In this document: positions 1-64,000 of the stretch, one piece after another
Numbering within the stretch: the first letter of the stretch is position 1
How the letters are laid out: the number at the start of each line of letters is the position of its first letter
Origin: Lachnospiraceae bacterium
GTDB taxonomy: Bacteria; Bacillota; Clostridia; Lachnospirales; Lachnospiraceae
Length of the DNA stretch: 64,000 nt
NCBI GenBank assembly: GCA_017474455.1
Contig: JAFVHP010000012.1
Coordinates: forward strand, 1 to 64,000
Direction of reading: 5' to 3'
The notes under the pieces: model-generated
Database searches by the model: none
What the model saw: the letters and a program-made list of their open reading frames with translations, nothing else
Told to the model about the DNA's origin: nothing
Position numbers and translations under genes: made by a program

Positions 1-26
1 GCCACATCCGTATTGATTACTTTCAT
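1..26 (-). CDS. 5' end of an unidentified protein (partial)
   Basis: Only the first eight codons plus two bases lie in the window: ATG at 26-24 reading MKVINTDV and running off the left edge. The start is supported by an AGGAG Shine-Dalgarno sequence nine bases upstream on the minus strand. The product cannot be identified from so few residues. It lies downstream of the 396-7940 gene group on the same strand, but a 370-bp gap with a large palindrome separates them, so it probably has its own promoter. Confidence 0.55.
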
Positions 27-82
27 ACCCTTTGTCTCCTCTTCTTCCTGTTTTTGCCTGTTGTTCCTGTTATTTCTCATTT

Positions 83-98
83 CTGACACATATGTCAG
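83..98. promoter_or_regulatory. 16-bp near-perfect palindrome, possible operator
   Basis: CTGACACATATGTCAG is a dyad with a single mismatched pair (outer arms CTGACA and TGTCAG are exact). It lies about 57 bases upstream of the partial gene starting at 26, where an operator would sit. No regulator gene is adjacent, so this is a positional inference only. Confidence 0.3.
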
Positions 99-214
99 TT
101 TTCGCTCTGATTTTCATTTAGGATTCGACCGGCACAGTCAGCATACCGATTCTGATTTACTATCTTGACTTTTTTCACCAATCTTTTATCCTGCTGTCTT
201 ATGCTGTCCGCAAT

Positions 215-365
215 CTGTATAAACAGCTGAAGACCTTATGCCGCCGCCGTTGTTTAAGCGTTGTAAAGGATCATCATACAGCCTTGGCTGTATGATGATC
301 CTGACGCTTTACGCAACGCGACGAGCGGCATCAGAGCGAGAGCGTGTCTGAAGCGTTTATACAAC
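215..365. repeat. Large imperfect palindromic element with a perfect 16-bp core hairpin
   Basis: The core is an exact inverted repeat: GGATCATCATACAGCC (268-283), a TT loop, then its complement (286-301). Outside it the arms still pair in pieces: GCGTTG with CAACGC, ATGCCGC with GCGGCAT, and TGTATAAAC (216-224) with GTTTATACA (355-363). The whole stretch can fold into one interrupted stem about 150 bases long. It occupies most of the 29-395 gap downstream of the NuoF-like gene. No T-run follows, so a plain Rho-independent terminator does not explain it; a MITE-like or REP-like element is possible. Nothing else was recognised in the gap beyond the small palindrome at 83-98. Confidence 0.7.
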
Positions 366-395
366 TTCAGGCAGCCTGAAGACCAGCCGATTCTT

Positions 396-1673
396 TTATC
401 TCCCGGGCCTTCTCAGTGTGCGGTGTCTTCTTGCGGCACCGGCACGGGCGCTGCTCCTGGATGCGCCGTCGTCTTCATCGTCGTCCGCATCCGCTGCGCC
501 TGCGGCAGCTGCCGCCGCGTTCTTGAGCCTGACGGCTGTCTCGGCATTTCTCGGGACCTTTCCTGCTGTCCTGACGATCGCGCCGTTCGGGCAGGCATCG
601 ATACACTTGCCGCAGCGTGTGCAGTCGAAGCTTTCGATGAGGGCTGTATAGCCGGGTTTGATCTCGATGCAGTCCACAGGGCAGACCTTCGCGCATTCTC
701 CGGCGCCCTGGCACTTCGCGGGATCGACGTAGATCTGCAGGAAGGCGAGGCATGCGCCGGCCTTACATTCTTTACGGCGGACGTGGGCCTCCGCTTCATC
801 GCGGAAGTATTCCATCATGGTCGTAACGGGCTTGCCGGCGTCGTCGCCGAGACTGCAGTTGCAGCTGACCAGCATGGCTTCGGCGATCTCCTGGGACATC
901 TCGAAGTTGGTCGTCTTGCCGCGGCCTGCCGCCACAGCGTCCATATTGACCTGCAGCTGGTACAGACCCTCTCTGCAGAAGGTGCACTTGCCGCAGCTCT
1001 TTTTGCGGAGGGAAAGGATCTCCTTCCTCGCGCGGTCAAGGATACAGTCTTTGCCGGTCAGGACGCGGATCACGCCGCTCCTGGAAGCAAGCTGCCCGAG
1101 CGTCACTGTTTCCAGCGCGCCGGCAGGGCAGAATGCGTGGTCAACGGCAATGCCCTTGATATCTTCGGGCACATCGCCCTGGCTCTCCAGGAATGCCTTT
1201 ACCGTCATTGCCGGATCGGCTTCCGCAAGGTCGCCGTCCCCGACAGCATACAGAGCCTTCGGTTCTTCGCCCGCAAGCTTTTCAGCGATGGCTGCAAGTT
1301 CCTCGAAGGAGACCAGGAGGTCCGAGCGGTGCTCGGTCTTGGTCACGAAATCGTCTTCTGTCAGCGTAAGGGCAAGGCCCGCCTTCTCGGCGGCTGCCTT
1401 GAGACCGTTGGCAACGGCTGCGTCAGCGACGCAGGGGCTTACGATCTCGGCCTTCTTAGCGCCTGTCAGGCAGGAAAGGGCGCACAGTCCGGCGATGATG
1501 CCGGCAGGATTCTTCGCAAGAAGGATATCCTTTCTGCGCTCCATATCGCTGTTGTAGAGTGCCGCTGTGATCGCACCGGCTTTCTCCCTCTTGCCGAGTT
1601 TTTCTTCCAGCGCTTCTTTTGTCAGTGCGGAAAGCTGCGCCAGGGCAGCTTCATTATTCATAAGCATACTCAT
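396..1673 (-). CDS. NuoF-like iron-sulfur protein with C-terminal ferredoxin domain, lacking an FMN/NADH domain
   Basis: A 425-residue protein. Residues 226-275 match the NuoF NADH_4Fe-4S region (C227, C230, C233 and a Cys at 271/273). Residues 318-370 form a two-cluster ferredoxin domain. The second cluster has a normal set (C351, C354, C357, C361). In the first, the second cysteine is Ala324 (CQGAGEC), and the pattern resembles 7Fe ferredoxins, suggesting a [3Fe-4S] cluster. The Gly-rich NADH/FMN-binding segment of true NuoF is not visible in residues 1-200. The tail is Ala/Asp-rich then Arg-rich. Its ATG overlaps the stop of the preceding NuoG-like gene (ATGA), so the two are probably translationally coupled partners. 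Likely role: electron transfer subunit in the cytoplasm; substrate unknown. Confidence 0.8.
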   Translation of the reverse strand: MSMLMNNEAALAQLSALTKEALEEKLGKREKAGAITAALYNSDMERRKDILLAKNPAGIIAGLCALSCLTGAKKAEIVSPCVADAAVANGLKAAAEKAGLALTLTEDDFVTKTEHRSDLLVSFEELAAIAEKLAGEEPKALYAVGDGDLAEADPAMTVKAFLESQGDVPEDIKGIAVDHAFCPAGALETVTLGQLASRSGVIRVLTGKDCILDRARKEILSLRKKSCGKCTFCREGLYQLQVNMDAVAAGRGKTTNFEMSQEIAEAMLVSCNCSLGDDAGKPVTTMMEYFRDEAEAHVRRKECKAGACLAFLQIYVDPAKCQGAGECAKVCPVDCIEIKPGYTALIESFDCTRCGKCIDACPNGAIVRTAGKVPRNAETAVRLKNAAAAAAGAADADDDEDDGASRSSARAGAARRHRTLRRPGR

Positions 1674-3802
1674 ATGGCAGCCTCCTCCTTTGCATCATTT
1701 GAATAATCGCTCCAAAGCCTGTGGCCGGTAATGCCGAACCGCAGATCGCACTGCAGGCAGCGTCTGGACTCGCCGCAGATCTCCGCGTCGCAAATGCCGG
1801 TGCTGATCGGCCTGAAGTCGTGGTCGCGTTCTTCGGCAGCGATGAATTCTTCTTCGCTGCGTTCAAGATAACCGAAGCCGTCGATGTGGCCGATCCACTG
1901 GTCAGCCGTATCGGCCGGCGCGAGGGTCTCGGTGATGTCGCCGTCGCCGCCCAGATACTTATCGATCTCGATTGCTGCGTCGCGTCCCGAAGCCACCGCC
2001 TTGATGACGGTCTGTGTGCCGTAGACTGCGTCGCCGGCTGCGAAGATGCCGGGCACGCTGGTGGCAAGGCTTCCTTCGGTGGGAGTGGCGATGCTGTTGC
2101 CGCGGCCCCTCTCAAGTCCGGAATCCTCCGCCAGATCGATCCTCTGGCCGACTGCGAAGATAACGGTGTCGCACTCGATGACGTGCTCGGAATTTTCTTC
2201 CTTGACCGTCACCGCGCGCCTGTTTTCATCGAAATAGAACTTCTCGACGTTGGAGAACTGTACGCCGCAGACATGGCCGTTTCCGTCGTCCAGGATCTGG
2301 TCGAAGGTCTGTCCGGGATGGACGTGGACGCCTTCTTCCGTGGCCTGTTCGATCTCTTCGTCGTCCGCCAGCATGACTTCCCTCTTCTCCAGGCAGGCCA
2401 GGTGCACTTCTTCCGCGCCGAGCCTGACGGCCGAACGGGCGCAGTCAAAGGCAACGTTGCCGCCGCCGAGGATCACGACCTTCTTGCCCATGCCGGTCTC
2501 TTCGCCCATGGATGCCTGGCGGAGGAAGGTGGCATTGACAAGGATGCCGTCAAGGTCGCTGCCGGGGATCGGAAGGATAACGCCTTTGTGGGTGCCTACC
2601 GCTACCAGGACAGCATCGAATTCGGAGAGGAGCTCGGCCGGATGGTCGACCCTCACGCCGGTCTCGACCTTAACGTCAGCCAGCGAAAGGAAGCCCGCTT
2701 CCTTTTCGACCACATCCCTGGGCAGACGGTAGCTCGGGATGCCGTAATGCATCTGGCCGCCGAGTGCCGGGTACTGTTCCTTTAATGTTACGCTGTGTCC
2801 CTGCTTGCCCAGGTAATAAGCCGCTGTCATGCCGGCAGGACCGCCGCCGATGACGCAGACCTTCTTGCCGGTCGCGGGGAGCTTTTTGATCTTGTTCATC
2901 CAGAGCGAGTTGTCCGTGTGCTCCGCGGTGTAGCGCTTGATGTTGCGGATGGATACGGGCTCGTTGACCTCGCCGCGGCGGCACTTGCCTTCGCATGCCC
3001 TGGTGCAGACTCTGCCGAGGCACTCGGGGAAAGGAAGCTTCTCGTGGATGACCGCGGTCGCCTCGGCATATTTGCCCTGGCGGACATAACGGATATAACG
3101 GGGTATATCGGTATGGACCGGGCAGGTGGCCTGGCACGGGATCAGCGTATCGCGTTTCTCGATGGGCGTGTAGTTCATAGCATCGCGGATCGTGCCGGTC
3201 GGGCAGACTTCCGCACAGGCGCCGCAGAAGCGGCAGTCGGCATCCTTGAGCAGTTTGTCATGCAGTGTGCCGACATATGTCTCCAGTTCCTTCTTATTGT
3301 ACTGAAGGACTCCGACGCCCCTCAACTCGCCGCAGGCTCTGACACAGCGGCCGCACATGACGCAGCGGTTCATGTCGTGTATGATGAGCGGGTTCTCCTC
3401 GTTCATCTTGAAGCCTTTGACGCGGCGGTTCATACGTGTCGCGGACACGTTCATGTACTGGATCAGAGTCTGCATCTCGCACTGTCCGTACTTGGGACAG
3501 GTCGAGCAGTCCTCCGGGTGGGCAGCCAGGATCAGTTCCATCGACAGGTTGCGCAGATGGCTGATCTGGTCGCTCTTGGTCCTGATGACCATTCCGTCCT
3601 TTGCTTCCAGTTTGCAGGAAGGCGTTACGCCGTCCTCGCCTTCCACCTCGACGATGCAGAGGCGGCAGCTCCCGAGCTCAGGAAGGTCGGGATGATGGCA
3701 AAGGTGCGGAATGTAGATGCCGTTCTGCAGCGCGGCCTCGAGGACATTCATGCCCTCTTCGACCTGAAGCGTCCGGTCATCTATTTTGATTGTTACGCTC
3801 AT
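1670..3802 (-). CDS. NuoG N-terminal domain fused to a GltD/NfnB-like FAD-dependent oxidoreductase
   Basis: A 710-residue modular redox protein. Residues 1-75 are a [2Fe-2S] ferredoxin (C35, C46, C49, C63). Residues 90-110 carry the NuoG His-Cys3 cluster (H95, C99, C102, C108). Residues 145-200 hold two [4Fe-4S] motifs (C146-C156, C189-C199). From about 215 onward it resembles the glutamate synthase small subunit: a Cys-rich entry segment, an FAD dinucleotide fold (GGGPAG) and a second NAD(P) fold (GGGNVA). It should move electrons between NAD(P)H and iron-sulfur partners, with the NuoF-like protein as neighbour subunit. Bifurcation is possible but unproven. It lies 19 bases downstream of the phosphotransacetylase gene in the same orientation. 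Confidence 0.88.
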   Translation of the reverse strand: MSVTIKIDDRTLQVEEGMNVLEAALQNGIYIPHLCHHPDLPELGSCRLCIVEVEGEDGVTPSCKLEAKDGMVIRTKSDQISHLRNLSMELILAAHPEDCSTCPKYGQCEMQTLIQYMNVSATRMNRRVKGFKMNEENPLIIHDMNRCVMCGRCVRACGELRGVGVLQYNKKELETYVGTLHDKLLKDADCRFCGACAEVCPTGTIRDAMNYTPIEKRDTLIPCQATCPVHTDIPRYIRYVRQGKYAEATAVIHEKLPFPECLGRVCTRACEGKCRRGEVNEPVSIRNIKRYTAEHTDNSLWMNKIKKLPATGKKVCVIGGGPAGMTAAYYLGKQGHSVTLKEQYPALGGQMHYGIPSYRLPRDVVEKEAGFLSLADVKVETGVRVDHPAELLSEFDAVLVAVGTHKGVILPIPGSDLDGILVNATFLRQASMGEETGMGKKVVILGGGNVAFDCARSAVRLGAEEVHLACLEKREVMLADDEEIEQATEEGVHVHPGQTFDQILDDGNGHVCGVQFSNVEKFYFDENRRAVTVKEENSEHVIECDTVIFAVGQRIDLAEDSGLERGRGNSIATPTEGSLATSVPGIFAAGDAVYGTQTVIKAVASGRDAAIEIDKYLGGDGDITETLAPADTADQWIGHIDGFGYLERSEEEFIAAEERDHDFRPISTGICDAEICGESRRCLQCDLRFGITGHRLWSDYSNDAKEEAAI

Positions 3803-3821
3803 AAATCCCCCCTTAATACTG

Positions 3822-4826
3822 TCACATGGATCCCGCGCTTCTGACGGCGGAGATCACGATGTTGCCCTTGATCTCGGAGACCGGGGCCCCTCTGGAGCAG
3901 TCGCAGACTATGCTGGCGAAGCCCTGGAGCATCGGTCCGTACGCGTCGGCGTGGCCGAACTGCTGGATCAGCTTGACGGCGACGTTGCCAACGTTGAGGT
4001 CGGGCCAGATGATGACATTGGCTTTTCCTGCCACGCGGCTCTCTCTCTTGACCTTCTTGGCAGCAACCTCCGGAGAAATGGCGGAGTCAAACTGGAACTC
4101 GCCGTCGATGGCCAGGTCGGGTCTCTTTTCATTGGCTATCTGGACAGCTTTCACGACCTTGTCGACCAGTTCGCCGGAACCGGAGCCCAGTGTGGAATAG
4201 CTGACCAGGGCGCAGCGGGGTTCCCAGTCGAGAAGGGAACTGACCGTATCGCACGCGGAAATGGCGATGTCCGCCAGCTGTTCCGACGTGGGGTTGGTGC
4301 AGACCGCGCTGTCGCCGAAGGCCAGGAGCTGGCCTTCACTTCCCTGAAATTCGGGAATGTAGCCGAGGCCGATACTGGAGATCGTGCTGATGCCGGGCTT
4401 AAGGCCGATGATCATCTGGCCGGCCAGAAGCACGTCGCCGGTCGTGTTGTCGATGCCGGCAAAGGTAACGCCGACGTCGCCGACCTTCTGCATGACCATC
4501 GCGAAGTACAGCGGATCGGTCATACGGCGGCGGAGGGATTTCTCCTTCGGAACAGTATCATCGCGCGCCACATAGCGGGCGATGAGGTCTTCCTTGTAAG
4601 CCTCGTCGTTGATGTCCACAAAAGTAAATACCGAAGCGTCGTACCCGCGCTCCGCAGCGAGAGCCTTCAGCTCTTCCGCATTTCCTACGAGGACGGGGAT
4701 GATGTATCCGTCTTTACCGCACTCGTACGATGCCTGCATCATCTTCTCGTTGGTCGCTTCCGGAAAAGCGATCTTCTGAGGATTCTGCTTTGCTTTTTCG
4801 TAGATCCTGTCAAGTACGCTCATCAC
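3822..4826 (-). CDS. pta: Phosphate acetyl/butyryltransferase family protein
   Basis: A 334-residue protein aligning over its full length with phosphotransacetylases: the N-terminal KIAFPEA segment, the central GVTFAGIDNTTGDV region and the C-terminal VIIWPDLNVGN and GFASIVCDCSRGAPVSEI segments. The family converts acyl-CoA plus phosphate to acyl phosphate and CoA in the cytoplasm. Its start overlaps the stop of the acyl carrier protein gene by 4 bases, an unusual partner for Pta. It sits downstream of a thiolase and DUF35 protein, which suggests a role in this pathway, possibly with an acyl-ACP or a non-acetyl substrate. No acetate kinase gene is in the window. Confidence 0.85.
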   Translation of the reverse strand: MMSVLDRIYEKAKQNPQKIAFPEATNEKMMQASYECGKDGYIIPVLVGNAEELKALAAERGYDASVFTFVDINDEAYKEDLIARYVARDDTVPKEKSLRRRMTDPLYFAMVMQKVGDVGVTFAGIDNTTGDVLLAGQMIIGLKPGISTISSIGLGYIPEFQGSEGQLLAFGDSAVCTNPTSEQLADIAISACDTVSSLLDWEPRCALVSYSTLGSGSGELVDKVVKAVQIANEKRPDLAIDGEFQFDSAISPEVAAKKVKRESRVAGKANVIIWPDLNVGNVAVKLIQQFGHADAYGPMLQGFASIVCDCSRGAPVSEIKGNIVISAVRSAGSM

Positions 4827-5068
4827 ATTTCCTTTTCTACTTCATCGACGAGTTCGCCGACGGTTGCACATGCTGCTGCGTCCTGCAGAGCGATCATCGC
4901 ATCCAGTTCATTTTCGATCTCGGCTACGAGGGCCACCATCTGTACGGAAGCGCCGCCGAGGTCATCCTTAAAGCTGGTATCCACTGTGATTTCCAGCGGG
5001 TCCTTGCCATAAGAGATCGCAACCAGTTCACATACCTTCTGTTCCAGTTCCTGTCTGTCCATTTTCAT
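4823..5068 (-). CDS. Acyl carrier protein-like
   Basis: An 81-residue acidic protein with the four-helix ACP pattern. The phosphopantetheine serine is probably Ser41, in DLGGASVQMV, where standard ACPs have DSL. The Asp before the serine is replaced by Ala, as in some dedicated carrier proteins outside the main fatty acid pathway. An ATG preceded by AAAGGAGAATGAAA supports the start. It is coupled to the phosphotransacetylase by a 4-base overlap and lies 54 bases after the DUF35 gene. It likely carries an acyl intermediate made or cleaved by the neighbouring thiolase. The holo-ACP synthase would have to be supplied from elsewhere. Confidence 0.8.
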   Translation of the reverse strand: MKMDRQELEQKVCELVAISYGKDPLEITVDTSFKDDLGGASVQMVALVAEIENELDAMIALQDAAACATVGELVDEVEKEM

Positions 5069-5122
5069 TCTCCTTTAATGTAGTAATTACTGTTCCGAAT
5101 CCACGGGTTATCGTTTCGGGAA

Positions 5123-5542
5123 TTATTCTTCTTCCACGTAGTCGAATACGACTGTCTTGTAACCGTCCCTCTGGTAGATGGCGGCCTTGCAGTTCACGGG
5201 CAGCATCTTCTTTTCGAGGATCTCGTCCCTTTTCTTCTTGTTGATGCCGCGGACGACCGCGTTGAAGCGGGCGCCCTCTTCCAGCTCGACTTCACCGTAG
5301 CAGTACTTGCCGAGGGCCTTGTATTCGGGCTTCATGGAAAGCGGGGCGGGCATGACCATGGAGTGGAGTTTTGCCTTTCCGCTGATCTCTATCCATTCCA
5401 TATCCCAGCAGCCGCACTTGTTGCAGGCATATACGGGCGGAAATTCCACATTGCCGCACTTAGTGCACTTTTTAGCGGTGATCTTTCCTTCTTCCAGATT
5501 CTCATAAAATGTCTGAACGACTTTTTCAAGTTTGATACTCAT
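5123..5542 (-). CDS. DUF35 / zinc-ribbon OB-fold protein (thiolase partner)
   Basis: A 139-residue protein with an N-terminal rubredoxin-like zinc ribbon (CTKCG and CNKCG) and a C-terminal OB-fold, the standard DUF35 architecture. Proteins of this family form complexes with thiolase-like enzymes and bridge the CoA or acyl substrate, as in archaeal HMG-CoA synthase/thiolase complexes and PhlB of the PhlACB acyltransferase. The start at 5542 (MSIKLEK) is chosen over an in-frame ATG 24 bases upstream because AAGGAG lies nine bases before it. It follows the thiolase gene directly, so the two probably act as one enzyme. Confidence 0.85.
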   Translation of the reverse strand: MSIKLEKVVQTFYENLEEGKITAKKCTKCGNVEFPPVYACNKCGCWDMEWIEISGKAKLHSMVMPAPLSMKPEYKALGKYCYGEVELEEGARFNAVVRGINKKKRDEILEKKMLPVNCKAAIYQRDGYKTVVFDYVEEE

Positions 5543-5593
5543 TAATTTATTCTCCTTCCCGACCATCAGTCTGACGTGTTTCCCTGCTGAAAG

Positions 5594-6898
5594 TCAGTCT
5601 TTCGTGCGGATGATGTAGGTGCAGATGTTCTGCGCGCCGCCGTAGCCTCTGAGCATGGCGGTCTTCGCTTCGAACTTCACCTGGCCTTCGCCTGCTTCGC
5701 CGCGCATCTGGCGTACGCATTCATACAGGTCAGCCAGTCCGGACGCCGCATGAGCGTGTCCGAAGGAAGTACGGCCGCCGTTGGTGTTGATCGGCTTGTC
5801 GCCGTCATAAGCGGTACGCTGGTCGCAGACATATTTCCAGCCTTCTCCGTAGGGCAGGTAGCCTGCGATCTCGGCGGAGACGAGGTGGGAAGTAATGATA
5901 AAGTCGTTCGAATAGAACAGGTCGATCTCTTCGGGCTTTACGCCGGTCACTTCATAAACCTGGCGGACAGCTTCTTCCGTAGCGGTCACTTCGAAGTGAG
6001 GTGTGGTGGCTTCGCAGGCCGCGCAGCCGACGCCCAGGACTTCGATGGGCTTGTGGCTCTTGTTGCCCATGTACTTGTCGACCATATCCGTCGCGCAGAC
6101 GATGACAGCCGCGGCGCCGTCGCACTTGAGCTCGATCGCGCCCGCGCGCAGGAAGTCACCCATCTTGGGATTGTAGGGCGACCTCATATAATCCATAACA
6201 TTGTCAAAGCCTTTTTCCTTCGCGAGCTCTTCGTACGTTGTGCGCTCGATGGCGAGCGGGTTGACGGAGGCGTTGCGGCGGTTGTTGATGCACATCCAGT
6301 TCAGGGTATCGTCCATATCCTGGTCCGTGATGCCCCTGGTCCTCTTGTACCATTCGGCGGCGTCATCATAGATGAGTTCCTGTCCTGCCATGAAGCTCCT
6401 GGTGTAGTTCCTGTCATACAGCCAGGCAGTTGTGGCAAGGAAGCGGTCCATCGTCATCTTTTCACGTTTGTAGGGATGGTTCGGAACGGCAACGCCGTCA
6501 CCGAATTCAACGCAGCCCGAGAGTACGCAGTTGTATTTGCCGCTGGCAACCGCGTTTACGGCTTCTTCTATCGCATAATAGCCTGTGCAGCAGGCTTCGG
6601 AATGATGGATGGAAGCTTTTCCCTTCATGCCGAACCAGTTCGCGATCTGGATATTCGGTGTAAGGTAGTTGGAGCCGTTCAAGGGGCTGGCTTCGCCGTG
6701 GAAATAGAAGTCTACGTCCCTCGGGCTCACTCCGGCATCTTCCATTGCCTTAAGGGCTGCATAGCCGAACAGTTCGCCTTCTGTAAGGCCGTTAGTCTCT
6801 TCGCGGTCTACCGTATACATGAAGGGCGTGCAGCCGACACCGATGATCGACACGCTTCTCATATAAGGATTGACCTTTGTCTGATTCATGATCGCCAT
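5594..6898 (-). CDS. Thiolase-superfamily acyltransferase (SCP-x/PhlC-like)
   Basis: A 434-residue thiolase fold. The nucleophile is most likely Cys103 in SEACCTG, aligned on the C-x-[ST]-G pattern. Near the C terminus, GRTSFGHAHAASGL matches the GGxxxxGHPxGATG motif with the catalytic His, and the oxyanion Asn-Gly segment (NTNGG) precedes it. The family makes or cleaves beta-keto acyl thioesters. The long insertion between residues 130 and 250 and the adjacent DUF35 gene place it with SCP-x/archaeal/PhlC-type thiolases rather than AtoB/FadA. Linkage to an ACP and a Pta suggests thiolytic cleavage or acyl transfer ending in an acyl phosphate; the substrate is unknown. Confidence 0.85.
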   Translation of the reverse strand: MAIMNQTKVNPYMRSVSIIGVGCTPFMYTVDREETNGLTEGELFGYAALKAMEDAGVSPRDVDFYFHGEASPLNGSNYLTPNIQIANWFGMKGKASIHHSEACCTGYYAIEEAVNAVASGKYNCVLSGCVEFGDGVAVPNHPYKREKMTMDRFLATTAWLYDRNYTRSFMAGQELIYDDAAEWYKRTRGITDQDMDDTLNWMCINNRRNASVNPLAIERTTYEELAKEKGFDNVMDYMRSPYNPKMGDFLRAGAIELKCDGAAAVIVCATDMVDKYMGNKSHKPIEVLGVGCAACEATTPHFEVTATEEAVRQVYEVTGVKPEEIDLFYSNDFIITSHLVSAEIAGYLPYGEGWKYVCDQRTAYDGDKPINTNGGRTSFGHAHAASGLADLYECVRQMRGEAGEGQVKFEAKTAMLRGYGGAQNICTYIIRTKD

Positions 6899-6992
6899 TC
6901 TTTTTCGTTCCTTTCCCTGATCTTTGAATGATCTTATTACTGCGGCTCCGGTCGCCCGGATCTATTCTGAATAAAGGTATGTACTATGCTGG

Positions 6993-7940
6993 TCAGTCTA
7001 TGCCCCTGAATACCTTATTCACATATTTCATCTTGCGCTTCTGCGCTTCGGCGACGGTCTCGGGATTCATGAAGAATCCACCCTGGGTCTCGCCGATCTC
7101 GTCGAGGTGCAGTGCCCTGCCCGCGACGGTGGTCCTGTCTTTATACAGACCGTCCTTCTGGATCACGAATTTCCATTTGCCGTCTTCGGTCTTTTCGAGC
7201 GTGCCGCCCGCGCCGCAGACCTGGCATTCGATCGGATAATAAACGCCGTCCCACTGCTTCTCGCCCAGGACGAGCGCGTTGCTGTGGCAGTTCGGGCACC
7301 AGCCCATATCCGGATCGCCAAGCCATTTCCGCTCTTCGGGCGGTGTGGCGACCGCCTGCATGATATGCTCGCCCATTGCCCTGGCCTTCGCGAACAGTTC
7401 GTCGTTCAGGACGGCCTGCGCCGGTGCCGGGACCCTCGTCGCCAGCAGCATATCGATGACTTTGAAGTCCGTCGTGAACATCGTGGCCTGCAGGCCTTCC
7501 AGCGCCATGGACTGCCAGGAGCGCGTGGATCCGCCGACGGAGATCAGTCCTGCGACGCGGTCCTTGTGCTCTATGGCACCGATCGTTTCAAGAAATGAAG
7601 TTTCATATGCAAGAGAGCGCTGCGCGAATCTTAAATAATTCGCGGCAGGCATCAGATCGTATGTCGGAACTGAATAGATCACGGCGTCCTGCTGCAGCAT
7701 GACATCCATGATCTTCTTTTTGTCGTCCTTGCTGTCCAGGACACAGCCGACATTCTTGCCCTGCGACATGCCGATCGTACAGGCGGTGCAGCCTGTACAG
7801 TCAAGGATATTGTAATCCCTGAGATTGATCATTATGACTTCCGCGCCTGCTTCTTCGCACGCCATGAGCGCTTCCTTCAAAAGCAGCTCGCTGTTGCTGT
7901 CCTTGCGGCCGGCAGCCAGTCCCATTACTTTATAAGCCAT
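6993..7940 (-). CDS. NADPH-dependent FMN reductase-like flavoprotein with a zinc ribbon
   Basis: A 315-residue protein. Residues 1-150 form a flavodoxin-like fold (GLAAGRKDSNSE phosphate loop) with an iron-sulfur-flavoprotein-like CTGCTAC segment, and YSVPTY in the flavin-contact loop. Residues about 215-255 form an added four-Cys ribbon (CPNC, then CQVCG), which is unusual for this family. It is the first gene of the 7940-to-396 unit, reading into the thiolase after a 94-bp gap, and has a GGGGGA ribosome site. It probably reduces a pathway intermediate or shuttles electrons from the NuoFG-like proteins; the substrate is not evident. Confidence 0.78.
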   Translation of the reverse strand: MAYKVMGLAAGRKDSNSELLLKEALMACEEAGAEVIMINLRDYNILDCTGCTACTIGMSQGKNVGCVLDSKDDKKKIMDVMLQQDAVIYSVPTYDLMPAANYLRFAQRSLAYETSFLETIGAIEHKDRVAGLISVGGSTRSWQSMALEGLQATMFTTDFKVIDMLLATRVPAPAQAVLNDELFAKARAMGEHIMQAVATPPEERKWLGDPDMGWCPNCHSNALVLGEKQWDGVYYPIECQVCGAGGTLEKTEDGKWKFVIQKDGLYKDRTTVAGRALHLDEIGETQGGFFMNPETVAEAQKRKMKYVNKVFRGID

Positions 7941-8049
7941 CCGAATCCCCCTTTTTATGATCTTTCTTTATATGCACTAAGCACAGTGCGCACACCATAA
8001 TTTTATCATTATTGAGCATATTGCACTACTGTATATGTGGCGAATTTTG

Positions 8050-8104
8050 GGCAGTCCGGGTGTTTTGATAACACTTTTCCTGTCCTTTTCCTGTCCGGAC
8101 TGCC
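8050..8104. promoter_or_regulatory. Long inverted repeat between divergent genes
   Basis: GGCAGTCCGG (8050-8059) and its exact complement CCGGACTGCC (8095-8104) flank a 35-base spacer. The spacer contains GTGTTTTGATAACAC and a doubled TTTTCCTGTCC. It lies midway between the divergently transcribed flavoprotein and SnoaL-like genes, so it could be a shared operator or an RNA stem in either leader. Confidence 0.45.
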
Positions 8105-8124
8105 GGCTGGGTGCATTGCCGTGA

Positions 8125-8153
8125 TTGATTCCTTTGCCCGGGAATAGGATAAT
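8125..8153 (+). promoter_or_regulatory. Sigma-A-type promoter for the SnoaL-like gene
   Basis: TTGATT (8125-8130), a 17-bp spacer and GATAAT (8148-8153) match housekeeping promoter hexamers at 4 and 5 of 6 positions. The predicted start lies about 55 bases before the ATG at 8216. Confidence 0.55.
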
Positions 8154-8215
8154 AGATATGCATTTAGTTATGCGGGGTATCAGGCAACTGTTTTCGAGAT
8201 CCCAAGGAGGATGAA

Positions 8216-8581
8216 ATGACAAATAAAGAACTGGTATTGAAGGTTTACGACGAAGTATTCAACGGCTGGGACACATCCAATGTAGACAAATACTTCCGCG
8301 AGGATTACAAGCAGCACAGCGCCGGCGTCGAGAACGGCAGGGAAGGCTTTAAGAAGTTCCTCTCCGTTTTCCTGCCCATGGAGCCGCACATGGAGATCGT
8401 AAAGACTGCCGAAGACGGCGATATGGTCTTTATCTTCTTCAAATGCACGATGGGCAACGGCTCCGTCAACAAGGTCTGCGACATTTACCGTGTTGAGGGC
8501 GGCCAGCTGGCCGAGCACTGGGATGTCGTTGAACACGGCGTGGAAAATGTCGTGCCGGTCAGCGGGAACGGGCTGTTCTGA
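8216..8581 (+). CDS. SnoaL-like / NTF2-fold protein
   Basis: A 121-residue protein of the SnoaL polyketide-cyclase-like superfamily. It shows the typical beginning (ELVLKVYDEVFNGWD), the central KYFREDYKQHSAGVENGREGF segment and the closing EHWDVVE. Members include cyclases, isomerases and many small-molecule-binding proteins, so the reaction cannot be stated. AAGGAGG lies seven bases before the ATG. It is divergent from the thiolase module and has its own promoter and terminator, so it is a single-gene unit. Confidence 0.82.
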   Translation: MTNKELVLKVYDEVFNGWDTSNVDKYFREDYKQHSAGVENGREGFKKFLSVFLPMEPHMEIVKTAEDGDMVFIFFKCTMGNGSVNKVCDIYRVEGGQLAEHWDVVEHGVENVVPVSGNGLF

Positions 8582-8610
8582 TAAGGACGGATATTATTAA
8601 ATGATCTGCA

Positions 8611-8654
8611 TACTGCCTGCCGGCGGCTAAGGCCCCTGCGGGCAGTACTTTTTT
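8611..8654 (+). terminator. Rho-independent terminator after the SnoaL-like gene
   Basis: TACTGCC and GGCAGTA close a GC-rich stem-loop followed directly by a run of T residues (8649-8654). Confidence 0.7.
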
Positions 8655-8693
8655 GACTCTGCAGGACATATTAGGCTCTGCCGGCGGTAATTA

Positions 8694-9057
8694 CATCTGT
8701 ATGGTGGATCCCGGCTCAGCTTCAATGCACATACCAGCCATCTTCTTACCGAAGAATAATATGTGTGCTCTACAGGACTTGTTTTTGAAATCACATATTA
8801 GTTCATATTGAGCGCCCTGCCGGTCTGTACTGCCGGAAAGAGTGTCTTCCGGTGCATACAGACCAATTTGACAGCAATACGATATCAGCCGGTACCCCGG
8901 CTGCGGGTCGCTTTCCTTCTGTACAGACTGCGCTCTGTTATTCCTGCATCTGGTATGTATTATCCAAAATGATGTTTGCAGGACACATATATGATTTCCA
9001 GGAATCGTATTCATTGGTATGTATAACATCCAAACTATATGTGAAACTGTACATACC
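8694..9057. repeat. Array of inverted GGTMTGTA / TACAKACC half-sites in a gene-free region
   Basis: Exact inverted pairs are GGTCTGTA (8822) with TACAGACC (8857) and GGTATGTA (9016) with TACATACC (9050), with start-to-start spacing of 35 and 34. Degenerate pairs occur at 8694/8728 (CATCTGTA with CACATACC) and 8952/8984 (GGTATGTA with CACATATA). The palindrome TCTGTACAGA lies at 8918-8927. The 8822-8864 unit also has an inner GCCGGAA/TTCCGGT stem. From 8918 to 9057 half-site centres fall about every 32-34 bp. The gene-free stretch 8655-9389 contains this array, a 41-bp tandem duplication and the rubredoxin promoter; no convincing coding sequence was found. Confidence 0.6.
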
Positions 9058-9069
9058 GTATCCCGATTT

Positions 9070-9151
9070 CAGTCGTTTCAATCTGTCCCGCAGCCTGAAC
9101 GCTTTAGTATCAGTCATTTCGGTCTGTCCCGCAGCCCGACCAGTTTAATAT
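9070..9151. repeat. 41-bp tandem duplication (two copies)
   Basis: The units 9070-9110 and 9111-9151 are each 41 bases and roughly 80 percent identical. Both contain the exact block TCTGTCCCGCAGCC. The TCTGT core resembles the half-site of the array just upstream, so this may be a duplicated part of the same element. Confidence 0.75.
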
Positions 9152-9248
9152 TCGCAGATTCTGCCCGCAATGCAGGGGAACTTCAGGAGTGCAGCACTCT
9201 GAAATGAACCCTCCGGGAAGTACGCGGAATCACAAAGATCCGCCGATA

Positions 9249-9277
9249 TTGCAAGCCCTGACCCAATCTAATATAAT
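9249..9277 (+). promoter_or_regulatory. Sigma-A-type promoter for rubredoxin
   Basis: TTGCAA (9249-9254), a 17-bp spacer and a perfect TATAAT (9272-9277). The leader to the rubredoxin ATG is about 105 bases and includes a perfect 12-bp tandem repeat of GAATAAGGCAGC near 9319. Confidence 0.75.
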
Positions 9278-9389
9278 CACTGTATCGTAACGACTGTGAT
9301 CCGGCTGTTTCCGCCGCAGAATAAGGCAGCGAATAAGGCAGCGGCCATTTGCCGCGGGAAACGGCCATCCGTTTACAAGGAGGAAAGCC

Positions 9390-9545
9390 ATGAAATACGT
9401 TTGCAGCGTCTGTGGATATGAATATGATGAAGCTATCGGCGATCCCGATAACGGGATCGAACCCGGAACCAAGTGGGAAGACGTTCCCGAAGATTTTGTC
9501 TGCCCTCTCTGCGGTGTCGGCAAAGATCAGTTCGAAGAGGCTTAA
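9390..9545 (+). CDS. Rubredoxin
   Basis: A 51-residue rubredoxin with both CxxCG knuckles (CSVCGY at residues 5-10 and CPLCGVGK near 38-45) and the conserved [20 protein letters not shown] core. It binds one iron and serves as a small cytoplasmic electron carrier, typically in oxygen and peroxide detoxification in anaerobes. AGGAGG lies before the ATG and a strong promoter lies upstream. The rfbD gene begins 20 bases after its stop, so the two may share a transcript although their functions are unrelated. Confidence 0.96.
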
Positions 9546-9564
9546 TTAAAACAAACATACGATT

Positions 9565-10419
9565 ATGAAAAAAGTATTGATCACCGGCTGCCGCGGGCAG
9601 CTGGGCATTCAGCTTGCAAAACAGCTTACACAGGAGGGCAGCTATGCCCTCCTGCTTACGGATGTGGATGAACTCGATATCACGAATATCGAAAGCGTAA
9701 CGGACTTTGTCCGCGCGGAACGTCCGGACCACATCGTCAACTGCGCCGCCTTCACGGCGGTCGACGCCGCCGAGGAAAAGGAAGACCTGGCGTTTAAGAT
9801 CAACGCCATCGGCCCGAGGAACCTGGCGATCGCGGCATCCGGTATAGGCGCTTCGCTGGTGCACATCTCGACCGACTATGTTTTCCCCGGGACGGAGCCC
9901 CGCGCCCTGACGGAATTTGACGCCGTCGGCCCCGTCAGCGCCTACGGCAGGACCAAACTGGCAGGAGAAGAGTTCGTGAAACAGTTCTCTTCCCGCTACC
10001 AGATCCTGCGCACAGCCTGGCTCTACGGCGAAGGAAAGAATTTTGTCCGGACCATGCTCAGGCTTTCCGAAACAAGGCAGAGCATCACGGTGGTAAACGA
10101 CCAGTTCGGATCGCCCACTAGCACGATCGAACTGGCAAAAGCCGTCGCGCTCCTTATGCCCACGGATAACTACGGCCTGTTCCACGCCACCTGCGAAGGA
10201 TCCACAGACTGGGCTTCTTTCACAAAGGAGATATTCAGGATCAAAGGCCTTCCCACGGAAGTCGTCCCGATCTCCACGGAAGAATACCAGAAGAACAACC
10301 CGGCCTCTGCCATCAGGCCCCATTACTCCATCCTGGACAACTATATGCTGCGGCTGACGACGGATCATGTCTTCGCAGACTGGCATGAAGCGATAGCCGA
10401 ATACCTGGCGGATGAATGA
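9565..10419 (+). CDS. rfbD: dTDP-4-dehydrorhamnose reductase
   Basis: A 284-residue extended short-chain dehydrogenase. It has the N-terminal NAD(P) motif (GCRGQLG), the VDAAE segment, STDYVFPG, and the catalytic YGRTK (Tyr-x3-Lys), followed by RTAWLYG. RfbD/RmlD reduces dTDP-4-keto-L-rhamnose to dTDP-L-rhamnose for cell-surface polysaccharide. Length and motif order are normal. The other rml genes are not in this window; the next gene encodes a DUF3048 lipoprotein. RfbD-like reductases with other nucleotide sugars remain possible. Confidence 0.9.
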   Translation: MKKVLITGCRGQLGIQLAKQLTQEGSYALLLTDVDELDITNIESVTDFVRAERPDHIVNCAAFTAVDAAEEKEDLAFKINAIGPRNLAIAASGIGASLVHISTDYVFPGTEPRALTEFDAVGPVSAYGRTKLAGEEFVKQFSSRYQILRTAWLYGEGKNFVRTMLRLSETRQSITVVNDQFGSPTSTIELAKAVALLMPTDNYGLFHATCEGSTDWASFTKEIFRIKGLPTEVVPISTEEYQKNNPASAIRPHYSILDNYMLRLTTDHVFADWHEAIAEYLADE

Positions 10420-10541
10420 CCGCACAATCTGGCTTTGTATACCCGACTGTGTTAGAATATTAGGTTGTCAGTAATTTCGTATAAACCAGGCAGAAGAACC
10501 ATGCTGTCGTTATATCGTTTTTGATGAAAGGAAGAATGAAC

Positions 10542-11765
10542 ATGCATCTTAAAGGCTTATCTTTTCGCCGGTTAGGCGCGGTACTTCTCGCCCTGTGTAT
10601 GGCAGGCGCGGTACTGGCCGGCTGCAGCGATGACGAAAAAGCAGAAACAGGGCATATCGTAGAAGCTATTCCCGAGGAAGAACTGGCCGGCATGCAGCAG
10701 CCGCAGGCTCCGGCCGCAGAAGAGCCCGCTGCCCCTGTTGAAGAAGCCGCAGAGGAAGAAGAGGTCGATGACGAAAATCCGCCCAGGGAAGGCATGGTCC
10801 GCAGCCCCTTCACGAACGAATGGGTCGATGAAGCCCTCGTGAAGAACCGTCCCATCGCCATGATGTACCCGATCAACAAAGAGGCGCAGCCCCAGTACGG
10901 TCTCAATAAAGTCGAAGTCTTCTATGAGATCATGGAAGAAGGCAGCATGAGCCGTCAGATGGGTATCATCAGCGACTGGCAGGGCCTTGAACGTATCGGC
11001 AACATCCGAAGCATCCGTGACTATTTCGTATACGCGGCTCTTGAATACGATCCCATCATCGTCCACTTCGGCGGACCGGTCGTCTATGTTAAAGACATCC
11101 TGACCCGTGCTGACGTTGACAACCTCAACGGTGTCGGCGGCGAAATGGGCGGCGCGTTCAACGCGTTCTACCGTATCCCCGCAGGCTCCACCTCCGAGCA
11201 TACGGCTTACACGGACGGCTCCCACCTGCAGTCCGCCATCTCCAGCGCGGGCTTTGCGAAGGAGCACCGTTCACAGTACTGGGAAAACGAAAGCCATTTC
11301 AAGTTCGCTTCCAAGTCCAACCCGAACACCCTGGAGCAGTATGACAGGGCTGTGAACGCTACGGAGATCGACATGACCGGTTCCTACCCAGTTACGAAAT
11401 CGGCGCTCACCTACAACGAGAACGACCATCTTTATTACAAGCGCCTGTACGGGAACGCGCAGGTCGACGGCGCGACCGGCGAGCAGATGGCATTTGCCAA
11501 CATCCTGATCGAAAAAGCCTACTACATCAAGCGTGACAACAACGGCTACCTTTCCTTCCAGATGCACGACACCACAAGGGACGGCTACTTCATTACCAGA
11601 GGTAAGATGATCCACGTCACATGGAAGAAGGAAGGCGACTATCTCGCGACCAGGTTCTACGATGACAACGGCGAAGAGATCAAGGTCAACACCGGCAAAA
11701 CAATGATCTTCGTTATCCGCGACGGCACCGACAGCTTCACCGTCAACGGAACCAAATACGACTGA
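10542..11765 (+). CDS. DUF3048 (YerB-like) lipoprotein
   Basis: A 407-residue exported lipoprotein. A basic start and hydrophobic stretch lead to the lipobox LAGC near residue 27. An acidic, Pro/Ala/Glu-rich linker (about 30-80) follows, then the DUF3048 region (RPIAMMYPINKEAQPQYGLNKVEVFYEIMEEG, split here as RPIAMMYP and GLNKVEVFYE) and its C-terminal half ending in FVIRDGT. The start at 10542 is preferred because AAAGGAAG lies eight bases before it; in-frame starts exist at 10521 and 10536. The family is common in Firmicutes, anchored outside the membrane, with no assigned function. A strong terminator follows. Confidence 0.88.
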   Translation: MHLKGLSFRRLGAVLLALCMAGAVLAGCSDDEKAETGHIVEAIPEEELAGMQQPQAPAAEEPAAPVEEAAEEEEVDDENPPREGMVRSPFTNEWVDEALVKNRPIAMMYPINKEAQPQYGLNKVEVFYEIMEEGSMSRQMGIISDWQGLERIGNIRSIRDYFVYAALEYDPIIVHFGGPVVYVKDILTRADVDNLNGVGGEMGGAFNAFYRIPAGSTSEHTAYTDGSHLQSAISSAGFAKEHRSQYWENESHFKFASKSNPNTLEQYDRAVNATEIDMTGSYPVTKSALTYNENDHLYYKRLYGNAQVDGATGEQMAFANILIEKAYYIKRDNNGYLSFQMHDTTRDGYFITRGKMIHVTWKKEGDYLATRFYDDNGEEIKVNTGKTMIFVIRDGTDSFTVNGTKYD

Positions 11766-11788
11766 TCAGGACAGACAGTGTAAACATA

Positions 11789-11823
11789 CAGGACCGTGCA
11801 GCGTGTGCACGGTCCTGTTTTTT
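11789..11823 (+). terminator. Rho-independent terminator after the DUF3048 gene
   Basis: An exact 11-bp stem, CAGGACCGTGC with GCACGGTCCTG around a 7-base loop, is followed by six T residues. Confidence 0.92.
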
Positions 11824-11850
11824 AACTGAAACGATATTAAGGAGCCCCGT

Positions 11851-12807
11851 ATGAAGCATACCTTTGTCATGATCCAGACACAGCCCGGTCCCGACGATGA
11901 AGAAAACATGAGGGAGATCATCCGCCTGATTCATGAGGCGGCTGCCCTGTATCAGCCGGAGCTTATCCTCCTGCCCGAGACCTGCGCCTGGGACTATTCC
12001 GCAGCCGCGGACGCCTCCGGCAGGGATCCGCTTTCAGACCGGGCAGCCGGTCCGGACAGCCCGTTCATCCTGTCTCTCCGGAAACTGGCCGCGAAATACG
12101 GCACCTGGCTGGTGTCAGGGATCCTGGAAAAAGCCGTGATCCCGGGAGAAGCAGGGGGGTCGGGAAAAGCCGTGGACCCGGAAAAAACAGGGGAACCGGG
12201 GAAAGCCGTGATCCCGGAAAAAACAGGGTCTGCCGGCGGAGCGGAGGACGGCCGCTGCTATAACACTGTCCTTGTCATTAACGATGCCGGCGATATCGTT
12301 ACAGCTTACCGTAAAACTCATCTCTATGACGCTTTTGAAAGCAGGGAATCCGATCTTTTTTTACCGGGGGACAGCCTTTTCGACCCTGTCGATACGCCCT
12401 TTGGCAGGATCGGTGTCTTCGTCTGCTATGAGCTCCGCTTTCCCGAAGTCGCCCGCAGCCAGAGGGCGCGCGGCGCGGATATCCTTCTCGTGCCTTCCGC
12501 CTGGGTCCGCGGGGAGATGAAAAGCGAGCATTTCAGAACGCTGGTCATGGCCAGGGCCATCGAAAATACGGCCTATGTGCTCGCCTGCAACAAATCCGGC
12601 AACACGGCCATGGGCGAAAGCCTCGCCGTTGATCCCATGGGCGTCGTGACGGCATACGCCGGCAGGACGGCTGAGCGCAGGGCGGATGAGCGCGCTGAAG
12701 CCGCCGGCGGAAAGATCATACCGGTCACTGTCGATACGGACCGGATCACACAAGTCCGCAGGATCCTGCCTTCCTTTGAAGAGCGACGGCCCGAACTGTA
12801 CGGCTGA
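11851..12807 (+). CDS. Carbon-nitrogen hydrolase (nitrilase-superfamily amidase)
   Basis: A 318-residue nitrilase-superfamily enzyme with the Glu-Lys-Cys triad visible: Glu in LLPETCAWD, Lys in YRKTHLYD and Cys in FVCYELRFPE. The sequence is closest in style to omega-amidase/deaminated-glutathione amidase enzymes, which hydrolyse small amides in the cytoplasm. Residues about 94-129 are a low-complexity insertion of three 12-residue repeats (KAVIPGEAGGSG type) between two conserved strands, absent from typical members. AAGGAG precedes the ATG. The gene is convergent with the aspartate dehydrogenase gene. Confidence 0.85.
   Translation: MKHTFVMIQTQPGPDDEENMREIIRLIHEAAALYQPELILLPETCAWDYSAAADASGRDPLSDRAAGPDSPFILSLRKLAAKYGTWLVSGILEKAVIPGEAGGSGKAVDPEKTGEPGKAVIPEKTGSAGGAEDGRCYNTVLVINDAGDIVTAYRKTHLYDAFESRESDLFLPGDSLFDPVDTPFGRIGVFVCYELRFPEVARSQRARGADILLVPSAWVRGEMKSEHFRTLVMARAIENTAYVLACNKSGNTAMGESLAVDPMGVVTAYAGRTAERRADERAEAAGGKIIPVTVDTDRITQVRRILPSFEERRPELYG
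12130..12237 (+). repeat. In-frame 36-bp coding minisatellite, three units
   Basis: Three 36-base units begin at 12130, 12166 and 12202, each opening AAAGCCGTG and encoding a 12-residue KAV-P repeat inside the nitrilase-family enzyme. Being a multiple of three, the array can expand or contract without changing frame. Confidence 0.9.
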
Positions 12808-12830
12808 GCCGGAAACGGGATCGGTCCAAC

Positions 12831-12930
12831 GATCCGATACTGTCGGATACTGTCAGATATCGCCGGATATCGTCGAATACAATCAGATACAATCAGATAC
12901 CGTCAGATATCGTCGGATACCGTCAGATAA
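12831..12930. repeat. Ten-unit 10-bp tandem array overlapping a stop codon
   Basis: Ten consecutive decamers follow the pattern YGTCRGATAY, for example TGTCGGATAC, CGTCAGATAT and AATCAGATAC. The last unit contains the TGA stop of the minus-strand aspartate dehydrogenase gene. On the minus strand the unit is ATCTGACGGT, so it is the end of that gene repeated. The final ATACCGTCAG also pairs exactly with CTGACGGTAT (12932-12941), giving a stem-loop between the convergent genes. Confidence 0.9.
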
Positions 12931-13753
12931 AGCTGACGGTATCTGTCATGTTCTTGAGCCTGGCCAGTACACTGTATGCCGCCAGCGTGCTGGACCTTGG
13001 ATTGTCCGGCGTAGGCCTGGATTCTATTTCGACGGAAGCCCTTCCGAAATCACCTTCCAGGATGATCCGATGCGTATTGAGGCTTTTGCCGGGAATGCTG
13101 TCTATCTCAACATAGATCTCTTTTGTTCCCGTCGTGGCCAGCGCGCAGGCCACCGCCACGTTCACATTTTTTGGAAATCCCTTTATCGCTTCGATGGCGT
13201 CGCCCCGGAATACGACGGTCTCCTTTGTTTCATCCAGCGGATGCTCGTCGAACCACGGCGCCCCCTTCAGAGAAGCCGGTCCCTTTTCCGTGATGATCCG
13301 GGCATGCAGGTCCCCGGCGAACAGAACGGACTGCATGAGGTCCAGGCCGCCGATCGCGCCGGAAACGATATGGATCCTGTGTCCGTTCGCGGCGGCTTTT
13401 TCCCGTACCGCCCGGTAGAATCCGTCATCGGCGAATGCGCCGACGGAAAGCGGCATCAGGTCCGCGAATTCCAGGACCGGTTCCGCGTATGTCCTTAAAA
13501 CACCGGGGCCGGCCGCTTCTATCACGACATCCGGGCAGAGCGCCGCGATGCCTGGAACATCGTCACAGACAGAACAGCCGTATTTCTGCGCTGCCGTGCG
13601 GGCTGTTTCCGCATTACTGTCCATGATGCCGGCCAGTTCCCATTGACCGGCCAGATCCTCCGCGATACCCGCCGCGATGACCGAGCCGAGATTTCCGCAC
13701 CCGATCAGGACTGCTCTTTTCCGGTTTTTTGTTTCTTCTGTTTTTTCCGCCAT
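12923..13753 (-). CDS. nadX: L-aspartate dehydrogenase family protein
   Basis: A 276-residue NAD(P)-dependent dehydrogenase. The N-terminal Rossmann motif is GCGNLG. The family signatures are GAIGGLD near residue 130 and FPKNVNVA near residue 190, which belong to the aspartate dehydrogenase (DUF108) family. It oxidatively deaminates aspartate to iminoaspartate/oxaloacetate. Because it ends a peptide uptake and hydrolysis operon and no nadA/nadC is adjacent, amino acid catabolism is more likely here than NAD synthesis. It follows the first PLP enzyme gene by 21 bases. Its stop codon lies inside a decamer tandem array. The ribosome site is weak. Confidence 0.82.
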   Translation of the reverse strand: MAEKTEETKNRKRAVLIGCGNLGSVIAAGIAEDLAGQWELAGIMDSNAETARTAAQKYGCSVCDDVPGIAALCPDVVIEAAGPGVLRTYAEPVLEFADLMPLSVGAFADDGFYRAVREKAAANGHRIHIVSGAIGGLDLMQSVLFAGDLHARIITEKGPASLKGAPWFDEHPLDETKETVVFRGDAIEAIKGFPKNVNVAVACALATTGTKEIYVEIDSIPGKSLNTHRIILEGDFGRASVEIESRPTPDNPRSSTLAAYSVLARLKNMTDTVSFI

Positions 13754-13774
13754 CGTATTTCCCCGGTTCTTTCT

Positions 13775-14938
13775 TTACAGCGCCGCGATCTCACCGGTCG
13801 CGGCCGCCAGATCCTTCATCTGTTCTTCCGTATTGTAGATATTCAGACACACCCGGAAATTATCCGGCCTGAGGGTCCCGTATATCCGGTGTTTTTCCGC
13901 GATCGACCTGACCTTTTCACGGTAGGCCGCGTTGAACGGGAAGATCATCAGGCCGCCGGGAAGATCGCCCCGGACATATTTCTCATATGCGCCTTCCCCG
14001 CAGTAATGGAGGAATCTGTCCTGGAGCCATAAAATGTGCTCCTGTATCTCGGTCAGCCCGAGCTCCCGCAGCAGACTCATGGAGGCGTGCAGGGCATAGA
14101 CGCCCGGATCGTTCAGGTTGCCGCCCTCGAATCTGCGGGCATCCGTATGCCAGGGCAGGATCCCCTGAAAATCATGGGCATACGGGGATATCGCTTTTGT
14201 GAAGCTCATGTGCCCGCCGTGATAAGGACGGATCTTCTCTATAAGGTCCTTCCGGCAGTAGAGAAATCCCAGGCCGTTGCGGACCATCAGACCCTTGTGG
14301 CAGCCGGAAGCCAGGAAGGCGATATTGCACTCTTTCACATCGATACGGATCCTGCCGAGGGACTGGATCGCGTCGACGATCAGCAGCGCGCCGGCCTGCC
14401 GGCAGGCATCGCCGATCTTTTTAAGATCGGCCATGGCGCCGTCCGAATACTGGATCGACGAAATGAAGACCGCCTGTGTCTTTTCCGAGATCTGGCTGAT
14501 GATATCATCCGCCTTAAGCCCGTGCTCTTTCGGCGGGACTGTCCTGAGTCTGTATCTGCCCTCATGCCCGCGGAGGAGTACGTCGGCCAGGTTCGCGAAG
14601 TGTTCCTTTTCGTAGACGACGACTTCTCTGTCCGGGTCCCACGGATATCCGAGGGAGATCACATCCATACCGGCGGTCGTATTGTTCGTCAGCGCGATCT
14701 CCTCCGGTTCCGCCCCGATCAGCCAGGCCAGGTCTTCCCTGGCGGCCGCGCGCCTGTCATCAAAATCGTCCTCGCTGCCGTGGGAATCAACCAGTTCTTC
14801 GATCTCCGTCCTGTACGCTTCCTGTGCCCGCAGGGGCGGGATACCCACCAGGCAGGTGTTCAGGTAGGTCACGTCCTTCAGGGACGGGAACTCCTTTTCG
14901 ATCAGTTTTTTCTTTTCCGCGGTGAACTCTCTGCTCAA
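13775..14938 (-). CDS. Class V aminotransferase-fold PLP enzyme, paralogue 1
   Basis: A 387-residue fold-type I PLP enzyme of the class V group (cysteine desulfurase/isopenicillin-N-epimerase-like). The cofactor Asp lies in VDAIQSLG and the Schiff-base Lys in ASGCHKGL; the NTTAGMD segment near residue 87 would bind phosphate. Class V members include desulfurases, lyases and transaminases; no desulfurase-type catalytic Cys loop was recognised, so the reaction is open. It overlaps the next gene upstream by four bases and is a diverged tandem copy of it. Probable role: conversion of amino acids released from peptides. Confidence 0.82.
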   Translation of the reverse strand: MSREFTAEKKKLIEKEFPSLKDVTYLNTCLVGIPPLRAQEAYRTEIEELVDSHGSEDDFDDRRAAAREDLAWLIGAEPEEIALTNNTTAGMDVISLGYPWDPDREVVVYEKEHFANLADVLLRGHEGRYRLRTVPPKEHGLKADDIISQISEKTQAVFISSIQYSDGAMADLKKIGDACRQAGALLIVDAIQSLGRIRIDVKECNIAFLASGCHKGLMVRNGLGFLYCRKDLIEKIRPYHGGHMSFTKAISPYAHDFQGILPWHTDARRFEGGNLNDPGVYALHASMSLLRELGLTEIQEHILWLQDRFLHYCGEGAYEKYVRGDLPGGLMIFPFNAAYREKVRSIAEKHRIYGTLRPDNFRVCLNIYNTEEQMKDLAAATGEIAAL

Positions 14939-16095
14939 TTCCTTATCTCCTCTATGGCTTTTGCAAGGATATCCATATGTTCTTCCCGGTTCACCATGCT
15001 GATGCAGAAACGGACGTTGTCGGCCCGGACAGTGGCATTGATCTTATATCTGTTCAGGATCCCGATGACCCTTTCCCTTTCCTCCGGGGCAAAATCCAGC
15101 ATCACGATGCCGCTTCTTTTATCGCCGGCGACCCTGATCTGCCGAAGGTCGCCCAGTTTTTCAAGCAGGATATCCTCCAGTCCCAGGATATGCGCTTCGA
15201 TCTCGGCGATCCCGATAGAATCGATGAAGCGGCAGGCCTCTGCGAACATCATGGCCCCGAGCGTATTGCTGCTTCCGCCTTCCAGTTTCCGGGCGCCTTC
15301 CCTGTAATGCAGGACACATCCGCCGGGCTCCTCGATATGGCTGCGCTTTGTCGTACCATCCATTCCGTTATATGGCGGGGTGATCTTCTTTTCAAGCCCG
15401 CGCCTGCAGTAAAGGATACCGCCGGAGCAGTCCATGGACAAAAGACCCTTATGTCCGCCGCAGGCCAGAAAATCGATATTCCATTTCCGCACGTCGACCT
15501 TCATCCTGCCGACCGCCTGGATCGCGTCCACAACAAGGAGTATGCCCTTATCCCTGCAGTATCTGCCGAGCTTTTCCATATCGATGAACGCGCCGTCCCA
15601 GAACTGGATGATGCTTGTCAGCACCGCTTCCGTATTCTCATCCGTCGCCGCGATGATCTCATCCGCCGTGATGCCGTGCGCCGGGTCAGCGGGAATGACG
15701 GGCCGCAGTTCTATCCCTTTTTCCGTAAGGGGGATCCAGCTGTGCAGGCTCGCCGCATGCTCCGCCTGAGGCAGGACTATGTTTTTGCCCGGCGTCCACG
15801 GGTATCCCGAGGCTATGATCCCGATCCCTTCCGTTGTGTTCTTGGTGAGGGCGATCTCGTCCTCGTCACAGCCAAGCAGGCCCGCTATCTCCCTGCGGCA
15901 CACCGCGTGCTCCTCGCCGGTCCATTTTTCCCATTCTTCATTGGACAGGGTCGCGAGATATTTCCGCGTATAGGCGGGCAGGACGTCCTGTACACATCTG
16001 GGCGGCATCGTCGTGAACGACGCGCTCAGGAAGACTACGTCGCCGAGGGAACTGAACTCATCCCGGATCCGATCCTGTACTTCTTTTGAGAACAC
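14935..16095 (-). CDS. Class V aminotransferase-fold PLP enzyme, paralogue 2
   Basis: A 386-residue paralogue of the following gene with the same order of motifs: NTTEGIG (phosphate contact), VDAIQAVGRM (Asp) and CGGHKGLLS (Lys). It starts with GTG directly after the TAA of the S41-like gene; GGAAAGGAG lies seven bases upstream. The C-terminal NARVRADNVRFC-like region (ATVRADNVRFCI) is shared with paralogue 1 (GTLRPDNFRVCL), showing common descent. Substrate unknown. Cytoplasmic; part of the peptide-catabolism transcript. Confidence 0.82.
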   Translation of the reverse strand: MFSKEVQDRIRDEFSSLGDVVFLSASFTTMPPRCVQDVLPAYTRKYLATLSNEEWEKWTGEEHAVCRREIAGLLGCDEDEIALTKNTTEGIGIIASGYPWTPGKNIVLPQAEHAASLHSWIPLTEKGIELRPVIPADPAHGITADEIIAATDENTEAVLTSIIQFWDGAFIDMEKLGRYCRDKGILLVVDAIQAVGRMKVDVRKWNIDFLACGGHKGLLSMDCSGGILYCRRGLEKKITPPYNGMDGTTKRSHIEEPGGCVLHYREGARKLEGGSSNTLGAMMFAEACRFIDSIGIAEIEAHILGLEDILLEKLGDLRQIRVAGDKRSGIVMLDFAPEERERVIGILNRYKINATVRADNVRFCISMVNREEHMDILAKAIEEIRN

Positions 16096-17307
16096 TTATG
16101 CACTCCTTTCCGCCGCGATCACGGCAAGGCATTCCGCCAGGGCGAGCGCCGGGTCGCACTCGATATCCGGGACCGTGCAGCATTCCGCGTTGCTGCTGCC
16201 GTCCTTGTTGAAATTTTCGACACATTTGTAGCGGATGACCAGGCCGCTCTCAGGGAGGATGGCATGCGACGGCGTCATGCTTCCGCCGTCCCCGCCCGTC
16301 GTCCCGCCGACCAGGGTCGCAAAACCGTTTTCCTTACAGAATTTCGCAAAGCCCTCGGCGGACGAATAGACCCTTTTATCTGTCAGCAGCCAGATCCTGT
16401 TCCGGACTGTAAAATGATGCTCCCTGTCCGGCCTGTAGGTCTCGAACCAGTGGTAGTATTCCGTCACCTGGGCAAGGTCTTCCTTATGGAAGGCCGGCAG
16501 TTCCAGCAGTTCTTCGGCGGGCCTCCTGACCCCCGAAGCAAATTCCCCGTCCTCACTGAAGCTGGCTTCCAGAAAATCCCGGTTCAGCTCGTTCAGGTCG
16601 AACCCCATCTTGCCTTCAGCGACGAGCTCTTCATCTATGACAGGCTCCACAATCAGCTTCTTCCAATAATCCGTGGCGCCGCCCCCGTTCCCGCGAAAAT
16701 CGATCACCATGTTTTCGCACGAGCCGTATTTTGCGTAAAAATCAAAGAAGACCGGCCTGTCGATAGGGATCCGCTCCATCGGTATACCCGGGACCTTAAA
16801 ATAGGCTGTCTCCCCCGGCAGCATGAACGCCGCGGCAAAGGGACCTTCGCCTTTCTTCGGCGCTTCATGCGCGGCCGTGACCGGCTTTTCCGGGGCTTCT
16901 CCCTTCCAGTAGAATTCTCTTCCCGCTCCTTCCGTGCTGTCAAACATGCTGTAAAAGGCATCCGAGCGGGGCTGGCCGAAGCACCGGATCCACGGTTCCA
17001 CGCTCTCCGGTGCCGAATATTCGGAACCGGGCTCTGCGATCGACCGGAAAAACGTCTTATAGTTTTCGTACATCCGCGCGTTCAGAAGGTTCGTATGGGC
17101 AAAATGCTTAAACTCTTCGAATACCCGGTCCAGGGCGATACAGAATTCCAGGTCGTCCGCCGCGTTCTCCACGCCGGGCCGGCACTCTTTTTCGATCTTA
17201 TCCCAGTCAAAGCCCAGCCGCTCCATCGCTCCTTTTAAGGGAAAGCATCTGTGAAGGACATCCCACAGATATTCGTAATCCCGGATCCTCTGTTCCTTTG
17301 TCAGCAT
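16096..17307 (-). CDS. S41-family peptidase-like protein, paralogue 1
   Basis: A 403-residue protein whose C-terminal half resembles the tail-specific/S41 peptidase core. It has the FRGNGGGATDYW strand-turn, the LTDKRVYSSAEGFA segment with the probable catalytic Ser, and GGTTGGDGGSMTP. There is no signal peptide, so it is predicted cytoplasmic. The N-terminal half (MLTKEQRIRDYEYLW) is helical and shared by all three paralogues. The start at 17307 has GGGAGGG upstream. The open frame extends further upstream, but that part is the out-of-frame end of the preceding paralogue. Likely role: peptide hydrolysis after import. Confidence 0.78.
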   Translation of the reverse strand: MLTKEQRIRDYEYLWDVLHRCFPLKGAMERLGFDWDKIEKECRPGVENAADDLEFCIALDRVFEEFKHFAHTNLLNARMYENYKTFFRSIAEPGSEYSAPESVEPWIRCFGQPRSDAFYSMFDSTEGAGREFYWKGEAPEKPVTAAHEAPKKGEGPFAAAFMLPGETAYFKVPGIPMERIPIDRPVFFDFYAKYGSCENMVIDFRGNGGGATDYWKKLIVEPVIDEELVAEGKMGFDLNELNRDFLEASFSEDGEFASGVRRPAEELLELPAFHKEDLAQVTEYYHWFETYRPDREHHFTVRNRIWLLTDKRVYSSAEGFAKFCKENGFATLVGGTTGGDGGSMTPSHAILPESGLVIRYKCVENFNKDGSSNAECCTVPDIECDPALALAECLAVIAAERSA

Positions 17308-17327
17308 AGCCGATCCCTCCCTGCCGT

Positions 17328-18548
17328 TCAGCTTTCCCTGGCGGCGATCGCAGCGAGGCAGACGGCCAGGGCAAGCGCCGGATCGCACTCGATATCCGGG
17401 ACGGTACGGCATTCCGGATTGCTGCTGCCGTCCGGATTCAGCCCCATCTCGCCGGAATACCGGATGATCAGGCCGCTTTCGGGCAGCATGGCATGGAACG
17501 GCGTAATGCCTACGCCGTCGCCGCCCGTCGTTTCGCCGACCAGCTTCGCGAAGCCCGTCGACCGGCAGAAATAGGCAAAGCCTTCCGAAGAAGAATAGAC
17601 TCTTTTGTCCGTCAGCATCCATATGCCGTTTTCCACGGTAAAGCGGTGCTCCGGATCCGGTTTATACTCCTCAAAGGCTTTATAGTAGTTCGTCGGCTGG
17701 ATCAGATAATCATCCGAAAGTTTCGGCAGTCCGGGTTCCTTCTTCAGGTCTTCTATGGGATGCTTTTCGCCCCTGAACTCCCCGACCTCTTCGGAGAAGC
17801 CGTATTTTACGAAATCCCTGTTGTACTCGCTGTCGCAGTACAGCATATAGGAAACGACCGTCAACGGTTCCGGGATAATGGGCTCGACGATAAGCTTTGA
17901 CCAGTAGGAAGTCGCGCCGCCGCCGTTCCCGCGGAAATCCAGGATCATATCGCTGCAGGATCTGTACTTTTCGTAAAAGTCAAAAAAGACCGGCCTGTCG
18001 ATAGGGATGCGTTCCGCCGACAGGGACGGGATCCTGAAATAAGCGACTCTGCCGGGCAGCATGGCGCCGTACACGAACGGCCCCTCTTCTGCCTTTGCCT
18101 GTTCATGCGCGGCTGTGACCGGCTTTTCCGGAGCTTCTCCTTTCCGGTAGAAATCCCTGCCCGCGCCTTCTGTGCTGTCAAACCGGGAATAGAACTGTTC
18201 GGACTTCTCATGATTGAAGATATCCGCCCAGGGCCTTAAGCCTTCCGGATCGGCCCCGATCTCCATCTCCCCGTTGACGAAGCTGTTCATCATCTTCTTA
18301 TAGTTTTCAAACATCCTGGCGTTCAGGAGGTTGCTGTGGGAAAAATGCCCGAATTCCTCAAACACACGGTTTACGGCTTTGCAAAACTCCAGGTCGTCCG
18401 CCGCGTTCTCCACGCCCGGACGGCACTTTTCCTCTATTTCCTTCCAGTCAAGTCCCACATGTTTCATGACTTCCCGGACGGGGAAGCAGCTGTTGAGGAC
18501 TTTCCACAGGTATTCGTAATCCTTGATCCGCTGTTCTCTGGTAAGCAT
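17328..18548 (-). CDS. S41-family peptidase-like protein, paralogue 2
   Basis: A 406-residue paralogue with the same layout: MLTREQRIKDYEYLW start, FRGNGGGATSYW, LTDKRVYSSSEGFAYF (probable Ser nucleophile) and GETTGGDGVGITP. The ATG at 18548 is chosen because AAAGGAG lies eight bases upstream and the MLT-EQ start is conserved among the three copies. An ATG six bases earlier overlaps the previous stop (ATGA) and is an alternative. It is very close to paralogue 1 in the C-terminal half, which points to a fairly recent tandem duplication. Confidence 0.78.
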   Translation of the reverse strand: MLTREQRIKDYEYLWKVLNSCFPVREVMKHVGLDWKEIEEKCRPGVENAADDLEFCKAVNRVFEEFGHFSHSNLLNARMFENYKKMMNSFVNGEMEIGADPEGLRPWADIFNHEKSEQFYSRFDSTEGAGRDFYRKGEAPEKPVTAAHEQAKAEEGPFVYGAMLPGRVAYFRIPSLSAERIPIDRPVFFDFYEKYRSCSDMILDFRGNGGGATSYWSKLIVEPIIPEPLTVVSYMLYCDSEYNRDFVKYGFSEEVGEFRGEKHPIEDLKKEPGLPKLSDDYLIQPTNYYKAFEEYKPDPEHRFTVENGIWMLTDKRVYSSSEGFAYFCRSTGFAKLVGETTGGDGVGITPFHAMLPESGLIIRYSGEMGLNPDGSSNPECRTVPDIECDPALALAVCLAAIAARES

Positions 18549-18550
18549 GC

Positions 18551-19813
18551 TCATTTCTCCTTTCCGTCTTCGTATATCCTGTTCAGACAGACAGCCAGCG
18601 CCAGGTCCGCGCTGCATTCGATATCCGGCTGCGTGCCGCACTCGGCGTTGCTCGTTCCGTCGGCGTTGAAGCCGTACTCGCCGGAATACCGCATGACCAG
18701 CCCGCTCTCGGGCAGGACGGCGTGGAGCGGCGTTTCACCGATCCCGTCCCCTCCGGTCCTGCTGCCGACAAGGGTCGCCCATCCGGTGCTCTTGCAGAAG
18801 GCCGCGAAGCCTTCCGAAGAAGAATAGACCAGGTCGCTCACAAGGGCCCATATCTTACCGGCCCTGAGGGGATGTTCCTTATCCGCTTTTACAACATTCT
18901 TTTCCATCCAGAAATGGGTGAGCTGCTCCAGATCCTCACGATGGACCTCCGGCATGTCCGGCAGCTCACTGATCGGCCGGATCTCGCCGTCCGGATCGCC
19001 GATCGCCTTTCCGTGATTGAAGGACGCCTCAAAATATTCCCGGTTCAGTTCGTTTACGGGAAAGCCCATACAGGTCTCATACTGCAGATCTTCTTCCAGC
19101 GTCGGTCCGACAAGGAGGAAGCTCCAGTAATCCGTGGCGCCGCCGCCGTTCCTTCGAAAATCCAGGATCAGGTTGTCGCATTCCGGATGCTGCCTGTAGA
19201 ATTCAAAGATGATCTCCCGGTCGCCGGCGATCCGCATCATATCCAGCGAATCGACATAAATATACAGGTTGTTCCCCGGCAGTACCCTGCAGTAAACGTT
19301 CGGCACGCTGCGGTCTCCGAACACCACGTCCTTTTTTTCGTCCCGGAGGCTGTCCGCCGGCGCCTGTCCCTTATACCAGAACTCATACTGCACCGTCTCC
19401 GGTTCGAACTGGTCATAGAACTTTTTGCTGTTTTCATGTTCCAGCGCTTCGATCCAGGGCCGGAAAGCTTCCCGGTCCGCGTTTTCCCACGCTCCGTCCA
19501 TGAAGGCTTTGTACATTTTGCGGTAGCTGTAATACCTGGCCGGCTCGAACAGCAGAAGGTGCGAAAGATATCTTTGGTGTCCGTCCGGATAAGCCGCGGG
19601 CTCTTTGAACTCCGAAAAAACATCCTGGACGGCACGGCAGAATGCCAGGTCGTCCTCCGAATCAATGACCGGGCTCCGGTGTTTTTCTTTGAGCGCGTCC
19701 ATATCGATGCCCCGCCGCTTAAGGATCCCGGCGACCGGGTAGCATTCCGTCAGGACGCGAAAGAGCGCTTCATAATCCGTGGCCTTCTGTTCACGCGTCA
19801 GCATGCTTATCAC
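18551..19813 (-). CDS. S41-family peptidase-like protein, paralogue 3
   Basis: A 420-residue, more diverged copy. FRRNGGGATDYW replaces FRGNGGG, while VYSSSEGFAAF and GSRTGGDGIGETP keep the probable serine region. The GTG at 19813 is used because GGAG lies five bases before it; the family-conserved MLTREQ begins nine bases further in and is the alternative. It follows the S9 peptidase gene with a short overlap. Cytoplasmic by lack of any signal. The three copies may differ in peptide length or end preference, but nothing in the sequence settles this. Confidence 0.76.
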   Translation of the reverse strand: MISMLTREQKATDYEALFRVLTECYPVAGILKRRGIDMDALKEKHRSPVIDSEDDLAFCRAVQDVFSEFKEPAAYPDGHQRYLSHLLLFEPARYYSYRKMYKAFMDGAWENADREAFRPWIEALEHENSKKFYDQFEPETVQYEFWYKGQAPADSLRDEKKDVVFGDRSVPNVYCRVLPGNNLYIYVDSLDMMRIAGDREIIFEFYRQHPECDNLILDFRRNGGGATDYWSFLLVGPTLEEDLQYETCMGFPVNELNREYFEASFNHGKAIGDPDGEIRPISELPDMPEVHREDLEQLTHFWMEKNVVKADKEHPLRAGKIWALVSDLVYSSSEGFAAFCKSTGWATLVGSRTGGDGIGETPLHAVLPESGLVMRYSGEYGFNADGTSNAECGTQPDIECSADLALAVCLNRIYEDGKEK

Positions 19814-21738
19814 ACTTTCTCCGGGTTTTTGGCATACCGGTCAAACCAGGCGATGATCTCGTCGTCTTTCTTCCTCGCCTGCATGGGCGTCGTCACGCTG
19901 TGGCTGGCATTTTTGAAAAGGATCATCCTGCAGGGCACGCCCTTTTCGATGAGGGCAGTGAGCATCTGCTCCGCCTGTTCGACAGGGCAGCGGTAGTCCC
20001 TTTCATTCTGTATCAGGAGCGTCGGCGTCCTGAAATTGCCGGCATAGGCAAGCGGCGACTGTTCCCACAGCTTTTCATGCTTTTCCCAGGGCGAACCGCC
20101 GTTTGACCACTTGTCGAAATAGAAGATATCCGTGCAGCCGTACATCGAGATCCAGTTGGATATGCTCCGCTGCGGGGCCGCCGCTTTGAACCTGTCCGTA
20201 TGGCCGATGATCCAGTTGGTCATAAAACCGCCGTAGGATCCGCCCGTCACGGCCAGACGGTCCGCGTCGATGTCAGGATAGGCAGAAAGGACGGCATCCG
20301 TAAAGTCCATCACGTCCTTATAATCGATGGTCCCGTATTTCTGCTCGAGATCCATATGCTTTCTGCCGTAGTTCGTTGACCCGCGCGGGTTGCAGAAGAA
20401 GACAAAGTAGCCCTCCGCGCAGTACCGCTGCATCGTAAAGTCCAGGATGTTCAGGTACACGCTCTCGGGCCCGCCGTGGATCATCAGGATGCCGGGATAC
20501 TTCTTTCCCGGTTCGTACCCGTAGGGTTTCATGACGTAGCCGTATACGGTGTGGCCTTCATCGCTCTTAAAGTCCAGATGTTCATTTTCGGAAAACGCGT
20601 ATTTTGCAGTCAGCGGTCCGCTGAGATCCGTGACTGTCCGGGTCTTCCCTTCATGCAGTAAGGTCAGCTCCATGACCTTCATGGGCGCGTTGCCGACATA
20701 GTACACGTCGTCCTCAGCCCCGGCCGCAAAGGGAGAGATCCCCTCCTCTATATAATCCTGTGTCGCCAGGACAAACTCCGGTTCATTTCCCGGCATCCAG
20801 CGGTATATGTCCGAATGGTCATGGTTCCCGATGAACAGATACATACTCTCTTTCCCGGCGCAGAGACCGTCGATCGTAAGATCCGGTTCAAGGTCCGTCC
20901 GGAATTCCGTTTCGCCTTCCCCGATGGAGACCACGTCCTCCGCGTAGAAATCGCTGCCGCAGCCTGCGTCGCATCTGTATCCGTAGAACCAGACGCGCCC
21001 GCCGAATTCAAATCCGTCCACCAGCTGGTAGCGGTCGTTTTTGAACAGCAGGCGGCTCTTTCCGGTCTCCAGGTCGCAGACATACATGTCACAGGCGGGC
21101 GAATTCAGGGTCTTTACCGTTTCGCCGCAGTGATACAGGCGCTTTTTATCTTTTGAAAGGATCAGTTTCATGCGGAAGTTCATGAGCTGGTTGGCCTGGA
21201 ACAGCTCGTCCGTAAGTGGCGTCAGGCTGCCGTTTTCGTACAGATAAAGACGTACGCGGAATTTGTTGACATAGCCCCTGCCGTCCGCGTGATAGGGATA
21301 TTCATCGTAAACGTCATAGAGTGCGTTGCTGCCTTCTCCCGGAGCCGATGCGTTATACAGGCCGCAGATCACGAACCGGCCGCCGCCGAGGTATTCCGCG
21401 TCCACCTTCTTCACGGGGATGTCAAACATCTTTGCGGCCTCCCCGCCGGTAAGCGAAAGTCTGTAAAACGACGTCCCGTCCTCAGGATCATCCGCCCGTT
21501 TTGCCTGGAAATAGATGCTGTTGTCATCCAGCCAGCCGGCGGCGCCCGCCGCACCGTCAAAGGTGAGCTGCTTCGAGGCCCCGGACTCCGTATCATAGAC
21601 CCACAGCCAGCACTGTTTCCTGTCCTTTTCAAGGTCGACGCCGCCTACACTGTACAGGATCTTTGTGCCGTCCGGCGACGGCTTTGCGTCTGTCACGCTC
21701 CTGACGTCGTTAAAAGAAGCATTCACGAATCTTTCCAT
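19810..21738 (-). CDS. S9 prolyl-oligopeptidase family (acylaminoacyl/dipeptidyl peptidase-like)
   Basis: A 642-residue enzyme with an N-terminal beta-propeller (about 1-390) and a C-terminal alpha/beta hydrolase domain. The catalytic Ser lies in GGSYGGFMTN, Asp in NERDYRCPVEQ and His in NASHSV, the correct S9 order. HGGPESVY forms the oxyanion loop. There is no signal peptide, so it should cleave short peptides in the cytoplasm after import by the operon's ABC transporter. It sits between the M42 cluster and the S41-like cluster in one minus-strand transcript. Confidence 0.92.
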   Translation of the reverse strand: MERFVNASFNDVRSVTDAKPSPDGTKILYSVGGVDLEKDRKQCWLWVYDTESGASKQLTFDGAAGAAGWLDDNSIYFQAKRADDPEDGTSFYRLSLTGGEAAKMFDIPVKKVDAEYLGGGRFVICGLYNASAPGEGSNALYDVYDEYPYHADGRGYVNKFRVRLYLYENGSLTPLTDELFQANQLMNFRMKLILSKDKKRLYHCGETVKTLNSPACDMYVCDLETGKSRLLFKNDRYQLVDGFEFGGRVWFYGYRCDAGCGSDFYAEDVVSIGEGETEFRTDLEPDLTIDGLCAGKESMYLFIGNHDHSDIYRWMPGNEPEFVLATQDYIEEGISPFAAGAEDDVYYVGNAPMKVMELTLLHEGKTRTVTDLSGPLTAKYAFSENEHLDFKSDEGHTVYGYVMKPYGYEPGKKYPGILMIHGGPESVYLNILDFTMQRYCAEGYFVFFCNPRGSTNYGRKHMDLEQKYGTIDYKDVMDFTDAVLSAYPDIDADRLAVTGGSYGGFMTNWIIGHTDRFKAAAPQRSISNWISMYGCTDIFYFDKWSNGGSPWEKHEKLWEQSPLAYAGNFRTPTLLIQNERDYRCPVEQAEQMLTALIEKGVPCRMILFKNASHSVTTPMQARKKDDEIIAWFDRYAKNPEKV

Positions 21739-21775
21739 CTTCCGATTCCCCTTTCCGCCTTTTCATTCAGCTTTT

Positions 21776-22807
21776 TCAGATGCAGCGCTCCAGTTCGAGT
21801 ACCGGCAGGAGCCGTACGATCGAGACCGCCTCCGCGGCATCCTTCAGGCTGACGATCTCCGCCGGCGAATGCATATACCGGTTGGCGATGCTCAGGCAGG
21901 CGACCTTCGCGCCTGTCCCGGCTTTCTGGATGGCCTGCGCGTTGTTGGATCCCGCGTTCCTGTACCGCAGCTGGCAGTGAATACCGTTCTCCGCGGCTTT
22001 TTCATACAACAGCTTTGTAAAGCCCGCGTCATAGATCGTCTGCCTGTCCCTTCCGCGCAGCACCGGTCCCGCGCCGACACGGATCCGAGACGGGTCTTCT
22101 TCCGCAGAAAGATAATCGTCGGCCGCGACCATCTCCAGGGTCAGCGAATACTCCGGCCTGACTCTTTCGGCCGCGACAACGGCCCCTCGGCAGCCGACTT
22201 CCTCCTGCACGGCAAAGACGTAATACATATCGTTATCGCCCGCGGCAGCCTCATTTATGGCCGCCATCAGGATGACACAGCCAAGAAGGTCGTCGCTGTA
22301 GGGCGTGATCATTTTGCTGCCCTGAAGATACGGCTCTGTCGCAAAAACAGCAGGATCCCCTGGTGCGGCCAGGCTCTCTGCGGACGCCCTGTCCTTTACG
22401 CCCAGGTCCGCGTACAGATCATAAATATCGGCTTCTTCGGGCTTTTTGTTCTGGATCCCGGCTTTTGCTTCGGCAGCGATGACACCGATGGCCCCGCTTT
22501 TGAACCGGATCCTTTCCCCGGGAAGGGTATAGGTCTCGATCCCTCCCGCGACAAAGATCTTTACATATCCGCGCTCATCGATGTAATCGGCGATAAAGCC
22601 CGTAGTGTCCATATGGGCGTCGGCCATGACCCTGGCCCCGCTTCCCTTTTTATGTACGATCAGATTGCCCAGCGCGTCGGTGAACACTTCATCCGCGTAC
22701 GGCCTGACATAGTCCGCGATAAACGCGGCTCTTTCCTGTTCACAGCCTGACGGCCCGGTATAAGATACCAGTTCTTGCTGCAGTGCAAATAATTCATTTA
22801 TCGTCAC
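21776..22807 (-). CDS. M42 aminopeptidase, copy 1
   Basis: A 343-residue M42 (glutamyl aminopeptidase/endoglucanase M family) metallopeptidase. Dinuclear-site residues are visible: His and Asp in ADAHMD, Asp in YSDDLLG, the catalytic Glu pair in VQEEVG and His in YMHSP. Such enzymes form large cytoplasmic self-compartmentalising complexes that trim peptides. It overlaps copy 2 by four bases. It is the last of four consecutive M42 genes in the direction of transcription. Confidence 0.93.
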   Translation of the reverse strand: MTINELFALQQELVSYTGPSGCEQERAAFIADYVRPYADEVFTDALGNLIVHKKGSGARVMADAHMDTTGFIADYIDERGYVKIFVAGGIETYTLPGERIRFKSGAIGVIAAEAKAGIQNKKPEEADIYDLYADLGVKDRASAESLAAPGDPAVFATEPYLQGSKMITPYSDDLLGCVILMAAINEAAAGDNDMYYVFAVQEEVGCRGAVVAAERVRPEYSLTLEMVAADDYLSAEEDPSRIRVGAGPVLRGRDRQTIYDAGFTKLLYEKAAENGIHCQLRYRNAGSNNAQAIQKAGTGAKVACLSIANRYMHSPAEIVSLKDAAEAVSIVRLLPVLELERCI

Positions 22808-23841
22808 AGCAGGCCTCCTTTCACCGGGTCCGATCTAAGCAGGGCGCACAGAAGATCCGTGCAGCTTTCGATATCGGACAGCGCCGCCATTTCGGAAGGG
22901 GAATGGATGTACCGTGTGGGTATGCTGATCCCGCCTGCTGCCGCGCCGGTCCGGTTGTGCTGGATCGCCGCCGCGTCCGTTCCGCCCCTTGTCATGATCT
23001 CGTCCTGGTGGCTTATCCCGTTCCCGGCCGCAATTTTGCGGATATAGTTCACTACCTTCGGATCCATGATCAGGCTCCCGTTCATGGAGCAGATGCTCAC
23101 ACCTTTCCCGCAGACTGTTTCCGAAGGCCTCTTCTGTCCCCTGCCGTCACCGACAGGCGTAACGTCGACCGCGACGCCCCATGCGGGATCGATCCCGTAT
23201 GCCGCGCCTTTAGCTCCCCTTAATCCGAGCTCTTCCTGCACGCTGAATACAAAATACACATCGTTCGGCAAAGTCTCGCCCTTCAGCCGTTCCATCGCCA
23301 TGATCTGGGAAACGCATGAGATCAGGTCGTCCAGATAGGGAGAGAGGATCATGCCGTCCCCCATCAGCACGGCCGGCCCCATATAGACCGCCGCGTCGCC
23401 GACGCTGACCATTTTTTCCGCTTCTTCCCTGCTGCCCGCGCCTATGTCGATGTACAGATCCTGTGTCTGGAGCAGGCCGGTCTTCACATCGCGTCTTAGC
23501 GGATCACGGACGCGGCTGACCTTTCCCCTTACGCCGTTTGCGAAACGGACGACCGTATTCAGGATAACGTTCGGCGTCAGACCTCCGAGCCTTTCAAAGC
23601 GGAGACTCCCGTTCTCTTCGATGAACGTCACGATAAATCCCAGCGTATCCATATGCGCGCTGATCATCGTCTTCGGACCGTTCCCCTTTTTATGCGCGAT
23701 CACGTTGTACATCCTGTCGACGCGGACTTCGTCACAGAATCCTCCGATCATATCCGCGATCAGCTTTGCCCTGTCCTCTTCCATTCCCGACGGGCCGGTC
23801 ACCGACAGCAGCGCGTTCTGTAATGAAAGGATATCAGCCAT
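22804..23841 (-). CDS. M42 aminopeptidase, copy 2
   Basis: A 345-residue M42 enzyme with a complete active site: ISAHMD, PYLDDLIS, VQEELG, VDVTP and YIHSP. The length is normal for the family. The gene overlaps copy 3 by eight bases at its start and copy 1 by four at its end, so translation of the cluster is coupled. The four products are diverged from one another, so they may differ in side-chain preference or assemble as mixed complexes. Confidence 0.93.
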   Translation of the reverse strand: MADILSLQNALLSVTGPSGMEEDRAKLIADMIGGFCDEVRVDRMYNVIAHKKGNGPKTMISAHMDTLGFIVTFIEENGSLRFERLGGLTPNVILNTVVRFANGVRGKVSRVRDPLRRDVKTGLLQTQDLYIDIGAGSREEAEKMVSVGDAAVYMGPAVLMGDGMILSPYLDDLISCVSQIMAMERLKGETLPNDVYFVFSVQEELGLRGAKGAAYGIDPAWGVAVDVTPVGDGRGQKRPSETVCGKGVSICSMNGSLIMDPKVVNYIRKIAAGNGISHQDEIMTRGGTDAAAIQHNRTGAAAGGISIPTRYIHSPSEMAALSDIESCTDLLCALLRSDPVKGGLL

Positions 23842-24868
23842 TGAATGCCTCCGTTTCCCGGATGAACAGTCCGCACATGTCTTTCAGCGCGGCCAGATCC
23901 GTTTCCTGAGCCACCGGGGCGGCGCTCTTTAAATAGCGCACCGGCGCGGCCAGACAGATACAGGACGTGCCCCCTGCCGCATTAGACTGGACGGACACAG
24001 GCGCTTCCCTGTCCTGCCTCGTCCCCATCTGGTAAGGGATGCCTTCTTCCCCTGCTTTTTGCAGGAGATACTGCCGCAGCGGGCGGGAATAAGCCGAACG
24101 GCTCTCCGCCAGGATCACGCCGCAGCCTTTGCCGAGCGTAAGGTTGCGCCGGTTTTCGGGCACTTCTTCAAAGTCAAACGCTTCCCGGCTCTCCACGAAC
24201 GCCGCAAAGGCCGGCTCCAGTCCCCGGAGGACGACCTCCGTGCCTCTCCCGGATCCCCTGAATTTGATGGAATCCCGGCAGGTAAAAGCGAACCAGGTGT
24301 CATATTCCGGTTCTTCTTCCATAAGGGAAAGAAGGACGGCGCATCCGATCCGGGAATCAAAGGCGCGGCCTCTTATAAGGCCGTTCGGCATATTTCGGAA
24401 ACTCCCGGCCAGAAATACTCCGTCGTCCACAGCCATAAATTTCCCCGCCCCGGCGGCGGATACAGGCCCGGCATCCAGCAGAAGGTCCGCCGCTTCCGGA
24501 ATATAGGTATCGCTTTCCCGCCTTTTCAGCCCCGGGATGCAGAAGGCGCCGGGTATGTGCTTTTTCCCGATCACGACGCGCTGGCCCAGCCAGCATACGG
24601 GATCGGTGTCGCCGACCCGGCTCACCGACGCCGTTCCGTCTTCATTGATCTTATTCACTTTAAAACCGGCTTCATCCATATGAGCGATCAGGACAGCCGG
24701 GGCTTTCCTCTGCTGCCTGCCCTTTTTGAACGCCAGTACGTTCCCGAGGGCATCCGTCTTTACTTCGGCGCCGGCTTCTTCCGCTTTCGCTGTGATGAAA
24801 GCGCGTATATCTTCATCGGCCCCGGCTATACCGCAGACCGAACACAATTCCCTGAGCAGTTCTGTCAT
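23834..24868 (-). CDS. M42-like protein with lost catalytic residues, copy 3 (probable pseudoenzyme)
   Basis: A 344-residue M42 homologue that keeps the first metal motif (H63, D65 in IAHMD) and Asp171 in FDSRIG. The catalytic pair QEE aligns with R-D199-S200 (CRDSIKFRG against QEELGLRG), the metal-binding VDV aligns with VES, and the C-terminal metal His of YIHSP aligns with Lys314 in YLKSA. It is full length, intact and in frame between active copies, so it is retained rather than decaying. It may be a structural or regulatory subunit of a mixed M42 complex. Loss of activity is inferred from motifs alone. Confidence 0.85.
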   Translation of the reverse strand: MTELLRELCSVCGIAGADEDIRAFITAKAEEAGAEVKTDALGNVLAFKKGRQQRKAPAVLIAHMDEAGFKVNKINEDGTASVSRVGDTDPVCWLGQRVVIGKKHIPGAFCIPGLKRRESDTYIPEAADLLLDAGPVSAAGAGKFMAVDDGVFLAGSFRNMPNGLIRGRAFDSRIGCAVLLSLMEEEPEYDTWFAFTCRDSIKFRGSGRGTEVVLRGLEPAFAAFVESREAFDFEEVPENRRNLTLGKGCGVILAESRSAYSRPLRQYLLQKAGEEGIPYQMGTRQDREAPVSVQSNAAGGTSCICLAAPVRYLKSAAPVAQETDLAALKDMCGLFIRETEAFNG

Positions 24869-25899
24869 ACCGCACCTTCCCGATCTGCCGGCTCCGATGT
24901 CTGCGGCCCGAAGGAGCGCAGAAAAGCGGCTATCAGCTTCCCAATGTTTTCCGTATCCTGCAGGGATATGATCTCCACGGAGGTATGCATGTATTTCTGC
25001 GGATGGGAAATGCCGCAGACCTTCGCCCCCGTCACGGCGATCTGGTAATGTTTGGCGTTCGTGCCCGAAACTTCCGGCACCATACGGAAGGTATAGGGGA
25101 TCTTTTCCCGTTTTGCCAGGGCCACCATCTCATCGCCCAGCTTCCTGTCGCAGTCCCCGCCGACCGTGATGATGGGACCTTCCCCCAGCGGCGTCCTGTC
25201 GGCTACATCGACGGCGACCACGATATCCGGCCTGTCAGCCCACGCCCTCGCAAAGGCACCGCTCCCGTCGAACTCTTCCTTGACGCTGCCGACGGCGATC
25301 ACATTGACCGCCAGTTCTTCGTCCCTGACCAGCTCCATCGCGTGTACGATGCTCATATAGCAGATCCTGTCGTCGGAAGCCCGGCAGATGATCGAGCCGT
25401 CAGCCAGTTCGGCGGCGCTGTCCCCGAAGGCAATGCTGTCCCCGATGGCTATTTTTTCCCGCGCTTCCTCTTCCGTCATTCCGACGTCGATAAACAGCCG
25501 GTCAAATCCCGGCCTCACTGCCTTATGATCTTTGTCCGGGTCATAGGCCGGCGGCAGGTAGCCGCATACTCCGCGGATATTTCCGGAAGCCGTCTGGATG
25601 ACCACCTCGCTCCCGGGCAGGATATCATCCGGGCAGTTCACCGGGGCGATCAGCACAAAGCCGTCCTTCGTAAATCCTGCTGCCTTACAGCCGATCTGGT
25701 CGATGTGCGCGTCCAGAAGGACTGTTTTCGCGCCGGGGACACGGGACCGCCTGTACGCGACAACGTTATAGATCCCGTCGATGACGACTTCGTCCGCGAA
25801 CGGCCTTATGATATCAGCTGCAGCAGCTGAAGCTTCCGCTTCATATCCGCTTACCCCGATCGCGTCCAGGAGCCGCATCGTCTGTTTTCTCAGATCCAA
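24865..25899 (-). CDS. M42 aminopeptidase, copy 4
   Basis: A 344-residue M42 enzyme with intact motifs: LDAHID, ASDDRIC, VKEEFDGSGA (catalytic Glu pair), VDVADRTP and YMHTS. It is the first M42 gene transcribed, starting 14 bases after the OppF-like gene, and overlaps copy 3 by four bases. It probably trims peptides delivered by the transporter encoded just upstream. Confidence 0.92.
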   Translation of the reverse strand: MDLRKQTMRLLDAIGVSGYEAEASAAAADIIRPFADEVVIDGIYNVVAYRRSRVPGAKTVLLDAHIDQIGCKAAGFTKDGFVLIAPVNCPDDILPGSEVVIQTASGNIRGVCGYLPPAYDPDKDHKAVRPGFDRLFIDVGMTEEEAREKIAIGDSIAFGDSAAELADGSIICRASDDRICYMSIVHAMELVRDEELAVNVIAVGSVKEEFDGSGAFARAWADRPDIVVAVDVADRTPLGEGPIITVGGDCDRKLGDEMVALAKREKIPYTFRMVPEVSGTNAKHYQIAVTGAKVCGISHPQKYMHTSVEIISLQDTENIGKLIAAFLRSFGPQTSEPADREGAV

Positions 25900-25913
25900 A
25901 ACCTACTCCTTTC

Positions 25914-26885
25914 CTATTTATCAAACAGGTGGCAGGCGACAAAATGACCATTGCCGACATCCTTCAGCACCGGCTGTACCTGACTGCACTTTTCGGTGCA
26001 ATAGGGGCAGCGCGTCCTGAAATGGCAGCCGGAAGGCGGGTTGATCGGACTGGGCAGGTCGCCCTGCAGCGTAGTCCTTTTCAGCCTTACGCCCGACTTC
26101 GGTACGGGCATCGCATCGAACAGCGCCTTAGTGTACGGGTGCAGGCGGCTGCGGAACAGTTCTTCCTCAGGCGCCGTCTCCACCATCTGGCCAAGGTACA
26201 TGACGCCGATCCTGTCCGAGATATGGCGCACCACAGAAAGATCATGGGAAATGAACAGATAGGTCAGGCCCCTCTTTTCCTTCAGTTCGCTAAGGAGGTT
26301 CAGTACCTGGGACTGGACGGAAACATCCAGCGCCGAGACCGGTTCGTCGCAGACGATGAATTCCGGGTCCACCGCCAGGGCCCTCGCGATAGCGATCCTC
26401 TGGCGCTGGCCGCCTGAGAATTCATGCGGGTAACGGCTCTCATGGAAAGTCCTTAAGCCTACCTGCTCCAGCAGTTCCCTGACCTTCTCATGGCTCTCCT
26501 TTTTTGTACATAGTCTGTGGTAGACCATCGGTTCCTGCAGGATATCGCCTACGGACATCCTCGTATTCAGGGATCCATAAGGGTCCTGGTATACGATCTG
26601 CATCCTTAGCCGCAGTTTACGGAGGTCTTCCTTCGAAAGTGTGCCGATATCCGTCCCGTCATATAGGACCTGGCCGGAGGTCGGCCTGTTCAGGTACAGG
26701 ATCGTCTTGCCGAAAGTCGTCTTGCCGCAGCCCGATTCGCCGACCAGCCCCAGCGTCTCGCCTTTGCTGATGGTGACGCTCACGCGGTCGACTGCTTTGA
26801 GAGTCTGTTTTTCGCTTGATAAAAAGCCCTTCTTTACCTGGAAGTATTCGCACAGCTCTTTTGTTTCGACCAGTATATCGCTCAC
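25914..26885 (-). CDS. oppF: Oligopeptide ABC transporter ATP-binding protein (OppF/DppF-like)
   Basis: A 323-residue ATPase with Walker A GESGCGKT, the signature SGGQRQRIAIARAL, Walker B FIVCDEPVSALD and the C-terminal peptide-transporter extension with Cys residues (CHFRTRCPYC). It powers peptide import at the cytoplasmic membrane face with the OppD-like partner. The GTG at 26885 is the start: AAAGGAGG lies nine bases upstream and the GTGA overlaps the OppD-like stop by four bases. The frame stays open upstream of this but has no ribosome site. Confidence 0.93.
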   Translation of the reverse strand: MSDILVETKELCEYFQVKKGFLSSEKQTLKAVDRVSVTISKGETLGLVGESGCGKTTFGKTILYLNRPTSGQVLYDGTDIGTLSKEDLRKLRLRMQIVYQDPYGSLNTRMSVGDILQEPMVYHRLCTKKESHEKVRELLEQVGLRTFHESRYPHEFSGGQRQRIAIARALAVDPEFIVCDEPVSALDVSVQSQVLNLLSELKEKRGLTYLFISHDLSVVRHISDRIGVMYLGQMVETAPEEELFRSRLHPYTKALFDAMPVPKSGVRLKRTTLQGDLPSPINPPSGCHFRTRCPYCTEKCSQVQPVLKDVGNGHFVACHLFDK

Positions 26886-27877
26886 AGCTGTCCGCCTCCT
26901 TTCGTGTTCTTCGGATAATGGCACCTGCACAGATGTCCGTTCCCGATATTCGACAGCGAAGGCTGTACGGCCGCACACTTTTCATCCGCATAGGGGCATC
27001 GCGGCGCGAACCGGCAGCCCTTGGGGTAGAACATCGGGCTCGGCACTGTCCCTTCGATGATATTCAGCGTTTTTACTTTTTCATCCGCGGAAGGAATGGA
27101 TTCCAGGAGCCCGATCGTATAGGGGTGGGCAGGATTGTCGAAAATGGTGTCCACGTCTGTGCTCTCCACGATCTGCCCGGCATACATGACCATGACCCTG
27201 TCCGCCATCTGGGCGACGATGCCCATATTGTGGGTGATCAGCAGAAGGCTCATGCCCGTCTCTTCCTGCAGGTCCGCGATCAGCTCCAGGATCTGCGCCT
27301 GGATGGTCACGTCCAGAGCGGTCGTCGGCTCGTCGGCGATCAAAAGGTTAGGCCGGCAGCTCAGCGCGATCGCGATCATGACGCGCTGCCGCATTCCTCC
27401 GGAGAGCTGGTGCGGATACTCGTTGACTCTTTTTTCCGGATCAGGGATCCCGACCTTCCTGAGCATATTCACCGCTTCGTCCCAGGCTTCCTTTTTGTTC
27501 AGGCCGCGGTGGATGCGCAGGGACTCCGCGATCTGGAATCCTATCTTCAGGATCGGGTTCAGGCTGGTCATCGGCTCCTGGAAGATCATCGAGATCTCAT
27601 TTCCCCTGATCTCGCGCATCTTCCCGGCGCTGAACTTCATCAGGTCCTGCCCGTTGTATTTTATTTCCTCCGCTTCTATCCTGGCAGGCGGTACTGACAG
27701 TAGCTGCATCACCGACATTGCCGTCACGCTTTTGCCGCAGCCGGATTCCCCGACCAGGGCTACCGATTCCCCTCTGGCAATGTCAAAGCTCACACCGGTG
27801 ACAGCCGGGATGAACCCTTTCGGCGACTCGAAGCCTGTATGAAGCTCTTTTACGTTCAGTAAGATATCCTTGTCCAT
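26882..27877 (-). CDS. oppD: Oligopeptide ABC transporter ATP-binding protein (OppD/DppD-like)
   Basis: A 331-residue ATPase: Walker A GESGCGKS, signature LSGGMRQRVMIAIAL, Walker B LLIADEPTTALD, H-loop ITHNMG and the C-terminal Cys-rich CRFAPRCPYAD motif typical of the OppD/DppD group. It lies ten bases after the OppC-like permease gene and is coupled to the OppF-like gene. Together they form the energising pair of the first importer in this window. Confidence 0.94.
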   Translation of the reverse strand: MDKDILLNVKELHTGFESPKGFIPAVTGVSFDIARGESVALVGESGCGKSVTAMSVMQLLSVPPARIEAEEIKYNGQDLMKFSAGKMREIRGNEISMIFQEPMTSLNPILKIGFQIAESLRIHRGLNKKEAWDEAVNMLRKVGIPDPEKRVNEYPHQLSGGMRQRVMIAIALSCRPNLLIADEPTTALDVTIQAQILELIADLQEETGMSLLLITHNMGIVAQMADRVMVMYAGQIVESTDVDTIFDNPAHPYTIGLLESIPSADEKVKTLNIIEGTVPSPMFYPKGCRFAPRCPYADEKCAAVQPSLSNIGNGHLCRCHYPKNTKGGGQL

Positions 27878-27887
27878 ACAGCCCTCC

Positions 27888-28817
27888 TTAATTCCTTGTG
27901 TTCCTGGGATCCAGGGCGTCCCTTAAACCGTCGCCGATAAAGTTCAGGGCAAGGGAAACCACAAGGATCAGGATGCCGGGTATCATACACAGATGCGGCC
28001 TGTCGCGAAGGAAGCTCTTGCCGGCCTTCAGCATGGCGCCCCAGCTGGGTATCGGTTCCTGGACGCCGAGACCAAGGTAAGACAGGGAAGATTCCATCAG
28101 GATACCGCCGGCAACGGACATCGTGGCGATGATGATGACCGGCGTCAGGGCATTCGGCAGGATATGCTTGAAGATGACCTTCCGGTCCTTATAGCCCAGC
28201 GCTTCCGCGGCCTGGACAAATTCCTGGTTCTTCAGGGTCAGAAACTGCGCCCTTACCTGCCTGCAGACACCTCCCCAGCCGAAGATCCCGATGATCGCCA
28301 TAACAAGGTAGATGCTCGGGTTGTCCAGGACGGCGTTCAAAGTGAGCAGCAGCGGGAATGTGGGCACGCACGCAAAGAATTCGACCACACGCATGATGAT
28401 CATATCCGCCGCGCCGCCGTAGTATCCGGCGATGCATCCCAGCGGGATCCCGATCGCCAGCGCGATCATGGTCGAAACTATACCGACGGTAAGAGAGATC
28501 CTTCCGCCGTAGAGGCATCTGGTAAAGAAATCCCTGCCGAGCTGGTCTGTGCCCAGGATGTACTTTCCTCCGGGCCTTAAGGGCATACCGTCGGGAACAT
28601 CCGAAAGGTGCAGCTCCTCATACGGAAACGGCGCGATGACCGGGGCAAGAAAGCAGATCACGATCATGATCCCCAGTACGATAAGCCCGGCAATAGCCAG
28701 TTTATGCTTTTTAAAGCGGTTCCAGACCATTCTCCAGAAGCTTTCGACATTCGATGAGAAGAACTTTTCCTCTTCATCAATGCTGATCGGATGATTGCTG
28801 TTCGTAATATCTTCCAT
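27888..28817 (-). CDS. oppC: Oligopeptide ABC transporter permease (OppC/DppC-like)
   Basis: A 309-residue inner-membrane permease. An N-terminal cytoplasmic segment precedes the first membrane span (IAGLIVLGIMIVICFLAPVI). The inner-membrane-component domain follows, with the EAA-type loop EALGYKDRKVIFKHILPNAL at about 200-220 (only part quoted is EALGYKDRKV) contacting the ATPases. GTDQLGRDFFTRCLYG is the usual OppC hallmark before span 2. It follows the OppB-like gene by 63 bases. Confidence 0.93.
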   Translation of the reverse strand: MEDITNSNHPISIDEEEKFFSSNVESFWRMVWNRFKKHKLAIAGLIVLGIMIVICFLAPVIAPFPYEELHLSDVPDGMPLRPGGKYILGTDQLGRDFFTRCLYGGRISLTVGIVSTMIALAIGIPLGCIAGYYGGAADMIIMRVVEFFACVPTFPLLLTLNAVLDNPSIYLVMAIIGIFGWGGVCRQVRAQFLTLKNQEFVQAAEALGYKDRKVIFKHILPNALTPVIIIATMSVAGGILMESSLSYLGLGVQEPIPSWGAMLKAGKSFLRDRPHLCMIPGILILVVSLALNFIGDGLRDALDPRNTRN

Positions 28818-28880
28818 CTTTCACTCTCAGGACTGCGGCGCAGTCCTGCTCCCAAACCGGCTGCCGGGCAGCCGCTATCG

Positions 28881-29852
28881 TTACAGCTTGACCCTCGGGT
28901 CGACCAGTACATACAGGATATCCACGATCAGGGTCCCCACCATGACAAGGAGGGAAGAAAACATGATCGTAGCCATGATGACCGGATAATCGTGCTTCAG
29001 GATCGCTTCCGTCCCGTAAAAGCCCAGACCCGGTATTCCGAAGATCGACTCCAGGATGAAGGATCCGCCGATCAGTGCCGGCAGTATCCCGCTCATCATA
29101 GTCAGTATCGGAATGCAGGCGTTCCGGAAGGTATGCGTCCAGGTAATGGCTCTTTCACCGACGCCTTTTGCCCTGGCCGTCCGTATATAGTCCTGGTTCA
29201 TGACGTCCAGATAACTGGACCGCATCTGCCTTGCCTTGGAACCGATGCCGGAAACGGCCGTTACGGTCACCGGCAGCACCAGGTGTTTGACCCTGTCCAT
29301 AAAGCGGATGCCGAGCGAAGCATTGGCAAGCTTCGGCGTATACAGGCCGGTGGACGGCAGCCATTTCAGCTTGATCGCGAACACCAGGATCATGACCAGG
29401 GCCAGCCAGAAAGCGGGCACGCAGTGCCCGATCACGGCCAGCGTCGAGAATATATAGTCCGGCGGTTTGTTCTGGTGTTTGGCGCACAGTATCCCGATGG
29501 CAAGCCCTATGAGAAATTCAAGGAAGATGCTCAGGGAAGCGATCAGCACCGTTATGCCGATACGCGCTTTCAGTTCGGTCCAGACCGGCCGCTTGCTGTA
29601 ATAGGAATACCCGAAATTCCCGTGCACGAGTTCATTCAGCCAGCGCACATACCGGACATAGACAGGCTTATCCAGACCCAGCTGCTCCCGTACCTGTTCC
29701 ATGTACTCGGGATGTGCCGCCATGATCTCGGGGTTGAAGTACATATCCGACGCGTCGCCCGGAGCCAGGTCAATGATGAAATAACACATGATGCTGATGC
29801 CGATCAGCATCGGGATCATCGTCAGGATACGTTTGAGAATATATTTAAGCAT
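28881..29852 (-). CDS. oppB: Oligopeptide ABC transporter permease (OppB/DppB-like)
   Basis: A 323-residue permease starting with the typical span MLKYILKRILTMIPMLIGIS. A periplasm-facing loop (DLAPGDASD) follows, then five further spans and the EAA-type loop RTARAKGVGERAITWTHTFRNA (core ARAKGVGERA). Length and topology are normal. It is separated from the binding-protein gene upstream by a 128-bp gap holding a strong stem-loop, which would lower permease expression relative to the binding protein. Confidence 0.93.
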   Translation of the reverse strand: MLKYILKRILTMIPMLIGISIMCYFIIDLAPGDASDMYFNPEIMAAHPEYMEQVREQLGLDKPVYVRYVRWLNELVHGNFGYSYYSKRPVWTELKARIGITVLIASLSIFLEFLIGLAIGILCAKHQNKPPDYIFSTLAVIGHCVPAFWLALVMILVFAIKLKWLPSTGLYTPKLANASLGIRFMDRVKHLVLPVTVTAVSGIGSKARQMRSSYLDVMNQDYIRTARAKGVGERAITWTHTFRNACIPILTMMSGILPALIGGSFILESIFGIPGLGFYGTEAILKHDYPVIMATIMFSSLLVMVGTLIVDILYVLVDPRVKL

Positions 29853-29886
29853 TTCAGCTCCTTAAGAGGATTTTTCCTTTTAATAA

Positions 29887-29932
29887 GCGGGCCGGATCCA
29901 GCAGCGTTGATGCCTGCTGAGACCCGGCCCGC
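29887..29932 (-). terminator. Intercistronic stem-loop between oppA- and oppB-like genes
   Basis: GCGGGCCGG and CCGGCCCGC form an exact 9-bp outer stem, with CAGCAG/CTGCTG pairing inside. On the transcribed strand it is followed by TTATTAAAAGG rather than a clean T-run. It looks like a partial terminator or 3'-end stabiliser for the binding-protein message, as is common in opp operons. Confidence 0.65.
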
Positions 29933-29980
29933 ATGCGATTCTTCCAGAATGATCTTTACAGAATTATGAAAGGAATCGTT

Positions 29981-31669
29981 TTACTTCTCAAAATATGCAT
30001 GTGCGATGGATACCCATGCGCAGTAGTAACCGGTGAGACTGCATTCATCAAGATTCAGATGATTTGCCATGCCCCAGAACTTAACGTTCTCATACAGCCA
30101 GATGCAGGGATACTCGGATGAGACCTTTTCCGAGATCTTGCTGTAGATCTCTGTTGCCGCTTCAAGGGAAGGCGCAGCGGTCGCTTCCGCGAACATTGCC
30201 TGGTTCTCTTCGCTGTAATAGTTGTTGTACATTCCGCTTCCGTAGAATGTAATATATCCGTCGCAGGTGGGGCCCATCGTGGAGCCGTTGAAATAGATCT
30301 GGTAATCCGGCTCATTCGTGAAGACCAGTGAGTTCCTGGTGGCCGTATCAATGATCTTGACGGAGACATCGATGCCCGCGCTCTTGAGGCTGTCCATCCA
30401 TACAAGCTGCTGCGCTGTCGCGTCGGCAGTCGAGAGGATCTCGATCGAGAGCTTCTTGCCGTCTTTCTCGCGGATACCGTCATCACCCAGCGTCCATCCC
30501 GCATCATCCAGGATCTGGACGGCCTTATCGGGATCATACGTATATCCGTCTTCTACCATGGTATTCGGTTCATAACCGATATCCGCTGTCGTGAACACAG
30601 ATGTCATGATGGAGGAAGCGGGGCTCTTTGCCGCTATCTTCATGGATTCACGGTCGGTCAGAAGGGAAAGGGCATGCCTTACGTCGATATCCGACAGGAT
30701 CTCGTCGTTATAGTCGATCAGGATATAGCTCATATTTCCGGAATTTCCGCTGAAGAACGAGAATCCGTCCTGTCCTTCCAGCCTGTCCTGCAGATCCTGG
30801 CTCGCGCGGGCCAGATCGACGTCGCCGTTCTCCAGGGCAAGTGCCAGGGAATCCGCGTCAGGGATGATACGAACGGTCACGCCGTCCAGATAAGGCTTCA
30901 TTTCCCAATAATAGTCATTCCTTACAAGGACGATCTCTTCACCGAGCTTGAGGTCCACGATGTTGAACGGGCCCATGCCGGTCAGATACTTAAGGTCGGT
31001 GATCTCGTCGAAAGCCTCCAGGTCGGCGTCCTTCCAGATATGCTCGGGAAGCGCAACATACTGGCAGAGATCGGAATATACGAATGTGTTGCAGGGACGG
31101 TCAAGATCATACTGTACGGTATAATCATCGATCTTGGTAACGACCAGGCCGTAATCCTCTGCCCATGTGTTGTCCTTCAGAGTCGTCTCTACATTGTCAT
31201 ACACATAGAAATAGCAGAGAACGTCATCCGCGGTGAAATCTTCACCGTCAGCCCACTTTACGCCTTCGCGCAGATGGACGATGAAGGATGTATTATCTTC
31301 ATTTGCTTCATAGCTGGTAGCCAGTCTGGGAATGACATTTAGATCCTGGTCTACGGTAAAGAGTTTGTCATAAATGAGGTCACGCAGCAGACCCTCCGTA
31401 TTGGATGAATAGAATACGAAGTTCGGCTGGATCACATCGAATCTGGTGCCGATGACCATCGTGCCGCCGTATCTGTCGGCGTCCGCGGCTTCTTCGGCGG
31501 GTGCGGCCGATTCCGGTTCCGCAGCTTCAGGTGCGGCAGCTTCCTGTGCCGGTGCGGCAGCATCAGAAGCAGGTGCACCGATATCAGCGGTGCTTGTGCA
31601 GCCTGCGATCACGGAAGCGGTAATGATGCCTCCAAGAAGCAAAGCCGCGATCTTTCTGAACTTTTTCAT
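29981..31669 (-). CDS. oppA: Oligopeptide-binding lipoprotein (OppA-like, SBP family 5)
   Basis: A 562-residue exported binding protein. The signal peptide ends in the lipobox IAGC near residue 23, followed by an Ala/Glu/Pro-rich tether (about 30-60). The SBP_bac_5 domain begins with GTMVIGTRFDV and contains YEANEDNTSFIVHLREGVKWADG (key part REGVKWADG). It captures peptides outside the membrane for the OppBCDF importer. The ATG at 31669 has AAAGGTGG upstream. It is the first gene of the long minus-strand peptide operon and lies about 170 bases downstream of a consensus promoter. Confidence 0.94.
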   Translation of the reverse strand: MKKFRKIAALLLGGIITASVIAGCTSTADIGAPASDAAAPAQEAAAPEAAEPESAAPAEEAADADRYGGTMVIGTRFDVIQPNFVFYSSNTEGLLRDLIYDKLFTVDQDLNVIPRLATSYEANEDNTSFIVHLREGVKWADGEDFTADDVLCYFYVYDNVETTLKDNTWAEDYGLVVTKIDDYTVQYDLDRPCNTFVYSDLCQYVALPEHIWKDADLEAFDEITDLKYLTGMGPFNIVDLKLGEEIVLVRNDYYWEMKPYLDGVTVRIIPDADSLALALENGDVDLARASQDLQDRLEGQDGFSFFSGNSGNMSYILIDYNDEILSDIDVRHALSLLTDRESMKIAAKSPASSIMTSVFTTADIGYEPNTMVEDGYTYDPDKAVQILDDAGWTLGDDGIREKDGKKLSIEILSTADATAQQLVWMDSLKSAGIDVSVKIIDTATRNSLVFTNEPDYQIYFNGSTMGPTCDGYITFYGSGMYNNYYSEENQAMFAEATAAPSLEAATEIYSKISEKVSSEYPCIWLYENVKFWGMANHLNLDECSLTGYYCAWVSIAHAYFEK

Positions 31670-31838
31670 AATTACCACCTTTCTTTGCGTCCCTTTGCTA
31701 CAACATAACAACAACTGCGTGATTTAAATCCTATTATCCGCCAACCCGGCCCACTTTTCAATGCGTTACCAGATTAAAGTGATAAGAATTTGAATTATTA
31801 TTCAAATCATATACAAAGGACGACGGAAAATTTAGAAA

Positions 31839-31885
31839 ATAATATCCCTTATTTCCTACTATGTCAATAGGAAATAAGAGATATT
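31839..31885 (-). promoter_or_regulatory. Consensus promoter inside an 18-bp inverted repeat, upstream of the peptide operon
   Basis: On the minus strand TTGACA (31867-31862), a 17-bp spacer and TATTAT (31844-31839) form a near-perfect sigma-A promoter. It coincides with an inverted repeat: arms 31841-31858 and 31868-31885 match at 17 of 18 positions around a 9-base loop. One arm lies in the spacer and reaches the -10, the other just upstream of the -35, so a bound repressor would block RNA polymerase. Just downstream, TATTTTCTAAATTTT has 11 of 15 matches to the CodY box, which is weak support. The 31670-31939 gap holds nothing else obvious. Confidence 0.78.
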
Positions 31886-31939
31886 GATCAATGTGCCATT
31901 TTATTCCGGCTTTATTCCGGCCGTAACGGGATCGGCCCG

Positions 31940-32425
31940 TCAGGAACCTTTTATTTTAACGATCATTTCGGCTTCGACAGGGATGGCAAAGGGCAGGGCT
32001 GTCACGCCAAGTGCGGTCCTGGCATGCCGTCCCCGGTCACCAAGTACTTCAACGAGAAGGTCGGAAACGCCGTTGATGACTGCGGGCTGCTGTTCGAAAT
32101 CCGGAGTGCACCGGACAAAGCCCTGCACCTTGACGACCTGTTCGATCCTGTCCCATTCGCCTTTCAGTTCCCTGTTCAGGAGCGCCAGGAGATTGATCCC
32201 GGTAAGCCTGGCTGCCTGATAACCTTCATCAACAGTCATATCTTCCCCGAGCCTTCCTTTCACGGCGGGCTTCCCGTCCCTGAACGGCCCGGCGCCGGAA
32301 AGGAACAGAAGATCCCCGGCGTACCGGACGCTTACATAATTGGCCACCGGATCCGGCGCAGCAGAAAGTTCGATACCCAGTTCTCCGAGCCGCCTGTTTA
32401 CATCCGCATTACCGATACTGCTCAT
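31940..32425 (-). CDS. RidA/YjgF-family protein
   Basis: A 161-residue protein of the YjgF/RidA/UK114 superfamily, in the longer YjgH/YoaB-like branch: FLSGAGPFRDGKP near residue 40 and VKVQGFVRCTPDFEQQPAVINGVSDLLVEVLG (key part VKVQGFVRC) in the trimer core. RidA proteins hydrolyse reactive enamine/imine intermediates from PLP enzymes; the Arg that defines true RidA was not confirmed. The ATG at 32425 has AAGGAGG upstream. It lies 50 bases after the M20 peptidase gene and precedes the peptide operon promoter. Confidence 0.85.
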   Translation of the reverse strand: MSSIGNADVNRRLGELGIELSAAPDPVANYVSVRYAGDLLFLSGAGPFRDGKPAVKGRLGEDMTVDEGYQAARLTGINLLALLNRELKGEWDRIEQVVKVQGFVRCTPDFEQQPAVINGVSDLLVEVLGDRGRHARTALGVTALPFAIPVEAEMIVKIKGS

Positions 32426-32475
32426 TGCCGCACCTCCTTCTGTATTTCGTACAAAGCCGCGCATACGCGCTTTCC

Positions 32476-33948
32476 TTATTCCCCGCAGAGCCTTACATAC
32501 ATATCCGTATAGATCGCGCAGCCGGTGATCAGTTCGTCGACGGGAATGTATTCGTCGTCGCCGTGCATATGGTAATCCGCGCCGAACTTCTCAAAGCCGT
32601 AGGCAACGCCGTTCTTAATGTCGTGGCAGTAAGTGCCGCCGCCGATCGCGAGGCACCTTCCCTTTTCACCGGTGAAGTCTTCGTAGGCCGCCAGCAGGTT
32701 CTGCACGAGGAAACTGTCCTCGGGCACATAGTGGGCGGGACGCATGCGTCCTTCGAACTGCATGCCGCAGTACCGGACCCGTTCGCCGACAGCGGCTGTA
32801 TTTTCTTCGTTCGCGCAGACGGGAAGTCTCGCGTCGAAAATGGCTTTCAGTTCTTTGCCGTCAAATTCCAGGATATCCAGGCAGCAGGTGGTTTCGCCGG
32901 AGATCTCATCCCTGAGGCAAATGCCTGCTGCCGTGCCGTTTGTATCCCCGTGGGGGAAGAGTTGCGCCAGGGTGATGACATCCTTCACGATCTTTGTACC
33001 GCGCGCCGCTTCGTCAAAGGGCAGGGCGGCAAAGAACCGGAGCATGGCTGTATTGCTGTTGTTCCCGAGTTCCGGCATGGACGCGTGGGCGGAGAGTCCT
33101 TCCGCCGTAACGCACAGAATCTTTTCACAACATCCTGCGTTATCCGGTCCGGCGTCTTTTTCTGTCACGGTGAAAGAAACGCCCGTCGCTTCCTGTACCT
33201 GCCCTGCGACCGCGGCCGCCGTCTCCTTATCGATGCCGCAGATCCTGGCCGTTGTGAGGCCGCAGATGATATTCAGCGCCTTGCCTCCGTGAATGCTCAG
33301 TATGCATGAGGACCCGCAGCAGCTTTCCCCGCCTTCCGCGCCTTCTCCGAACTTATCTGTAATAAAACCAGCCATCCCGCCTTTTTCCAGGTTGACTACC
33401 GGCCAGTTGGCATCCGGCGTGACCGCCGTATCAGGTTTCCCGTACTCTTTAAAGTATTCTTCCGTATCCGCCGCGCCGGTCTCTTCGCAGCAGCCCATAA
33501 AGATACGGACGCCCTTCGCGTTAAGCCCGAGGTCCTTTACGGCTCTGAGAGCGTAAATGGCAGCCAGCGTCGGCCCTTTGTCGTCCGCCACGCCGCGGCC
33601 GTAGGCTATGCCGTCGATCACCTTCATTTCGAAAGGCGCCGTCTTTGTCCAGCTTTCCGGAGAGGCAGGCACTACATCCAGATGGCCCAGGACGTCGATC
33701 TTCCGCTCATCGTCGTCCGGCAGCATGACTAGGCCGTAATGTTCCCTGTTCAGGGCTTTAAGCCCGTACCCTTCGGCGATCGCGACCGCCGCTTCCAGCA
33801 CTTTCGCCGGGCCTTCGCCGTAGGGCCTGCCCGGCGCGGCTTCCCCGGCCGTGCTTTCGATATCCACCAGCTTCTTTAAGTCGGCGAGGTATTCTTCCCT
33901 GTGTTCTTCAAAATACCGCTGTATCTTTTCCTTATTTTCGCTGTTCAT
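32476..33948 (-). CDS. M20-family dipeptidase (PepV/Sapep-like)
   Basis: A 490-residue metallopeptidase: the first metal motif is VLGHLDVVP, then GRGVADDKGP (bridging Asp) and MGCCEETGAAD (catalytic Glu-Glu), with the final metal His expected in GGGTYCHD. This order and the length fit the PepV/Sapep dipeptidase branch, which finishes breakdown of dipeptides in the cytoplasm. Two Cys/Gly/Glu-rich insertions interrupt the lid domain (EGAEGGESCCGSSC and KDAGPDNAGCCEK). It lies upstream of the RidA-like and opp genes in the same orientation, consistent with a peptide-use region. Confidence 0.9.
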   Translation of the reverse strand: MNSENKEKIQRYFEEHREEYLADLKKLVDIESTAGEAAPGRPYGEGPAKVLEAAVAIAEGYGLKALNREHYGLVMLPDDDERKIDVLGHLDVVPASPESWTKTAPFEMKVIDGIAYGRGVADDKGPTLAAIYALRAVKDLGLNAKGVRIFMGCCEETGAADTEEYFKEYGKPDTAVTPDANWPVVNLEKGGMAGFITDKFGEGAEGGESCCGSSCILSIHGGKALNIICGLTTARICGIDKETAAAVAGQVQEATGVSFTVTEKDAGPDNAGCCEKILCVTAEGLSAHASMPELGNNSNTAMLRFFAALPFDEAARGTKIVKDVITLAQLFPHGDTNGTAAGICLRDEISGETTCCLDILEFDGKELKAIFDARLPVCANEENTAAVGERVRYCGMQFEGRMRPAHYVPEDSFLVQNLLAAYEDFTGEKGRCLAIGGGTYCHDIKNGVAYGFEKFGADYHMHGDDEYIPVDELITGCAIYTDMYVRLCGE

Positions 33949-34170
33949 ATAGGCTGTTTCTCCTTCATTCTTTTATTCCCTGCCGTCCCCCGCAGAAACG
34001 GGATCCTCCCGTATCCTTCATAACAAAACGGCGTCCGCCGCTGATCATAATTATAAGTTAACACCGTCCGTAATGACAGACGGATGTACTTAATATAAAA
34101 TACTATTGTTACCGTATCATATTGTTTGCATCCTCCGTTCCATTACTCTTTCAGAAAGGAGAACGACACA

Positions 34171-35337
34171 ATGTTTAAGAGAAGTATAATAAACAGATAT
34201 CTGGCCGCCGCCGCGGCACTTACGACAGCGGCTGCCCTCGTTTTTCTTCCCTGCGCTTCCTTTATCAGCCGTGCAGAAGAGGCCGATATTGAGGACGAAG
34301 AAGAATACGTTATCGCGGAAGAGACCGTGGACACCGTATATTACGATGAGGACGGCGAACCGACCGCAACCGGCAGCGCCATTATCCTTTTCGATACAGT
34401 GACAGGCGAGATCCTCGCGACAGATTATTACGATGAGGACGGCGAATTTCTTTTCAGGGCCGAGATCGACCCCGAAGCGGATATCCGTCTGTACGCGAAA
34501 TATGCCGGCAGGCCCGCTCTTTTGAAAGTCGAGCCCGGTTACCTCATTGAAGAGGAGATCACCGCGTCCGAGCTGGCAGAGTATGTTATTGACGCGATGT
34601 CCGACGTTGAAAGCCTCAGCTATTCAGCCCTGACTGACTTGAACTGCACGATCGGCGCCCAGGGCATGTCCCTGGATATGGCTTTGCAGATCGGTATCGA
34701 TATGGAAGCCGTCGACGATCCGGTCGCTTCCCACATGCTCATGGACTATACCATGCAGATGATGGGCCAGGAGATGTCGCAGGAGATGGAAGTCTATGTC
34801 GTTCCCGGTGAAGACGAGGATACTCTGATCACCTATACCAGGCAGATCTCCGACGGAGAAGCTTCCGACTGGGAAAAGGATGAGATCGATTATTATACGC
34901 CTTCCGAGAGCAATCTCTACAACAGCAGCGTCTTTGAAAAGATCCGCGACGGCGAGATCGAAGCCGTCGTCGGCACAGATACAGTCTTTGTCGACGGCAT
35001 CGAATGCTATTTCATGGACGGCATTATCTCCGGCGAGGACCTGCAGGAGATCTCCGGATATATGATGTCCGGCGGCCAGGAAGACGCGGACCTTTTCGAT
35101 ACGGAAAACGTGGACTTCAGTGAAGTGGAAGCGCAGATGACAGTATTCGTAAATGCGGAAGACTGCACGCTTGTAGCCATGCAGCTGGACTGCCTGTCGC
35201 TGGCACAGGCCCTGCTGGCGGATTCCATGGGCTTCGATGAAGAAGAGGTGGAGCTGGAGGTCCGCAACTTCGACATGCTCATGAGATATCTGGACTACAA
35301 TATCGATTCGATCGAGATCCCGGATTTTGATGAATGA
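34171..35337 (+). CDS. Secreted acidic protein of unknown function (LppX/DUF6612-like)
   Basis: A 388-residue protein with a Sec signal peptide (basic start, Ala-rich core, probable cleavage near SRAEEA at about 33) and no lipobox or wall-anchor motif. The mature part is strongly acidic. Residues 50-95 contain the repeat YYDEDGE twice, encoded by 20 identical bases. The C-terminal 250 residues alternate strands and acidic turns and recall the LppX/LolA-like DUF6612 group; that is a tentative fold guess. AAAGGAG precedes the ATG at 34171. It is transcribed alone, converging on the deglycosidase-like genes. Confidence 0.65.
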   Translation: MFKRSIINRYLAAAAALTTAAALVFLPCASFISRAEEADIEDEEEYVIAEETVDTVYYDEDGEPTATGSAIILFDTVTGEILATDYYDEDGEFLFRAEIDPEADIRLYAKYAGRPALLKVEPGYLIEEEITASELAEYVIDAMSDVESLSYSALTDLNCTIGAQGMSLDMALQIGIDMEAVDDPVASHMLMDYTMQMMGQEMSQEMEVYVVPGEDEDTLITYTRQISDGEASDWEKDEIDYYTPSESNLYNSSVFEKIRDGEIEAVVGTDTVFVDGIECYFMDGIISGEDLQEISGYMMSGGQEDADLFDTENVDFSEVEAQMTVFVNAEDCTLVAMQLDCLSLAQALLADSMGFDEEEVELEVRNFDMLMRYLDYNIDSIEIPDFDE

Positions 35338-35385
35338 CTTTCGTCCCGGCGGGACAGAACATAAACATCCGGAAAAGATATGAAA

Positions 35386-35415
35386 AGAAGGCCGCTGCAA
35401 ATGCAGCGGCCTTCT
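35386..35415. terminator. Bidirectional terminator
   Basis: A perfect 13-bp stem, AGAAGGCCGCTGC with GCAGCGGCCTTCT around an AAAT loop, sits between convergent genes ending at 35337 and 35455. A short T-rich tail follows on the plus strand. Confidence 0.8.
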
Positions 35416-35454
35416 CTGTTGCTGATCTTATCTGTTTACGACTGCAGTCGGATC

Positions 35455-36456
35455 TTATTCCCCGAGCAGCTTTGCCATCATCTTATGATGCAGCTTCAGC
35501 TCATTCATTTCATAAGATGTGTCATTGCCATCCGGTGTCTGGTAAAAGCCCTGGCCTTCGAATTCGGAAGAGATGAAGCCGTCGTAGCCGATCTCCTTCA
35601 TGACCGCGAAAGGCTCTTCGTAATTGATGCCGGTCTCTGTCAGGGTCTCGGGATCGATCTCATAGAACTTGCCGTGGAAGTGCACGATCAGGTCTTTGTA
35701 TTTGCGGATAACATCAGGATCCGAATAGGCGCTGCGGCTGTTGCGCATGATGAAGCCCATCTCGGCAGGGTTAAGACCGCCCATTTCCTTTTCCAGCTGC
35801 GGACGGAGTGCTGCCATGGCAGCATAGCCGCTCTTGTATGTTTTTACGACCGCGTCGACCACTTCGGGGCGGGCGCCTGCTGCGAGAGCCTGCTGCTGGT
35901 TGATCCTGTTGGGCTGATACTGGAAAATGCCGAAATCGGGGATAAGGCCGACATAAGGGGAATCCACCCTGGCGCACATCTCCAGATAGCGCTGCATCCA
36001 GGGAGCGTCAAAGGACATGGGAGCATGGATCTCCAGACCCATCTTAACGTTATAATATTCCGCGATGGAAGCGGAAGCTTCTACGACTTCCGCGCGGACA
36101 GGGGTCAGCACACGGATGCACTTGAAGCCGAGACGGGAAGCGAGCTTTAAGTCTTTCTCCATTTCCTGGACCTGTTCCTTAAGGGTCAGGATCCTGCCTT
36201 TATACAGCATCCAGTCGATGAAGCTGTCCATGCAGCTGGGCTCCGTGCCGTACTTTGCCATCAGATCCTTCCACCAGTCGACATCCTTTTCCGAAGGATC
36301 CGGATAGCTGCCGACGGGCATCTGTTCAGCCAGGAGTTCGATACCGGTCGCGCCGAGCTCTTCCGCAACGAATTTAACGCAGCCTTCCAGGTCAAGGATT
36401 CCGTTGTAATAGGAATCCTGGAGACTGTATAAGGAAACACCTCTTTTGATAGCCAT
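35455..36456 (-). CDS. Sugar phosphate isomerase/epimerase-like TIM barrel; probable C-glycoside deglycosidase large subunit
   Basis: A 333-residue xylose-isomerase-like TIM barrel. Metal ligands expected for the family are visible: Glu142 (MGLEIHAP), Asp174 (LIPDFG), His259/His261 (VHFHGK) and Glu298/300 (SSEFEGQ). The next gene upstream encodes a DUF6379 protein, and this pairing is that of the DgpB-DgpC/DfgAB C-glycoside deglycosidases of gut anaerobes, which cleave the C-C bond between sugar and aromatic ring after oxidation of the sugar at C3. No Gfo/Idh/MocA sugar oxidase is adjacent, so its substrate is unknown. AAGGA lies before the ATG. Confidence 0.78.
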   Translation of the reverse strand: MAIKRGVSLYSLQDSYYNGILDLEGCVKFVAEELGATGIELLAEQMPVGSYPDPSEKDVDWWKDLMAKYGTEPSCMDSFIDWMLYKGRILTLKEQVQEMEKDLKLASRLGFKCIRVLTPVRAEVVEASASIAEYYNVKMGLEIHAPMSFDAPWMQRYLEMCARVDSPYVGLIPDFGIFQYQPNRINQQQALAAGARPEVVDAVVKTYKSGYAAMAALRPQLEKEMGGLNPAEMGFIMRNSRSAYSDPDVIRKYKDLIVHFHGKFYEIDPETLTETGINYEEPFAVMKEIGYDGFISSEFEGQGFYQTPDGNDTSYEMNELKLHHKMMAKLLGE

Positions 36457-36535
36457 TATTTTATCCTTCCTGCGGTGTCATATGGACCGCTGATACGTTC
36501 ATATTCTGTTATCGTGCTTTCGTATGTCCTGCAGG

Positions 36536-36931
36536 TCAGCCGCCTGTTACGGAAACATACTTGGCGCATTTTGAAGGAAACGCGCCGCCCATGTAGGAAA
36601 TACGGATCGCGACCGTGGCCTCGACCATATGGCCGCCCATTCCGAACCCGCCCAGGCGGGGTACGAAAACAGTCGCTTTTTCACCGAATTCCCAGCGGAG
36701 CGTGGTCATCGTGGCCATCTCGGCAAAAGTAAAGGTGCCGTCCTTGGTCGTAAATTTCAGCTGATCCTTTGTATAGACCTCGTTGTCATACTTGATCTCG
36801 ATGTTCTCTACAAGGCTGAGCGCAACACCGCGGTAATAGGGGATCCTGAGCTTGACGGAAAAACCGACCGGAATACCGTCAACGAGGACATCCTCCACAT
36901 CTTCGGGCATCATCATCTGATTAACGTTCAT
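36536..36931 (-). CDS. DUF6379 protein; probable C-glycoside deglycosidase small subunit
   Basis: A 131-residue beta-rich protein matching the small subunit of C-glycoside deglycosidases (DUF6379), with IPVGFSVKLRIPYYRG near residue 22 and FVPRLGGFGMGGHMVEA near 90. In characterised complexes the small subunit packs against the TIM-barrel subunit and completes the active site. The ATG at 36931 has GGGAGGT four bases upstream. The large-subunit gene follows 79 bases downstream. A promoter-like sequence precedes it at 37010-37038, so the pair may be transcribed separately from the aldo/keto reductase. Confidence 0.78.
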   Translation of the reverse strand: MNVNQMMMPEDVEDVLVDGIPVGFSVKLRIPYYRGVALSLVENIEIKYDNEVYTKDQLKFTTKDGTFTFAEMATMTTLRWEFGEKATVFVPRLGGFGMGGHMVEATVAIRISYMGGAFPSKCAKYVSVTGG

Positions 36932-37009
36932 ATTAACCTCCCGTACATTGTTTTTGCTGAAATACCTTCTTTCCCTGCCGGCTACCGGCCGGGACCGTTC
37001 ATATAAATA

Positions 37010-37038
37010 ATTGTGCGTTCTGCACTCTGTCCTGTCAA
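37010..37038 (-). promoter_or_regulatory. Probable promoter for the deglycosidase-like pair
   Basis: Minus strand TTGACA (37038-37033), 17-bp spacer, CACAAT (37015-37010). The -35 is perfect and the -10 matches 4 of 6. It lies about 80 bases before the DUF6379 start. Confidence 0.5.
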
Positions 37039-37085
37039 CAAAATCCCCTGACAGATCCTGCTCTTCGTCTAATTTCACAAACGGC

Positions 37086-38237
37086 TTATTTCCTTGCGGG
37101 CATCGCGCCGGGCTGCGCTGCCGGTCCTTCCATGCTCACGCAGTCCTTCAGGAGCGAAATGATCTCCAGATGCTGCGGGCAGGCATCCTCGCACTGGCCG
37201 CACTGTATGCAGTCGCTGGCTTTGCCTTTGCCCTGCGTGACGATGGTATACTCCCTCTTGATCCTGAACTCGGGGCTTCCTTTCTTGCGGTTCTCCACGG
37301 TGAAGATATCCGGGATCGGGATGCCCATGGGACAGCCTTTGGTGCAGTAGCGGCAGCCGGTGCAGGGGATGGCCTGGTCGGCATCCAGCGCTTCCTGCGC
37401 TTTCCGGATCACTTCCTCCTCCTTTTCCGAGAGCGGTCTGAAGTCGCGCATATAGCTTAAGTTGTCTTCCATCTGGGCAAGGCTGCTCATGCCGCTTAAG
37501 ACGACGCCGATGTTCTCCTTGCTGGCGACATAGCGGACCGCCCAGCTGGCATAGGAAGCTTCCGGATCAGCTTCGTCGAAGATAGCCTTTACCGTGTCGA
37601 TGGGGTCCGCGAGGATACCTCCCTTTACAGGCTCCATAACGATCACGGGCAGGCCGTGCTCCTTACAGATCTCCCAGTTGCGCCTGGACGCCACGCCGGG
37701 ATTCTCCCAGTCAGCGTAGTTGATCTGGAGCTGTACGAACTCCGCTTCCGGGTGCGCTTCCAGAACCTCTTCCAGAAGTTCCGGGTCCGCATGGAAAGAA
37801 AAGCCGAGGTGCCTGATCAGGCCCTTTTCCTTCTGCTCCAGCGCAAATTCCCAGAGATGGAATTTTTCATAATTCTGATAATTCGACCTCTGGAAAGCAT
37901 GCAGCAGGTAATAGTCGAAATATCCGGCGCCGGTCCTTTCAAGGCTGGTGTAAAATTCCTGCTTCAGGGTCTCTTCATCCAGGTCCGCGCCCATGGCGAT
38001 CAGCTTGGTGGCCAGCGTGTAACTGTCCCTGGGATAGCGCTCGACCAGCGCTTTCTTTATGGCTTCCTCACTGCCCGGGTAGGCAAAGGCCGTGTCAAAA
38101 TATGTGCCGCCTGCCTCCATGAACTTGTCGACCATCTGCGAGGTCTCTTCGACGTTGATCGAACCGTCGGCCAGCTTGGGCAGGCGCATCAGGCCGAAGC
38201 CGAGTTTGAAAAGATCTTTTCTGAAAATATCGCTCAT
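37086..38237 (-). CDS. Aldo/keto reductase with C-terminal ferredoxin domain
   Basis: A 383-residue protein. Residues 1-280 are an aldo/keto reductase barrel (GFGLMRLP, catalytic Asp-Tyr in FDTAFAYPG, Lys in LATKL, His in YLLHAF). Residues about 295-365 add two ferredoxin-type clusters (CTGCRYCTKGCP and CIQCGQCEDACP). Such fused enzymes are common in anaerobes and may link carbonyl reduction to ferredoxin. AGGAGAGGGG precedes the ATG at 38237. It has its own promoter and lies upstream of the deglycosidase-like pair, so a role in sugar-ring redox is an attractive but unproven idea. Confidence 0.88.
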   Translation of the reverse strand: MSDIFRKDLFKLGFGLMRLPKLADGSINVEETSQMVDKFMEAGGTYFDTAFAYPGSEEAIKKALVERYPRDSYTLATKLIAMGADLDEETLKQEFYTSLERTGAGYFDYYLLHAFQRSNYQNYEKFHLWEFALEQKEKGLIRHLGFSFHADPELLEEVLEAHPEAEFVQLQINYADWENPGVASRRNWEICKEHGLPVIVMEPVKGGILADPIDTVKAIFDEADPEASYASWAVRYVASKENIGVVLSGMSSLAQMEDNLSYMRDFRPLSEKEEEVIRKAQEALDADQAIPCTGCRYCTKGCPMGIPIPDIFTVENRKKGSPEFRIKREYTIVTQGKGKASDCIQCGQCEDACPQHLEIISLLKDCVSMEGPAAQPGAMPARK

Positions 38238-38302
38238 TCTTAAAACCCCTCTCCTGTGGACTGTCATAACTGAATATGCAGATCAAAGCCTCTACATGTA
38301 TT

Positions 38303-38331
38303 ATTATGCGTGCCTTTCGCTTCCCGTTCAA
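38303..38331 (-). promoter_or_regulatory. Promoter for the aldo/keto reductase gene
   Basis: Minus strand TTGAAC (38331-38326), exactly 17 bp, CATAAT (38308-38303). It sits just after the terminator of the upstream GGGtGRT operon, as expected for a new unit. Confidence 0.65.
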
Positions 38332-38383
38332 GCGTCCGTCCGGACATTCGCGAAAGGCTTTCACACGGGCTTTCCAGATGCAT

Positions 38384-38415
38384 AAAAAAAGATCCGGGAG
38401 AAAAATCTCCCGGAT
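38384..38415 (-). terminator. Strong terminator of the GGGtGRT operon (bidirectional in form)
   Basis: A 10-bp perfect stem, ATCCGGGAGA with TCTCCCGGAT, is followed on the minus strand by CTTTTTTT. On the plus strand six T residues also follow (38418-38423). Confidence 0.93.
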
Positions 38416-38446
38416 GCTTTTTTGAATTTTTGTTATGTCAGTCGGA

Positions 38447-39463
38447 TCAGTTCATTGCCTGCTGTACGGCGACTGCAACAGCAACGGTCATGCCGACCAT
38501 CGGGTTGTTGCCTGCGCCGAGGAAGCCCATCATCTCAACATGGGCGGGAACAGAAGAGGAACCTGCGAACTGCGCGTCGGAATGCATACGGCCGAGGGTA
38601 TCGGTCATACCATAGGAAGCAGGGCCTGCTGCCATGTTGTCCGGATGGAGCGTACGGCCTGTGCCGCCGCCGGAAGCAACTGAGAAATACTTCTTGCCGG
38701 CTTCCCAGCGTTCCTTCTTGTATGTGCCTGCAACGGGGTGCTGGAAGCGGGTAGGGTTCGTGGAGTTGCCGGTGATGGAAACATCCGCGCCTTCATGCCA
38801 CATGATGGCAACGCCTTCACGTACGTCGTCAGCGCCGTAGCAGTTGACCTTCGCGCGCTCGCCGTCGGAATATGCGGTCTTGCTGACGATCTGCAGCGCG
38901 TGGTCTTCCTTGACGTCGGCTGACAGATAATCATACTTGGTCTGCACATATGTGAAACCGTTGATACGGCTGATGATCATGGCCGCATCTTTTCCGAGTC
39001 CGTTCAGGATGACGCGGAGGGGTTTCTGGCGGACTTTGTTGGCGTTAAGGGCGATCTTGATCGCGCCTTCAGCAGCCGCGAAAGACTCATGGCCTGCAAG
39101 GAATGCAAAGCACTCTGTCTCTTCGTCCAGAAGCATCGCGCCCAGATTGCCGTGGCCGATACCGACCTGGCGCTGGTCCGCTACGGAACCGGGAATGCAG
39201 AAGGCCTGAAGGCCCTGGCCGATATATCTCGCGGCATCGGCAGCGCTCTTCGCGCCTTCCTTCATGGCAATCGCCGCGCCGAGCTCATACGCCCATTTTA
39301 CGTTCTCAAAGCAGATAGGCTGTGTGCTCTCTACGATACTGTAAGCATCAACGCCCTTGCCGTTGGTAAAAGCCTTTACATCTTCAAAGCTGCCGAATCC
39401 GTACTTGTCAAGAACGGGCTGCAGCTGAGGCATACGTCCTTCATAATTTTCAAATAAAGCCAT
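38447..39463 (-). CDS. GGGtGRT protein
   Basis: A 338-residue member of the GGGtGRT family, named for the motif seen here as ASGGGTGRTLHPDN near residue 280. These proteins occur next to a NifU-like scaffold in many anaerobic Clostridia, as here (17-base gap). The function is unknown; no cofactor-binding Cys cluster is apparent. The C terminus is Val/Ala-rich (VGMTVAVAVAV). It is last in a transcript with the NifU-like gene and ends at a strong terminator. Confidence 0.88.
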   Translation of the reverse strand: MALFENYEGRMPQLQPVLDKYGFGSFEDVKAFTNGKGVDAYSIVESTQPICFENVKWAYELGAAIAMKEGAKSAADAARYIGQGLQAFCIPGSVADQRQVGIGHGNLGAMLLDEETECFAFLAGHESFAAAEGAIKIALNANKVRQKPLRVILNGLGKDAAMIISRINGFTYVQTKYDYLSADVKEDHALQIVSKTAYSDGERAKVNCYGADDVREGVAIMWHEGADVSITGNSTNPTRFQHPVAGTYKKERWEAGKKYFSVASGGGTGRTLHPDNMAAGPASYGMTDTLGRMHSDAQFAGSSSVPAHVEMMGFLGAGNNPMVGMTVAVAVAVQQAMN

Positions 39464-39480
39464 AGTAACTGCACCTCCCC

Positions 39481-40182
39481 TTATTCTTTACGCGGATCGA
39501 TCCACTTGACAGCGCCGTCTTCTTCCTTGAAGCGGCCATAGGTACCGAGATTCTTCTCATAAGCCTCGTTGGGTGACATGCCGTTCTTGATGGCATCCAT
39601 CATCTTGCCAAGGCTGAGGAACTGGTAGCCGCATACCTGGTCGTCTTTGTCGAGGGCCATCTTTACGACATAGCCTTCTGTCATTTCCAGGTAACGTGTT
39701 CCCTTTTCAAGGGTTCCGTACATCGTACCGACCATGGAGCGGAGGCCTTTGCCCAGGTCTTCCAGACCGGCGCCGATGCGGAGACCGTCATCGGAGAACG
39801 CGGACTGTGTACGGCCGTACACGATCTGTAAGAACAGTTCTCTCATGGCGGTGTTGATGGCGTCGCAGACAAGGTCTGTATTCAGAGCTTCAAGGAGAGT
39901 TTTGCCGGGCAGGATCTCACTGGCCATAGCCGCGGAGTGGGTCATGCCGGAGCAGCCGATCGTTTCGACCAGGGCTTCCTGGATGATGCCGTCCTTGACG
40001 TTAAGGCTCAGCTTGCAGCAGCCCTGCTGCGGTGCGCACCAGCCGATGCCGTGCGTATAACCGGAAATGTCTTTGATCTCTTTCGCCTGTACCCATTTTC
40101 CTTCTTCAGGGATCGGTGCAGGTCCATGATTTGGTCCTTTGGCAACGCAAATCATTTCTTCTACTTCTTTTGTATATTGCAT
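39481..40182 (-). CDS. NifU/IscU-like iron-sulfur scaffold protein (GGGtGRT partner)
   Basis: A 233-residue protein with an IscU/NifU-N-type fold. Cys residues occur in GWCAPQQGCCKL (about 48-57) and IGCSGMTHSAAMAS (about 75-80), in positions typical of the scaffold family. It lacks the NifU C-terminal thioredoxin-like domain. AGGAGGG lies eight bases before the ATG. It is the first gene of the pair with the GGGtGRT gene, and the two proteins probably act together in an anaerobe-specific iron-sulfur task; no nifS/iscS gene is nearby. Confidence 0.83.
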   Translation of the reverse strand: MQYTKEVEEMICVAKGPNHGPAPIPEEGKWVQAKEIKDISGYTHGIGWCAPQQGCCKLSLNVKDGIIQEALVETIGCSGMTHSAAMASEILPGKTLLEALNTDLVCDAINTAMRELFLQIVYGRTQSAFSDDGLRIGAGLEDLGKGLRSMVGTMYGTLEKGTRYLEMTEGYVVKMALDKDDQVCGYQFLSLGKMMDAIKNGMSPNEAYEKNLGTYGRFKEEDGAVKWIDPRKE

Positions 40183-40353
40183 ATGAAACGTTCCCTCCTG
40201 TTAATATAGTGGTTATTGCAGATCATACATCTGTTTTACCATATTGTTCTGGATGCATGCAACGGATATCTGCCGAATATGCAACACTTCAGGGGCTTAG
40301 AGGCAGTTGCCCGGAAGTCTTCCTCCGGCTTCGTGCGTCGCATCCGCAGAACT

Positions 40354-40638
40354 TCAGTCGTCGCAGTCAAAGATCGCCTTTTTCTCGACCCTGTCCCCGT
40401 ACTCCGTCTTCCATCTGATATGCGGTTCCGATACGTCGTAGGCCGGAAGAGCTTCCTTATCCATGTCCATGACGATCATCAGGTCATACCGGTTCTCCCT
40501 GTCCGAATTCGACAGTTTCAGCTCCACCCCGCGGATCCCGGGGATCGAAAGCGTTTCTTCGAAAATGCTGCGCACCGGGCCGGCCAGCGCTTTTACATCC
40601 GTTCCTTTTGTAAACTTGACGATGATGTGATGCTTCAT
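40354..40638 (-). CDS. Dabb (stress-responsive A/B barrel) domain protein
   Basis: A 94-residue ferredoxin-like A/B-barrel protein: MKHHIIVKFTKGTDV start, central GIRGVELKLSNSDRENRYDLMIVMDM (key part NRYDLMIVM) and the closing HIRWKTEYGDRV. The family forms dimers that bind small molecules; the role is unknown. AGGAGG lies before the ATG. It lies upstream of the NifU-like gene on the same strand with a 170-bp gap in which no clear promoter was seen. Confidence 0.82.
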   Translation of the reverse strand: MKHHIIVKFTKGTDVKALAGPVRSIFEETLSIPGIRGVELKLSNSDRENRYDLMIVMDMDKEALPAYDVSEPHIRWKTEYGDRVEKKAIFDCDD

Positions 40639-40764
40639 AATGTTCCTCCTGTGCCGTTTTCATAAAAGCAAAACTGCGCGGCAGCCTTTACAGGCCGCTG
40701 CGCAGGGATCTTTCCGGAGATCTGTTTCCATCCGGTCTTATCAGTTGATCTGTCTGCCGTTATA

Positions 40765-40995
40765 TCAGTCGATCAGGCCGAGTTCCGCATTGACATACTC
40801 TGCCACTTCGTCGGAATCCAGGCCGTGGACGTAGCAGGCCTGCTCCAGGGTCTCGCCCAGGGCAGCAGGGCAGCTGATGCAGCCCATGCCGCAGTTCATC
40901 AGTGCATAAGCGGCATCGGGATACATTTTCAGGATATCGCCGACGATCATGTCCTTAGTGACCAGTATCATTTCTGCTGTGGTCTGTTCTGCCAT
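40765..40995 (-). CDS. DUF1858 redox-disulfide domain protein
   Basis: A 76-residue protein of the DUF1858 (hybrid-cluster-protein-associated redox disulfide) family, with the cysteines in NCGMGCISCPAALGETLEQA. It begins with the helical AEMILVTKDMIVGDILKMYP segment (key part VGDILKMYP). AAGGAGA lies eight bases before the ATG at 40995, which is chosen over an upstream in-frame ATG with no ribosome site. Small proteins of this family may act as thiol redox carriers; no partner gene is adjacent. Confidence 0.85.
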   Translation of the reverse strand: MAEQTTAEMILVTKDMIVGDILKMYPDAAYALMNCGMGCISCPAALGETLEQACYVHGLDSDEVAEYVNAELGLID

Positions 40996-41126
40996 GTCTA
41001 TCTCCTTGTTCTTTCCGTTATCAGGCAGCATCCGAAATGCGCCATTCTCTTTTTTGAAATTGCTATAATATAATAACGCAAGGATTTTGAGGAATCAATC
41101 ATATTCAGAAAGATACGGTGGATATT

Positions 41127-41780
41127 ATGAAGATATACGATATCAGCAAAGAACTGTTCTCCGCCTCTGTCTATCCCGGAGACCCCGTCCCTTCGAAGCA
41201 AGAGGTGATGGGTTTTGACAAGGAAGTCCCCGACCACTGCCAGGTCACGATGCTGTCCCTCGGCAGCCATTCCGGCACGCACATGGACGCGCCGCGCCAT
41301 TTCGTACCGGGCGGGAAGGACATGGAAGAGCTTGACATCAGGAAATGCCTGGGTCCCTGTATCGTAGTCAGCGCCGGCGGCGATATCACGGCGGATATGG
41401 CGCGCGGGTGGATAAAAGAATGGGAGAGTTCTGACGGAGCATCCCCGGCTGCTTCGGGAGGCAGCCCGGAAGACGGAGAGAAGGCTTCTGCCGACGGGCT
41501 GCGCCTGCTCATCCGCGGGGACATCACGATCACGGAAGAGGCCGCACAGGTATTCGCGGACAGTTCCCTGTCCTGCCTGGGTGTCGAAGGCATGACCGTC
41601 GGAACGCAGGAGACCGGGGTCAGGATCCATCAGATCCTCCTTGGCGCGGAAGTCGTCATCATCGAAAGCCTGGTGCTCCGGGATGTGCCGGACGGCCGTT
41701 ACTTCCTGCACGCCCTGCCGCTGAAGATGCGCGGCCTGGACGGCTCGCCTGTCAGGGCGGTGCTGACGGCAGAGGAGTGA
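41127..41780 (+). CDS. Cyclase-family protein (kynurenine formamidase-like hydrolase)
   Basis: A 217-residue metal-dependent hydrolase of the cyclase/KynB family with the signature HSGTHMDAPRHF near residue 52-63, whose His and Asp bind metal. YPGDPVPS at the N terminus is typical. Residues about 100-122 form a Ser/Gly/Ala/Glu-rich insertion (DGASPAASGGSPEDGEKA) not found in usual members. The ATG at 41127 follows GGTGG. The substrate is uncertain: formylkynurenine, other N-formyl amides or cyclic esters. Its stop codon lies in an imperfect tandem duplication. Confidence 0.83.
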   Translation: MKIYDISKELFSASVYPGDPVPSKQEVMGFDKEVPDHCQVTMLSLGSHSGTHMDAPRHFVPGGKDMEELDIRKCLGPCIVVSAGGDITADMARGWIKEWESSDGASPAASGGSPEDGEKASADGLRLLIRGDITITEEAAQVFADSSLSCLGVEGMTVGTQETGVRIHQILLGAEVVIIESLVLRDVPDGRYFLHALPLKMRGLDGSPVRAVLTAEE

Positions 41781-41804
41781 CAGGGCGCGCTGGCGGCAGA
41801 GTGA
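41762..41804 (+). repeat. Imperfect tandem duplication spanning the cyclase stop codon
   Basis: GCTGACGGCAGAGGAGTGA (41762-41780, ending in the stop) recurs as GCTGGCGGCAGAGTGA (41789-41804), with one 3-base deletion and one substitution. Confidence 0.6.
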
Positions 41805-41869
41805 CGATACCCGAGTGTTCTAACCTGCAGGGCTGTTTTGCCTTATTCTCTTCTTGGATAATTCGGGCG

Positions 41870-42183
41870 GGCGGATACAAACCCGCGAGACCCAAATTGC
41901 AGCCGCTGCAGGATCTCATTTTGAACCTGCCAGCATCGTAAATCTAATATACAAGCGGTTACAGAGGCCCAAATAAATGCTTTTTGTCCGCTGCAAAATG
42001 GCAGATTTTTGTTCATTATATTTCCGATAAGGATACAGCCCGTCAAAAATGGATTCCTGAAGCGGACACAATCAAGTCACACTGAATTTATAACCGCTTA
42101 TCAGTCCATCTTAGGCCTGACAGACAGCAACAGATATGCGATATCAGCGGTTTCAATAATTATTTCCTGTTATTTGATCCGCT
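41870..42183. repeat. Four-module inverted half-site element, copy 1
   Basis: Four pairs of (A/G)GCGG facing CCGCT start at 41870/41903, 41954/41988, 42061/42094 and 42146/42179, so internal start-to-start spacing is 33, 34, 33 and 33. The linkers between modules are 46, 68 and 47 bases. GGCGGATACAAA in module 1 is the fullest half-site, and TCAAAAATGGATTC precedes module 3. The same geometry occurs at 52374-52686. The stretch is AT-rich compared with neighbouring genes. Apart from this element, the 41781-42304 gap holds only the duplicated cyclase end, a doubled CCGGGCATAA and a stem-loop. No coding sequence was found. Confidence 0.85.
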
Positions 42184-42229
42184 GACAGATCAAACAGCAT
42201 TGGAACCGGGCATAACCGGGCATAACAGA

Positions 42230-42268
42230 GACCGGCTGCGCCCGCCCTCAAGGCGGATGCAGCCGGTC
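42230..42268. terminator. Strong stem-loop downstream of the FakA-C-like gene
   Basis: GACCGGCTGC pairs with GCAGCCGGTC, and inside it CCGCC pairs with GGCGG around CTCAA. There is no T-run on the minus strand and only TTATTT on the plus strand, so termination strength is uncertain. Confidence 0.55.
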
Positions 42269-42304
42269 CTTATTTCCTTCATTCAGTTCCGCGGGATCTT
42301 TTCC

Positions 42305-42556
42305 TTATCCCTGCAGTCCCCTGCTCTGGCGGTCCATGTCTTCCACGACGATGTCGTAGATCTCTCCCAGGGTCGCGCAATATTTCAGCACATCCCAGGG
42401 CTCGTTGGTGTGGAAGTGGATCTTGATCAGATCCTCGTCGCCGACAGCCAGAAGGCTGTCGCCCTTGAAATTCTCCGTAATGTAATCGTTGATCTCGTCC
42501 TCATCCAGATCGTGGCCTTCGATCAGAAGCTGTGTATCATAACGAAATTCGAGCAT
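42305..42556 (-). CDS. Stand-alone FakA C-terminal / DAK-associated domain protein
   Basis: An 83-residue protein resembling only the C-terminal piece of FakA-type fatty acid kinases: FRYDTQLLIEG, then GDSLLAVGDEDLIKIHFHTNEP and GEIYDIVVEDM. The ATP-binding DAK2 domain is absent. AAAGGGG lies before the ATG, so this looks like a genuine small gene rather than a remnant. Such free-standing domains occur in Clostridia, with unknown function. It follows galM on the same strand by about 100 bases. Confidence 0.7.
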   Translation of the reverse strand: MLEFRYDTQLLIEGHDLDEDEINDYITENFKGDSLLAVGDEDLIKIHFHTNEPWDVLKYCATLGEIYDIVVEDMDRQSRGLQG

Positions 42557-42613
42557 GATCTTTTCCCCTTTATGAATCCTTTATGAATCTGCCGTTTATT
42601 CCTCTTTAATCTC

Positions 42614-42661
42614 GCAGTTCACTTTGCAAGTCGCTTTGCAGTTCACTTTACATATCACTTT
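42614..42661. repeat. 12-bp tandem array (four units) overlapping the galM stop codon
   Basis: Units GCAGTTCACTTT, GCAAGTCGCTTT, GCAGTTCACTTT and ACATATCACTTT. On the minus strand each carries AAAGTGA, AAAGCGA or AAAGTGA in the galM frame, so the end of galM is repeated and in-frame stop codons recur. Confidence 0.88.
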
Positions 42662-43734
42662 ACGACAGAGTAATAATAAACGGTTTTCTCATTATATTCC
42701 ATACCCGGCCGCAGTACGGGATCCGGGAACGGGACATCACGGCCCTCAGCGGCAGCCTGTTCCGCCACCTTTTCATAACTATGGATGGCATCCGGGACGT
42801 TCTGTGTCTCCAGGCAGAAACCGCTGCGCCAGGTGTAATCCGTGCCGCCCTTTCCGATGTCGTGGTTCAGGAAGTTGCCGGAATAAAGCTGCATGGCGGC
42901 CTGGGTCGTATATACGTCCACAGCGATCCCGCTGGCGGGAGAGTATGCCCTGGCTGCGTGCCGCAGCTGTCCTGCCGCGCCTCTGATCATCCAGTTCCTG
43001 TCATAGCCGCCCGCGAAGGTGAGCTGGTCAAAATCTTCATCGATATGCAGTCCGATCGGGGTGCTCTTCCTTAAGTCCATAGGGGTGCCTTCGACCGGTA
43101 CGATACTGCCGTCCGGTATCTGGCCGGAATCGGCAGGGGTGTACTCATCCGCCTCGATCAGGATCTCCTGGTCTAAGATCGAGCCGGCGTCGTGCCCGTT
43201 CAGGTTGTAATAAGCGTGGTTCGTGAGGTTGCAGAGGGTAGGCGCGTCCGTCACCGCGCTGTATTCGATGACAAGGGAAGCTCCGCTGTCACCGGCATCC
43301 GGAGCGCCCGCGTTCCCCGGCACAAGGCTGTATTTTACCTTCACGTCCAGGTTCCCGGGATAGCCTTCGTCGCCGTCCGGGCTGTGCAGCGAAAGGACGA
43401 TATGGGAATCGTCCGCTTCAACAACTTCCCACAGCTTTTTGTCAAAGCCGCAGATGCCGCCGTGAAGGTGGTTTTCGCCGTCGTTCGCGGCCAGCGTATA
43501 CTTCTTCCCGTCGATCTCAAACTCCGCGCCGCCGATCCGGTTGCAGAATCTGCCGGCGGTCGCGCCCATGAACTTGTCGTGCGCGGCATAGCCGTCAGCC
43601 GTTTCGAAACCCAGCACCACGTCCTTTCCGGTGCCGTCCCTGTCCGGGACGATAAGTGACTGGAGCGCCGCGCCGTAGGTGATGATCCCGGCGGTGACGC
43701 TGCCGCATTTTAACTGATAGATCTCTGTTTTCAT
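42655..43734 (-). CDS. galM: Aldose 1-epimerase (mutarotase)
   Basis: A 359-residue galactose mutarotase. It has the catalytic His in LTNHAYYNLNG, the general-base Glu in GFCLETQNVPD and the substrate segment GRFCNRIGGAEF. It interconverts alpha and beta anomers of galactose or glucose. A short Ala/Gly/Asp insertion (GNAGAPDAGDSGAS) interrupts a surface loop near residue 140. It follows galK on the same strand by 191 bases, forming a small galactose-use unit. Its stop codon lies in the last 12-bp repeat of a tandem array. Confidence 0.94.
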   Translation of the reverse strand: MKTEIYQLKCGSVTAGIITYGAALQSLIVPDRDGTGKDVVLGFETADGYAAHDKFMGATAGRFCNRIGGAEFEIDGKKYTLAANDGENHLHGGICGFDKKLWEVVEADDSHIVLSLHSPDGDEGYPGNLDVKVKYSLVPGNAGAPDAGDSGASLVIEYSAVTDAPTLCNLTNHAYYNLNGHDAGSILDQEILIEADEYTPADSGQIPDGSIVPVEGTPMDLRKSTPIGLHIDEDFDQLTFAGGYDRNWMIRGAAGQLRHAARAYSPASGIAVDVYTTQAAMQLYSGNFLNHDIGKGGTDYTWRSGFCLETQNVPDAIHSYEKVAEQAAAEGRDVPFPDPVLRPGMEYNEKTVYYYSVVK

Positions 43735-43867
43735 AGTCTCAGCTCCTGTTTTCTTAGTGCTTCCAGTGTCTGCAGTTCACGCAGCGATTCTGTCATGCCT
43801 TTTATGCTGCCGATACCCGCCTGCCGGGATCCGCCTGCCGGTACCGCGGCCGGCTGTCCCTTACAAT

Positions 43868-43932
43868 TGTTCTTTACAGTTGTTCTTTACAGTCGTTCTT
43901 TACAGTCGTTCTTCACAGTCGTTCTTCACAGC
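43868..43932. repeat. 13-bp tandem array (five units) overlapping the galK stop codon
   Basis: Five units of TGTTCTTTACAGT or CGTTCTTCACAGT. The final unit contains the TCA complement of the galK TGA stop (43926-43928). A period of 13 shifts the frame at each unit. Confidence 0.9.
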
Positions 43933-45209
43933 GCAAGCTGTGCCGCGCCGACTTCGCGGATGCCTGTCAGATAGATATTGTCCCTGCCGAAATACGGCGT
44001 CATATAATTAATGTAATCATCCGTCAGTTCCCTGGGGACGATGCTCATGATAACGCCTGCGAAGCCCCCGCCGTGGACCCTGCAGACACCGCGCGGAGCA
44101 TCCGCGTCGGCCGCTGTCTGTGCCGCGCAGCCGTGCTCCGCAAAGAATATCTCCGTCAGCAGCAGGGCGAGCGTGATGGACTGCTCTTTTTCGTCACAGT
44201 AGAGGTTCTGCAGCCACCTGGCGGAGGATAGGCCGCTCTCGTTGATCAGGTCCAGCATCTTTTTCTTGTTGCCGTCCAGAAGCGCCTGCCTTGCCTCTTT
44301 GACGCGGCTGCATTCGGTAAAGAAATGCAGGGCGCGCAGAATTGCGCGGTCGTTGCCGAGCTTTTCCCTGATCCTGACCAGGTTCTCCAGCAGATTTTCC
44401 TGCGTGGTCTCCCAGAGGTTCTTCACACCAAGCTCCGCTGCCACGGCGTGCATCTCGTCCGGAATGGAAGAGTAGACCGCGCTCAGGTTGGCATGGCCCT
44501 TGCCGGTGTTGACGATCACGAGACTGCAGTCCAGCGCGTCAAAGGTAAAATCCAGCTTCTCATACTTCACGTCGTCGTGGGAAAAATCGAGAAAGATCGT
44601 CCCGCCGGCGGCACAGGCCATCTGGTCCATCAGTCCCGAACCTTTGTCCCAGAAATGGTTTTCCGCGTACTGGCCGATCCTTGCATAATCCGGGAATGTC
44701 ATCCGGCCGTCATTGAACAGGTCGTTTATGATCTGAGCGATAAGCATCTCAAAGGACGCCGAAGAACTGACGCCTGCCGACGGAATGACCTTTGTGGAGA
44801 CACAGGCGCTGAACCCGCCGACGGCAAAGCCGGCCTTCTTCGCAGCTTCCAGCATACCTGCTACAAGGGAGAGGGTCCCTTTGCACTTCGGCACCCTGTC
44901 CAGCCGGTCAAGATCGATGCGGACCGGGTCTCTGTATCCTTCGCTGATGATCGTGACGATATTGTCCCCGGTGGGCGCCGCGGCTGCGACCGTATCCATC
45001 GTGATGCTGGCCGCCAGGATATATCCGCCGTTATGGTCCACATGGTTGCCGATGATCTCGGTCCGCCCCGGTGACGTGAAGAACTTTATCCCGCCTTCCC
45101 CGGCCGCATCCGCGCCGAAGTTCTCTTTAAACCTGTCCTCCAGAACTGCCAGTCTTTTTCTTGCGGACTCCGCGTCCGCCCCGTAGACTTTTTCAAGATC
45201 CAGGATCAT
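43926..45209 (-). CDS. galK: Galactokinase
   Basis: A 427-residue GHMP kinase: the galactose-binding signature PGRTEIIGNHVDHNGG near residue 45, the ATP loop PSAGVSSSASFE near 140, and the C-terminal motif GGGFAGV. It phosphorylates galactose at C1 in the Leloir route. AAAGGGGG lies before the ATG at 45209; the open frame continues upstream without a ribosome site. galT and galE are not in the window. Its stop lies in a 13-bp tandem array. Divergent from the radical SAM gene. Confidence 0.93.
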   Translation of the reverse strand: MILDLEKVYGADAESARKRLAVLEDRFKENFGADAAGEGGIKFFTSPGRTEIIGNHVDHNGGYILAASITMDTVAAAAPTGDNIVTIISEGYRDPVRIDLDRLDRVPKCKGTLSLVAGMLEAAKKAGFAVGGFSACVSTKVIPSAGVSSSASFEMLIAQIINDLFNDGRMTFPDYARIGQYAENHFWDKGSGLMDQMACAAGGTIFLDFSHDDVKYEKLDFTFDALDCSLVIVNTGKGHANLSAVYSSIPDEMHAVAAELGVKNLWETTQENLLENLVRIREKLGNDRAILRALHFFTECSRVKEARQALLDGNKKKMLDLINESGLSSARWLQNLYCDEKEQSITLALLLTEIFFAEHGCAAQTAADADAPRGVCRVHGGGFAGVIMSIVPRELTDDYINYMTPYFGRDNIYLTGIREVGAAQLAL

Positions 45210-45245
45210 TTTTTCCCCCTTTACACACATCCGGATTTTTGTCCG

Positions 45246-45275
45246 ATGACAATTGATTTCCCTGTTGTCTATAAT
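45246..45275 (+). promoter_or_regulatory. Probable promoter of the radical SAM gene
   Basis: ATGACA (45246-45251), an 18-bp spacer and a perfect TATAAT (45270-45275), about 65 bases before the ATG at 45340. Confidence 0.55.
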
Positions 45276-45339
45276 ACGGGATACATGATATTTGGTCAAA
45301 AGTATAACCATTTTTAAGGTGATCGGAGGAGTAGTTAAT

Positions 45340-46887
45340 ATGGCTGTTTCATTAAAAGGTCTCGGACACGCTGCGGAGAGACAGGCTGTTTCCGTTATCG
45401 CTGACGGGCTTATAAAGAGTCTGCGCAGCAAGGAAGACAAAACGGAAGTTTATGAAAAGATTATCGATCTCGCGGCGCATTTCTGGGGCAAAAACGCGAA
45501 CGCGGAGACACTGGACAAGGTCCGTGCCGTAGTCGCCGACCCGGAGAACCGCTGGGTGAAATTCATCGGCAAAGTCCTTGACGAGACAGATCCGCAGTAC
45601 GCGAAAAAGATGCTCCTCAACCTCGGTTATGAAGCTTTCTTCCGCGGCACCAAGACGATCCGCGAGAACAGGGAAAAGTACGGCTGCAACATTCCCTGGC
45701 TCATCCTTTTTGATCCCACCAACGCCTGCAACATGCACTGCGTGGGCTGCTGGTCCGGAACATACGGCAGCAAGACCAGCCTTACATTCGAAGAGATGGA
45801 CAAGATCGTTACCGAAGGCAAGGCGCTGGGCGTTTATCTCTACATGATGACCGGCGGCGAGCCCATGGTCCGCAAGAAAGATATCCTGAAACTCTGTGAA
45901 AAGCACAACGACTGCTTCTTCGCTGCCTATACCAATTCCACGCTGATCGACGACCAGCTCTGCCAGGACGTTGTCCGCCTCGGCAACCTGACCTTCATGC
46001 TCTCCATCGAAGGCACGCCCGACACCAATGACGCCCGCCGCGGCGACGGCCACTACCAGGCTGTTATGAAAGCCATGGACCTGCTGAAGAAATACGGCAT
46101 CGTATACGGCACGTCCATCTGCTATACAAGGGACAACATCGAAGCGGTCACGGACGAGAAGTTCCTGCGCTTCATCGCGGAAAAGGGCGCCCGCTTCGGC
46201 TTCTACTTCCACTTTATGCCCGTCGGCAAGAACTCCGTTCCGGAGCTGATGCCCACAGTCGAACAGCGCAGGAAGATGATCGAAAAGATCCGCTGGGTGC
46301 GTTCTCCCGAATGCGATATCGAATTCTATCCGATGGACTTCCAGAACGACGGCGAATACGTCGGCGGCTGCATTGCCGGAGGCAGGAACTATTTCCACAT
46401 CAACTCCAACGGCGACGCAGAGCCCTGCGTATTCATCCACTTCTCGGATTCGAACATCAAGACCCATTCGATCCTCGAGATGCTGCAGAGCCCGCTGTTC
46501 ATGGCTTATCATGAAGGCCAGCCCTTCAACCGCAACCACCTGCGCCCCTGCCCGATGCTTGAGAATCCCCACCTCCTGCGTGAGATGGTCCAGGCGACCG
46601 GCGCACACCAGACCAACTATGAATCATCCGAAACGGTCTTCGAACTCACCGACAAGTGCAACGACTACGCCGCCGAGTGGGGCCCCGTCGCGGATGAGAT
46701 CTGGGCGCACCAGACGCATAAGCAGCAGAAGTATGAAAACTACACGCCCGAAAAGCGCGAAGACCATACGCTCGCCGCTTTCGACAGCAAGGATGCCGAT
46801 ACCCTGAAGAAGGAACTGGAAGACAAGATCGGCCGCGAGATCGAGATCGATCCCGAAGTTGCGGAAAAAGAACTGAAGAGGGCCTGA
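45340..46887 (+). CDS. Radical SAM protein with C-terminal Cys-bearing extension
   Basis: A 515-residue radical SAM enzyme. A helical N-terminal domain (1-115) precedes the cluster motif CNMHCVGC near 135, the SAM-binding TGGEP near 175 and a barrel. The later segment contains CIAGGRNYFHINSNGDAEPC, a SPASM/twitch-like auxiliary-cluster pattern, and RPCPMLENP. The GGAGGAG site before 45340 fixes the start. Proteins with this layout are frequent in Clostridia, but no reaction is assigned to them here. No precursor peptide gene was seen next to it, so peptide modification is not supported. Confidence 0.83.
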   Translation: MAVSLKGLGHAAERQAVSVIADGLIKSLRSKEDKTEVYEKIIDLAAHFWGKNANAETLDKVRAVVADPENRWVKFIGKVLDETDPQYAKKMLLNLGYEAFFRGTKTIRENREKYGCNIPWLILFDPTNACNMHCVGCWSGTYGSKTSLTFEEMDKIVTEGKALGVYLYMMTGGEPMVRKKDILKLCEKHNDCFFAAYTNSTLIDDQLCQDVVRLGNLTFMLSIEGTPDTNDARRGDGHYQAVMKAMDLLKKYGIVYGTSICYTRDNIEAVTDEKFLRFIAEKGARFGFYFHFMPVGKNSVPELMPTVEQRRKMIEKIRWVRSPECDIEFYPMDFQNDGEYVGGCIAGGRNYFHINSNGDAEPCVFIHFSDSNIKTHSILEMLQSPLFMAYHEGQPFNRNHLRPCPMLENPHLLREMVQATGAHQTNYESSETVFELTDKCNDYAAEWGPVADEIWAHQTHKQQKYENYTPEKREDHTLAAFDSKDADTLKKELEDKIGREIEIDPEVAEKELKRA

Positions 46888-46920
46888 TCCCGCTTCATAA
46901 AATGAACGGACATCTGCTAG

Positions 46921-46948
46921 GGCTTCCCGGAAACGGGAAGCCTTTTTT
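46921..46948 (+). terminator. Rho-independent terminator after the radical SAM gene
   Basis: A 9-bp stem, GGCTTCCCG with CGGGAAGCC around a GAAA tetraloop, is followed by six T residues. It is the first item in the 46888-47214 gap, followed by a 26-bp repeat array; the rest of the gap shows nothing recognisable. Confidence 0.96.
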
Positions 46949-46979
46949 GCCCCCGCAGAATCGGTTCCGGATCGCTCTC

Positions 46980-47058
46980 CGCAGCACCGGCTTTCAGATT
47001 TTCCTCCGCGGCACCAGTATCAGATTTTCCTTCGCGGCACCAGTATCAGATTTTCCAT
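46980..47058. repeat. 26/27-bp tandem repeat, three units
   Basis: The units start at 46980, 47007 and 47033 and share the core CAGATTTTCC and CGCGGCACCAG (first unit CGCAGCACCGG). Units 2 and 3 differ at only about two positions. Confidence 0.9.
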
Positions 47059-47214
47059 GCCGGCCTGACAGAAAGTGATAGAATCAGATCAGTGAAAGAT
47101 CAAAAACAGATCGCCGCGGAAAATATATGACACCATCTCCGGGCTGGACCAAACTGCCGGCGAACATAGTCTTTATTTGTAGGAGCAATAGACCCTGCAA
47201 CGGATGGATCATAT

Positions 47215-48711
47215 ATGAAAGACGGATCGAAAGAAATGCAGAACGAAGAAAAAGAAATTAAAGATATAACGGAAACAGGGCGGGATGCAGGAAAAGCATT
47301 ACAAGAAGAAAAAGCCCTGGATGAAGAAAAAGCATTGAATACGGAAGAAGCCGGCAGCGGGAAGAAGAAAAAAAAGCGCCGGATCGGCCCGGCCATCTGG
47401 GTGCTTCTGGCGGCCCTTATGGTCGTATTCATCTTCTCGACTTATCACTTTGTCAGTGAATTCATGGCTTATAAAAAAGCCAGGGATGAATACAAAGGCC
47501 TCTCTTCCTATATAAGCATCGCCCAGGGGGCAGGAACGGACGCCGCAGCAGCTGGCGGCGCGGATAAAGACGCGACCGGGGGACCGGCCGCGGACGGCAC
47601 TGCCGGCGGATCCTCTGAAGATGGCCTGCTGCCGCAGGACGACCAGGGCAATACACTGACCGAAAGCAGCATACCCGGGATATTCCGGGCCGGCACGCTT
47701 CTCGGCAAATATGAAATGATCGCTTCCGAATCGATGGACGATCCCTATGAGGATGATGATCTGACCGGCGCCGCTTCCTCCGGAGGCAGCACAGGCAACA
47801 GGCCTGCGGGCCGTTTTGACGAAAAAGAACATGACCAGGCCGGCGCGGACGGTCCTGCGCAGATCGCGCAGGCACAGCCGGCAGGAGAAGACGGCTCCGG
47901 GGAAAACGCTGAAGAAAGCAGCGCTGCAGGCTCAGGCCGGGATCTGGCGGACGGCGCTACCGTGATCTCTTCCGCGGCCGCGGGAGCGGAAGACAGCCTA
48001 AAAAACGGATCAACCGGAGACAGCGGCAGGAAAGTCTACATTTCCTATCCGAGGCTCGATATCGACCATAAACATCTGAAGGAAGTGAATGAAGAATACG
48101 TCGGCGTCCTGTTCATCCCCTGCCTGGACCTTGTCTATCCCGTCGCGCAGGGCGAAGACAACAAAGTTTACCTGCGCAAAACATTTGAAGGCAATTACAA
48201 CGCGGCAGGCTGCATCTTTATGGATGCCTTCGCGCACCGGAACATGTCCGATACCAATACTTTCATCCTCGGCCACAACATGCGCGACCTTTCCATGTTC
48301 GGCTCGCTGAAAACACTGGAAACGGATCCGGAACTTTGCCCGCAGCATCCTTACTTTTATCTGTATACGCCCGGAAAGGTCTATAAATACGCGATATTTG
48401 CCTACTGCACGGTGCCCTCGAAGGACGAACTCTACAGCTTTTACGACGCGAGATTCGACCCGGAGGCCTATGACGCGTTCATAGAAAAATCGACCGCGCG
48501 CTCATTGTACACGCCGGAAGAGGGCGTCATCGATTTTGGCGAACGGCCGACATTATGTACTCTTTCCACCTGCTACGGCACAGGCCACATCAACAATTTT
48601 ATCGTGCAAGGCGCGCTGCTCGGCGCGGCCAGGACTTCGACCGTGACGAACGCCGCAGATGCGGATGCGGACACGGAATCCGGGGAGCCGGAAGCCGACG
48701 GGCAGCCCTGA
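47215..48711 (+). CDS. Class B sortase-like membrane protein with long disordered linker
   Basis: A 498-residue protein. A charged cytoplasmic tail (1-57) and one membrane span (about 58-80) precede a Gly/Ala/Asp-rich linker (about 105-265) and a sortase B domain (about 270-470). Catalytic residues visible are His in FILGHNMRD and Cys453 in LCTLSTC. The usual Arg before the last strand appears to be Asn461 (HINNFIV). The domain should face the cell surface and join proteins to the wall or each other. The ribosome site (GGATGG) is weak. No sorting-signal substrate is in the window. Confidence 0.86.
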   Translation: MKDGSKEMQNEEKEIKDITETGRDAGKALQEEKALDEEKALNTEEAGSGKKKKKRRIGPAIWVLLAALMVVFIFSTYHFVSEFMAYKKARDEYKGLSSYISIAQGAGTDAAAAGGADKDATGGPAADGTAGGSSEDGLLPQDDQGNTLTESSIPGIFRAGTLLGKYEMIASESMDDPYEDDDLTGAASSGGSTGNRPAGRFDEKEHDQAGADGPAQIAQAQPAGEDGSGENAEESSAAGSGRDLADGATVISSAAAGAEDSLKNGSTGDSGRKVYISYPRLDIDHKHLKEVNEEYVGVLFIPCLDLVYPVAQGEDNKVYLRKTFEGNYNAAGCIFMDAFAHRNMSDTNTFILGHNMRDLSMFGSLKTLETDPELCPQHPYFYLYTPGKVYKYAIFAYCTVPSKDELYSFYDARFDPEAYDAFIEKSTARSLYTPEEGVIDFGERPTLCTLSTCYGTGHINNFIVQGALLGAARTSTVTNAADADADTESGEPEADGQP

Positions 48712-48730
48712 TAAATAGCGGAAATGCAAA

Positions 48731-48767
48731 ACACCGCCGGCAGATGCCTGCGGTGTCTTATTCTTTT
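48731..48767 (+). terminator. Terminator between convergent sortase and glmM-like genes
   Basis: ACACCGC and GCGGTGT close a stem with an inner GGC/GCC pairing, followed by CTTATTCTTTT on the plus strand. Confidence 0.7.
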
Positions 48768-48786
48768 CACAATGCTGCTTCCGGGA

Positions 48787-50175
48787 TCAGGATCCCTGCA
48801 GCACCTCCTCCAGCTTATCGGCCAGTTCCACGGCCAGCGCTTCGTCAGAGGACTCGACGAGGATCCGGATGACAGGCTCCGTACCGGAAGGCCTGACCAG
48901 GACCCTGCCGTTCCCCGACAGCAAAGCCTTTGCTTCTTCCAATGCAGTCTGCAGCTTTGCGGACTGCATTGCTTTTTTCTTGTCCGCGACCCTGACGCTC
49001 CGCTGGATCTCCGGATAAAGGGTCAGTTCTTCCGCCAGCTCGGACAGCTTCTTCTTTCTGGCGATCATGACCTGCATCACCTTCAGGGAAGTCATGACGC
49101 CGTCGCCGGTCGTGCCGTATTTGGAAAAAATGATATGGCCGGTCTGCTCGCCGCCGATATGGCAGTCGTGTTCACGCATGTACTCGTAAACGAAGCGGTC
49201 ACCGACCTCTGTCTGCGCGTAATCGATGCCGGCTTCGTCAAAAGCCTTGAACAGGCCGTAGTTGGACTGCTGCGTCATGACGACCGTATTGTTCGTCAGC
49301 TTGCCGCGCTCCTTCATGTAAAGTCCGTACATATACAGGATATGGTCGCCTGTAACGACGTTGCCTTTTTCATCGACCGCAAGGCACCTGTCCGCGTCGC
49401 CGTCATAGGCAAACCCGATATCCAGGTGATTTTCCACGACGTGCTTCTGAAGCGCCTCGATATGGGTCGACCCGACGCCCAGGTTGATATTGAAGCCGTT
49501 GGGCTCCACGCCGATGCAGTAAGTGTCGGCGCCGAGGGCGGAAAAGACGGCTTTCGCGATGGTCCAGGATCCGCCGTTCGCGCAGTCCAGTCCAACCTTA
49601 ATGCCTCTGAAATCATAGATCCCAAGCGAGATCAGGTAGGCGATGTAGCGGTTGCGGCCCGCGATATAGTCCACAGTCTGGCCGATATCGTTGCCGGTGG
49701 CGTAGGGCAGTTCCTCATAATCCTGCCCGAAAACGGAAAGGCTTCCGTCCAGATAATCCTCGATCAGGTCGATGACCGTCTCGTCCATCTTTTCGCCGGA
49801 ACCGTTCACGAGCTTGATCCCGTTGTCGTAAAACGCGTTATGGCTGGCGGTGATCATGACGCCGCAGTCGAAGTGGTCGACCCTGGTAATATAGGAGATA
49901 GAAGGCGTGGTCGTGACGTGCAGCAGATAGGCGTCCGCCCCGGATGCCACGAGCCCGCCGACCAGCGAGTACTCGAACATGTAGCTGGACCGCCGCGTGT
50001 CCTTGCCGATCACGATCCGCGGGGCTTCCGGCTGCTTTCCTTCTTCCGCCGCTTTTCTTTTTTTCAGCTCGCCGTAATACCAGCCCAGGAATCTGCCAAT
50101 GCGGAAAGCGTGGTCCGCCCGCAATACGACATTGGATTCACCCCTGAAACCGTCTGTACCGAAATATCTGCCCAC
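48787..50175 (-). CDS. glmM: Phosphoglucosamine mutase-like alpha-D-phosphohexomutase
   Basis: A 462-residue phosphohexomutase: the N-terminal RYFGTDGFRGESN, phosphoserine loop VMITASHNAFYDNGIK, metal loop AYDGDADRCLAVD, sugar loop GGEQTGHI and C-terminal phosphate loop RPSGTEPVIRI. These fit GlmM, which converts glucosamine-6-phosphate to glucosamine-1-phosphate for peptidoglycan. The serine loop reads TASHN rather than the more common SASHN of GlmM, so phosphomannomutase-type specificity is possible. Single gene, convergent with the sortase. Confidence 0.87.
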   Translation of the reverse strand: MGRYFGTDGFRGESNVVLRADHAFRIGRFLGWYYGELKKRKAAEEGKQPEAPRIVIGKDTRRSSYMFEYSLVGGLVASGADAYLLHVTTTPSISYITRVDHFDCGVMITASHNAFYDNGIKLVNGSGEKMDETVIDLIEDYLDGSLSVFGQDYEELPYATGNDIGQTVDYIAGRNRYIAYLISLGIYDFRGIKVGLDCANGGSWTIAKAVFSALGADTYCIGVEPNGFNINLGVGSTHIEALQKHVVENHLDIGFAYDGDADRCLAVDEKGNVVTGDHILYMYGLYMKERGKLTNNTVVMTQQSNYGLFKAFDEAGIDYAQTEVGDRFVYEYMREHDCHIGGEQTGHIIFSKYGTTGDGVMTSLKVMQVMIARKKKLSELAEELTLYPEIQRSVRVADKKKAMQSAKLQTALEEAKALLSGNGRVLVRPSGTEPVIRILVESSDEALAVELADKLEEVLQGS

Positions 50176-50238
50176 CTGTCATCCTCCTGCTTAAACTGGT
50201 GTCTGCTATTGTCTGTTCTGATGTCAGTACTGCCTGCT

Positions 50239-50289
50239 GCCTGACATATCTGGCGCCTGTGCCGCCTGATATATCTGATGCCTGCTGCC
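50239..50289. repeat. 25/26-bp imperfect tandem repeat
   Basis: Two units starting GCCTGACATATCTGG (50239) and GCCTGATATATCTGA (50264) lie between the glmM-like start and the aldo/keto reductase stop, within a run of GCCTG pentamers. Confidence 0.65.
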
Positions 50290-50326
50290 TGCTGACCGTG
50301 TTACTGCTGCCGCTATATCCCGCGGA

Positions 50327-51241
50327 TCACGGCAGTTTCTTTCCCGCCGACAGGTACAGTTCGTACCATTCTTCGCGGGTAAGCGTAATGTCGCAGGCCT
50401 TCGCGATATCGGCGACCCTGCCCTTGTTGGTCGTGCCGACGATCGTCTGGATGCCGGCCGGATGGCGCAGGATCCAGGCAACGGCAATGGCGTTCTGGCT
50501 GCAGCCGTACTTTTCGGCAAGCCTGTCGAGGACGGCGTTCAGCTCGGGATACTTTTCGCTCCCGATGAAGGTCCCTTCGAACATTCCGTACTGGAAAGGC
50601 GACCACGCCTGCAGGCGGATATCGTTCAGCCTCGCGTATTCAATAAAGTTGCCGTCCCTGACGCAGGCCGCGTCATTCGCGATATTTACATTGATGCCCG
50701 CGTCGATCGTAGGGCAGTGTGCGATCGAAAACTGCACCTGGTCGATCAGGATGCGGCCACCGACATATTTATTGATCAGTTCGATCTGCATCGGATTGTG
50801 ATTGCTCACGCCGAAATAGCGGACCTTGCCGGCCGCGGCCAGCTTATCGAACGCTGAAGCGATCTCTTCGGGCTCCATCAGCGGGTCCGGCCTGTGCAGC
50901 AACAGGATATCCAGATGATCCGTATTCAGGTTCTGCAGGCTCTTGTCCACCTGCTGCAGGATGTAACTCTCGGACGCGTCGTACAGGCCCCTGCGGATGC
51001 AGCACTTGGACTGCAGGACGATCTTATCCCTGTAGGACGCGGGTACAGCCCTTCCGAACATCTGCTCGCACCTGCCGCCGCCGTAAATATCCGCATGGTC
51101 AAAGAAATTGATCCCGTTCTCAAGCGCCGTATCCACCAGCTCCAGCAGGGCCTTTTCATCCGGAAGGCCGACGAGCCGCATGCAGCCGATACCGACCGCG
51201 GAGATCTTCATATCTGTATTTTTCAAAGATAAGTTTTTCAT
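50327..51241 (-). CDS. Aldo/keto reductase
   Basis: A 304-residue aldo/keto reductase of the YdhF/AKR11-12 kind: N-terminal AVGIGCMRLVG, catalytic Asp-Tyr in FDHADIYGGG, Lys in VLQSKC, His in LLLHRPDP, and NADPH contacts in VGTTNKGR. No ferredoxin tail is present, unlike the enzyme at 37086. TAGGAGG precedes the ATG at 51241. Substrate unknown. It is followed by a 150-bp gap with CT-rich repeats before glmM. Confidence 0.9.
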   Translation of the reverse strand: MKNLSLKNTDMKISAVGIGCMRLVGLPDEKALLELVDTALENGINFFDHADIYGGGRCEQMFGRAVPASYRDKIVLQSKCCIRRGLYDASESYILQQVDKSLQNLNTDHLDILLLHRPDPLMEPEEIASAFDKLAAAGKVRYFGVSNHNPMQIELINKYVGGRILIDQVQFSIAHCPTIDAGINVNIANDAACVRDGNFIEYARLNDIRLQAWSPFQYGMFEGTFIGSEKYPELNAVLDRLAEKYGCSQNAIAVAWILRHPAGIQTIVGTTNKGRVADIAKACDITLTREEWYELYLSAGKKLP

Positions 51242-51470
51242 GATTTTGCCTCCTACAGAAATGATGTCATTTGATGAACAGATTATACCATGAGGCAGTA
51301 TGGAGGCGGGAGAAGGCCAGATCAGAATGAAAACGGATTGCATACCGGGGATGTCCGGTGTATCATTTGGCACATCGCCGGTATCGTTATCCGGCAGCAA
51401 TTCTTCTTTGCACGTCTTTACTGACTTCACAGATCTTCTTTTCAATTGTCCTATCAGGGAGGTTCTATTC

Positions 51471-52319
51471 ATGAAAAATCATCGTTCAAACTATTTCAAT
51501 CTTCACATTTCCGATATACCCGGACCTGTTCTTGCTCCCATGCTGGAGAGAAAACAGTATCTGGAGACTCTGCTGCTCCGGATCGACCAGACACTATCTC
51601 TGATCGATGCTCCGCAGGGAAAGCTCCGCATCAGCTGCAGTTACGGCCGTAAACAGTATTATCTTCGCCCTTCAGCTGATATAAGAAGTGGGAACTATAT
51701 AGGAAGCGGGGACTGCAAAACAGCGTCTGCGCTGGCGCAAAAGGACTACTGTGAAAAGACCCGCAGCGCGATCCTTACGGAACTCGATGCCCTGAACCGG
51801 TTCATTGAAAAGTATCCGTCTGTCACTGCAGAAGATGTATACGAACATCTTTCTTCTGCCCGGAGAGAACTTGTGACTCCGTATGAAGAGACATTGGAAT
51901 CATTCATCGATCGCTGGTTGAGCGAACCCTATGAACAAAAGTATATTTCAAGTGACCTGCCGGAACTGGTCAGTGATAAAGGCGACCGGGTCCGGTCAAA
52001 ATCCGAACTGATGATCGCCAATCTGCTTTATGAAAAAAAGATCCCCTACCGTTATGAATGTTCTTTGTATCTAGATGGATTCGGCCTGATCTATCCGGAC
52101 TTTACTGTACTGGATACGCGCTCAAGGAAAGAGGTCTGTTGGGAGCATTTGGGGATGATGGATGATCCAGATTATGTGAATAAGAATCTGCGAAGAGAAT
52201 CCGCCTATATTATGAATGGTTATTACCCCGGCGAACGGCTTATTCTTACATATGAAACAGAAGAACTCCCCATTAACCTTCGGCAGGTCAGGGCGATCAT
52301 ACAACATTACTTTGAATAG
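51471..52319 (+). CDS. PD-(D/E)XK nuclease-like protein
   Basis: A 282-residue protein with a helical N-terminal half and a C-terminal region carrying a restriction-endonuclease-like pattern: Glu179 in RSKSEL, Asp210 in YPDF and Glu225 in CWEHLG, spaced as in PD-(D/E)XK folds. The last element reads E-H rather than E-x-K. AGGGAGGT lies seven bases before the ATG at 51471. The gene is more AT-rich than its neighbours, suggesting transfer. It ends 55 bases before the four-module element at 52374. Nuclease activity is inferred from motif spacing only. Confidence 0.62.
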   Translation: MKNHRSNYFNLHISDIPGPVLAPMLERKQYLETLLLRIDQTLSLIDAPQGKLRISCSYGRKQYYLRPSADIRSGNYIGSGDCKTASALAQKDYCEKTRSAILTELDALNRFIEKYPSVTAEDVYEHLSSARRELVTPYEETLESFIDRWLSEPYEQKYISSDLPELVSDKGDRVRSKSELMIANLLYEKKIPYRYECSLYLDGFGLIYPDFTVLDTRSRKEVCWEHLGMMDDPDYVNKNLRRESAYIMNGYYPGERLILTYETEELPINLRQVRAIIQHYFE

Positions 52320-52373
52320 AATGCCCTGCTATGTGCCTTTCCTGCCGTTCTGGCATGTCTCCTGTCATATCTC

Positions 52374-52686
52374 GGCGGCTACAAATTCAAAATAGAACAT
52401 ATATAGCCGCTCCAAAAGTCCATTTCTAAAGCCACACCCTTGCTCTTTATTTTCAGAAGCAGCTGCACTAACTCATATCAATGATTTAGTCCGCTATATC
52501 TGCAGCAACAAGAGCTGTGATCAATAGCATTAGAAGAATATCCTCTCAAAAATGGATTCGCACAGCGGCTACAAATCAGATAATGAGCCGATGTGACCGC
52601 TCCTGCATCCTTCCATGCGTACATAAAAGGAAGTTTCCGGTGGTTCTCGGCGGTTACAAAGAAGAATTTCTACAATTTAGTCTGCC
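52374..52686. repeat. Four-module inverted half-site element, copy 2
   Basis: Half-site pairs start at 52374/52407, 52458/52491, 52564/52597 and 52649/52682, all 33 apart; the linkers are 46, 68 and 47 bases, identical to copy 1. GGCGGCTACAAA, AGCGGCTACAAA and GGCGGTTACAAA are the clearest left sites and TAGCCGCT the clearest right site; AGCAG at 52458 and CTGCC at 52682 are degenerate. TCAAAAATGGATTC again precedes module 3. The 52320-52886 gap holds this element, a GCCCCCG/CGGGGCC stem near 52708 and the promoter of the second transporter. Confidence 0.85.
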
Positions 52687-52744
52687 ATAAGCAATAAGGA
52701 AAGCTCCGCCCCCGCATTTTCCGGGGCCACGGCGCACATCCTCC

Positions 52745-52773
52745 TTGCCAGAACCCTCATAAAATGCAATAAT
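52745..52773 (+). promoter_or_regulatory. Probable promoter of the second peptide transporter operon
   Basis: TTGCCA (52745-52750), 17-bp spacer ending in TGC, AATAAT (52768-52773), i.e. an extended -10. It lies about 115 bases before the binding-protein ATG. Confidence 0.5.
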
Positions 52774-52886
52774 ATCCCTGCGCTATATCCGTTGGAACCG
52801 CGCCCGGTGCAAGGCTGCCCTAATGGCCTGCCGCCGCAAAGCCGCGTTTCCCAAACCATACGGAACAGCAGCAGGAGGAAAATCAA

Positions 52887-54434
52887 ATGAAACATATCTT
52901 TACCCGCAGCAGAGCATTTGCGGCGGCTGCCGCAGCGGTTCTGCTTCTGTCACTGTCACTTTCGGCCTGCGCCAATACAGCAGGTACGGGGGCATCCGGC
53001 AACACTGCATCCGGAAACACCGGATCAGCACAGCTGAGGGACACGTTCACCTTCGGTATCGCCACGGAAGTCTACAACCTGGATCCGTTCACATCGACAA
53101 CAGCTGACGCAAGAGCTGTCTATTTCAATATCTATGAAGGCCTGACCGAAGTCACGACGGACGGACAGTTCGTTCCGTGCCTGGCCTCCGACATTGAAAT
53201 GTCAGACGACGCGAAGACCTATACATTTACACTGCGTGACGGCGTCAAATTCCATAACGGAAACGACATGACGATGGACGATGTCCTCTGGTCCGTCCAG
53301 AACGCGATCGATACCGGTATGACCGGTTATTCCTCGATTGCTTCCTTTGAGGCTCTGTCCGATAAGGAACTGAAGATCGAACTTTCCGTTCCGGACACGG
53401 GCTTTTTAGCCTGCCTGACCTGCGCCATCGTACCCGCGGGATCGACAGATCTCGCGCTCTCACCCATAGGCACAGGCCCGTTCTATATGAGCGATTATGC
53501 CGAACAGGACCATCTGACGCTCAGCCGTTTTGATGATTACTGGGGCGAGAAAGCCAAGCTCTCCGCCGTTGAGATCCGTTTCGTCGCCAATTCGGCCGAA
53601 CTCCTTATGGCTTTCGAAGGCGGCACGATCGACGGCTTTGACTCCAGTTCGGGCGTAGCCAGCCAGCTCGATCCGGAAACGGCGACGCTCCATACTCGCA
53701 ACTCCAACTCGGTGCAGCTCCTCGCGTTGAACAACGCGCGCGCGCCTTTTGACGATATCCGCGTCAGGCAGGCTCTTTCCTATGCCGTTAACGCGGACGA
53801 GATCATTGAGACCGTAGACTACGGTTTTGGCGTGCCGGTCGGCAGCGCGCTGATCCCCGGCCTTTCCGTCTATTACAACGAAGAACTGGCCGACTATTAT
53901 CCGACCGACGCGGATAAGGCAAAGGAACTGCTGACAGAGGCCGGCGCTTCGGGCCTTGAATTCACCATCACGGTGCCTTCCAACTACCAGGTCCACGTCG
54001 ATACCGCCCAGGTGATCGTCAACGAACTGGCCGCCATCGGCGTCAACGCTAAGATCGAGCAGGTCGACTGGGCGACATGGCTGGAGTCGGTCTACAGCGG
54101 GCGCAATTATGAAGCCACCATCATCTCCGTCGACGGTTCGCTGGCTTATCCCACCGCTTTCCTTTCCCGTTATGTATCCGACGCGCACAACAACTTCGTC
54201 AATTTCAACTCGGCAGAGTACGACGACGTCTACAAAAAAGCAGTCGCGGCCACGGATGAGAATGAGAAGACCGCCCTTTTCAAAGAGGCGCAGGAAGTCC
54301 TGACAAAAGAAGCGGCCAGCGTATTTATCCAGGATATCTCCAGCATCAACGTGTACAGCAAGAGTTTCGACGGCTTCGCCGGCTACCCGCTGTACGCATA
54401 TGACTTTTCCGTCATTTACGCGACCGGCAACTGA
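52887..54434 (+). CDS. Peptide/nickel-type ABC transporter binding lipoprotein (SBP family 5)
   Basis: A 515-residue lipoprotein. The signal peptide ends in LSAC near residue 28, followed by a Gly/Ser/Thr tether. The SBP_bac_5 domain starts FTFGIATEVYNLDPF and contains LRDGVKFHNG. It binds peptides or related solutes outside the membrane for the transporter encoded downstream. GGAGG lies before the ATG. It is diverged from the 29981-31669 binding protein, so the two systems probably differ in ligands. Confidence 0.92.
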   Translation: MKHIFTRSRAFAAAAAAVLLLSLSLSACANTAGTGASGNTASGNTGSAQLRDTFTFGIATEVYNLDPFTSTTADARAVYFNIYEGLTEVTTDGQFVPCLASDIEMSDDAKTYTFTLRDGVKFHNGNDMTMDDVLWSVQNAIDTGMTGYSSIASFEALSDKELKIELSVPDTGFLACLTCAIVPAGSTDLALSPIGTGPFYMSDYAEQDHLTLSRFDDYWGEKAKLSAVEIRFVANSAELLMAFEGGTIDGFDSSSGVASQLDPETATLHTRNSNSVQLLALNNARAPFDDIRVRQALSYAVNADEIIETVDYGFGVPVGSALIPGLSVYYNEELADYYPTDADKAKELLTEAGASGLEFTITVPSNYQVHVDTAQVIVNELAAIGVNAKIEQVDWATWLESVYSGRNYEATIISVDGSLAYPTAFLSRYVSDAHNNFVNFNSAEYDDVYKKAVAATDENEKTALFKEAQEVLTKEAASVFIQDISSINVYSKSFDGFAGYPLYAYDFSVIYATGN

Positions 54435-54479
54435 CCTCTTCAGTATTGCCGGCCTGCAGTGCAGGTTTAAAGGAAACGC

Positions 54480-55433
54480 ATGCGTTATTTCATAAGAAAG
54501 CTTATCGTGCTGGGCGTCAGTATCTTTTTTATAACGATACTGACGTTCCTGGCTTTCCATATTCTGCCGGGCGACCCGGCGCAGCTCATCCTGGGGACCG
54601 AGGCTTCGCAGGAAAAGCTTGAAGCGCTCCGCATCCAGCTGGGCACGAACCGGCCGCTGTATGTCCAGTATTTTTCCTGGATATCCGGTTTTGTCCGCGG
54701 CGATTTCGGCACTTCGATCAAATACAGCCGTCCCGTATCCGAGCTTCTGGCCGGCCGGCTGGAAGTAACGGTGCTGCTGGGGCTGATGGTCATGGCCATC
54801 ACGCTGTTCTTCGGCGTGATCCTGGGCGTCTTTTCCGCCGGGAAAAACGGAAAGCTTCCCGACGACGTCATCAGCGCCTTCACGATCCTGGGCACCTCCG
54901 TGCCGGGCTTTTTCATGAGCATCCTCTTCATGTGGATCTTCGGACTTATCCTGCATCTGTTCGCCCCCGGCAAATATGTCGATTACCACTCTGATCCCGC
55001 CGGCTTTATCCGGTACATGATCTTTCCGGCGCTGGCCATTGCGATCCCGCAGACGGCGACGCTGGTCAAATACATCCGGGCTGCCGTCATCGACGAGCTT
55101 TCCACTGCTTACGTCCGCACCGCAAAAGGCAAGGGCGTCCCGTTTACCATGATCCTGTTCGGGCACGTCCTGAAGAACGCGATCGTCGCCATTGTGCCCC
55201 TGATCGGGATGATGATCGGGGAGATATTCTCGGGCAGCATCATTATCGAGCAGGTCTTCGGTATCCCCGGCGTGGGGAGACTCCTGGTCTCCTCGGTGCT
55301 TTCCAGGGATTTCCCGCTGACGCAGACGCTGGTCGTGTACGTAGCCCTGCTTATCGTTATCACCAACTTTATCGTCGACCTCGTGATACAGTTCCTGGAT
55401 CCCAGGATACGGCTTATGGAGGAACAGGCCTGA
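54480..55433 (+). CDS. ABC transporter permease (DppB/OppB-like), second system
   Basis: A 317-residue permease with the standard beginning MRYFIRKLIVLGVSIFFITI, the DPAQLILG loop, six predicted spans and the EAA-type loop RTAKGKGVPFTMILFGHVLKNA (core AKGKGVPFTM). It starts 45 bases after the binding-protein stop and ends three bases before the next permease gene. Translation is probably coupled with the DppC-like partner. Confidence 0.93.
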   Translation: MRYFIRKLIVLGVSIFFITILTFLAFHILPGDPAQLILGTEASQEKLEALRIQLGTNRPLYVQYFSWISGFVRGDFGTSIKYSRPVSELLAGRLEVTVLLGLMVMAITLFFGVILGVFSAGKNGKLPDDVISAFTILGTSVPGFFMSILFMWIFGLILHLFAPGKYVDYHSDPAGFIRYMIFPALAIAIPQTATLVKYIRAAVIDELSTAYVRTAKGKGVPFTMILFGHVLKNAIVAIVPLIGMMIGEIFSGSIIIEQVFGIPGVGRLLVSSVLSRDFPLTQTLVVYVALLIVITNFIVDLVIQFLDPRIRLMEEQA

Positions 55434-55436
55434 CCC

Positions 55437-56423
55437 ATGGCAAAAAAGATCATGGAAAACACCGGGCGCGGTGCCGGGCATATCGGACCGGATGAAATCC
55501 CCGGCACGGCCGGGGATGAAAATCCCGGCGCGGCCAAAAGCCAGGTGAAAAAGCCGCGGAGGGCGCCGATCCCGCGCGTCCTGCCGGTCGTTGAGAGGGA
55601 AGAACAGGCAAAGCCTGTCAAAAAGCATCCCGAGGGCACCTGCCAGCTGTGGCTGGGCCTGGTGCTCGTGGGTATTGTCGGCCTGCTTTCCCTTATCTCC
55701 GTTTTTTATACCCCTTATGATGTCTACGCGATGGATACGGCTTCCCGTTTCCTGCCGCCGTCCCTGACGCACTTTTTCGGGACGGACAACTACGGGCGGG
55801 ATGTTTTTTCCAGGGCCATGACCGGCGCGGGGTTCACGCTCTTTGTCGCCTTTGCCACCGTGGCCTCCAGTACGCTGATCAGCATCGTGATCGGGCTCAT
55901 CTCCGGCTATGCCGGCGGGATCGTGGATGAGATCCTGATGCGCCTGCTGGACGCGGTCAGTTCCTTCCCGGGCATACTGATCGCTCTGGTCATCGTATCT
56001 GTTATGAACAACGGCAAATATACGATCATCCTGGCCCTGTGCATTATGTTCATCCCGTCGTTTTCCAGGATCGTACGCACCGGCACCCTGCAGTACAAAG
56101 ACGCAGGCTTCGTCCGTAACGCCCGGGTCTTCGGCGCCTCAGCGCCAAGGCTCCTGTTCGTCTACATCCTGCCGAACATCTTCCCGATCCTGTTAAGCTC
56201 CGTCGTGATCGGGCTCTCCAACGCGATCCTCGCGGAATCGGGCATGAGCTACCTCGGCCTCGGCATACAGCCGCCGATCCCGAGCCTGGGCCGCATGCTG
56301 TACGAAGCCCAGAATATCATTCTGCGCGCACCCTGGTGCGCCCTCGCCCCGGGACTTGTCATCGTCACTACGATCGCGGGTTTCCACTGTATCGGCGAAG
56401 GCCTGCGCAAAAGATACCTGTAA
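55437..56423 (+). CDS. ABC transporter permease (DppC/OppC-like), second system
   Basis: A 328-residue permease. About 60 N-terminal residues form an extra charged Gly/Pro/Ala/Lys-rich cytoplasmic tail, longer than usual. The first span follows (LGLVLVGIVGLLSLISVFY), then GTDNYGRDVFSRAM and the EAA-type loop ARVFGASAPRLLFVYILPN. Its last 17 bases, including the TAA stop, are exactly duplicated just downstream. It pairs with the DppB-like permease. Confidence 0.92.
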   Translation: MAKKIMENTGRGAGHIGPDEIPGTAGDENPGAAKSQVKKPRRAPIPRVLPVVEREEQAKPVKKHPEGTCQLWLGLVLVGIVGLLSLISVFYTPYDVYAMDTASRFLPPSLTHFFGTDNYGRDVFSRAMTGAGFTLFVAFATVASSTLISIVIGLISGYAGGIVDEILMRLLDAVSSFPGILIALVIVSVMNNGKYTIILALCIMFIPSFSRIVRTGTLQYKDAGFVRNARVFGASAPRLLFVYILPNIFPILLSSVVIGLSNAILAESGMSYLGLGIQPPIPSLGRMLYEAQNIILRAPWCALAPGLVIVTTIAGFHCIGEGLRKRYL

Positions 56424-56440
56424 GCAAAAGATACCTGTAA
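56407..56440 (+). repeat. Perfect 17-bp tandem duplication containing a stop codon
   Basis: GCAAAAGATACCTGTAA occurs at 56407-56423 (the end of the DppC-like gene with its TAA) and again at 56424-56440 without any mismatch. Confidence 0.95.
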
Positions 56441-56464
56441 GCGTGTGAAAGAAAGCGCATAAAC

Positions 56465-57514
56465 ATGCTAAGAGAACAGACAGACAACCGCATACCCGTC
56501 CTTTCGGTAGAGAACCTGACGATCTCGCTCAAAGACGGCACGCCTGTTACGAACAGTATCTCCTTCGACATCATGCCGGGAGAGATCCTGGGCCTTGTGG
56601 GCGAATCGGGCTGCGGCAAGTCGGTGACCGCCCTGTCCCTGATGGGCCTTCTGGCGGATTCGATGGAAGTGACCGAAGGGAGCGCTGTCTTTACTCCCGC
56701 CGCCGGCAGGATCGCGACGCGCGGGGACGGCCTCGGCTCCATTGACCTGTTCTCCGTCACGCCGAAACAGCGCAGCCGCGTCAACGGTTCCAGGATCGCC
56801 ATGATCTATCAGGAACCGATGTCGGCATTAAATCCCCTGCAGAAGATCGGAAAGCAGGTAGGAGAAGTTCTGAAGCTCCATTCGGACCTTGACGATGCCG
56901 CGATCCGTGAAAAGGTGCTTTCCATGCTGGAAAGAGTCGACCTCAAAGATCCCGAACGGGTATACGGGTCCTACCCCCACCAGCTTTCCGGCGGCCAGCG
57001 CCAGCGTATCTGCATCGCCATGGCTGCGATCGCCGAACCGGCGCTCCTGGTGGCGGACGAACCGACTACGGCGCTGGACGTGATGACACAGGAAGAGATC
57101 CTCTCCCTGATCAGACGTCTTAACCGGAAAAACGGCACGGCTGTCCTGTTTATTTCCCACGATCTGTCCGTGATCGAAAAGATCTGCAGCCAGGTCATGA
57201 TCATGTATGCCGGTTCAGCCGTGGAATACGGCAGTACCGGCGACATTCTGCGTATGCCCGCGCACCCGTACACGATCGGCCTTCTGCGCTCGATCCCGGG
57301 TCCGGACAAAAAGGGCAGCGCTCTCGACTGCATCCCCGGCAGGGTCCCGTCCGTACACGATCCGAAAGAGCCCTGTCCCTTCGCGCCGAGATGTTTCATG
57401 GCCAAACCCGTCTGCACGATGCGGCGGCCTCCCAGGGCGGATTTTGAAGAAGACCATCATGTTTACTGCCATTTTGCGAATGAAAGGCAAAGATCCAGAT
57501 GGAACAGTCCGTAA
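56465..57514 (+). CDS. ABC transporter ATP-binding protein (DppD/OppD-like), second system
   Basis: A 349-residue ATPase: Walker A GESGCGKS, signature LSGGQRQRICIAMAA, Walker B LLVADEPTTALD, H-loop ISHDLS and the C-terminal Cys-containing CPFAPRCFMAKPVC motif. A linker-like segment (AAGRIATRGDGLGS) is inserted after the first strand of the helical region. The 3' end overlaps the start of the next ATPase gene by 16 bases. Confidence 0.93.
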   Translation: MLREQTDNRIPVLSVENLTISLKDGTPVTNSISFDIMPGEILGLVGESGCGKSVTALSLMGLLADSMEVTEGSAVFTPAAGRIATRGDGLGSIDLFSVTPKQRSRVNGSRIAMIYQEPMSALNPLQKIGKQVGEVLKLHSDLDDAAIREKVLSMLERVDLKDPERVYGSYPHQLSGGQRQRICIAMAAIAEPALLVADEPTTALDVMTQEEILSLIRRLNRKNGTAVLFISHDLSVIEKICSQVMIMYAGSAVEYGSTGDILRMPAHPYTIGLLRSIPGPDKKGSALDCIPGRVPSVHDPKEPCPFAPRCFMAKPVCTMRRPPRADFEEDHHVYCHFANERQRSRWNSP

Positions 57515-58647
57515 AAGCAGCAGATATACTTGAAGTACGGCATGTGACGAATTATTACGCCGGCACGGGAACCTCCCTGCTGCCGGGCAGGCACAGGCAC
57601 CGTGTACTGAACGACGTCAGCCTCACGATCCATAATGATGAATTTTTCGGCCTGGTGGGAGAGTCCGGCAGCGGCAAGAGCACGCTGGCCAACTGTATCC
57701 TGGGCCTTATTCCCTATGAAGGAGAGATCTTTGTCGCCGGAAAGCCCTCTCCCTACAACAATAAGCACAGGACCCGCGAACAGGTGCTGGAATATACCCG
57801 GAATGTGCAGGCCATATTCCAGGATCCATTAAGTGCGCTGGATCCGGGCAAGACCATCAGCTTCACCCTGCAGGAACCCCTGAAAGCGCACCGCAGATAC
57901 CTTGCGGAAAAGGGGATCATCAGGAACAGAGAAGACCGGGAAAAAAGAGTCCGGGAAGTACTCTCCCTCTGCGACCTTGACCCGTCCTACGCGGACAGGA
58001 GGCCCGGCGGCCTCTCCGGCGGCCAGCGGCAGAGAGTCTGCATCGCCGCCTCCCTTATGCTTTCCCCGCCGCTGATCCTGGCGGATGAGGCGATATCCGC
58101 CCTGGACGTCTCCGTCGGTTCCCAGATCCTGAACCTGTTCCGGGACATTGACGAGAAGGCCGACTTTGCCATGCTTTTTATCTCCCACAACCTGAATGTG
58201 GTGTATTATCTGTGCGACCGCATAGCCGTCCTTTTCAACGGCCAGATCGTGGAGCAGGGCGATTCGGAACAGCTGTATTCCGATCCGAAGCACCCTTACA
58301 CGCAGCTCCTTCTCTCCGCCGTGCCCGGCCTGGGAAAGTCCGGTACGGAAAACGGGCAGGACACCGGAGCGGCGAATGCCGGAGAAACCAAAACCTCAGG
58401 TGGGGCGGAAAACGCCGGCAAAGCAGGGACCGAAGGTAAAACGGAAGGCCCCGGCAAAGCAGAAGACCCCCGCAGCGCGGAAGCCGGAGAAGCACAGGCA
58501 GACGCGGAAGAAGACGGCTGTCCATACGCCGCCCGCTGCCCGAAAGCAACGGCTGCCTGCAGGGAAAAGATCCCGCTGAAAGATATCTCCGTCCGGCAGG
58601 CGGACGGGACAGTGAAAGAACATCTGGTGAGATGCGTCCTGGCGTAA
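57499..58647 (+). CDS. ABC transporter ATP-binding protein (DppF/OppF-like) with low-complexity insertion
   Basis: A 382-residue ATPase: Walker A GESGSGKS, signature LSGGQRQRVCIAASL, Walker B LILADEAISALD and the C-terminal CPYAARCPKATAAC motif. Between the ATPase core and that motif, residues about 275-335 are almost entirely Gly, Ala, Glu, Lys, Asp and Thr, an insertion of about 50-60 residues lacking in the OppF-like copy at 25914. The Walker B variant DEAISALD (not DEPvSALD) is also unusual. Ribosome site GAAAGG lies before the ATG at 57499, inside the preceding gene. Confidence 0.9.
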   Translation: MEQSVKAADILEVRHVTNYYAGTGTSLLPGRHRHRVLNDVSLTIHNDEFFGLVGESGSGKSTLANCILGLIPYEGEIFVAGKPSPYNNKHRTREQVLEYTRNVQAIFQDPLSALDPGKTISFTLQEPLKAHRRYLAEKGIIRNREDREKRVREVLSLCDLDPSYADRRPGGLSGGQRQRVCIAASLMLSPPLILADEAISALDVSVGSQILNLFRDIDEKADFAMLFISHNLNVVYYLCDRIAVLFNGQIVEQGDSEQLYSDPKHPYTQLLLSAVPGLGKSGTENGQDTGAANAGETKTSGGAENAGKAGTEGKTEGPGKAEDPRSAEAGEAQADAEEDGCPYAARCPKATAACREKIPLKDISVRQADGTVKEHLVRCVLA

Positions 58648-58779
58648 CGCTCTGACGCGTAAAGTATGCGCAATGGCGGCCGGCGCGCCGCCCTGCACCG
58701 CCTTTCGCCGGCCGGACCGGCATTGAAAGCACAGAAAGCTCAGTAGGCACAGAAAAAACGAAAAAAGAAAGGTGACGAG

Positions 58780-59598
58780 ATGATCCTTGCGATAGATACA
58801 GGAAATACCCATACTGTCCTCGGCTGTCTGGAAAAAGATCCCGAAACAGGCCTGACCATACTGCCCGTGCATCCGGTGGAGGAACCCTTCCGCATCACGA
58901 CGGACCGTACGAAAACAGCTTTTGAATACGCCGCGGGGATAGAACAGATCTTCGACCTGGCCGGTGTCGACAGGCACGGTTTCGAGGGCGCGGTCTTTTC
59001 TTCCGTCGTCCCGGCTGTCACCGGCAACATTTCCCGGGCGGTCGAGCTGGTCACCGGCCTTAAGCCGCTCATCGTGGGCCCCGGAACTAAGACCGGCATC
59101 CGCATTTCCATAGATGACCCGGGCACGATCGGCGCCGACCTGGCGGCTACGGCCGTCGCAGTCAAAAACCTCTGCCCCCTGCCCTGCGCGGTCATTGACA
59201 TGGGCACCGCGACCACGATCACCGTCGTGGACGAAAAAGGCAGTTTTATCGGCGGCGCGATCCTGCCGGGCGTGAATATATCCATGAACGCCCTGACCGC
59301 AGGCACGAGTCTTCTGCATTCGGTCGACCTTGCCCCGCCGAAAAAGCCCATCGGTTCCAATACCATCGACTGCATGAAATCCGGTGCGATCTACGGTACC
59401 GCCGGCCAGATCGACGGCATCATAGACCGTTTCGAAGAGTCGATGGGAGCTCATTTTGCTTCCCTGACCGCAACGGGCGGTATTTCCTCCGTGATCTGCC
59501 CCTACTGCAGGCACGATATCACGGTCGATACGGATCTCCTGCTCAAGGGCCTCGGGATCATATGGGACAAGAACAACAGCACAAAGAAAGGAAAATAA
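58780..59598 (+). CDS. coaX: Type III pantothenate kinase
   Basis: A 272-residue ASKHA-fold kinase: the phosphate-1 loop AIDTGNTHTVLG at the N terminus, DMGTATTITVVD near residue 145 with the metal/catalytic Asp, and GGAILPGVNISMNAL. CoaX phosphorylates pantothenate in the first step of CoA synthesis and is insensitive to CoA feedback. AAAGGTGACGAG precedes the ATG. It is separated from the transporter by about 130 bases and followed 12 bases later by a MATE gene. Confidence 0.95.
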   Translation: MILAIDTGNTHTVLGCLEKDPETGLTILPVHPVEEPFRITTDRTKTAFEYAAGIEQIFDLAGVDRHGFEGAVFSSVVPAVTGNISRAVELVTGLKPLIVGPGTKTGIRISIDDPGTIGADLAATAVAVKNLCPLPCAVIDMGTATTITVVDEKGSFIGGAILPGVNISMNALTAGTSLLHSVDLAPPKKPIGSNTIDCMKSGAIYGTAGQIDGIIDRFEESMGAHFASLTATGGISSVICPYCRHDITVDTDLLLKGLGIIWDKNNSTKKGK

Positions 59599-59610
59599 AA
59601 ACGTTACACC

Positions 59611-60963
59611 ATGAACAGCAGTAAAAAAGAGCGGATCCAGCTGTCGGACCACTTTACTTTCGGCCGGCTCCTGACCTTTACCTTCCCGTCGATGGTCATG
59701 ATGGTGTTCACCTCCATCTACAGTATCGTCGACGGATTCTTCGTTTCCAACTTTGCCGGAAAGACTCCCTTCGCGGCCATCAACCTGATCATGCCCGTAT
59801 TCATGATCCTCGGGACGTTCGGCTTTATGATCGGCACCGGCGGCACAGCCGTCGTCGCCATCACCCTGGGACAGGGACGGAAAAAAGATGCCAACCGGTA
59901 CTTTTCCATGCTGGTCTATACCGTTGCCGTTTTCGGCTTCCTCTCCGCTGTACTGGGACAGTTCATCCTGCCCTCTACAGCAAGGCTCCTGGGTGCGGAA
60001 GGCCAGATGCTGGACTACTGCGTCCTGTACGGGCGCATCCTTCTGTGCTCGCTGCCCTTCTTCATGCTGCAGAATGTCTTCCAGGCATTTTTCGTAACGG
60101 CTGAAAAGCCGCGGCTGGGCCTTTTATCCACTGTGCTGGCCGGCTGTATGAACATCGTGCTGGACGCCCTGCTGGTCGGCGTCTTCCGCTTCGGCCTCAC
60201 CGGCGCCGCCGTCGCCACGGCAATGGCGGAGATCACCGGCGGTCTTTTCCCCATCATCTACTTTTCCAGGAAGAACGATTCCCTGCTGAAGCTGGGGAAA
60301 ACTTCCTTTATGCCCGCCATCCTGGGCAGGGCATGTATAAACGGCATGGCGGAATTCATGAACAACGTCGCCATGTCTGTCGTCACCATCCTGTACAATC
60401 TCCAGCTCATCCGGCTGGCCGGAGAAGACGGCGTAGCCGCCTACGGCGTGATCATGTATGTCAGCTTTATCTTCGTTGCGGTCTTTATCGGATATTCCAT
60501 GGGCAGCGCCCCGCTCGTGGGCTACAATTACGGTGCCGGCAATACGGATGAATTGAAAAATCTGTTCAGAAAGAGTCTGCTGATCCTTGCGTCCGGCGGT
60601 ATCCTCATGGTCATCATCTCGGAAGCCATGGCAGCTCCGTTCTCCTACATCTACACGGGTTATGACGACGGGCTGTACGCCATGACACTGCGGGCTTTCC
60701 GCATCTTTTCCCTGGGTTACGTGCTGTCCGGCATAAATATCTATACTCCGGCGTTTCTGGCTGCCCTCGGGAAAGGCCCTCAGTCAGCGCTGCTGTCCTT
60801 TTTGCGCGCACTTATTCTGCAGGGCCTGTTCGTCCTTGTACTGCCTGAATTTTTCGGCCTGGACGGCGTATGGTCCGCCAGCGTCTGCACTGAGATCGCC
60901 GCTGCGCTGCTGGCAGCACTGTTTTTGATCAGGAATAATAAAGAGATCCATTACATCCGGTAA
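59611..60963 (+). CDS. MATE-family efflux transporter
   Basis: A 450-residue membrane protein with twelve predicted spans in two repeats, starting with the family feature FTFPSMVMMVFTSIYSIVDG. The charged/polar positions GTGGTAVVAITLGQG and PLVGYNYGAGNTDELK are typical of the NorM/DinF-like MATE group. It would export cationic or amphipathic compounds by ion antiport at the membrane. Close spacing to coaX suggests cotranscription. It ends ten bases before the convergent glycosyltransferase gene with no clear terminator between them. Confidence 0.92.
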   Translation: MNSSKKERIQLSDHFTFGRLLTFTFPSMVMMVFTSIYSIVDGFFVSNFAGKTPFAAINLIMPVFMILGTFGFMIGTGGTAVVAITLGQGRKKDANRYFSMLVYTVAVFGFLSAVLGQFILPSTARLLGAEGQMLDYCVLYGRILLCSLPFFMLQNVFQAFFVTAEKPRLGLLSTVLAGCMNIVLDALLVGVFRFGLTGAAVATAMAEITGGLFPIIYFSRKNDSLLKLGKTSFMPAILGRACINGMAEFMNNVAMSVVTILYNLQLIRLAGEDGVAAYGVIMYVSFIFVAVFIGYSMGSAPLVGYNYGAGNTDELKNLFRKSLLILASGGILMVIISEAMAAPFSYIYTGYDDGLYAMTLRAFRIFSLGYVLSGINIYTPAFLAALGKGPQSALLSFLRALILQGLFVLVLPEFFGLDGVWSASVCTEIAAALLAALFLIRNNKEIHYIR

Positions 60964-60973
60964 GGACCGGTAT

Positions 60974-63073
60974 TCAGATCCCGGCGCCGGAGAGCGCCTG
61001 CAGCAGGATCCGAAGATCCAAAAGAAGTGAATAATTCTGGACATAGTAGATATCGCAGCGCAGAAGGTCTTCGGGGGACGATTCCTCCGTAGCCTGCTGC
61101 GCTGCGTAGCTTATGATACCGGCTTTGACCCGGTAGCGCCACGCGCGTACGCGGTCCGCTTCCGCAGCCGCTTTTTCTTCGTCGGTATACTCCGCCGGAT
61201 CTGCCGGCGCGTCTTTTTCGCTAAAAAGGTATTCCCCTTCTGCCGGCACAGGCACAGGTCCCACCATGGATATGGCGCCGGACAGCACTTTCGGCAGCAT
61301 CGGCAGCGTCCTTCCGATGCCTTCCTCTTCAAAAACAGTGCACTCGAACAGATTGCCGTCCTTTGTCCGGCAGATATCCGTGCGCAGGGCACCTTTCCCG
61401 GACAGTTTCCGGTAAGCCCAGACGGGCAGGCCGATGACCATCAGCACAAGTGCCAGGAAAATATCGACCAGCCGTTTGATGACCCTCTGCTCCCAGCGCA
61501 GGCTGTACTCCCTCACTTCCAGGGCCGGCGTTCCGAACATGGGCGTATACCGGGCTCCTGCAAAGAGGATATCGTACGCTTCGGGCATGAACAGCACCCT
61601 GATATAGTGCTGGTAACAGTACTGCGTCAGTTCCTTCCGGATCTCCGGATCCACGTTCCCTATGGCCACACAGCCGTACCAGCGCAGGCACTCTTCCTCG
61701 ATGGCGGGAAGGCCTGCCGACAGCGGCATTTCCTTAACGACCCGGAACCTGTCCTTTCTGGTGGAGAACCAGCCGGATACCGCCGTATCCTGTTCCCCTC
61801 CGGTCACGACCAGCGTTTCCACCGGCGGGAATACGCTAAGATAAATGCGTTCCGACAGATAGGCCCAGACCGCGGCCAGCGCCAGCTGCAGAATGAAAGC
61901 GGTCAGGATGGGCTTTACGCTCACCAGCCAGTTCCGCATCAGGCTGACCTGCAGGTAGGTGATCAGGTTCGTGAGGAACAGGGCCATCGCCTGCCCGGAA
62001 AAGACTTCCCTGGGCCTTCTGTAGCCGGTTCGGGTATCTCCGGCCGTCCTGGACAGGAACAGAAGCAGGAGAAAATAGACCGCGAGGATCAGCAAGTGGC
62101 CCCAGAAGGTGAATTTGATACCGTAGCCTAAAAGGTATCCTTCTTTGCTGTAGCTGATCGAATTCAGGACAGGGTAATATTCCCTGAACCAGGCAACGGC
62201 ATAGATGGCTGCAAGAAGGATCATCCCGATCAGGGAGAGCTGCAGCACCGCAAAATGCCGGAAAGATTCCATGTGCCTCCTGACGGTGTCGTCCAGGATG
62301 CGGCGCACGCTGGCATGGAAAGCCCAGCCCAGCATGCAGAAAACGGAAGAGACGGCTGAAAGTCCCGCTACGTTCCGGTAAAGGTTCCATATGCGCTTTA
62401 CCGCTGTCGTTTTGCTGGAAGAAAGGGAAGCGCCCGCGGGCCGCCGGTAGATCACCAGAGGCATATCCAGCCCGTACGCGGTGACGCCGCTCTGCAGGAT
62501 GCGCCACCATGTGGCGGTGTCTTCGGACCCGATGTCCGGCATGTACAAAAGCTTCCTGTCCATCCGCTCCGTATCAAAGAGAGTTGTGGAAGTGAAGATG
62601 ATCGTCCTGGTCAGCGCCTTCCTGTAGGAAAGCTGCCTGGGCACACGGACGGCCTTGCCGGTCGGGACGGCGTCCGCATCCCCGAACTCATAAGAGGTGA
62701 ACACGAACGCGGCGCCTGTCTTGTCCATATAGGAGAGCTGTTTCTCCAGCTTCTCCGGCCTCCAGATGTCGTCCGCGTCCAGAAACGCGATATATCTGCC
62801 TCCGGCTTCGTCAAGGCCGGTATTCCTCGCCCTGGCGGCGCCTTCGTTGTTTTCCTTGCGGATAAGGCGTATCTTCCCTTCCGGCATGCCGCTCTTTTCA
62901 TATTCCGCGATGATCCCGCCGATCAGCTGCGCGCTGTCGTCCTTCGAGCGGTCGTCGACGAGCAGCAGTTCCCAGTCCGTGTACGTCTGCGCGCACACCG
63001 ACCCGATCGTCTGCCGGATATAACCGGCGGCATTATAAACCGGAACAATTATGCTGATCATCGATCTTTTCAT
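60974..63073 (-). CDS. Fusion of GT2 glycosyltransferase, membrane domain and sugar-phosphate transferase
   Basis: A 699-residue protein. Residues 1-230 are a family 2 glycosyltransferase (SIIVPVYNAAGYI; DD at 40-41; the DxD-like LDADDIW at 98-104). A central part has about five membrane spans (roughly 265-410) followed by a coenzyme-like alpha/beta segment. From about 525, KRLVDIFLALVLMVIG starts a bacterial sugar-transferase (WcaJ/WbaP-like) domain with LPKVLSGAISMVGPVP and the DIYYVQNYSLLLD helix. The usual VGPRP reads VGPVP. The fusion would put the lipid-linked initiating step and a glycosyl transfer in one protein for surface polysaccharide. Confidence 0.85.
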   Translation of the reverse strand: MKRSMISIIVPVYNAAGYIRQTIGSVCAQTYTDWELLLVDDRSKDDSAQLIGGIIAEYEKSGMPEGKIRLIRKENNEGAARARNTGLDEAGGRYIAFLDADDIWRPEKLEKQLSYMDKTGAAFVFTSYEFGDADAVPTGKAVRVPRQLSYRKALTRTIIFTSTTLFDTERMDRKLLYMPDIGSEDTATWWRILQSGVTAYGLDMPLVIYRRPAGASLSSSKTTAVKRIWNLYRNVAGLSAVSSVFCMLGWAFHASVRRILDDTVRRHMESFRHFAVLQLSLIGMILLAAIYAVAWFREYYPVLNSISYSKEGYLLGYGIKFTFWGHLLILAVYFLLLLFLSRTAGDTRTGYRRPREVFSGQAMALFLTNLITYLQVSLMRNWLVSVKPILTAFILQLALAAVWAYLSERIYLSVFPPVETLVVTGGEQDTAVSGWFSTRKDRFRVVKEMPLSAGLPAIEEECLRWYGCVAIGNVDPEIRKELTQYCYQHYIRVLFMPEAYDILFAGARYTPMFGTPALEVREYSLRWEQRVIKRLVDIFLALVLMVIGLPVWAYRKLSGKGALRTDICRTKDGNLFECTVFEEEGIGRTLPMLPKVLSGAISMVGPVPVPAEGEYLFSEKDAPADPAEYTDEEKAAAEADRVRAWRYRVKAGIISYAAQQATEESSPEDLLRCDIYYVQNYSLLLDLRILLQALSGAGI

Positions 63074-63162
63074 AGTTATTTACGCCTTTCGATGGTATTA
63101 TAGCATAGATAGGATATGCCAAAATCACTAATGCTCCACACACGAACAGAAAGAATACTGCC

Positions 63163-64000
63163 ATGGAAAACGAAAAAAGAGATCTTTTCGATGAACCTGA
63201 ACTGAAGGAAGAGAACGTCTATCTTTATGACGATGAAGACGACGAAAGCTTCCACACCACCGACATAGACCTGGATGATACCTTTTTCACCGCTCCCCTG
63301 CCCCCTGTAAGCCAGACAGTGACAGAAGGGTATGCGGAGACGCAAGAAGAAATACCTGCTGCCCCGGAAGAAGTGCCTGCGGCGCCGGTAGAGGCCGCAG
63401 AAGATCTTCCTGCAAAAGAGGTCCCGGAAGAAGCGTCCGGTGCCGGCGAAACCGATGCCGTCCCGGAGGAAGATCTTTTTGAGCCCGATTTTGATTCCGC
63501 CCTGGAAGAGGCCTTTGAACCCGGTTTCGGATCATACGGCGAAGGATCTTACGAGCCCGGCTTTGAGCCCGACTTCGAAGCAACTGAAGAATCCTATGAT
63601 TTCTACACGGCCGGCGAGGATGAACCTGACAATGTACGGCCGGAAAAACGGTCCCATAAGAGAAGAGGGACGGCTGTCCCGGAAGAGGCAGGGCAGTATG
63701 ACGCCGAGCCTGAATATGCCGAAGAGCCTTCTGCCCCCAGAAGGAAAAGCAGCTTTGTCCCGTTCCTGATCATTGCCCTTCTCCTGCTGCTGGCTGCCGC
63801 CGCCATCGGGTCGGTCATCTACATCCGCAGGAGCAACAGCCAGAAAGAAGAGGCTGCCCTGGAAGAGCTTGCCAAGAGCGCTGTGAATGACGTTTCCAAC
63901 GGACTCTATGACGAGGCGATGGCGAAGGCTGAAAAGCTGTACTATACCTCCGGCTATTCCAACAGGATCCGGATGAAGTGGGATGAGGAGCGCGCTGACC
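63163..64000 (+). CDS. Acidic single-span membrane protein (3' end outside the window)
   Basis: An open frame of 279 codons from ATG 63163 to the right edge with no stop. Residues 1-195 are strongly acidic with Pro/Glu/Ala repeats (EEIPAAPEEVPAAP and EPGFG/EPGFEPDFE). One membrane span follows at about 197-221 (SFVPFLIIALLLLL onward) after a basic PRRK stop-transfer-like segment. The external part begins helical (EEALEELAKS-like, read as EAALEELAKSAVNDV). The product is not recognised. The ribosome site is weak (GAAAG). It is divergent from the glycosyltransferase fusion. Confidence 0.7.
   Translation, partial: MENEKRDLFDEPELKEENVYLYDDEDDESFHTTDIDLDDTFFTAPLPPVSQTVTEGYAETQEEIPAAPEEVPAAPVEAAEDLPAKEVPEEASGAGETDAVPEEDLFEPDFDSALEEAFEPGFGSYGEGSYEPGFEPDFEATEESYDFYTAGEDEPDNVRPEKRSHKRRGTAVPEEAGQYDAEPEYAEEPSAPRRKSSFVPFLIIALLLLLAAAAIGSVIYIRRSNSQKEEAALEELAKSAVNDVSNGLYDEAMAKAEKLYYTSGYSNRIRMKWDEERAD

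Follow-up and report, generated by a model that had tools for sequence, protein, structure and literature searches.

Intergenic regions of the Lachnospiraceae genome under study carry dispersed, lineage-specific arrays of palindromic modules, which, judged from their sequence, are probably arrays of sites for a putative dimeric protein bound along one face of the DNA, with a specificity that would be set in trans. The conserved trait is geometry and not sequence, as the half-site shifts in concert between genomes while the whole-turn spacing stays. The combination of concerted half-site change and constant whole-turn spacing suggests that a protein and its target sites co-evolve across the genome. 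The usual explanations for intergenic repeats in bacteria are hairpins and transposon relics. A literature search returned no matching description of such arrays, and we tentatively propose a chromosomal nucleoprotein system of Lachnospiraceae-type bacteria that has not been described before. In it, a rapidly evolving dimeric protein, accompanied in some genomes by a second partner in the same phase, would read palindrome arrays locked to the helix; these might serve as chromosome anchors, loop bases or replication/transcription barriers, each lineage having its private dialect.

Module architecture of the two elements in the window

The window (the whole stretch of 64,000 nucleotides analysed) contains two intergenic elements, E1 and E2, of 313–314 bp and four modules each. 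E1 (41870–42183) lies in the gap between convergent open frames for a putative cyclase (41118–41780, + strand) and a FakA-like middle domain (42305–42556, − strand). Its 38–39-bp modules are found at 41870–41907, 41954–41992 (the 39-bp one), 42061–42098 and 42146–42183, with start-to-start distances of 84/107/85 bp. E2 (52374–52686) is followed, 200 bp downstream, by the start of an SBP_bac_5 gene (52887–54434, + strand), and has 38-bp modules at 52374–52411, 52458–52495, 52564–52601 and 52649–52686, spaced by 84/106/85 bp. Modules 1, 3 and 4 of E1 and modules 1 and 3 of E2 match the module pattern. Module 2 of E2 is degenerate, with a left half-site AGCAGCTGCAC that begins AGCAG, and module 4 of E2 has a right half-site GGCAGACTAAA that ends in CTGCC. 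These coordinates and the four modules per element agree with a preliminary description of this DNA, as do its linkers of 46/68/47 bases in both elements and its placement of TCAAAAATGGATTC ahead of module 3, which we find on the + strand at 42043–42056 in E1 and 52546–52559 in E2, 4 bp outside the module in each. The (A/G)GCGG...CCGCT motif given there fits six of the eight modules and fails for the two E2 modules with the AGCAG start and the CTGCC end. The helical reading of the spacing also stands, but its unit is the 38-bp module (84/106–107/85), as the distances of 33, 51 and 73 bp mix inverted half-sites.

Each module of 38 (39) bp reads RGCGG-H-Y-R-C-A-A, 6 bp, a W-rich 4-bp centre, 6 bp and the inverted half-site. 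Across carriers, this generalizes to two inverted 11-bp half-sites, with an outer RGC plus dialect and an inner Y-R-C/A-A-A, around a W-rich 4-bp dyad. The W fraction is 0.79–0.93 at columns 18–21 versus 0.37–0.53 at columns 13–17. The outer modules of the four-module elements are palindromes just like the inner ones, which makes the element ends indistinguishable.

Left and right half-sites do not covary at positions 6–9 and 11 in 25 of the 28 modules of the source genome's four-module elements (the three 39-bp modules were left out), and this independence speaks against a stem, whether in RNA or as a cruciform. When 43 modules from three genomes are pooled, pair counts do lie above those of shuffles, an excess attributed to dialect differences between genomes. 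Position 4 is G in 47 of 50 half-sites of the source genome, whereas all 24 half-sites of its congener G022 have A there. A structured RNA, the other possibility raised in the preliminary description, has next to no chance of being the right reading. As RNA, E1 and E2 do form more stable folds than shuffled sequences (z −3.55 and −2.91), but the two predictions do not agree with each other, stability varies among the eight single modules of the window (z 0.00 to −5.64), no pairing covariation is seen inside the source genome, and no Rfam match at gathering scores was obtained for the window with E1 and E2 or for three loci carrying E3–E5. A coding reading was rejected on the basis of E3 and E4, whose differences (19/13/13 over the three phases) are not 3-periodic and in which stops break all six frames in both copies.

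Copies in the source genome

The exact 38-bp module pattern gave five matches in the window, all inside E1 and E2, whereas 100 shuffles averaged 0.00. With two mismatches allowed, there were eight matches, seven of them inside E1 and E2 (shuffles: mean 2.0, largest 9). Genome-wide, a pattern of three pentamers matched 22 times, 20 of these inside elements, and its reversed control had no match; a looser pattern matched 76 times versus 48 for its control.

Seven four-module elements, E1–E7, are present in the source genome (G000), and two two-module elements, E8 and E9, lie on another contig. The five additional four-module elements, together with one in the metagenome-assembled genome RUG14268, answer the earlier proviso that further copies with the same geometry might be missing. 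Module start-to-start distances in E1–E7 are 84–86 / 106–107 (E7: 96) / 84–85 bp, and the modules of E9 are 190 bp apart.

The nine known element places are dispersed, and the open frames flanking the elements may be convergent, tandem or divergent. Regulon operators of the ordinary kind would account for the inverted half-sites of a dimer and for the position of E2 upstream of a transporter gene, but we consider them very improbable, as the scanned neighbours share no theme across these settings; a common regulon was rejected because the flanking genes are unrelated. Short tandem repeats occur on one side of five elements. The side on which they lie matches the direction predicted from GC skew in four of these five elements and in neither of two weak cases, so a fork barrier is not supported.

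Dispersal beside unrelated genes would also be expected of a non-autonomous MITE-like element, copied in trans, whose phased modules are transposase or recombinase sites building a synaptic complex. E3 and E4 are 86% identical across 322 bp, and the match stops 7 and 3 bp beyond the outer modules; E8 and E9 form a second, diverged pair; and the gap at the E5 site, 568 bp in G000, is at most 134 bp in eight of the nine congener loci with both flanking genes placed. All of this favours mobility. However, no target-site duplication was recognized in the element flanks read, and the edges are not clean, since an extra 56-bp stretch beside E3 and E4 is common to both at 80%. Further, the linkers have diverged while half-sites and phase are kept, unlike in a dead MITE, and single modules, pairs and tandem arrays of 5–9 units all occur, unlike in MITEs with fixed ends. 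We regard this explanation as unlikely. A composite transposon between paired elements was rejected, as the scanned frames that separate E1 from E2 and match Pfam fall into metabolic, sortase or radical SAM families, with no transposase among them.

Dialects and helical phasing across genomes

Model and pattern searches identified arrays of like build in other gut bacteria, namely in the congener G022, in four other genera of the family (G389, G400, G410 and G333) and in RUG14268. The half-site differs from that of the source genome in five of the six carriers (RGCAN.., RGCAG.., ACGGATAA, GTTAGGATAA, ACCCGATAA and so on), and G333 has two dialects in one genome. Arrays were judged real by eye, from repeated, phased modules. 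One model search gave 15 genomes besides the source, and among the eight whose loci were read only G389 was judged real. A further search gave 10 genomes, including the known G389 as well as G243, G300 and G353; nine loci of the other six genomes were read, of which those in G400, G410 and G333 were real and the matches in G301, G379 and G151 were not. The congener search listed three genomes besides the source, all read, with real arrays in G022 only, and the search that yielded RUG14268 returned 20 stretches, only its two being real. Arrays are thus confirmed in five of 397 genomes of the family sample (the source, G389, G400, G410 and G333) and are either rare or hidden by dialect.

A phage or plasmid origin was rejected: pattern scans of viral contigs gave seven stretches, two without matching half-sites and five with single palindromes but no arrays, and a plasmid search with one G333 array gave no match. 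Shared positions across genomes were likewise dismissed. Comparison of 13 array loci, taken as 274 stop-to-stop frames, with the seven element loci of G000 gave 15 matches, only one of which lay within 1 kb of an element, namely a flavodoxin-like gene near E8, whose relative in RUG14268 is separated from that genome's array by about 5 kb.

Spacings in arrays found without an imposed spacing (53–54, 62–65, 75, 84–86, 147, 180 and 190 bp) are near multiples of 10.5 bp, and over all arrays about 5, 6, 7, 8, 9, 10, 14, 17 and 18 turns are in use, as expected of a phased multi-dimer array. At 10.5 bp, the phase test gave R = 0.913 over 32 steps (none of 20000 random sets as high), with the qualification that G333, G410 and part of G389 have nearly identical tandem units, whose spacings are consequently not independent; over 13 distinct lengths, R was 0.873 (one of 20000). 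Both sets omit E1–E7, RUG14268 and one G389 array (C13), because geometry helped to find these, and include more G333 arrays than an earlier, hand-entered list of 45 steps, in which each near-identical unit had one value and E3 and E4 were merged. The E1–E7 spacings alone prefer 10.8 bp. In one genome, G389, a second motif, GGTYNACATAA, keeps the module phase, with distances of 21, 32, 21, 84, 63, 43, 32 and 22 bp to the following half-site; it had been spotted by eye in these sequences ahead of the measurement.

The independent half-sites, the co-phased spacings in several genomes and the W-rich dyad lend good support at the sequence level to the multi-site nucleoprotein element along one DNA face that had been suggested for E1 and E2. 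E3 and E4 also count for a protein-site array: their 322-bp alignment has 45 substitutions and zero indels, and no substitution falls at positions 2–5, 7 or 11 in eight aligned half-site pairs. Each module would be the palindromic binding site of one putative dimeric DNA-binding protein, with all dimers on the same face. Adjacent dimers may touch and, joined in one genome by a second co-phased protein, could build a one-sided multi-dimer complex that would anchor, loop or stiffen the chromosome at the array. A trans-acting protein with drifting specificity would keep the sites in step, and duplication and dispersal may spread and enlarge the arrays.

Comparison with known repeat systems

BIMEs are dispersed, lineage-specific intergenic arrays of palindromic units, with several types per genome, and a GTAG or CGTC tag stands at the foot of a REP. 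The present arrays share this distribution, including the two dialects of G333, and the similar size of REP/BIME unit and module was also counted for a Bacillota counterpart, in which hairpins would be recognized by a Y1-type transposase or gyrase. Such a counterpart is improbable, as the half-sites lack the covariation within their own genome that hairpins call for, and as no conserved tag is found at the palindrome foot, where flanks hold at most 0.25 bits per position. Spacing in whole helical turns is not known to be a rule for REPs, which was counted against it as well. Independent halves, a W-rich dyad, whole-turn spacing and the missing foot tag set our arrays apart from the REP/BIME palindromic-unit arrays (see also PMC12306157).

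One array of G389, in which a 37-bp unit recurs with a 63-bp period, resembles the repeat plus spacer of CRISPR. However, the unit ends are conserved and the middle is not (in G000 and the aligned G389 arrays), so the repeats are not near-identical, and no cas operon was seen among the scanned neighbours. In iteron, parS and multi-operator arrays, one protein binds cooperatively to a series of phased sites. The elements likewise present repeated, phased sites for one putative protein, but they differ from iterons and parS in having no replication or partition gene among their scanned neighbours and in being dispersed over nine places. BOX of Streptococcus pneumoniae, according to PMC3049150, is a modular intergenic repeat with an inner unit in variable number, and unit number varies in both systems. 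No boxA- or boxC-like ends, and hence no boxA-boxB(n)-boxC order, were found in E1–E7, which have no distinct end modules, and the units here resemble protein-site palindromes in helical phase.

Elements of the window and its genome

Both the coordinates (E1, 41870-42183; E2, 52374-52686) and the linkers of 46, 68 and 47 bases that the preliminary description had assigned to twin elements were borne out, in E1 and E2 alike, when the window was re-read. Each element holds four modules, with start-to-start distances of 84, 107 and 85 bp in E1 and 84, 106 and 85 bp in E2, and the longest run common to the two outside the modules is TCAAAAATGGATTC. The module, of 38 (39) bp, comprises two inverted 11-bp half-sites around a W-rich 4-bp dyad. 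Exact matches to the module pattern number five in the 64 kb, all within E1 and E2, and 100 shuffles gave none. Elsewhere in the window, a plus-strand frame (48724-50244) without a Pfam match is probably not a gene, because the minus-strand frame at 48787-50175 reads by eye as what we take to be a phosphohexomutase-like protein.

Pattern searches and reading of the whole genome (G000; 2.62 Mb, 51 contigs, 96.55% complete) revealed seven four-module elements: E1 and E2 on contig C42, the others being E3 (C26:206848-207159), E4 (C26:218666-218977), E5 (C15:38492-38806), E6 (C15:142226-142539) and E7 (C6:25557-25860). The central step is 96 bp in E7 versus 106-107 bp elsewhere, about one helical turn shorter. 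When the gap between two paired half-sites was left free at 3-33 bp, the pattern occurred at 25 places versus 15 for its control. Of the 25, 21 were 38-39 bp long: E1-E7 account for 20 of these, and the remaining one lies in a further element, E8 (C26:48257-48475), which has two modules with a start-to-start distance of 180 bp. E9 (C26:56627-56855) is likewise built of two modules, whose starts are separated by 190 bp. A model search of this genome at E up to 0.3 yielded no additional place; because it also missed E4 and E7, further copies may exist.

Across E1-E7 (56 half-sites), G is invariant at positions 2 and 5 and present in 53 at position 4, whereas 55 have C at position 3 and 53 have A at position 10; G never occurs at position 6, and every half-site has C or T at position 7. 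Module flanks carry at most 0.25 bits. E3 and E4 match ungapped over 322 bp at 86%, and their 45 substitutions lack a clear codon rhythm, those in half-sites being confined to positions 1, 6, 8, 9 and 10.

Genomic setting

In G000 the neighbouring genes are unrelated, and include a putative cyclase, FakA-like, substrate-binding, radical SAM, IreB, Hsp20, aldo/keto reductase and flavodoxin-like proteins, a CAAX protease and an LD-carboxypeptidase. Neighbours are likewise unrelated in G389, another Lachnospiraceae genome. Open frames on either side of elements are convergent, tandem and divergent. The gap that separates the radical SAM gene from ireB is 568 bp in G000, where E5 lies; by the same measure it is at most 134 bp in eight of the nine congener loci (out of 11) in which both genes were placed, and in the ninth an open frame of some 200 codons lies between them. 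The short gap fits an insertion of E5 in G000, but no target DNA duplication was recognised at the E5 site.

Elements of G000 also occur as near pairs: E1/E2 (10.5 kb, C42), E3/E4 (C26, inverted, with starts about 11.8 kb apart) and E8/E9 (8.4 kb, C26). Between E8 and E9 (locus L072, 10257-18855) lie genes for a flavodoxin-like protein, a DEAD helicase, a BrxC/BrxD-type ATPase and TerB; both elements also carry the inverted pair CGAATAGTTGA / TCAACTATTCG, with an arm following each module (10257-10500, 18627-18880). Short tandem repeats lie outside one end of E1 (window 42204-42226), E4, E5, E6 and E7, with periods of 10, 13, 36, 11 and 31; tandem-repeat scores exceed the 95th percentile of 150 random windows in 5 of 18 flanks. 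Replication direction does not account for the side on which the repeats lie.

Arrays and dialects in other genomes

A three-pentamer pattern matched 22 times in G000, where the control pattern had 0 matches; across the other 98 genomes the counts per genome ranged from 0 to 7, and those of the controls from 0 to 5. Scanning of genome contigs returned 20 stretches, with fitting half-sites only in two from RUG14268, a MAG named uncultured Lachnospiraceae bacterium; these are a four-module array at 84/95/84 bp and a two-module array at 84 bp, in nearly the half-site wording, or dialect, of G000. A two-module model (R1), run against 397 family genomes, led to G389, whose half-site is RGC(GG or AT)ATAAAA and where a module-only pattern gave 17 matches versus 0 for the control. 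R1 uncovered its four-module element (steps of 95/74/85 bp); the module-only pattern led on to arrays of six modules spaced exactly 63 bp and of seven spaced 62-64 bp, and to two pairs with a 147-bp step. In the elements of loci L136, L134 and L132 of G389, a half-site beginning with GCGG or the variant ACGG is paired with one beginning with GCAT in seven of eight modules, and GCGG with GCAG in the eighth, as if two different half-sites were required.

A model of the G389 modules (R2) led to three more genomes: G400 (RGCAGATAAA; 64-65 and 63 bp), G410 (nine ACGGATNAA-type units, 53-54 bp) and G333, which has two dialects (GTTAGGATAA at 85-86 or 75 bp; ACCCGATAA at 64 bp). The combined model (R3) made 37 matches in G333 at E up to 0.5, both strands counted, of which at least one (L186) resembles coding chance. 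Run against 40 genomes of the window's genus, R3 found one extra carrier, the congener G022, with half-site RGCANNYRCAW and arrays of four (85/86/85 bp), six (63/85/53/64/84 bp) and two modules (63 bp).

Helical phase and the nature of the site

Helical phase was assessed over 32 spacings (distinct steps per array), only from arrays found without spacing in the query. The resultant at 10.5 bp was 0.913 (0 of 20000 random sets as high), 0.873 over the 13 distinct lengths (1 of 20000) and 0.957 over seven length clusters (21 of 20000); for the six-module array of G022 by itself, the count was 78 of 20000. The motif GGTYNACATAA, picked out by eye in these sequences before distances were measured, has ten copies in the three G389 loci that hold two- and four-module elements. 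All ten lie in or beside elements, and eight precede a half-site, at 21, 32, 21, 84, 63, 43, 32 and 22 bp. The motif is absent from the two tandem-array loci of G389 (38 kb).

The preliminary description had also considered a structured RNA. In the 25 own-genome modules of 38 bp, left and right halves agree no more than randomly re-paired halves at positions 6, 7, 8, 9 and 11 (p = 0.48, 0.83, 0.66, 0.85 and 0.71), and all 28 modules of E1-E7 are consistent with this (lowest p 0.057, position 1). When three genomes are pooled, pair counts do rise above those of shuffles (covariation score 0.291 versus 0.209; 0 of 500), because 47 of 50 half-sites in G000 have G at position 4 and 24 of 24 in G022 have A. 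The switch is therefore a genome-wide change and not one within single modules, and, judged from sequence, would be the trace expected of a protein with altered specificity.

In 43 modules drawn from three genomes, the W fraction of dyad columns 18-21 is 79-93%. In B-DNA geometry, a W-rich dyad, an inner A roughly one turn away and an outer GCGG roughly one and a half turns away would lie on one side; the module would face that side through the minor groove at the dyad and the inner A and the major groove at GCGG. We infer a dimeric protein bound on one DNA face. Such arrays are not described in the portions consulted of the open-access full-text literature, including PMC8040213, PMC12306157 and PMC3049150. 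They constitute a dispersed family of arrays in which geometry is conserved and half-site dialects differ from genome to genome.
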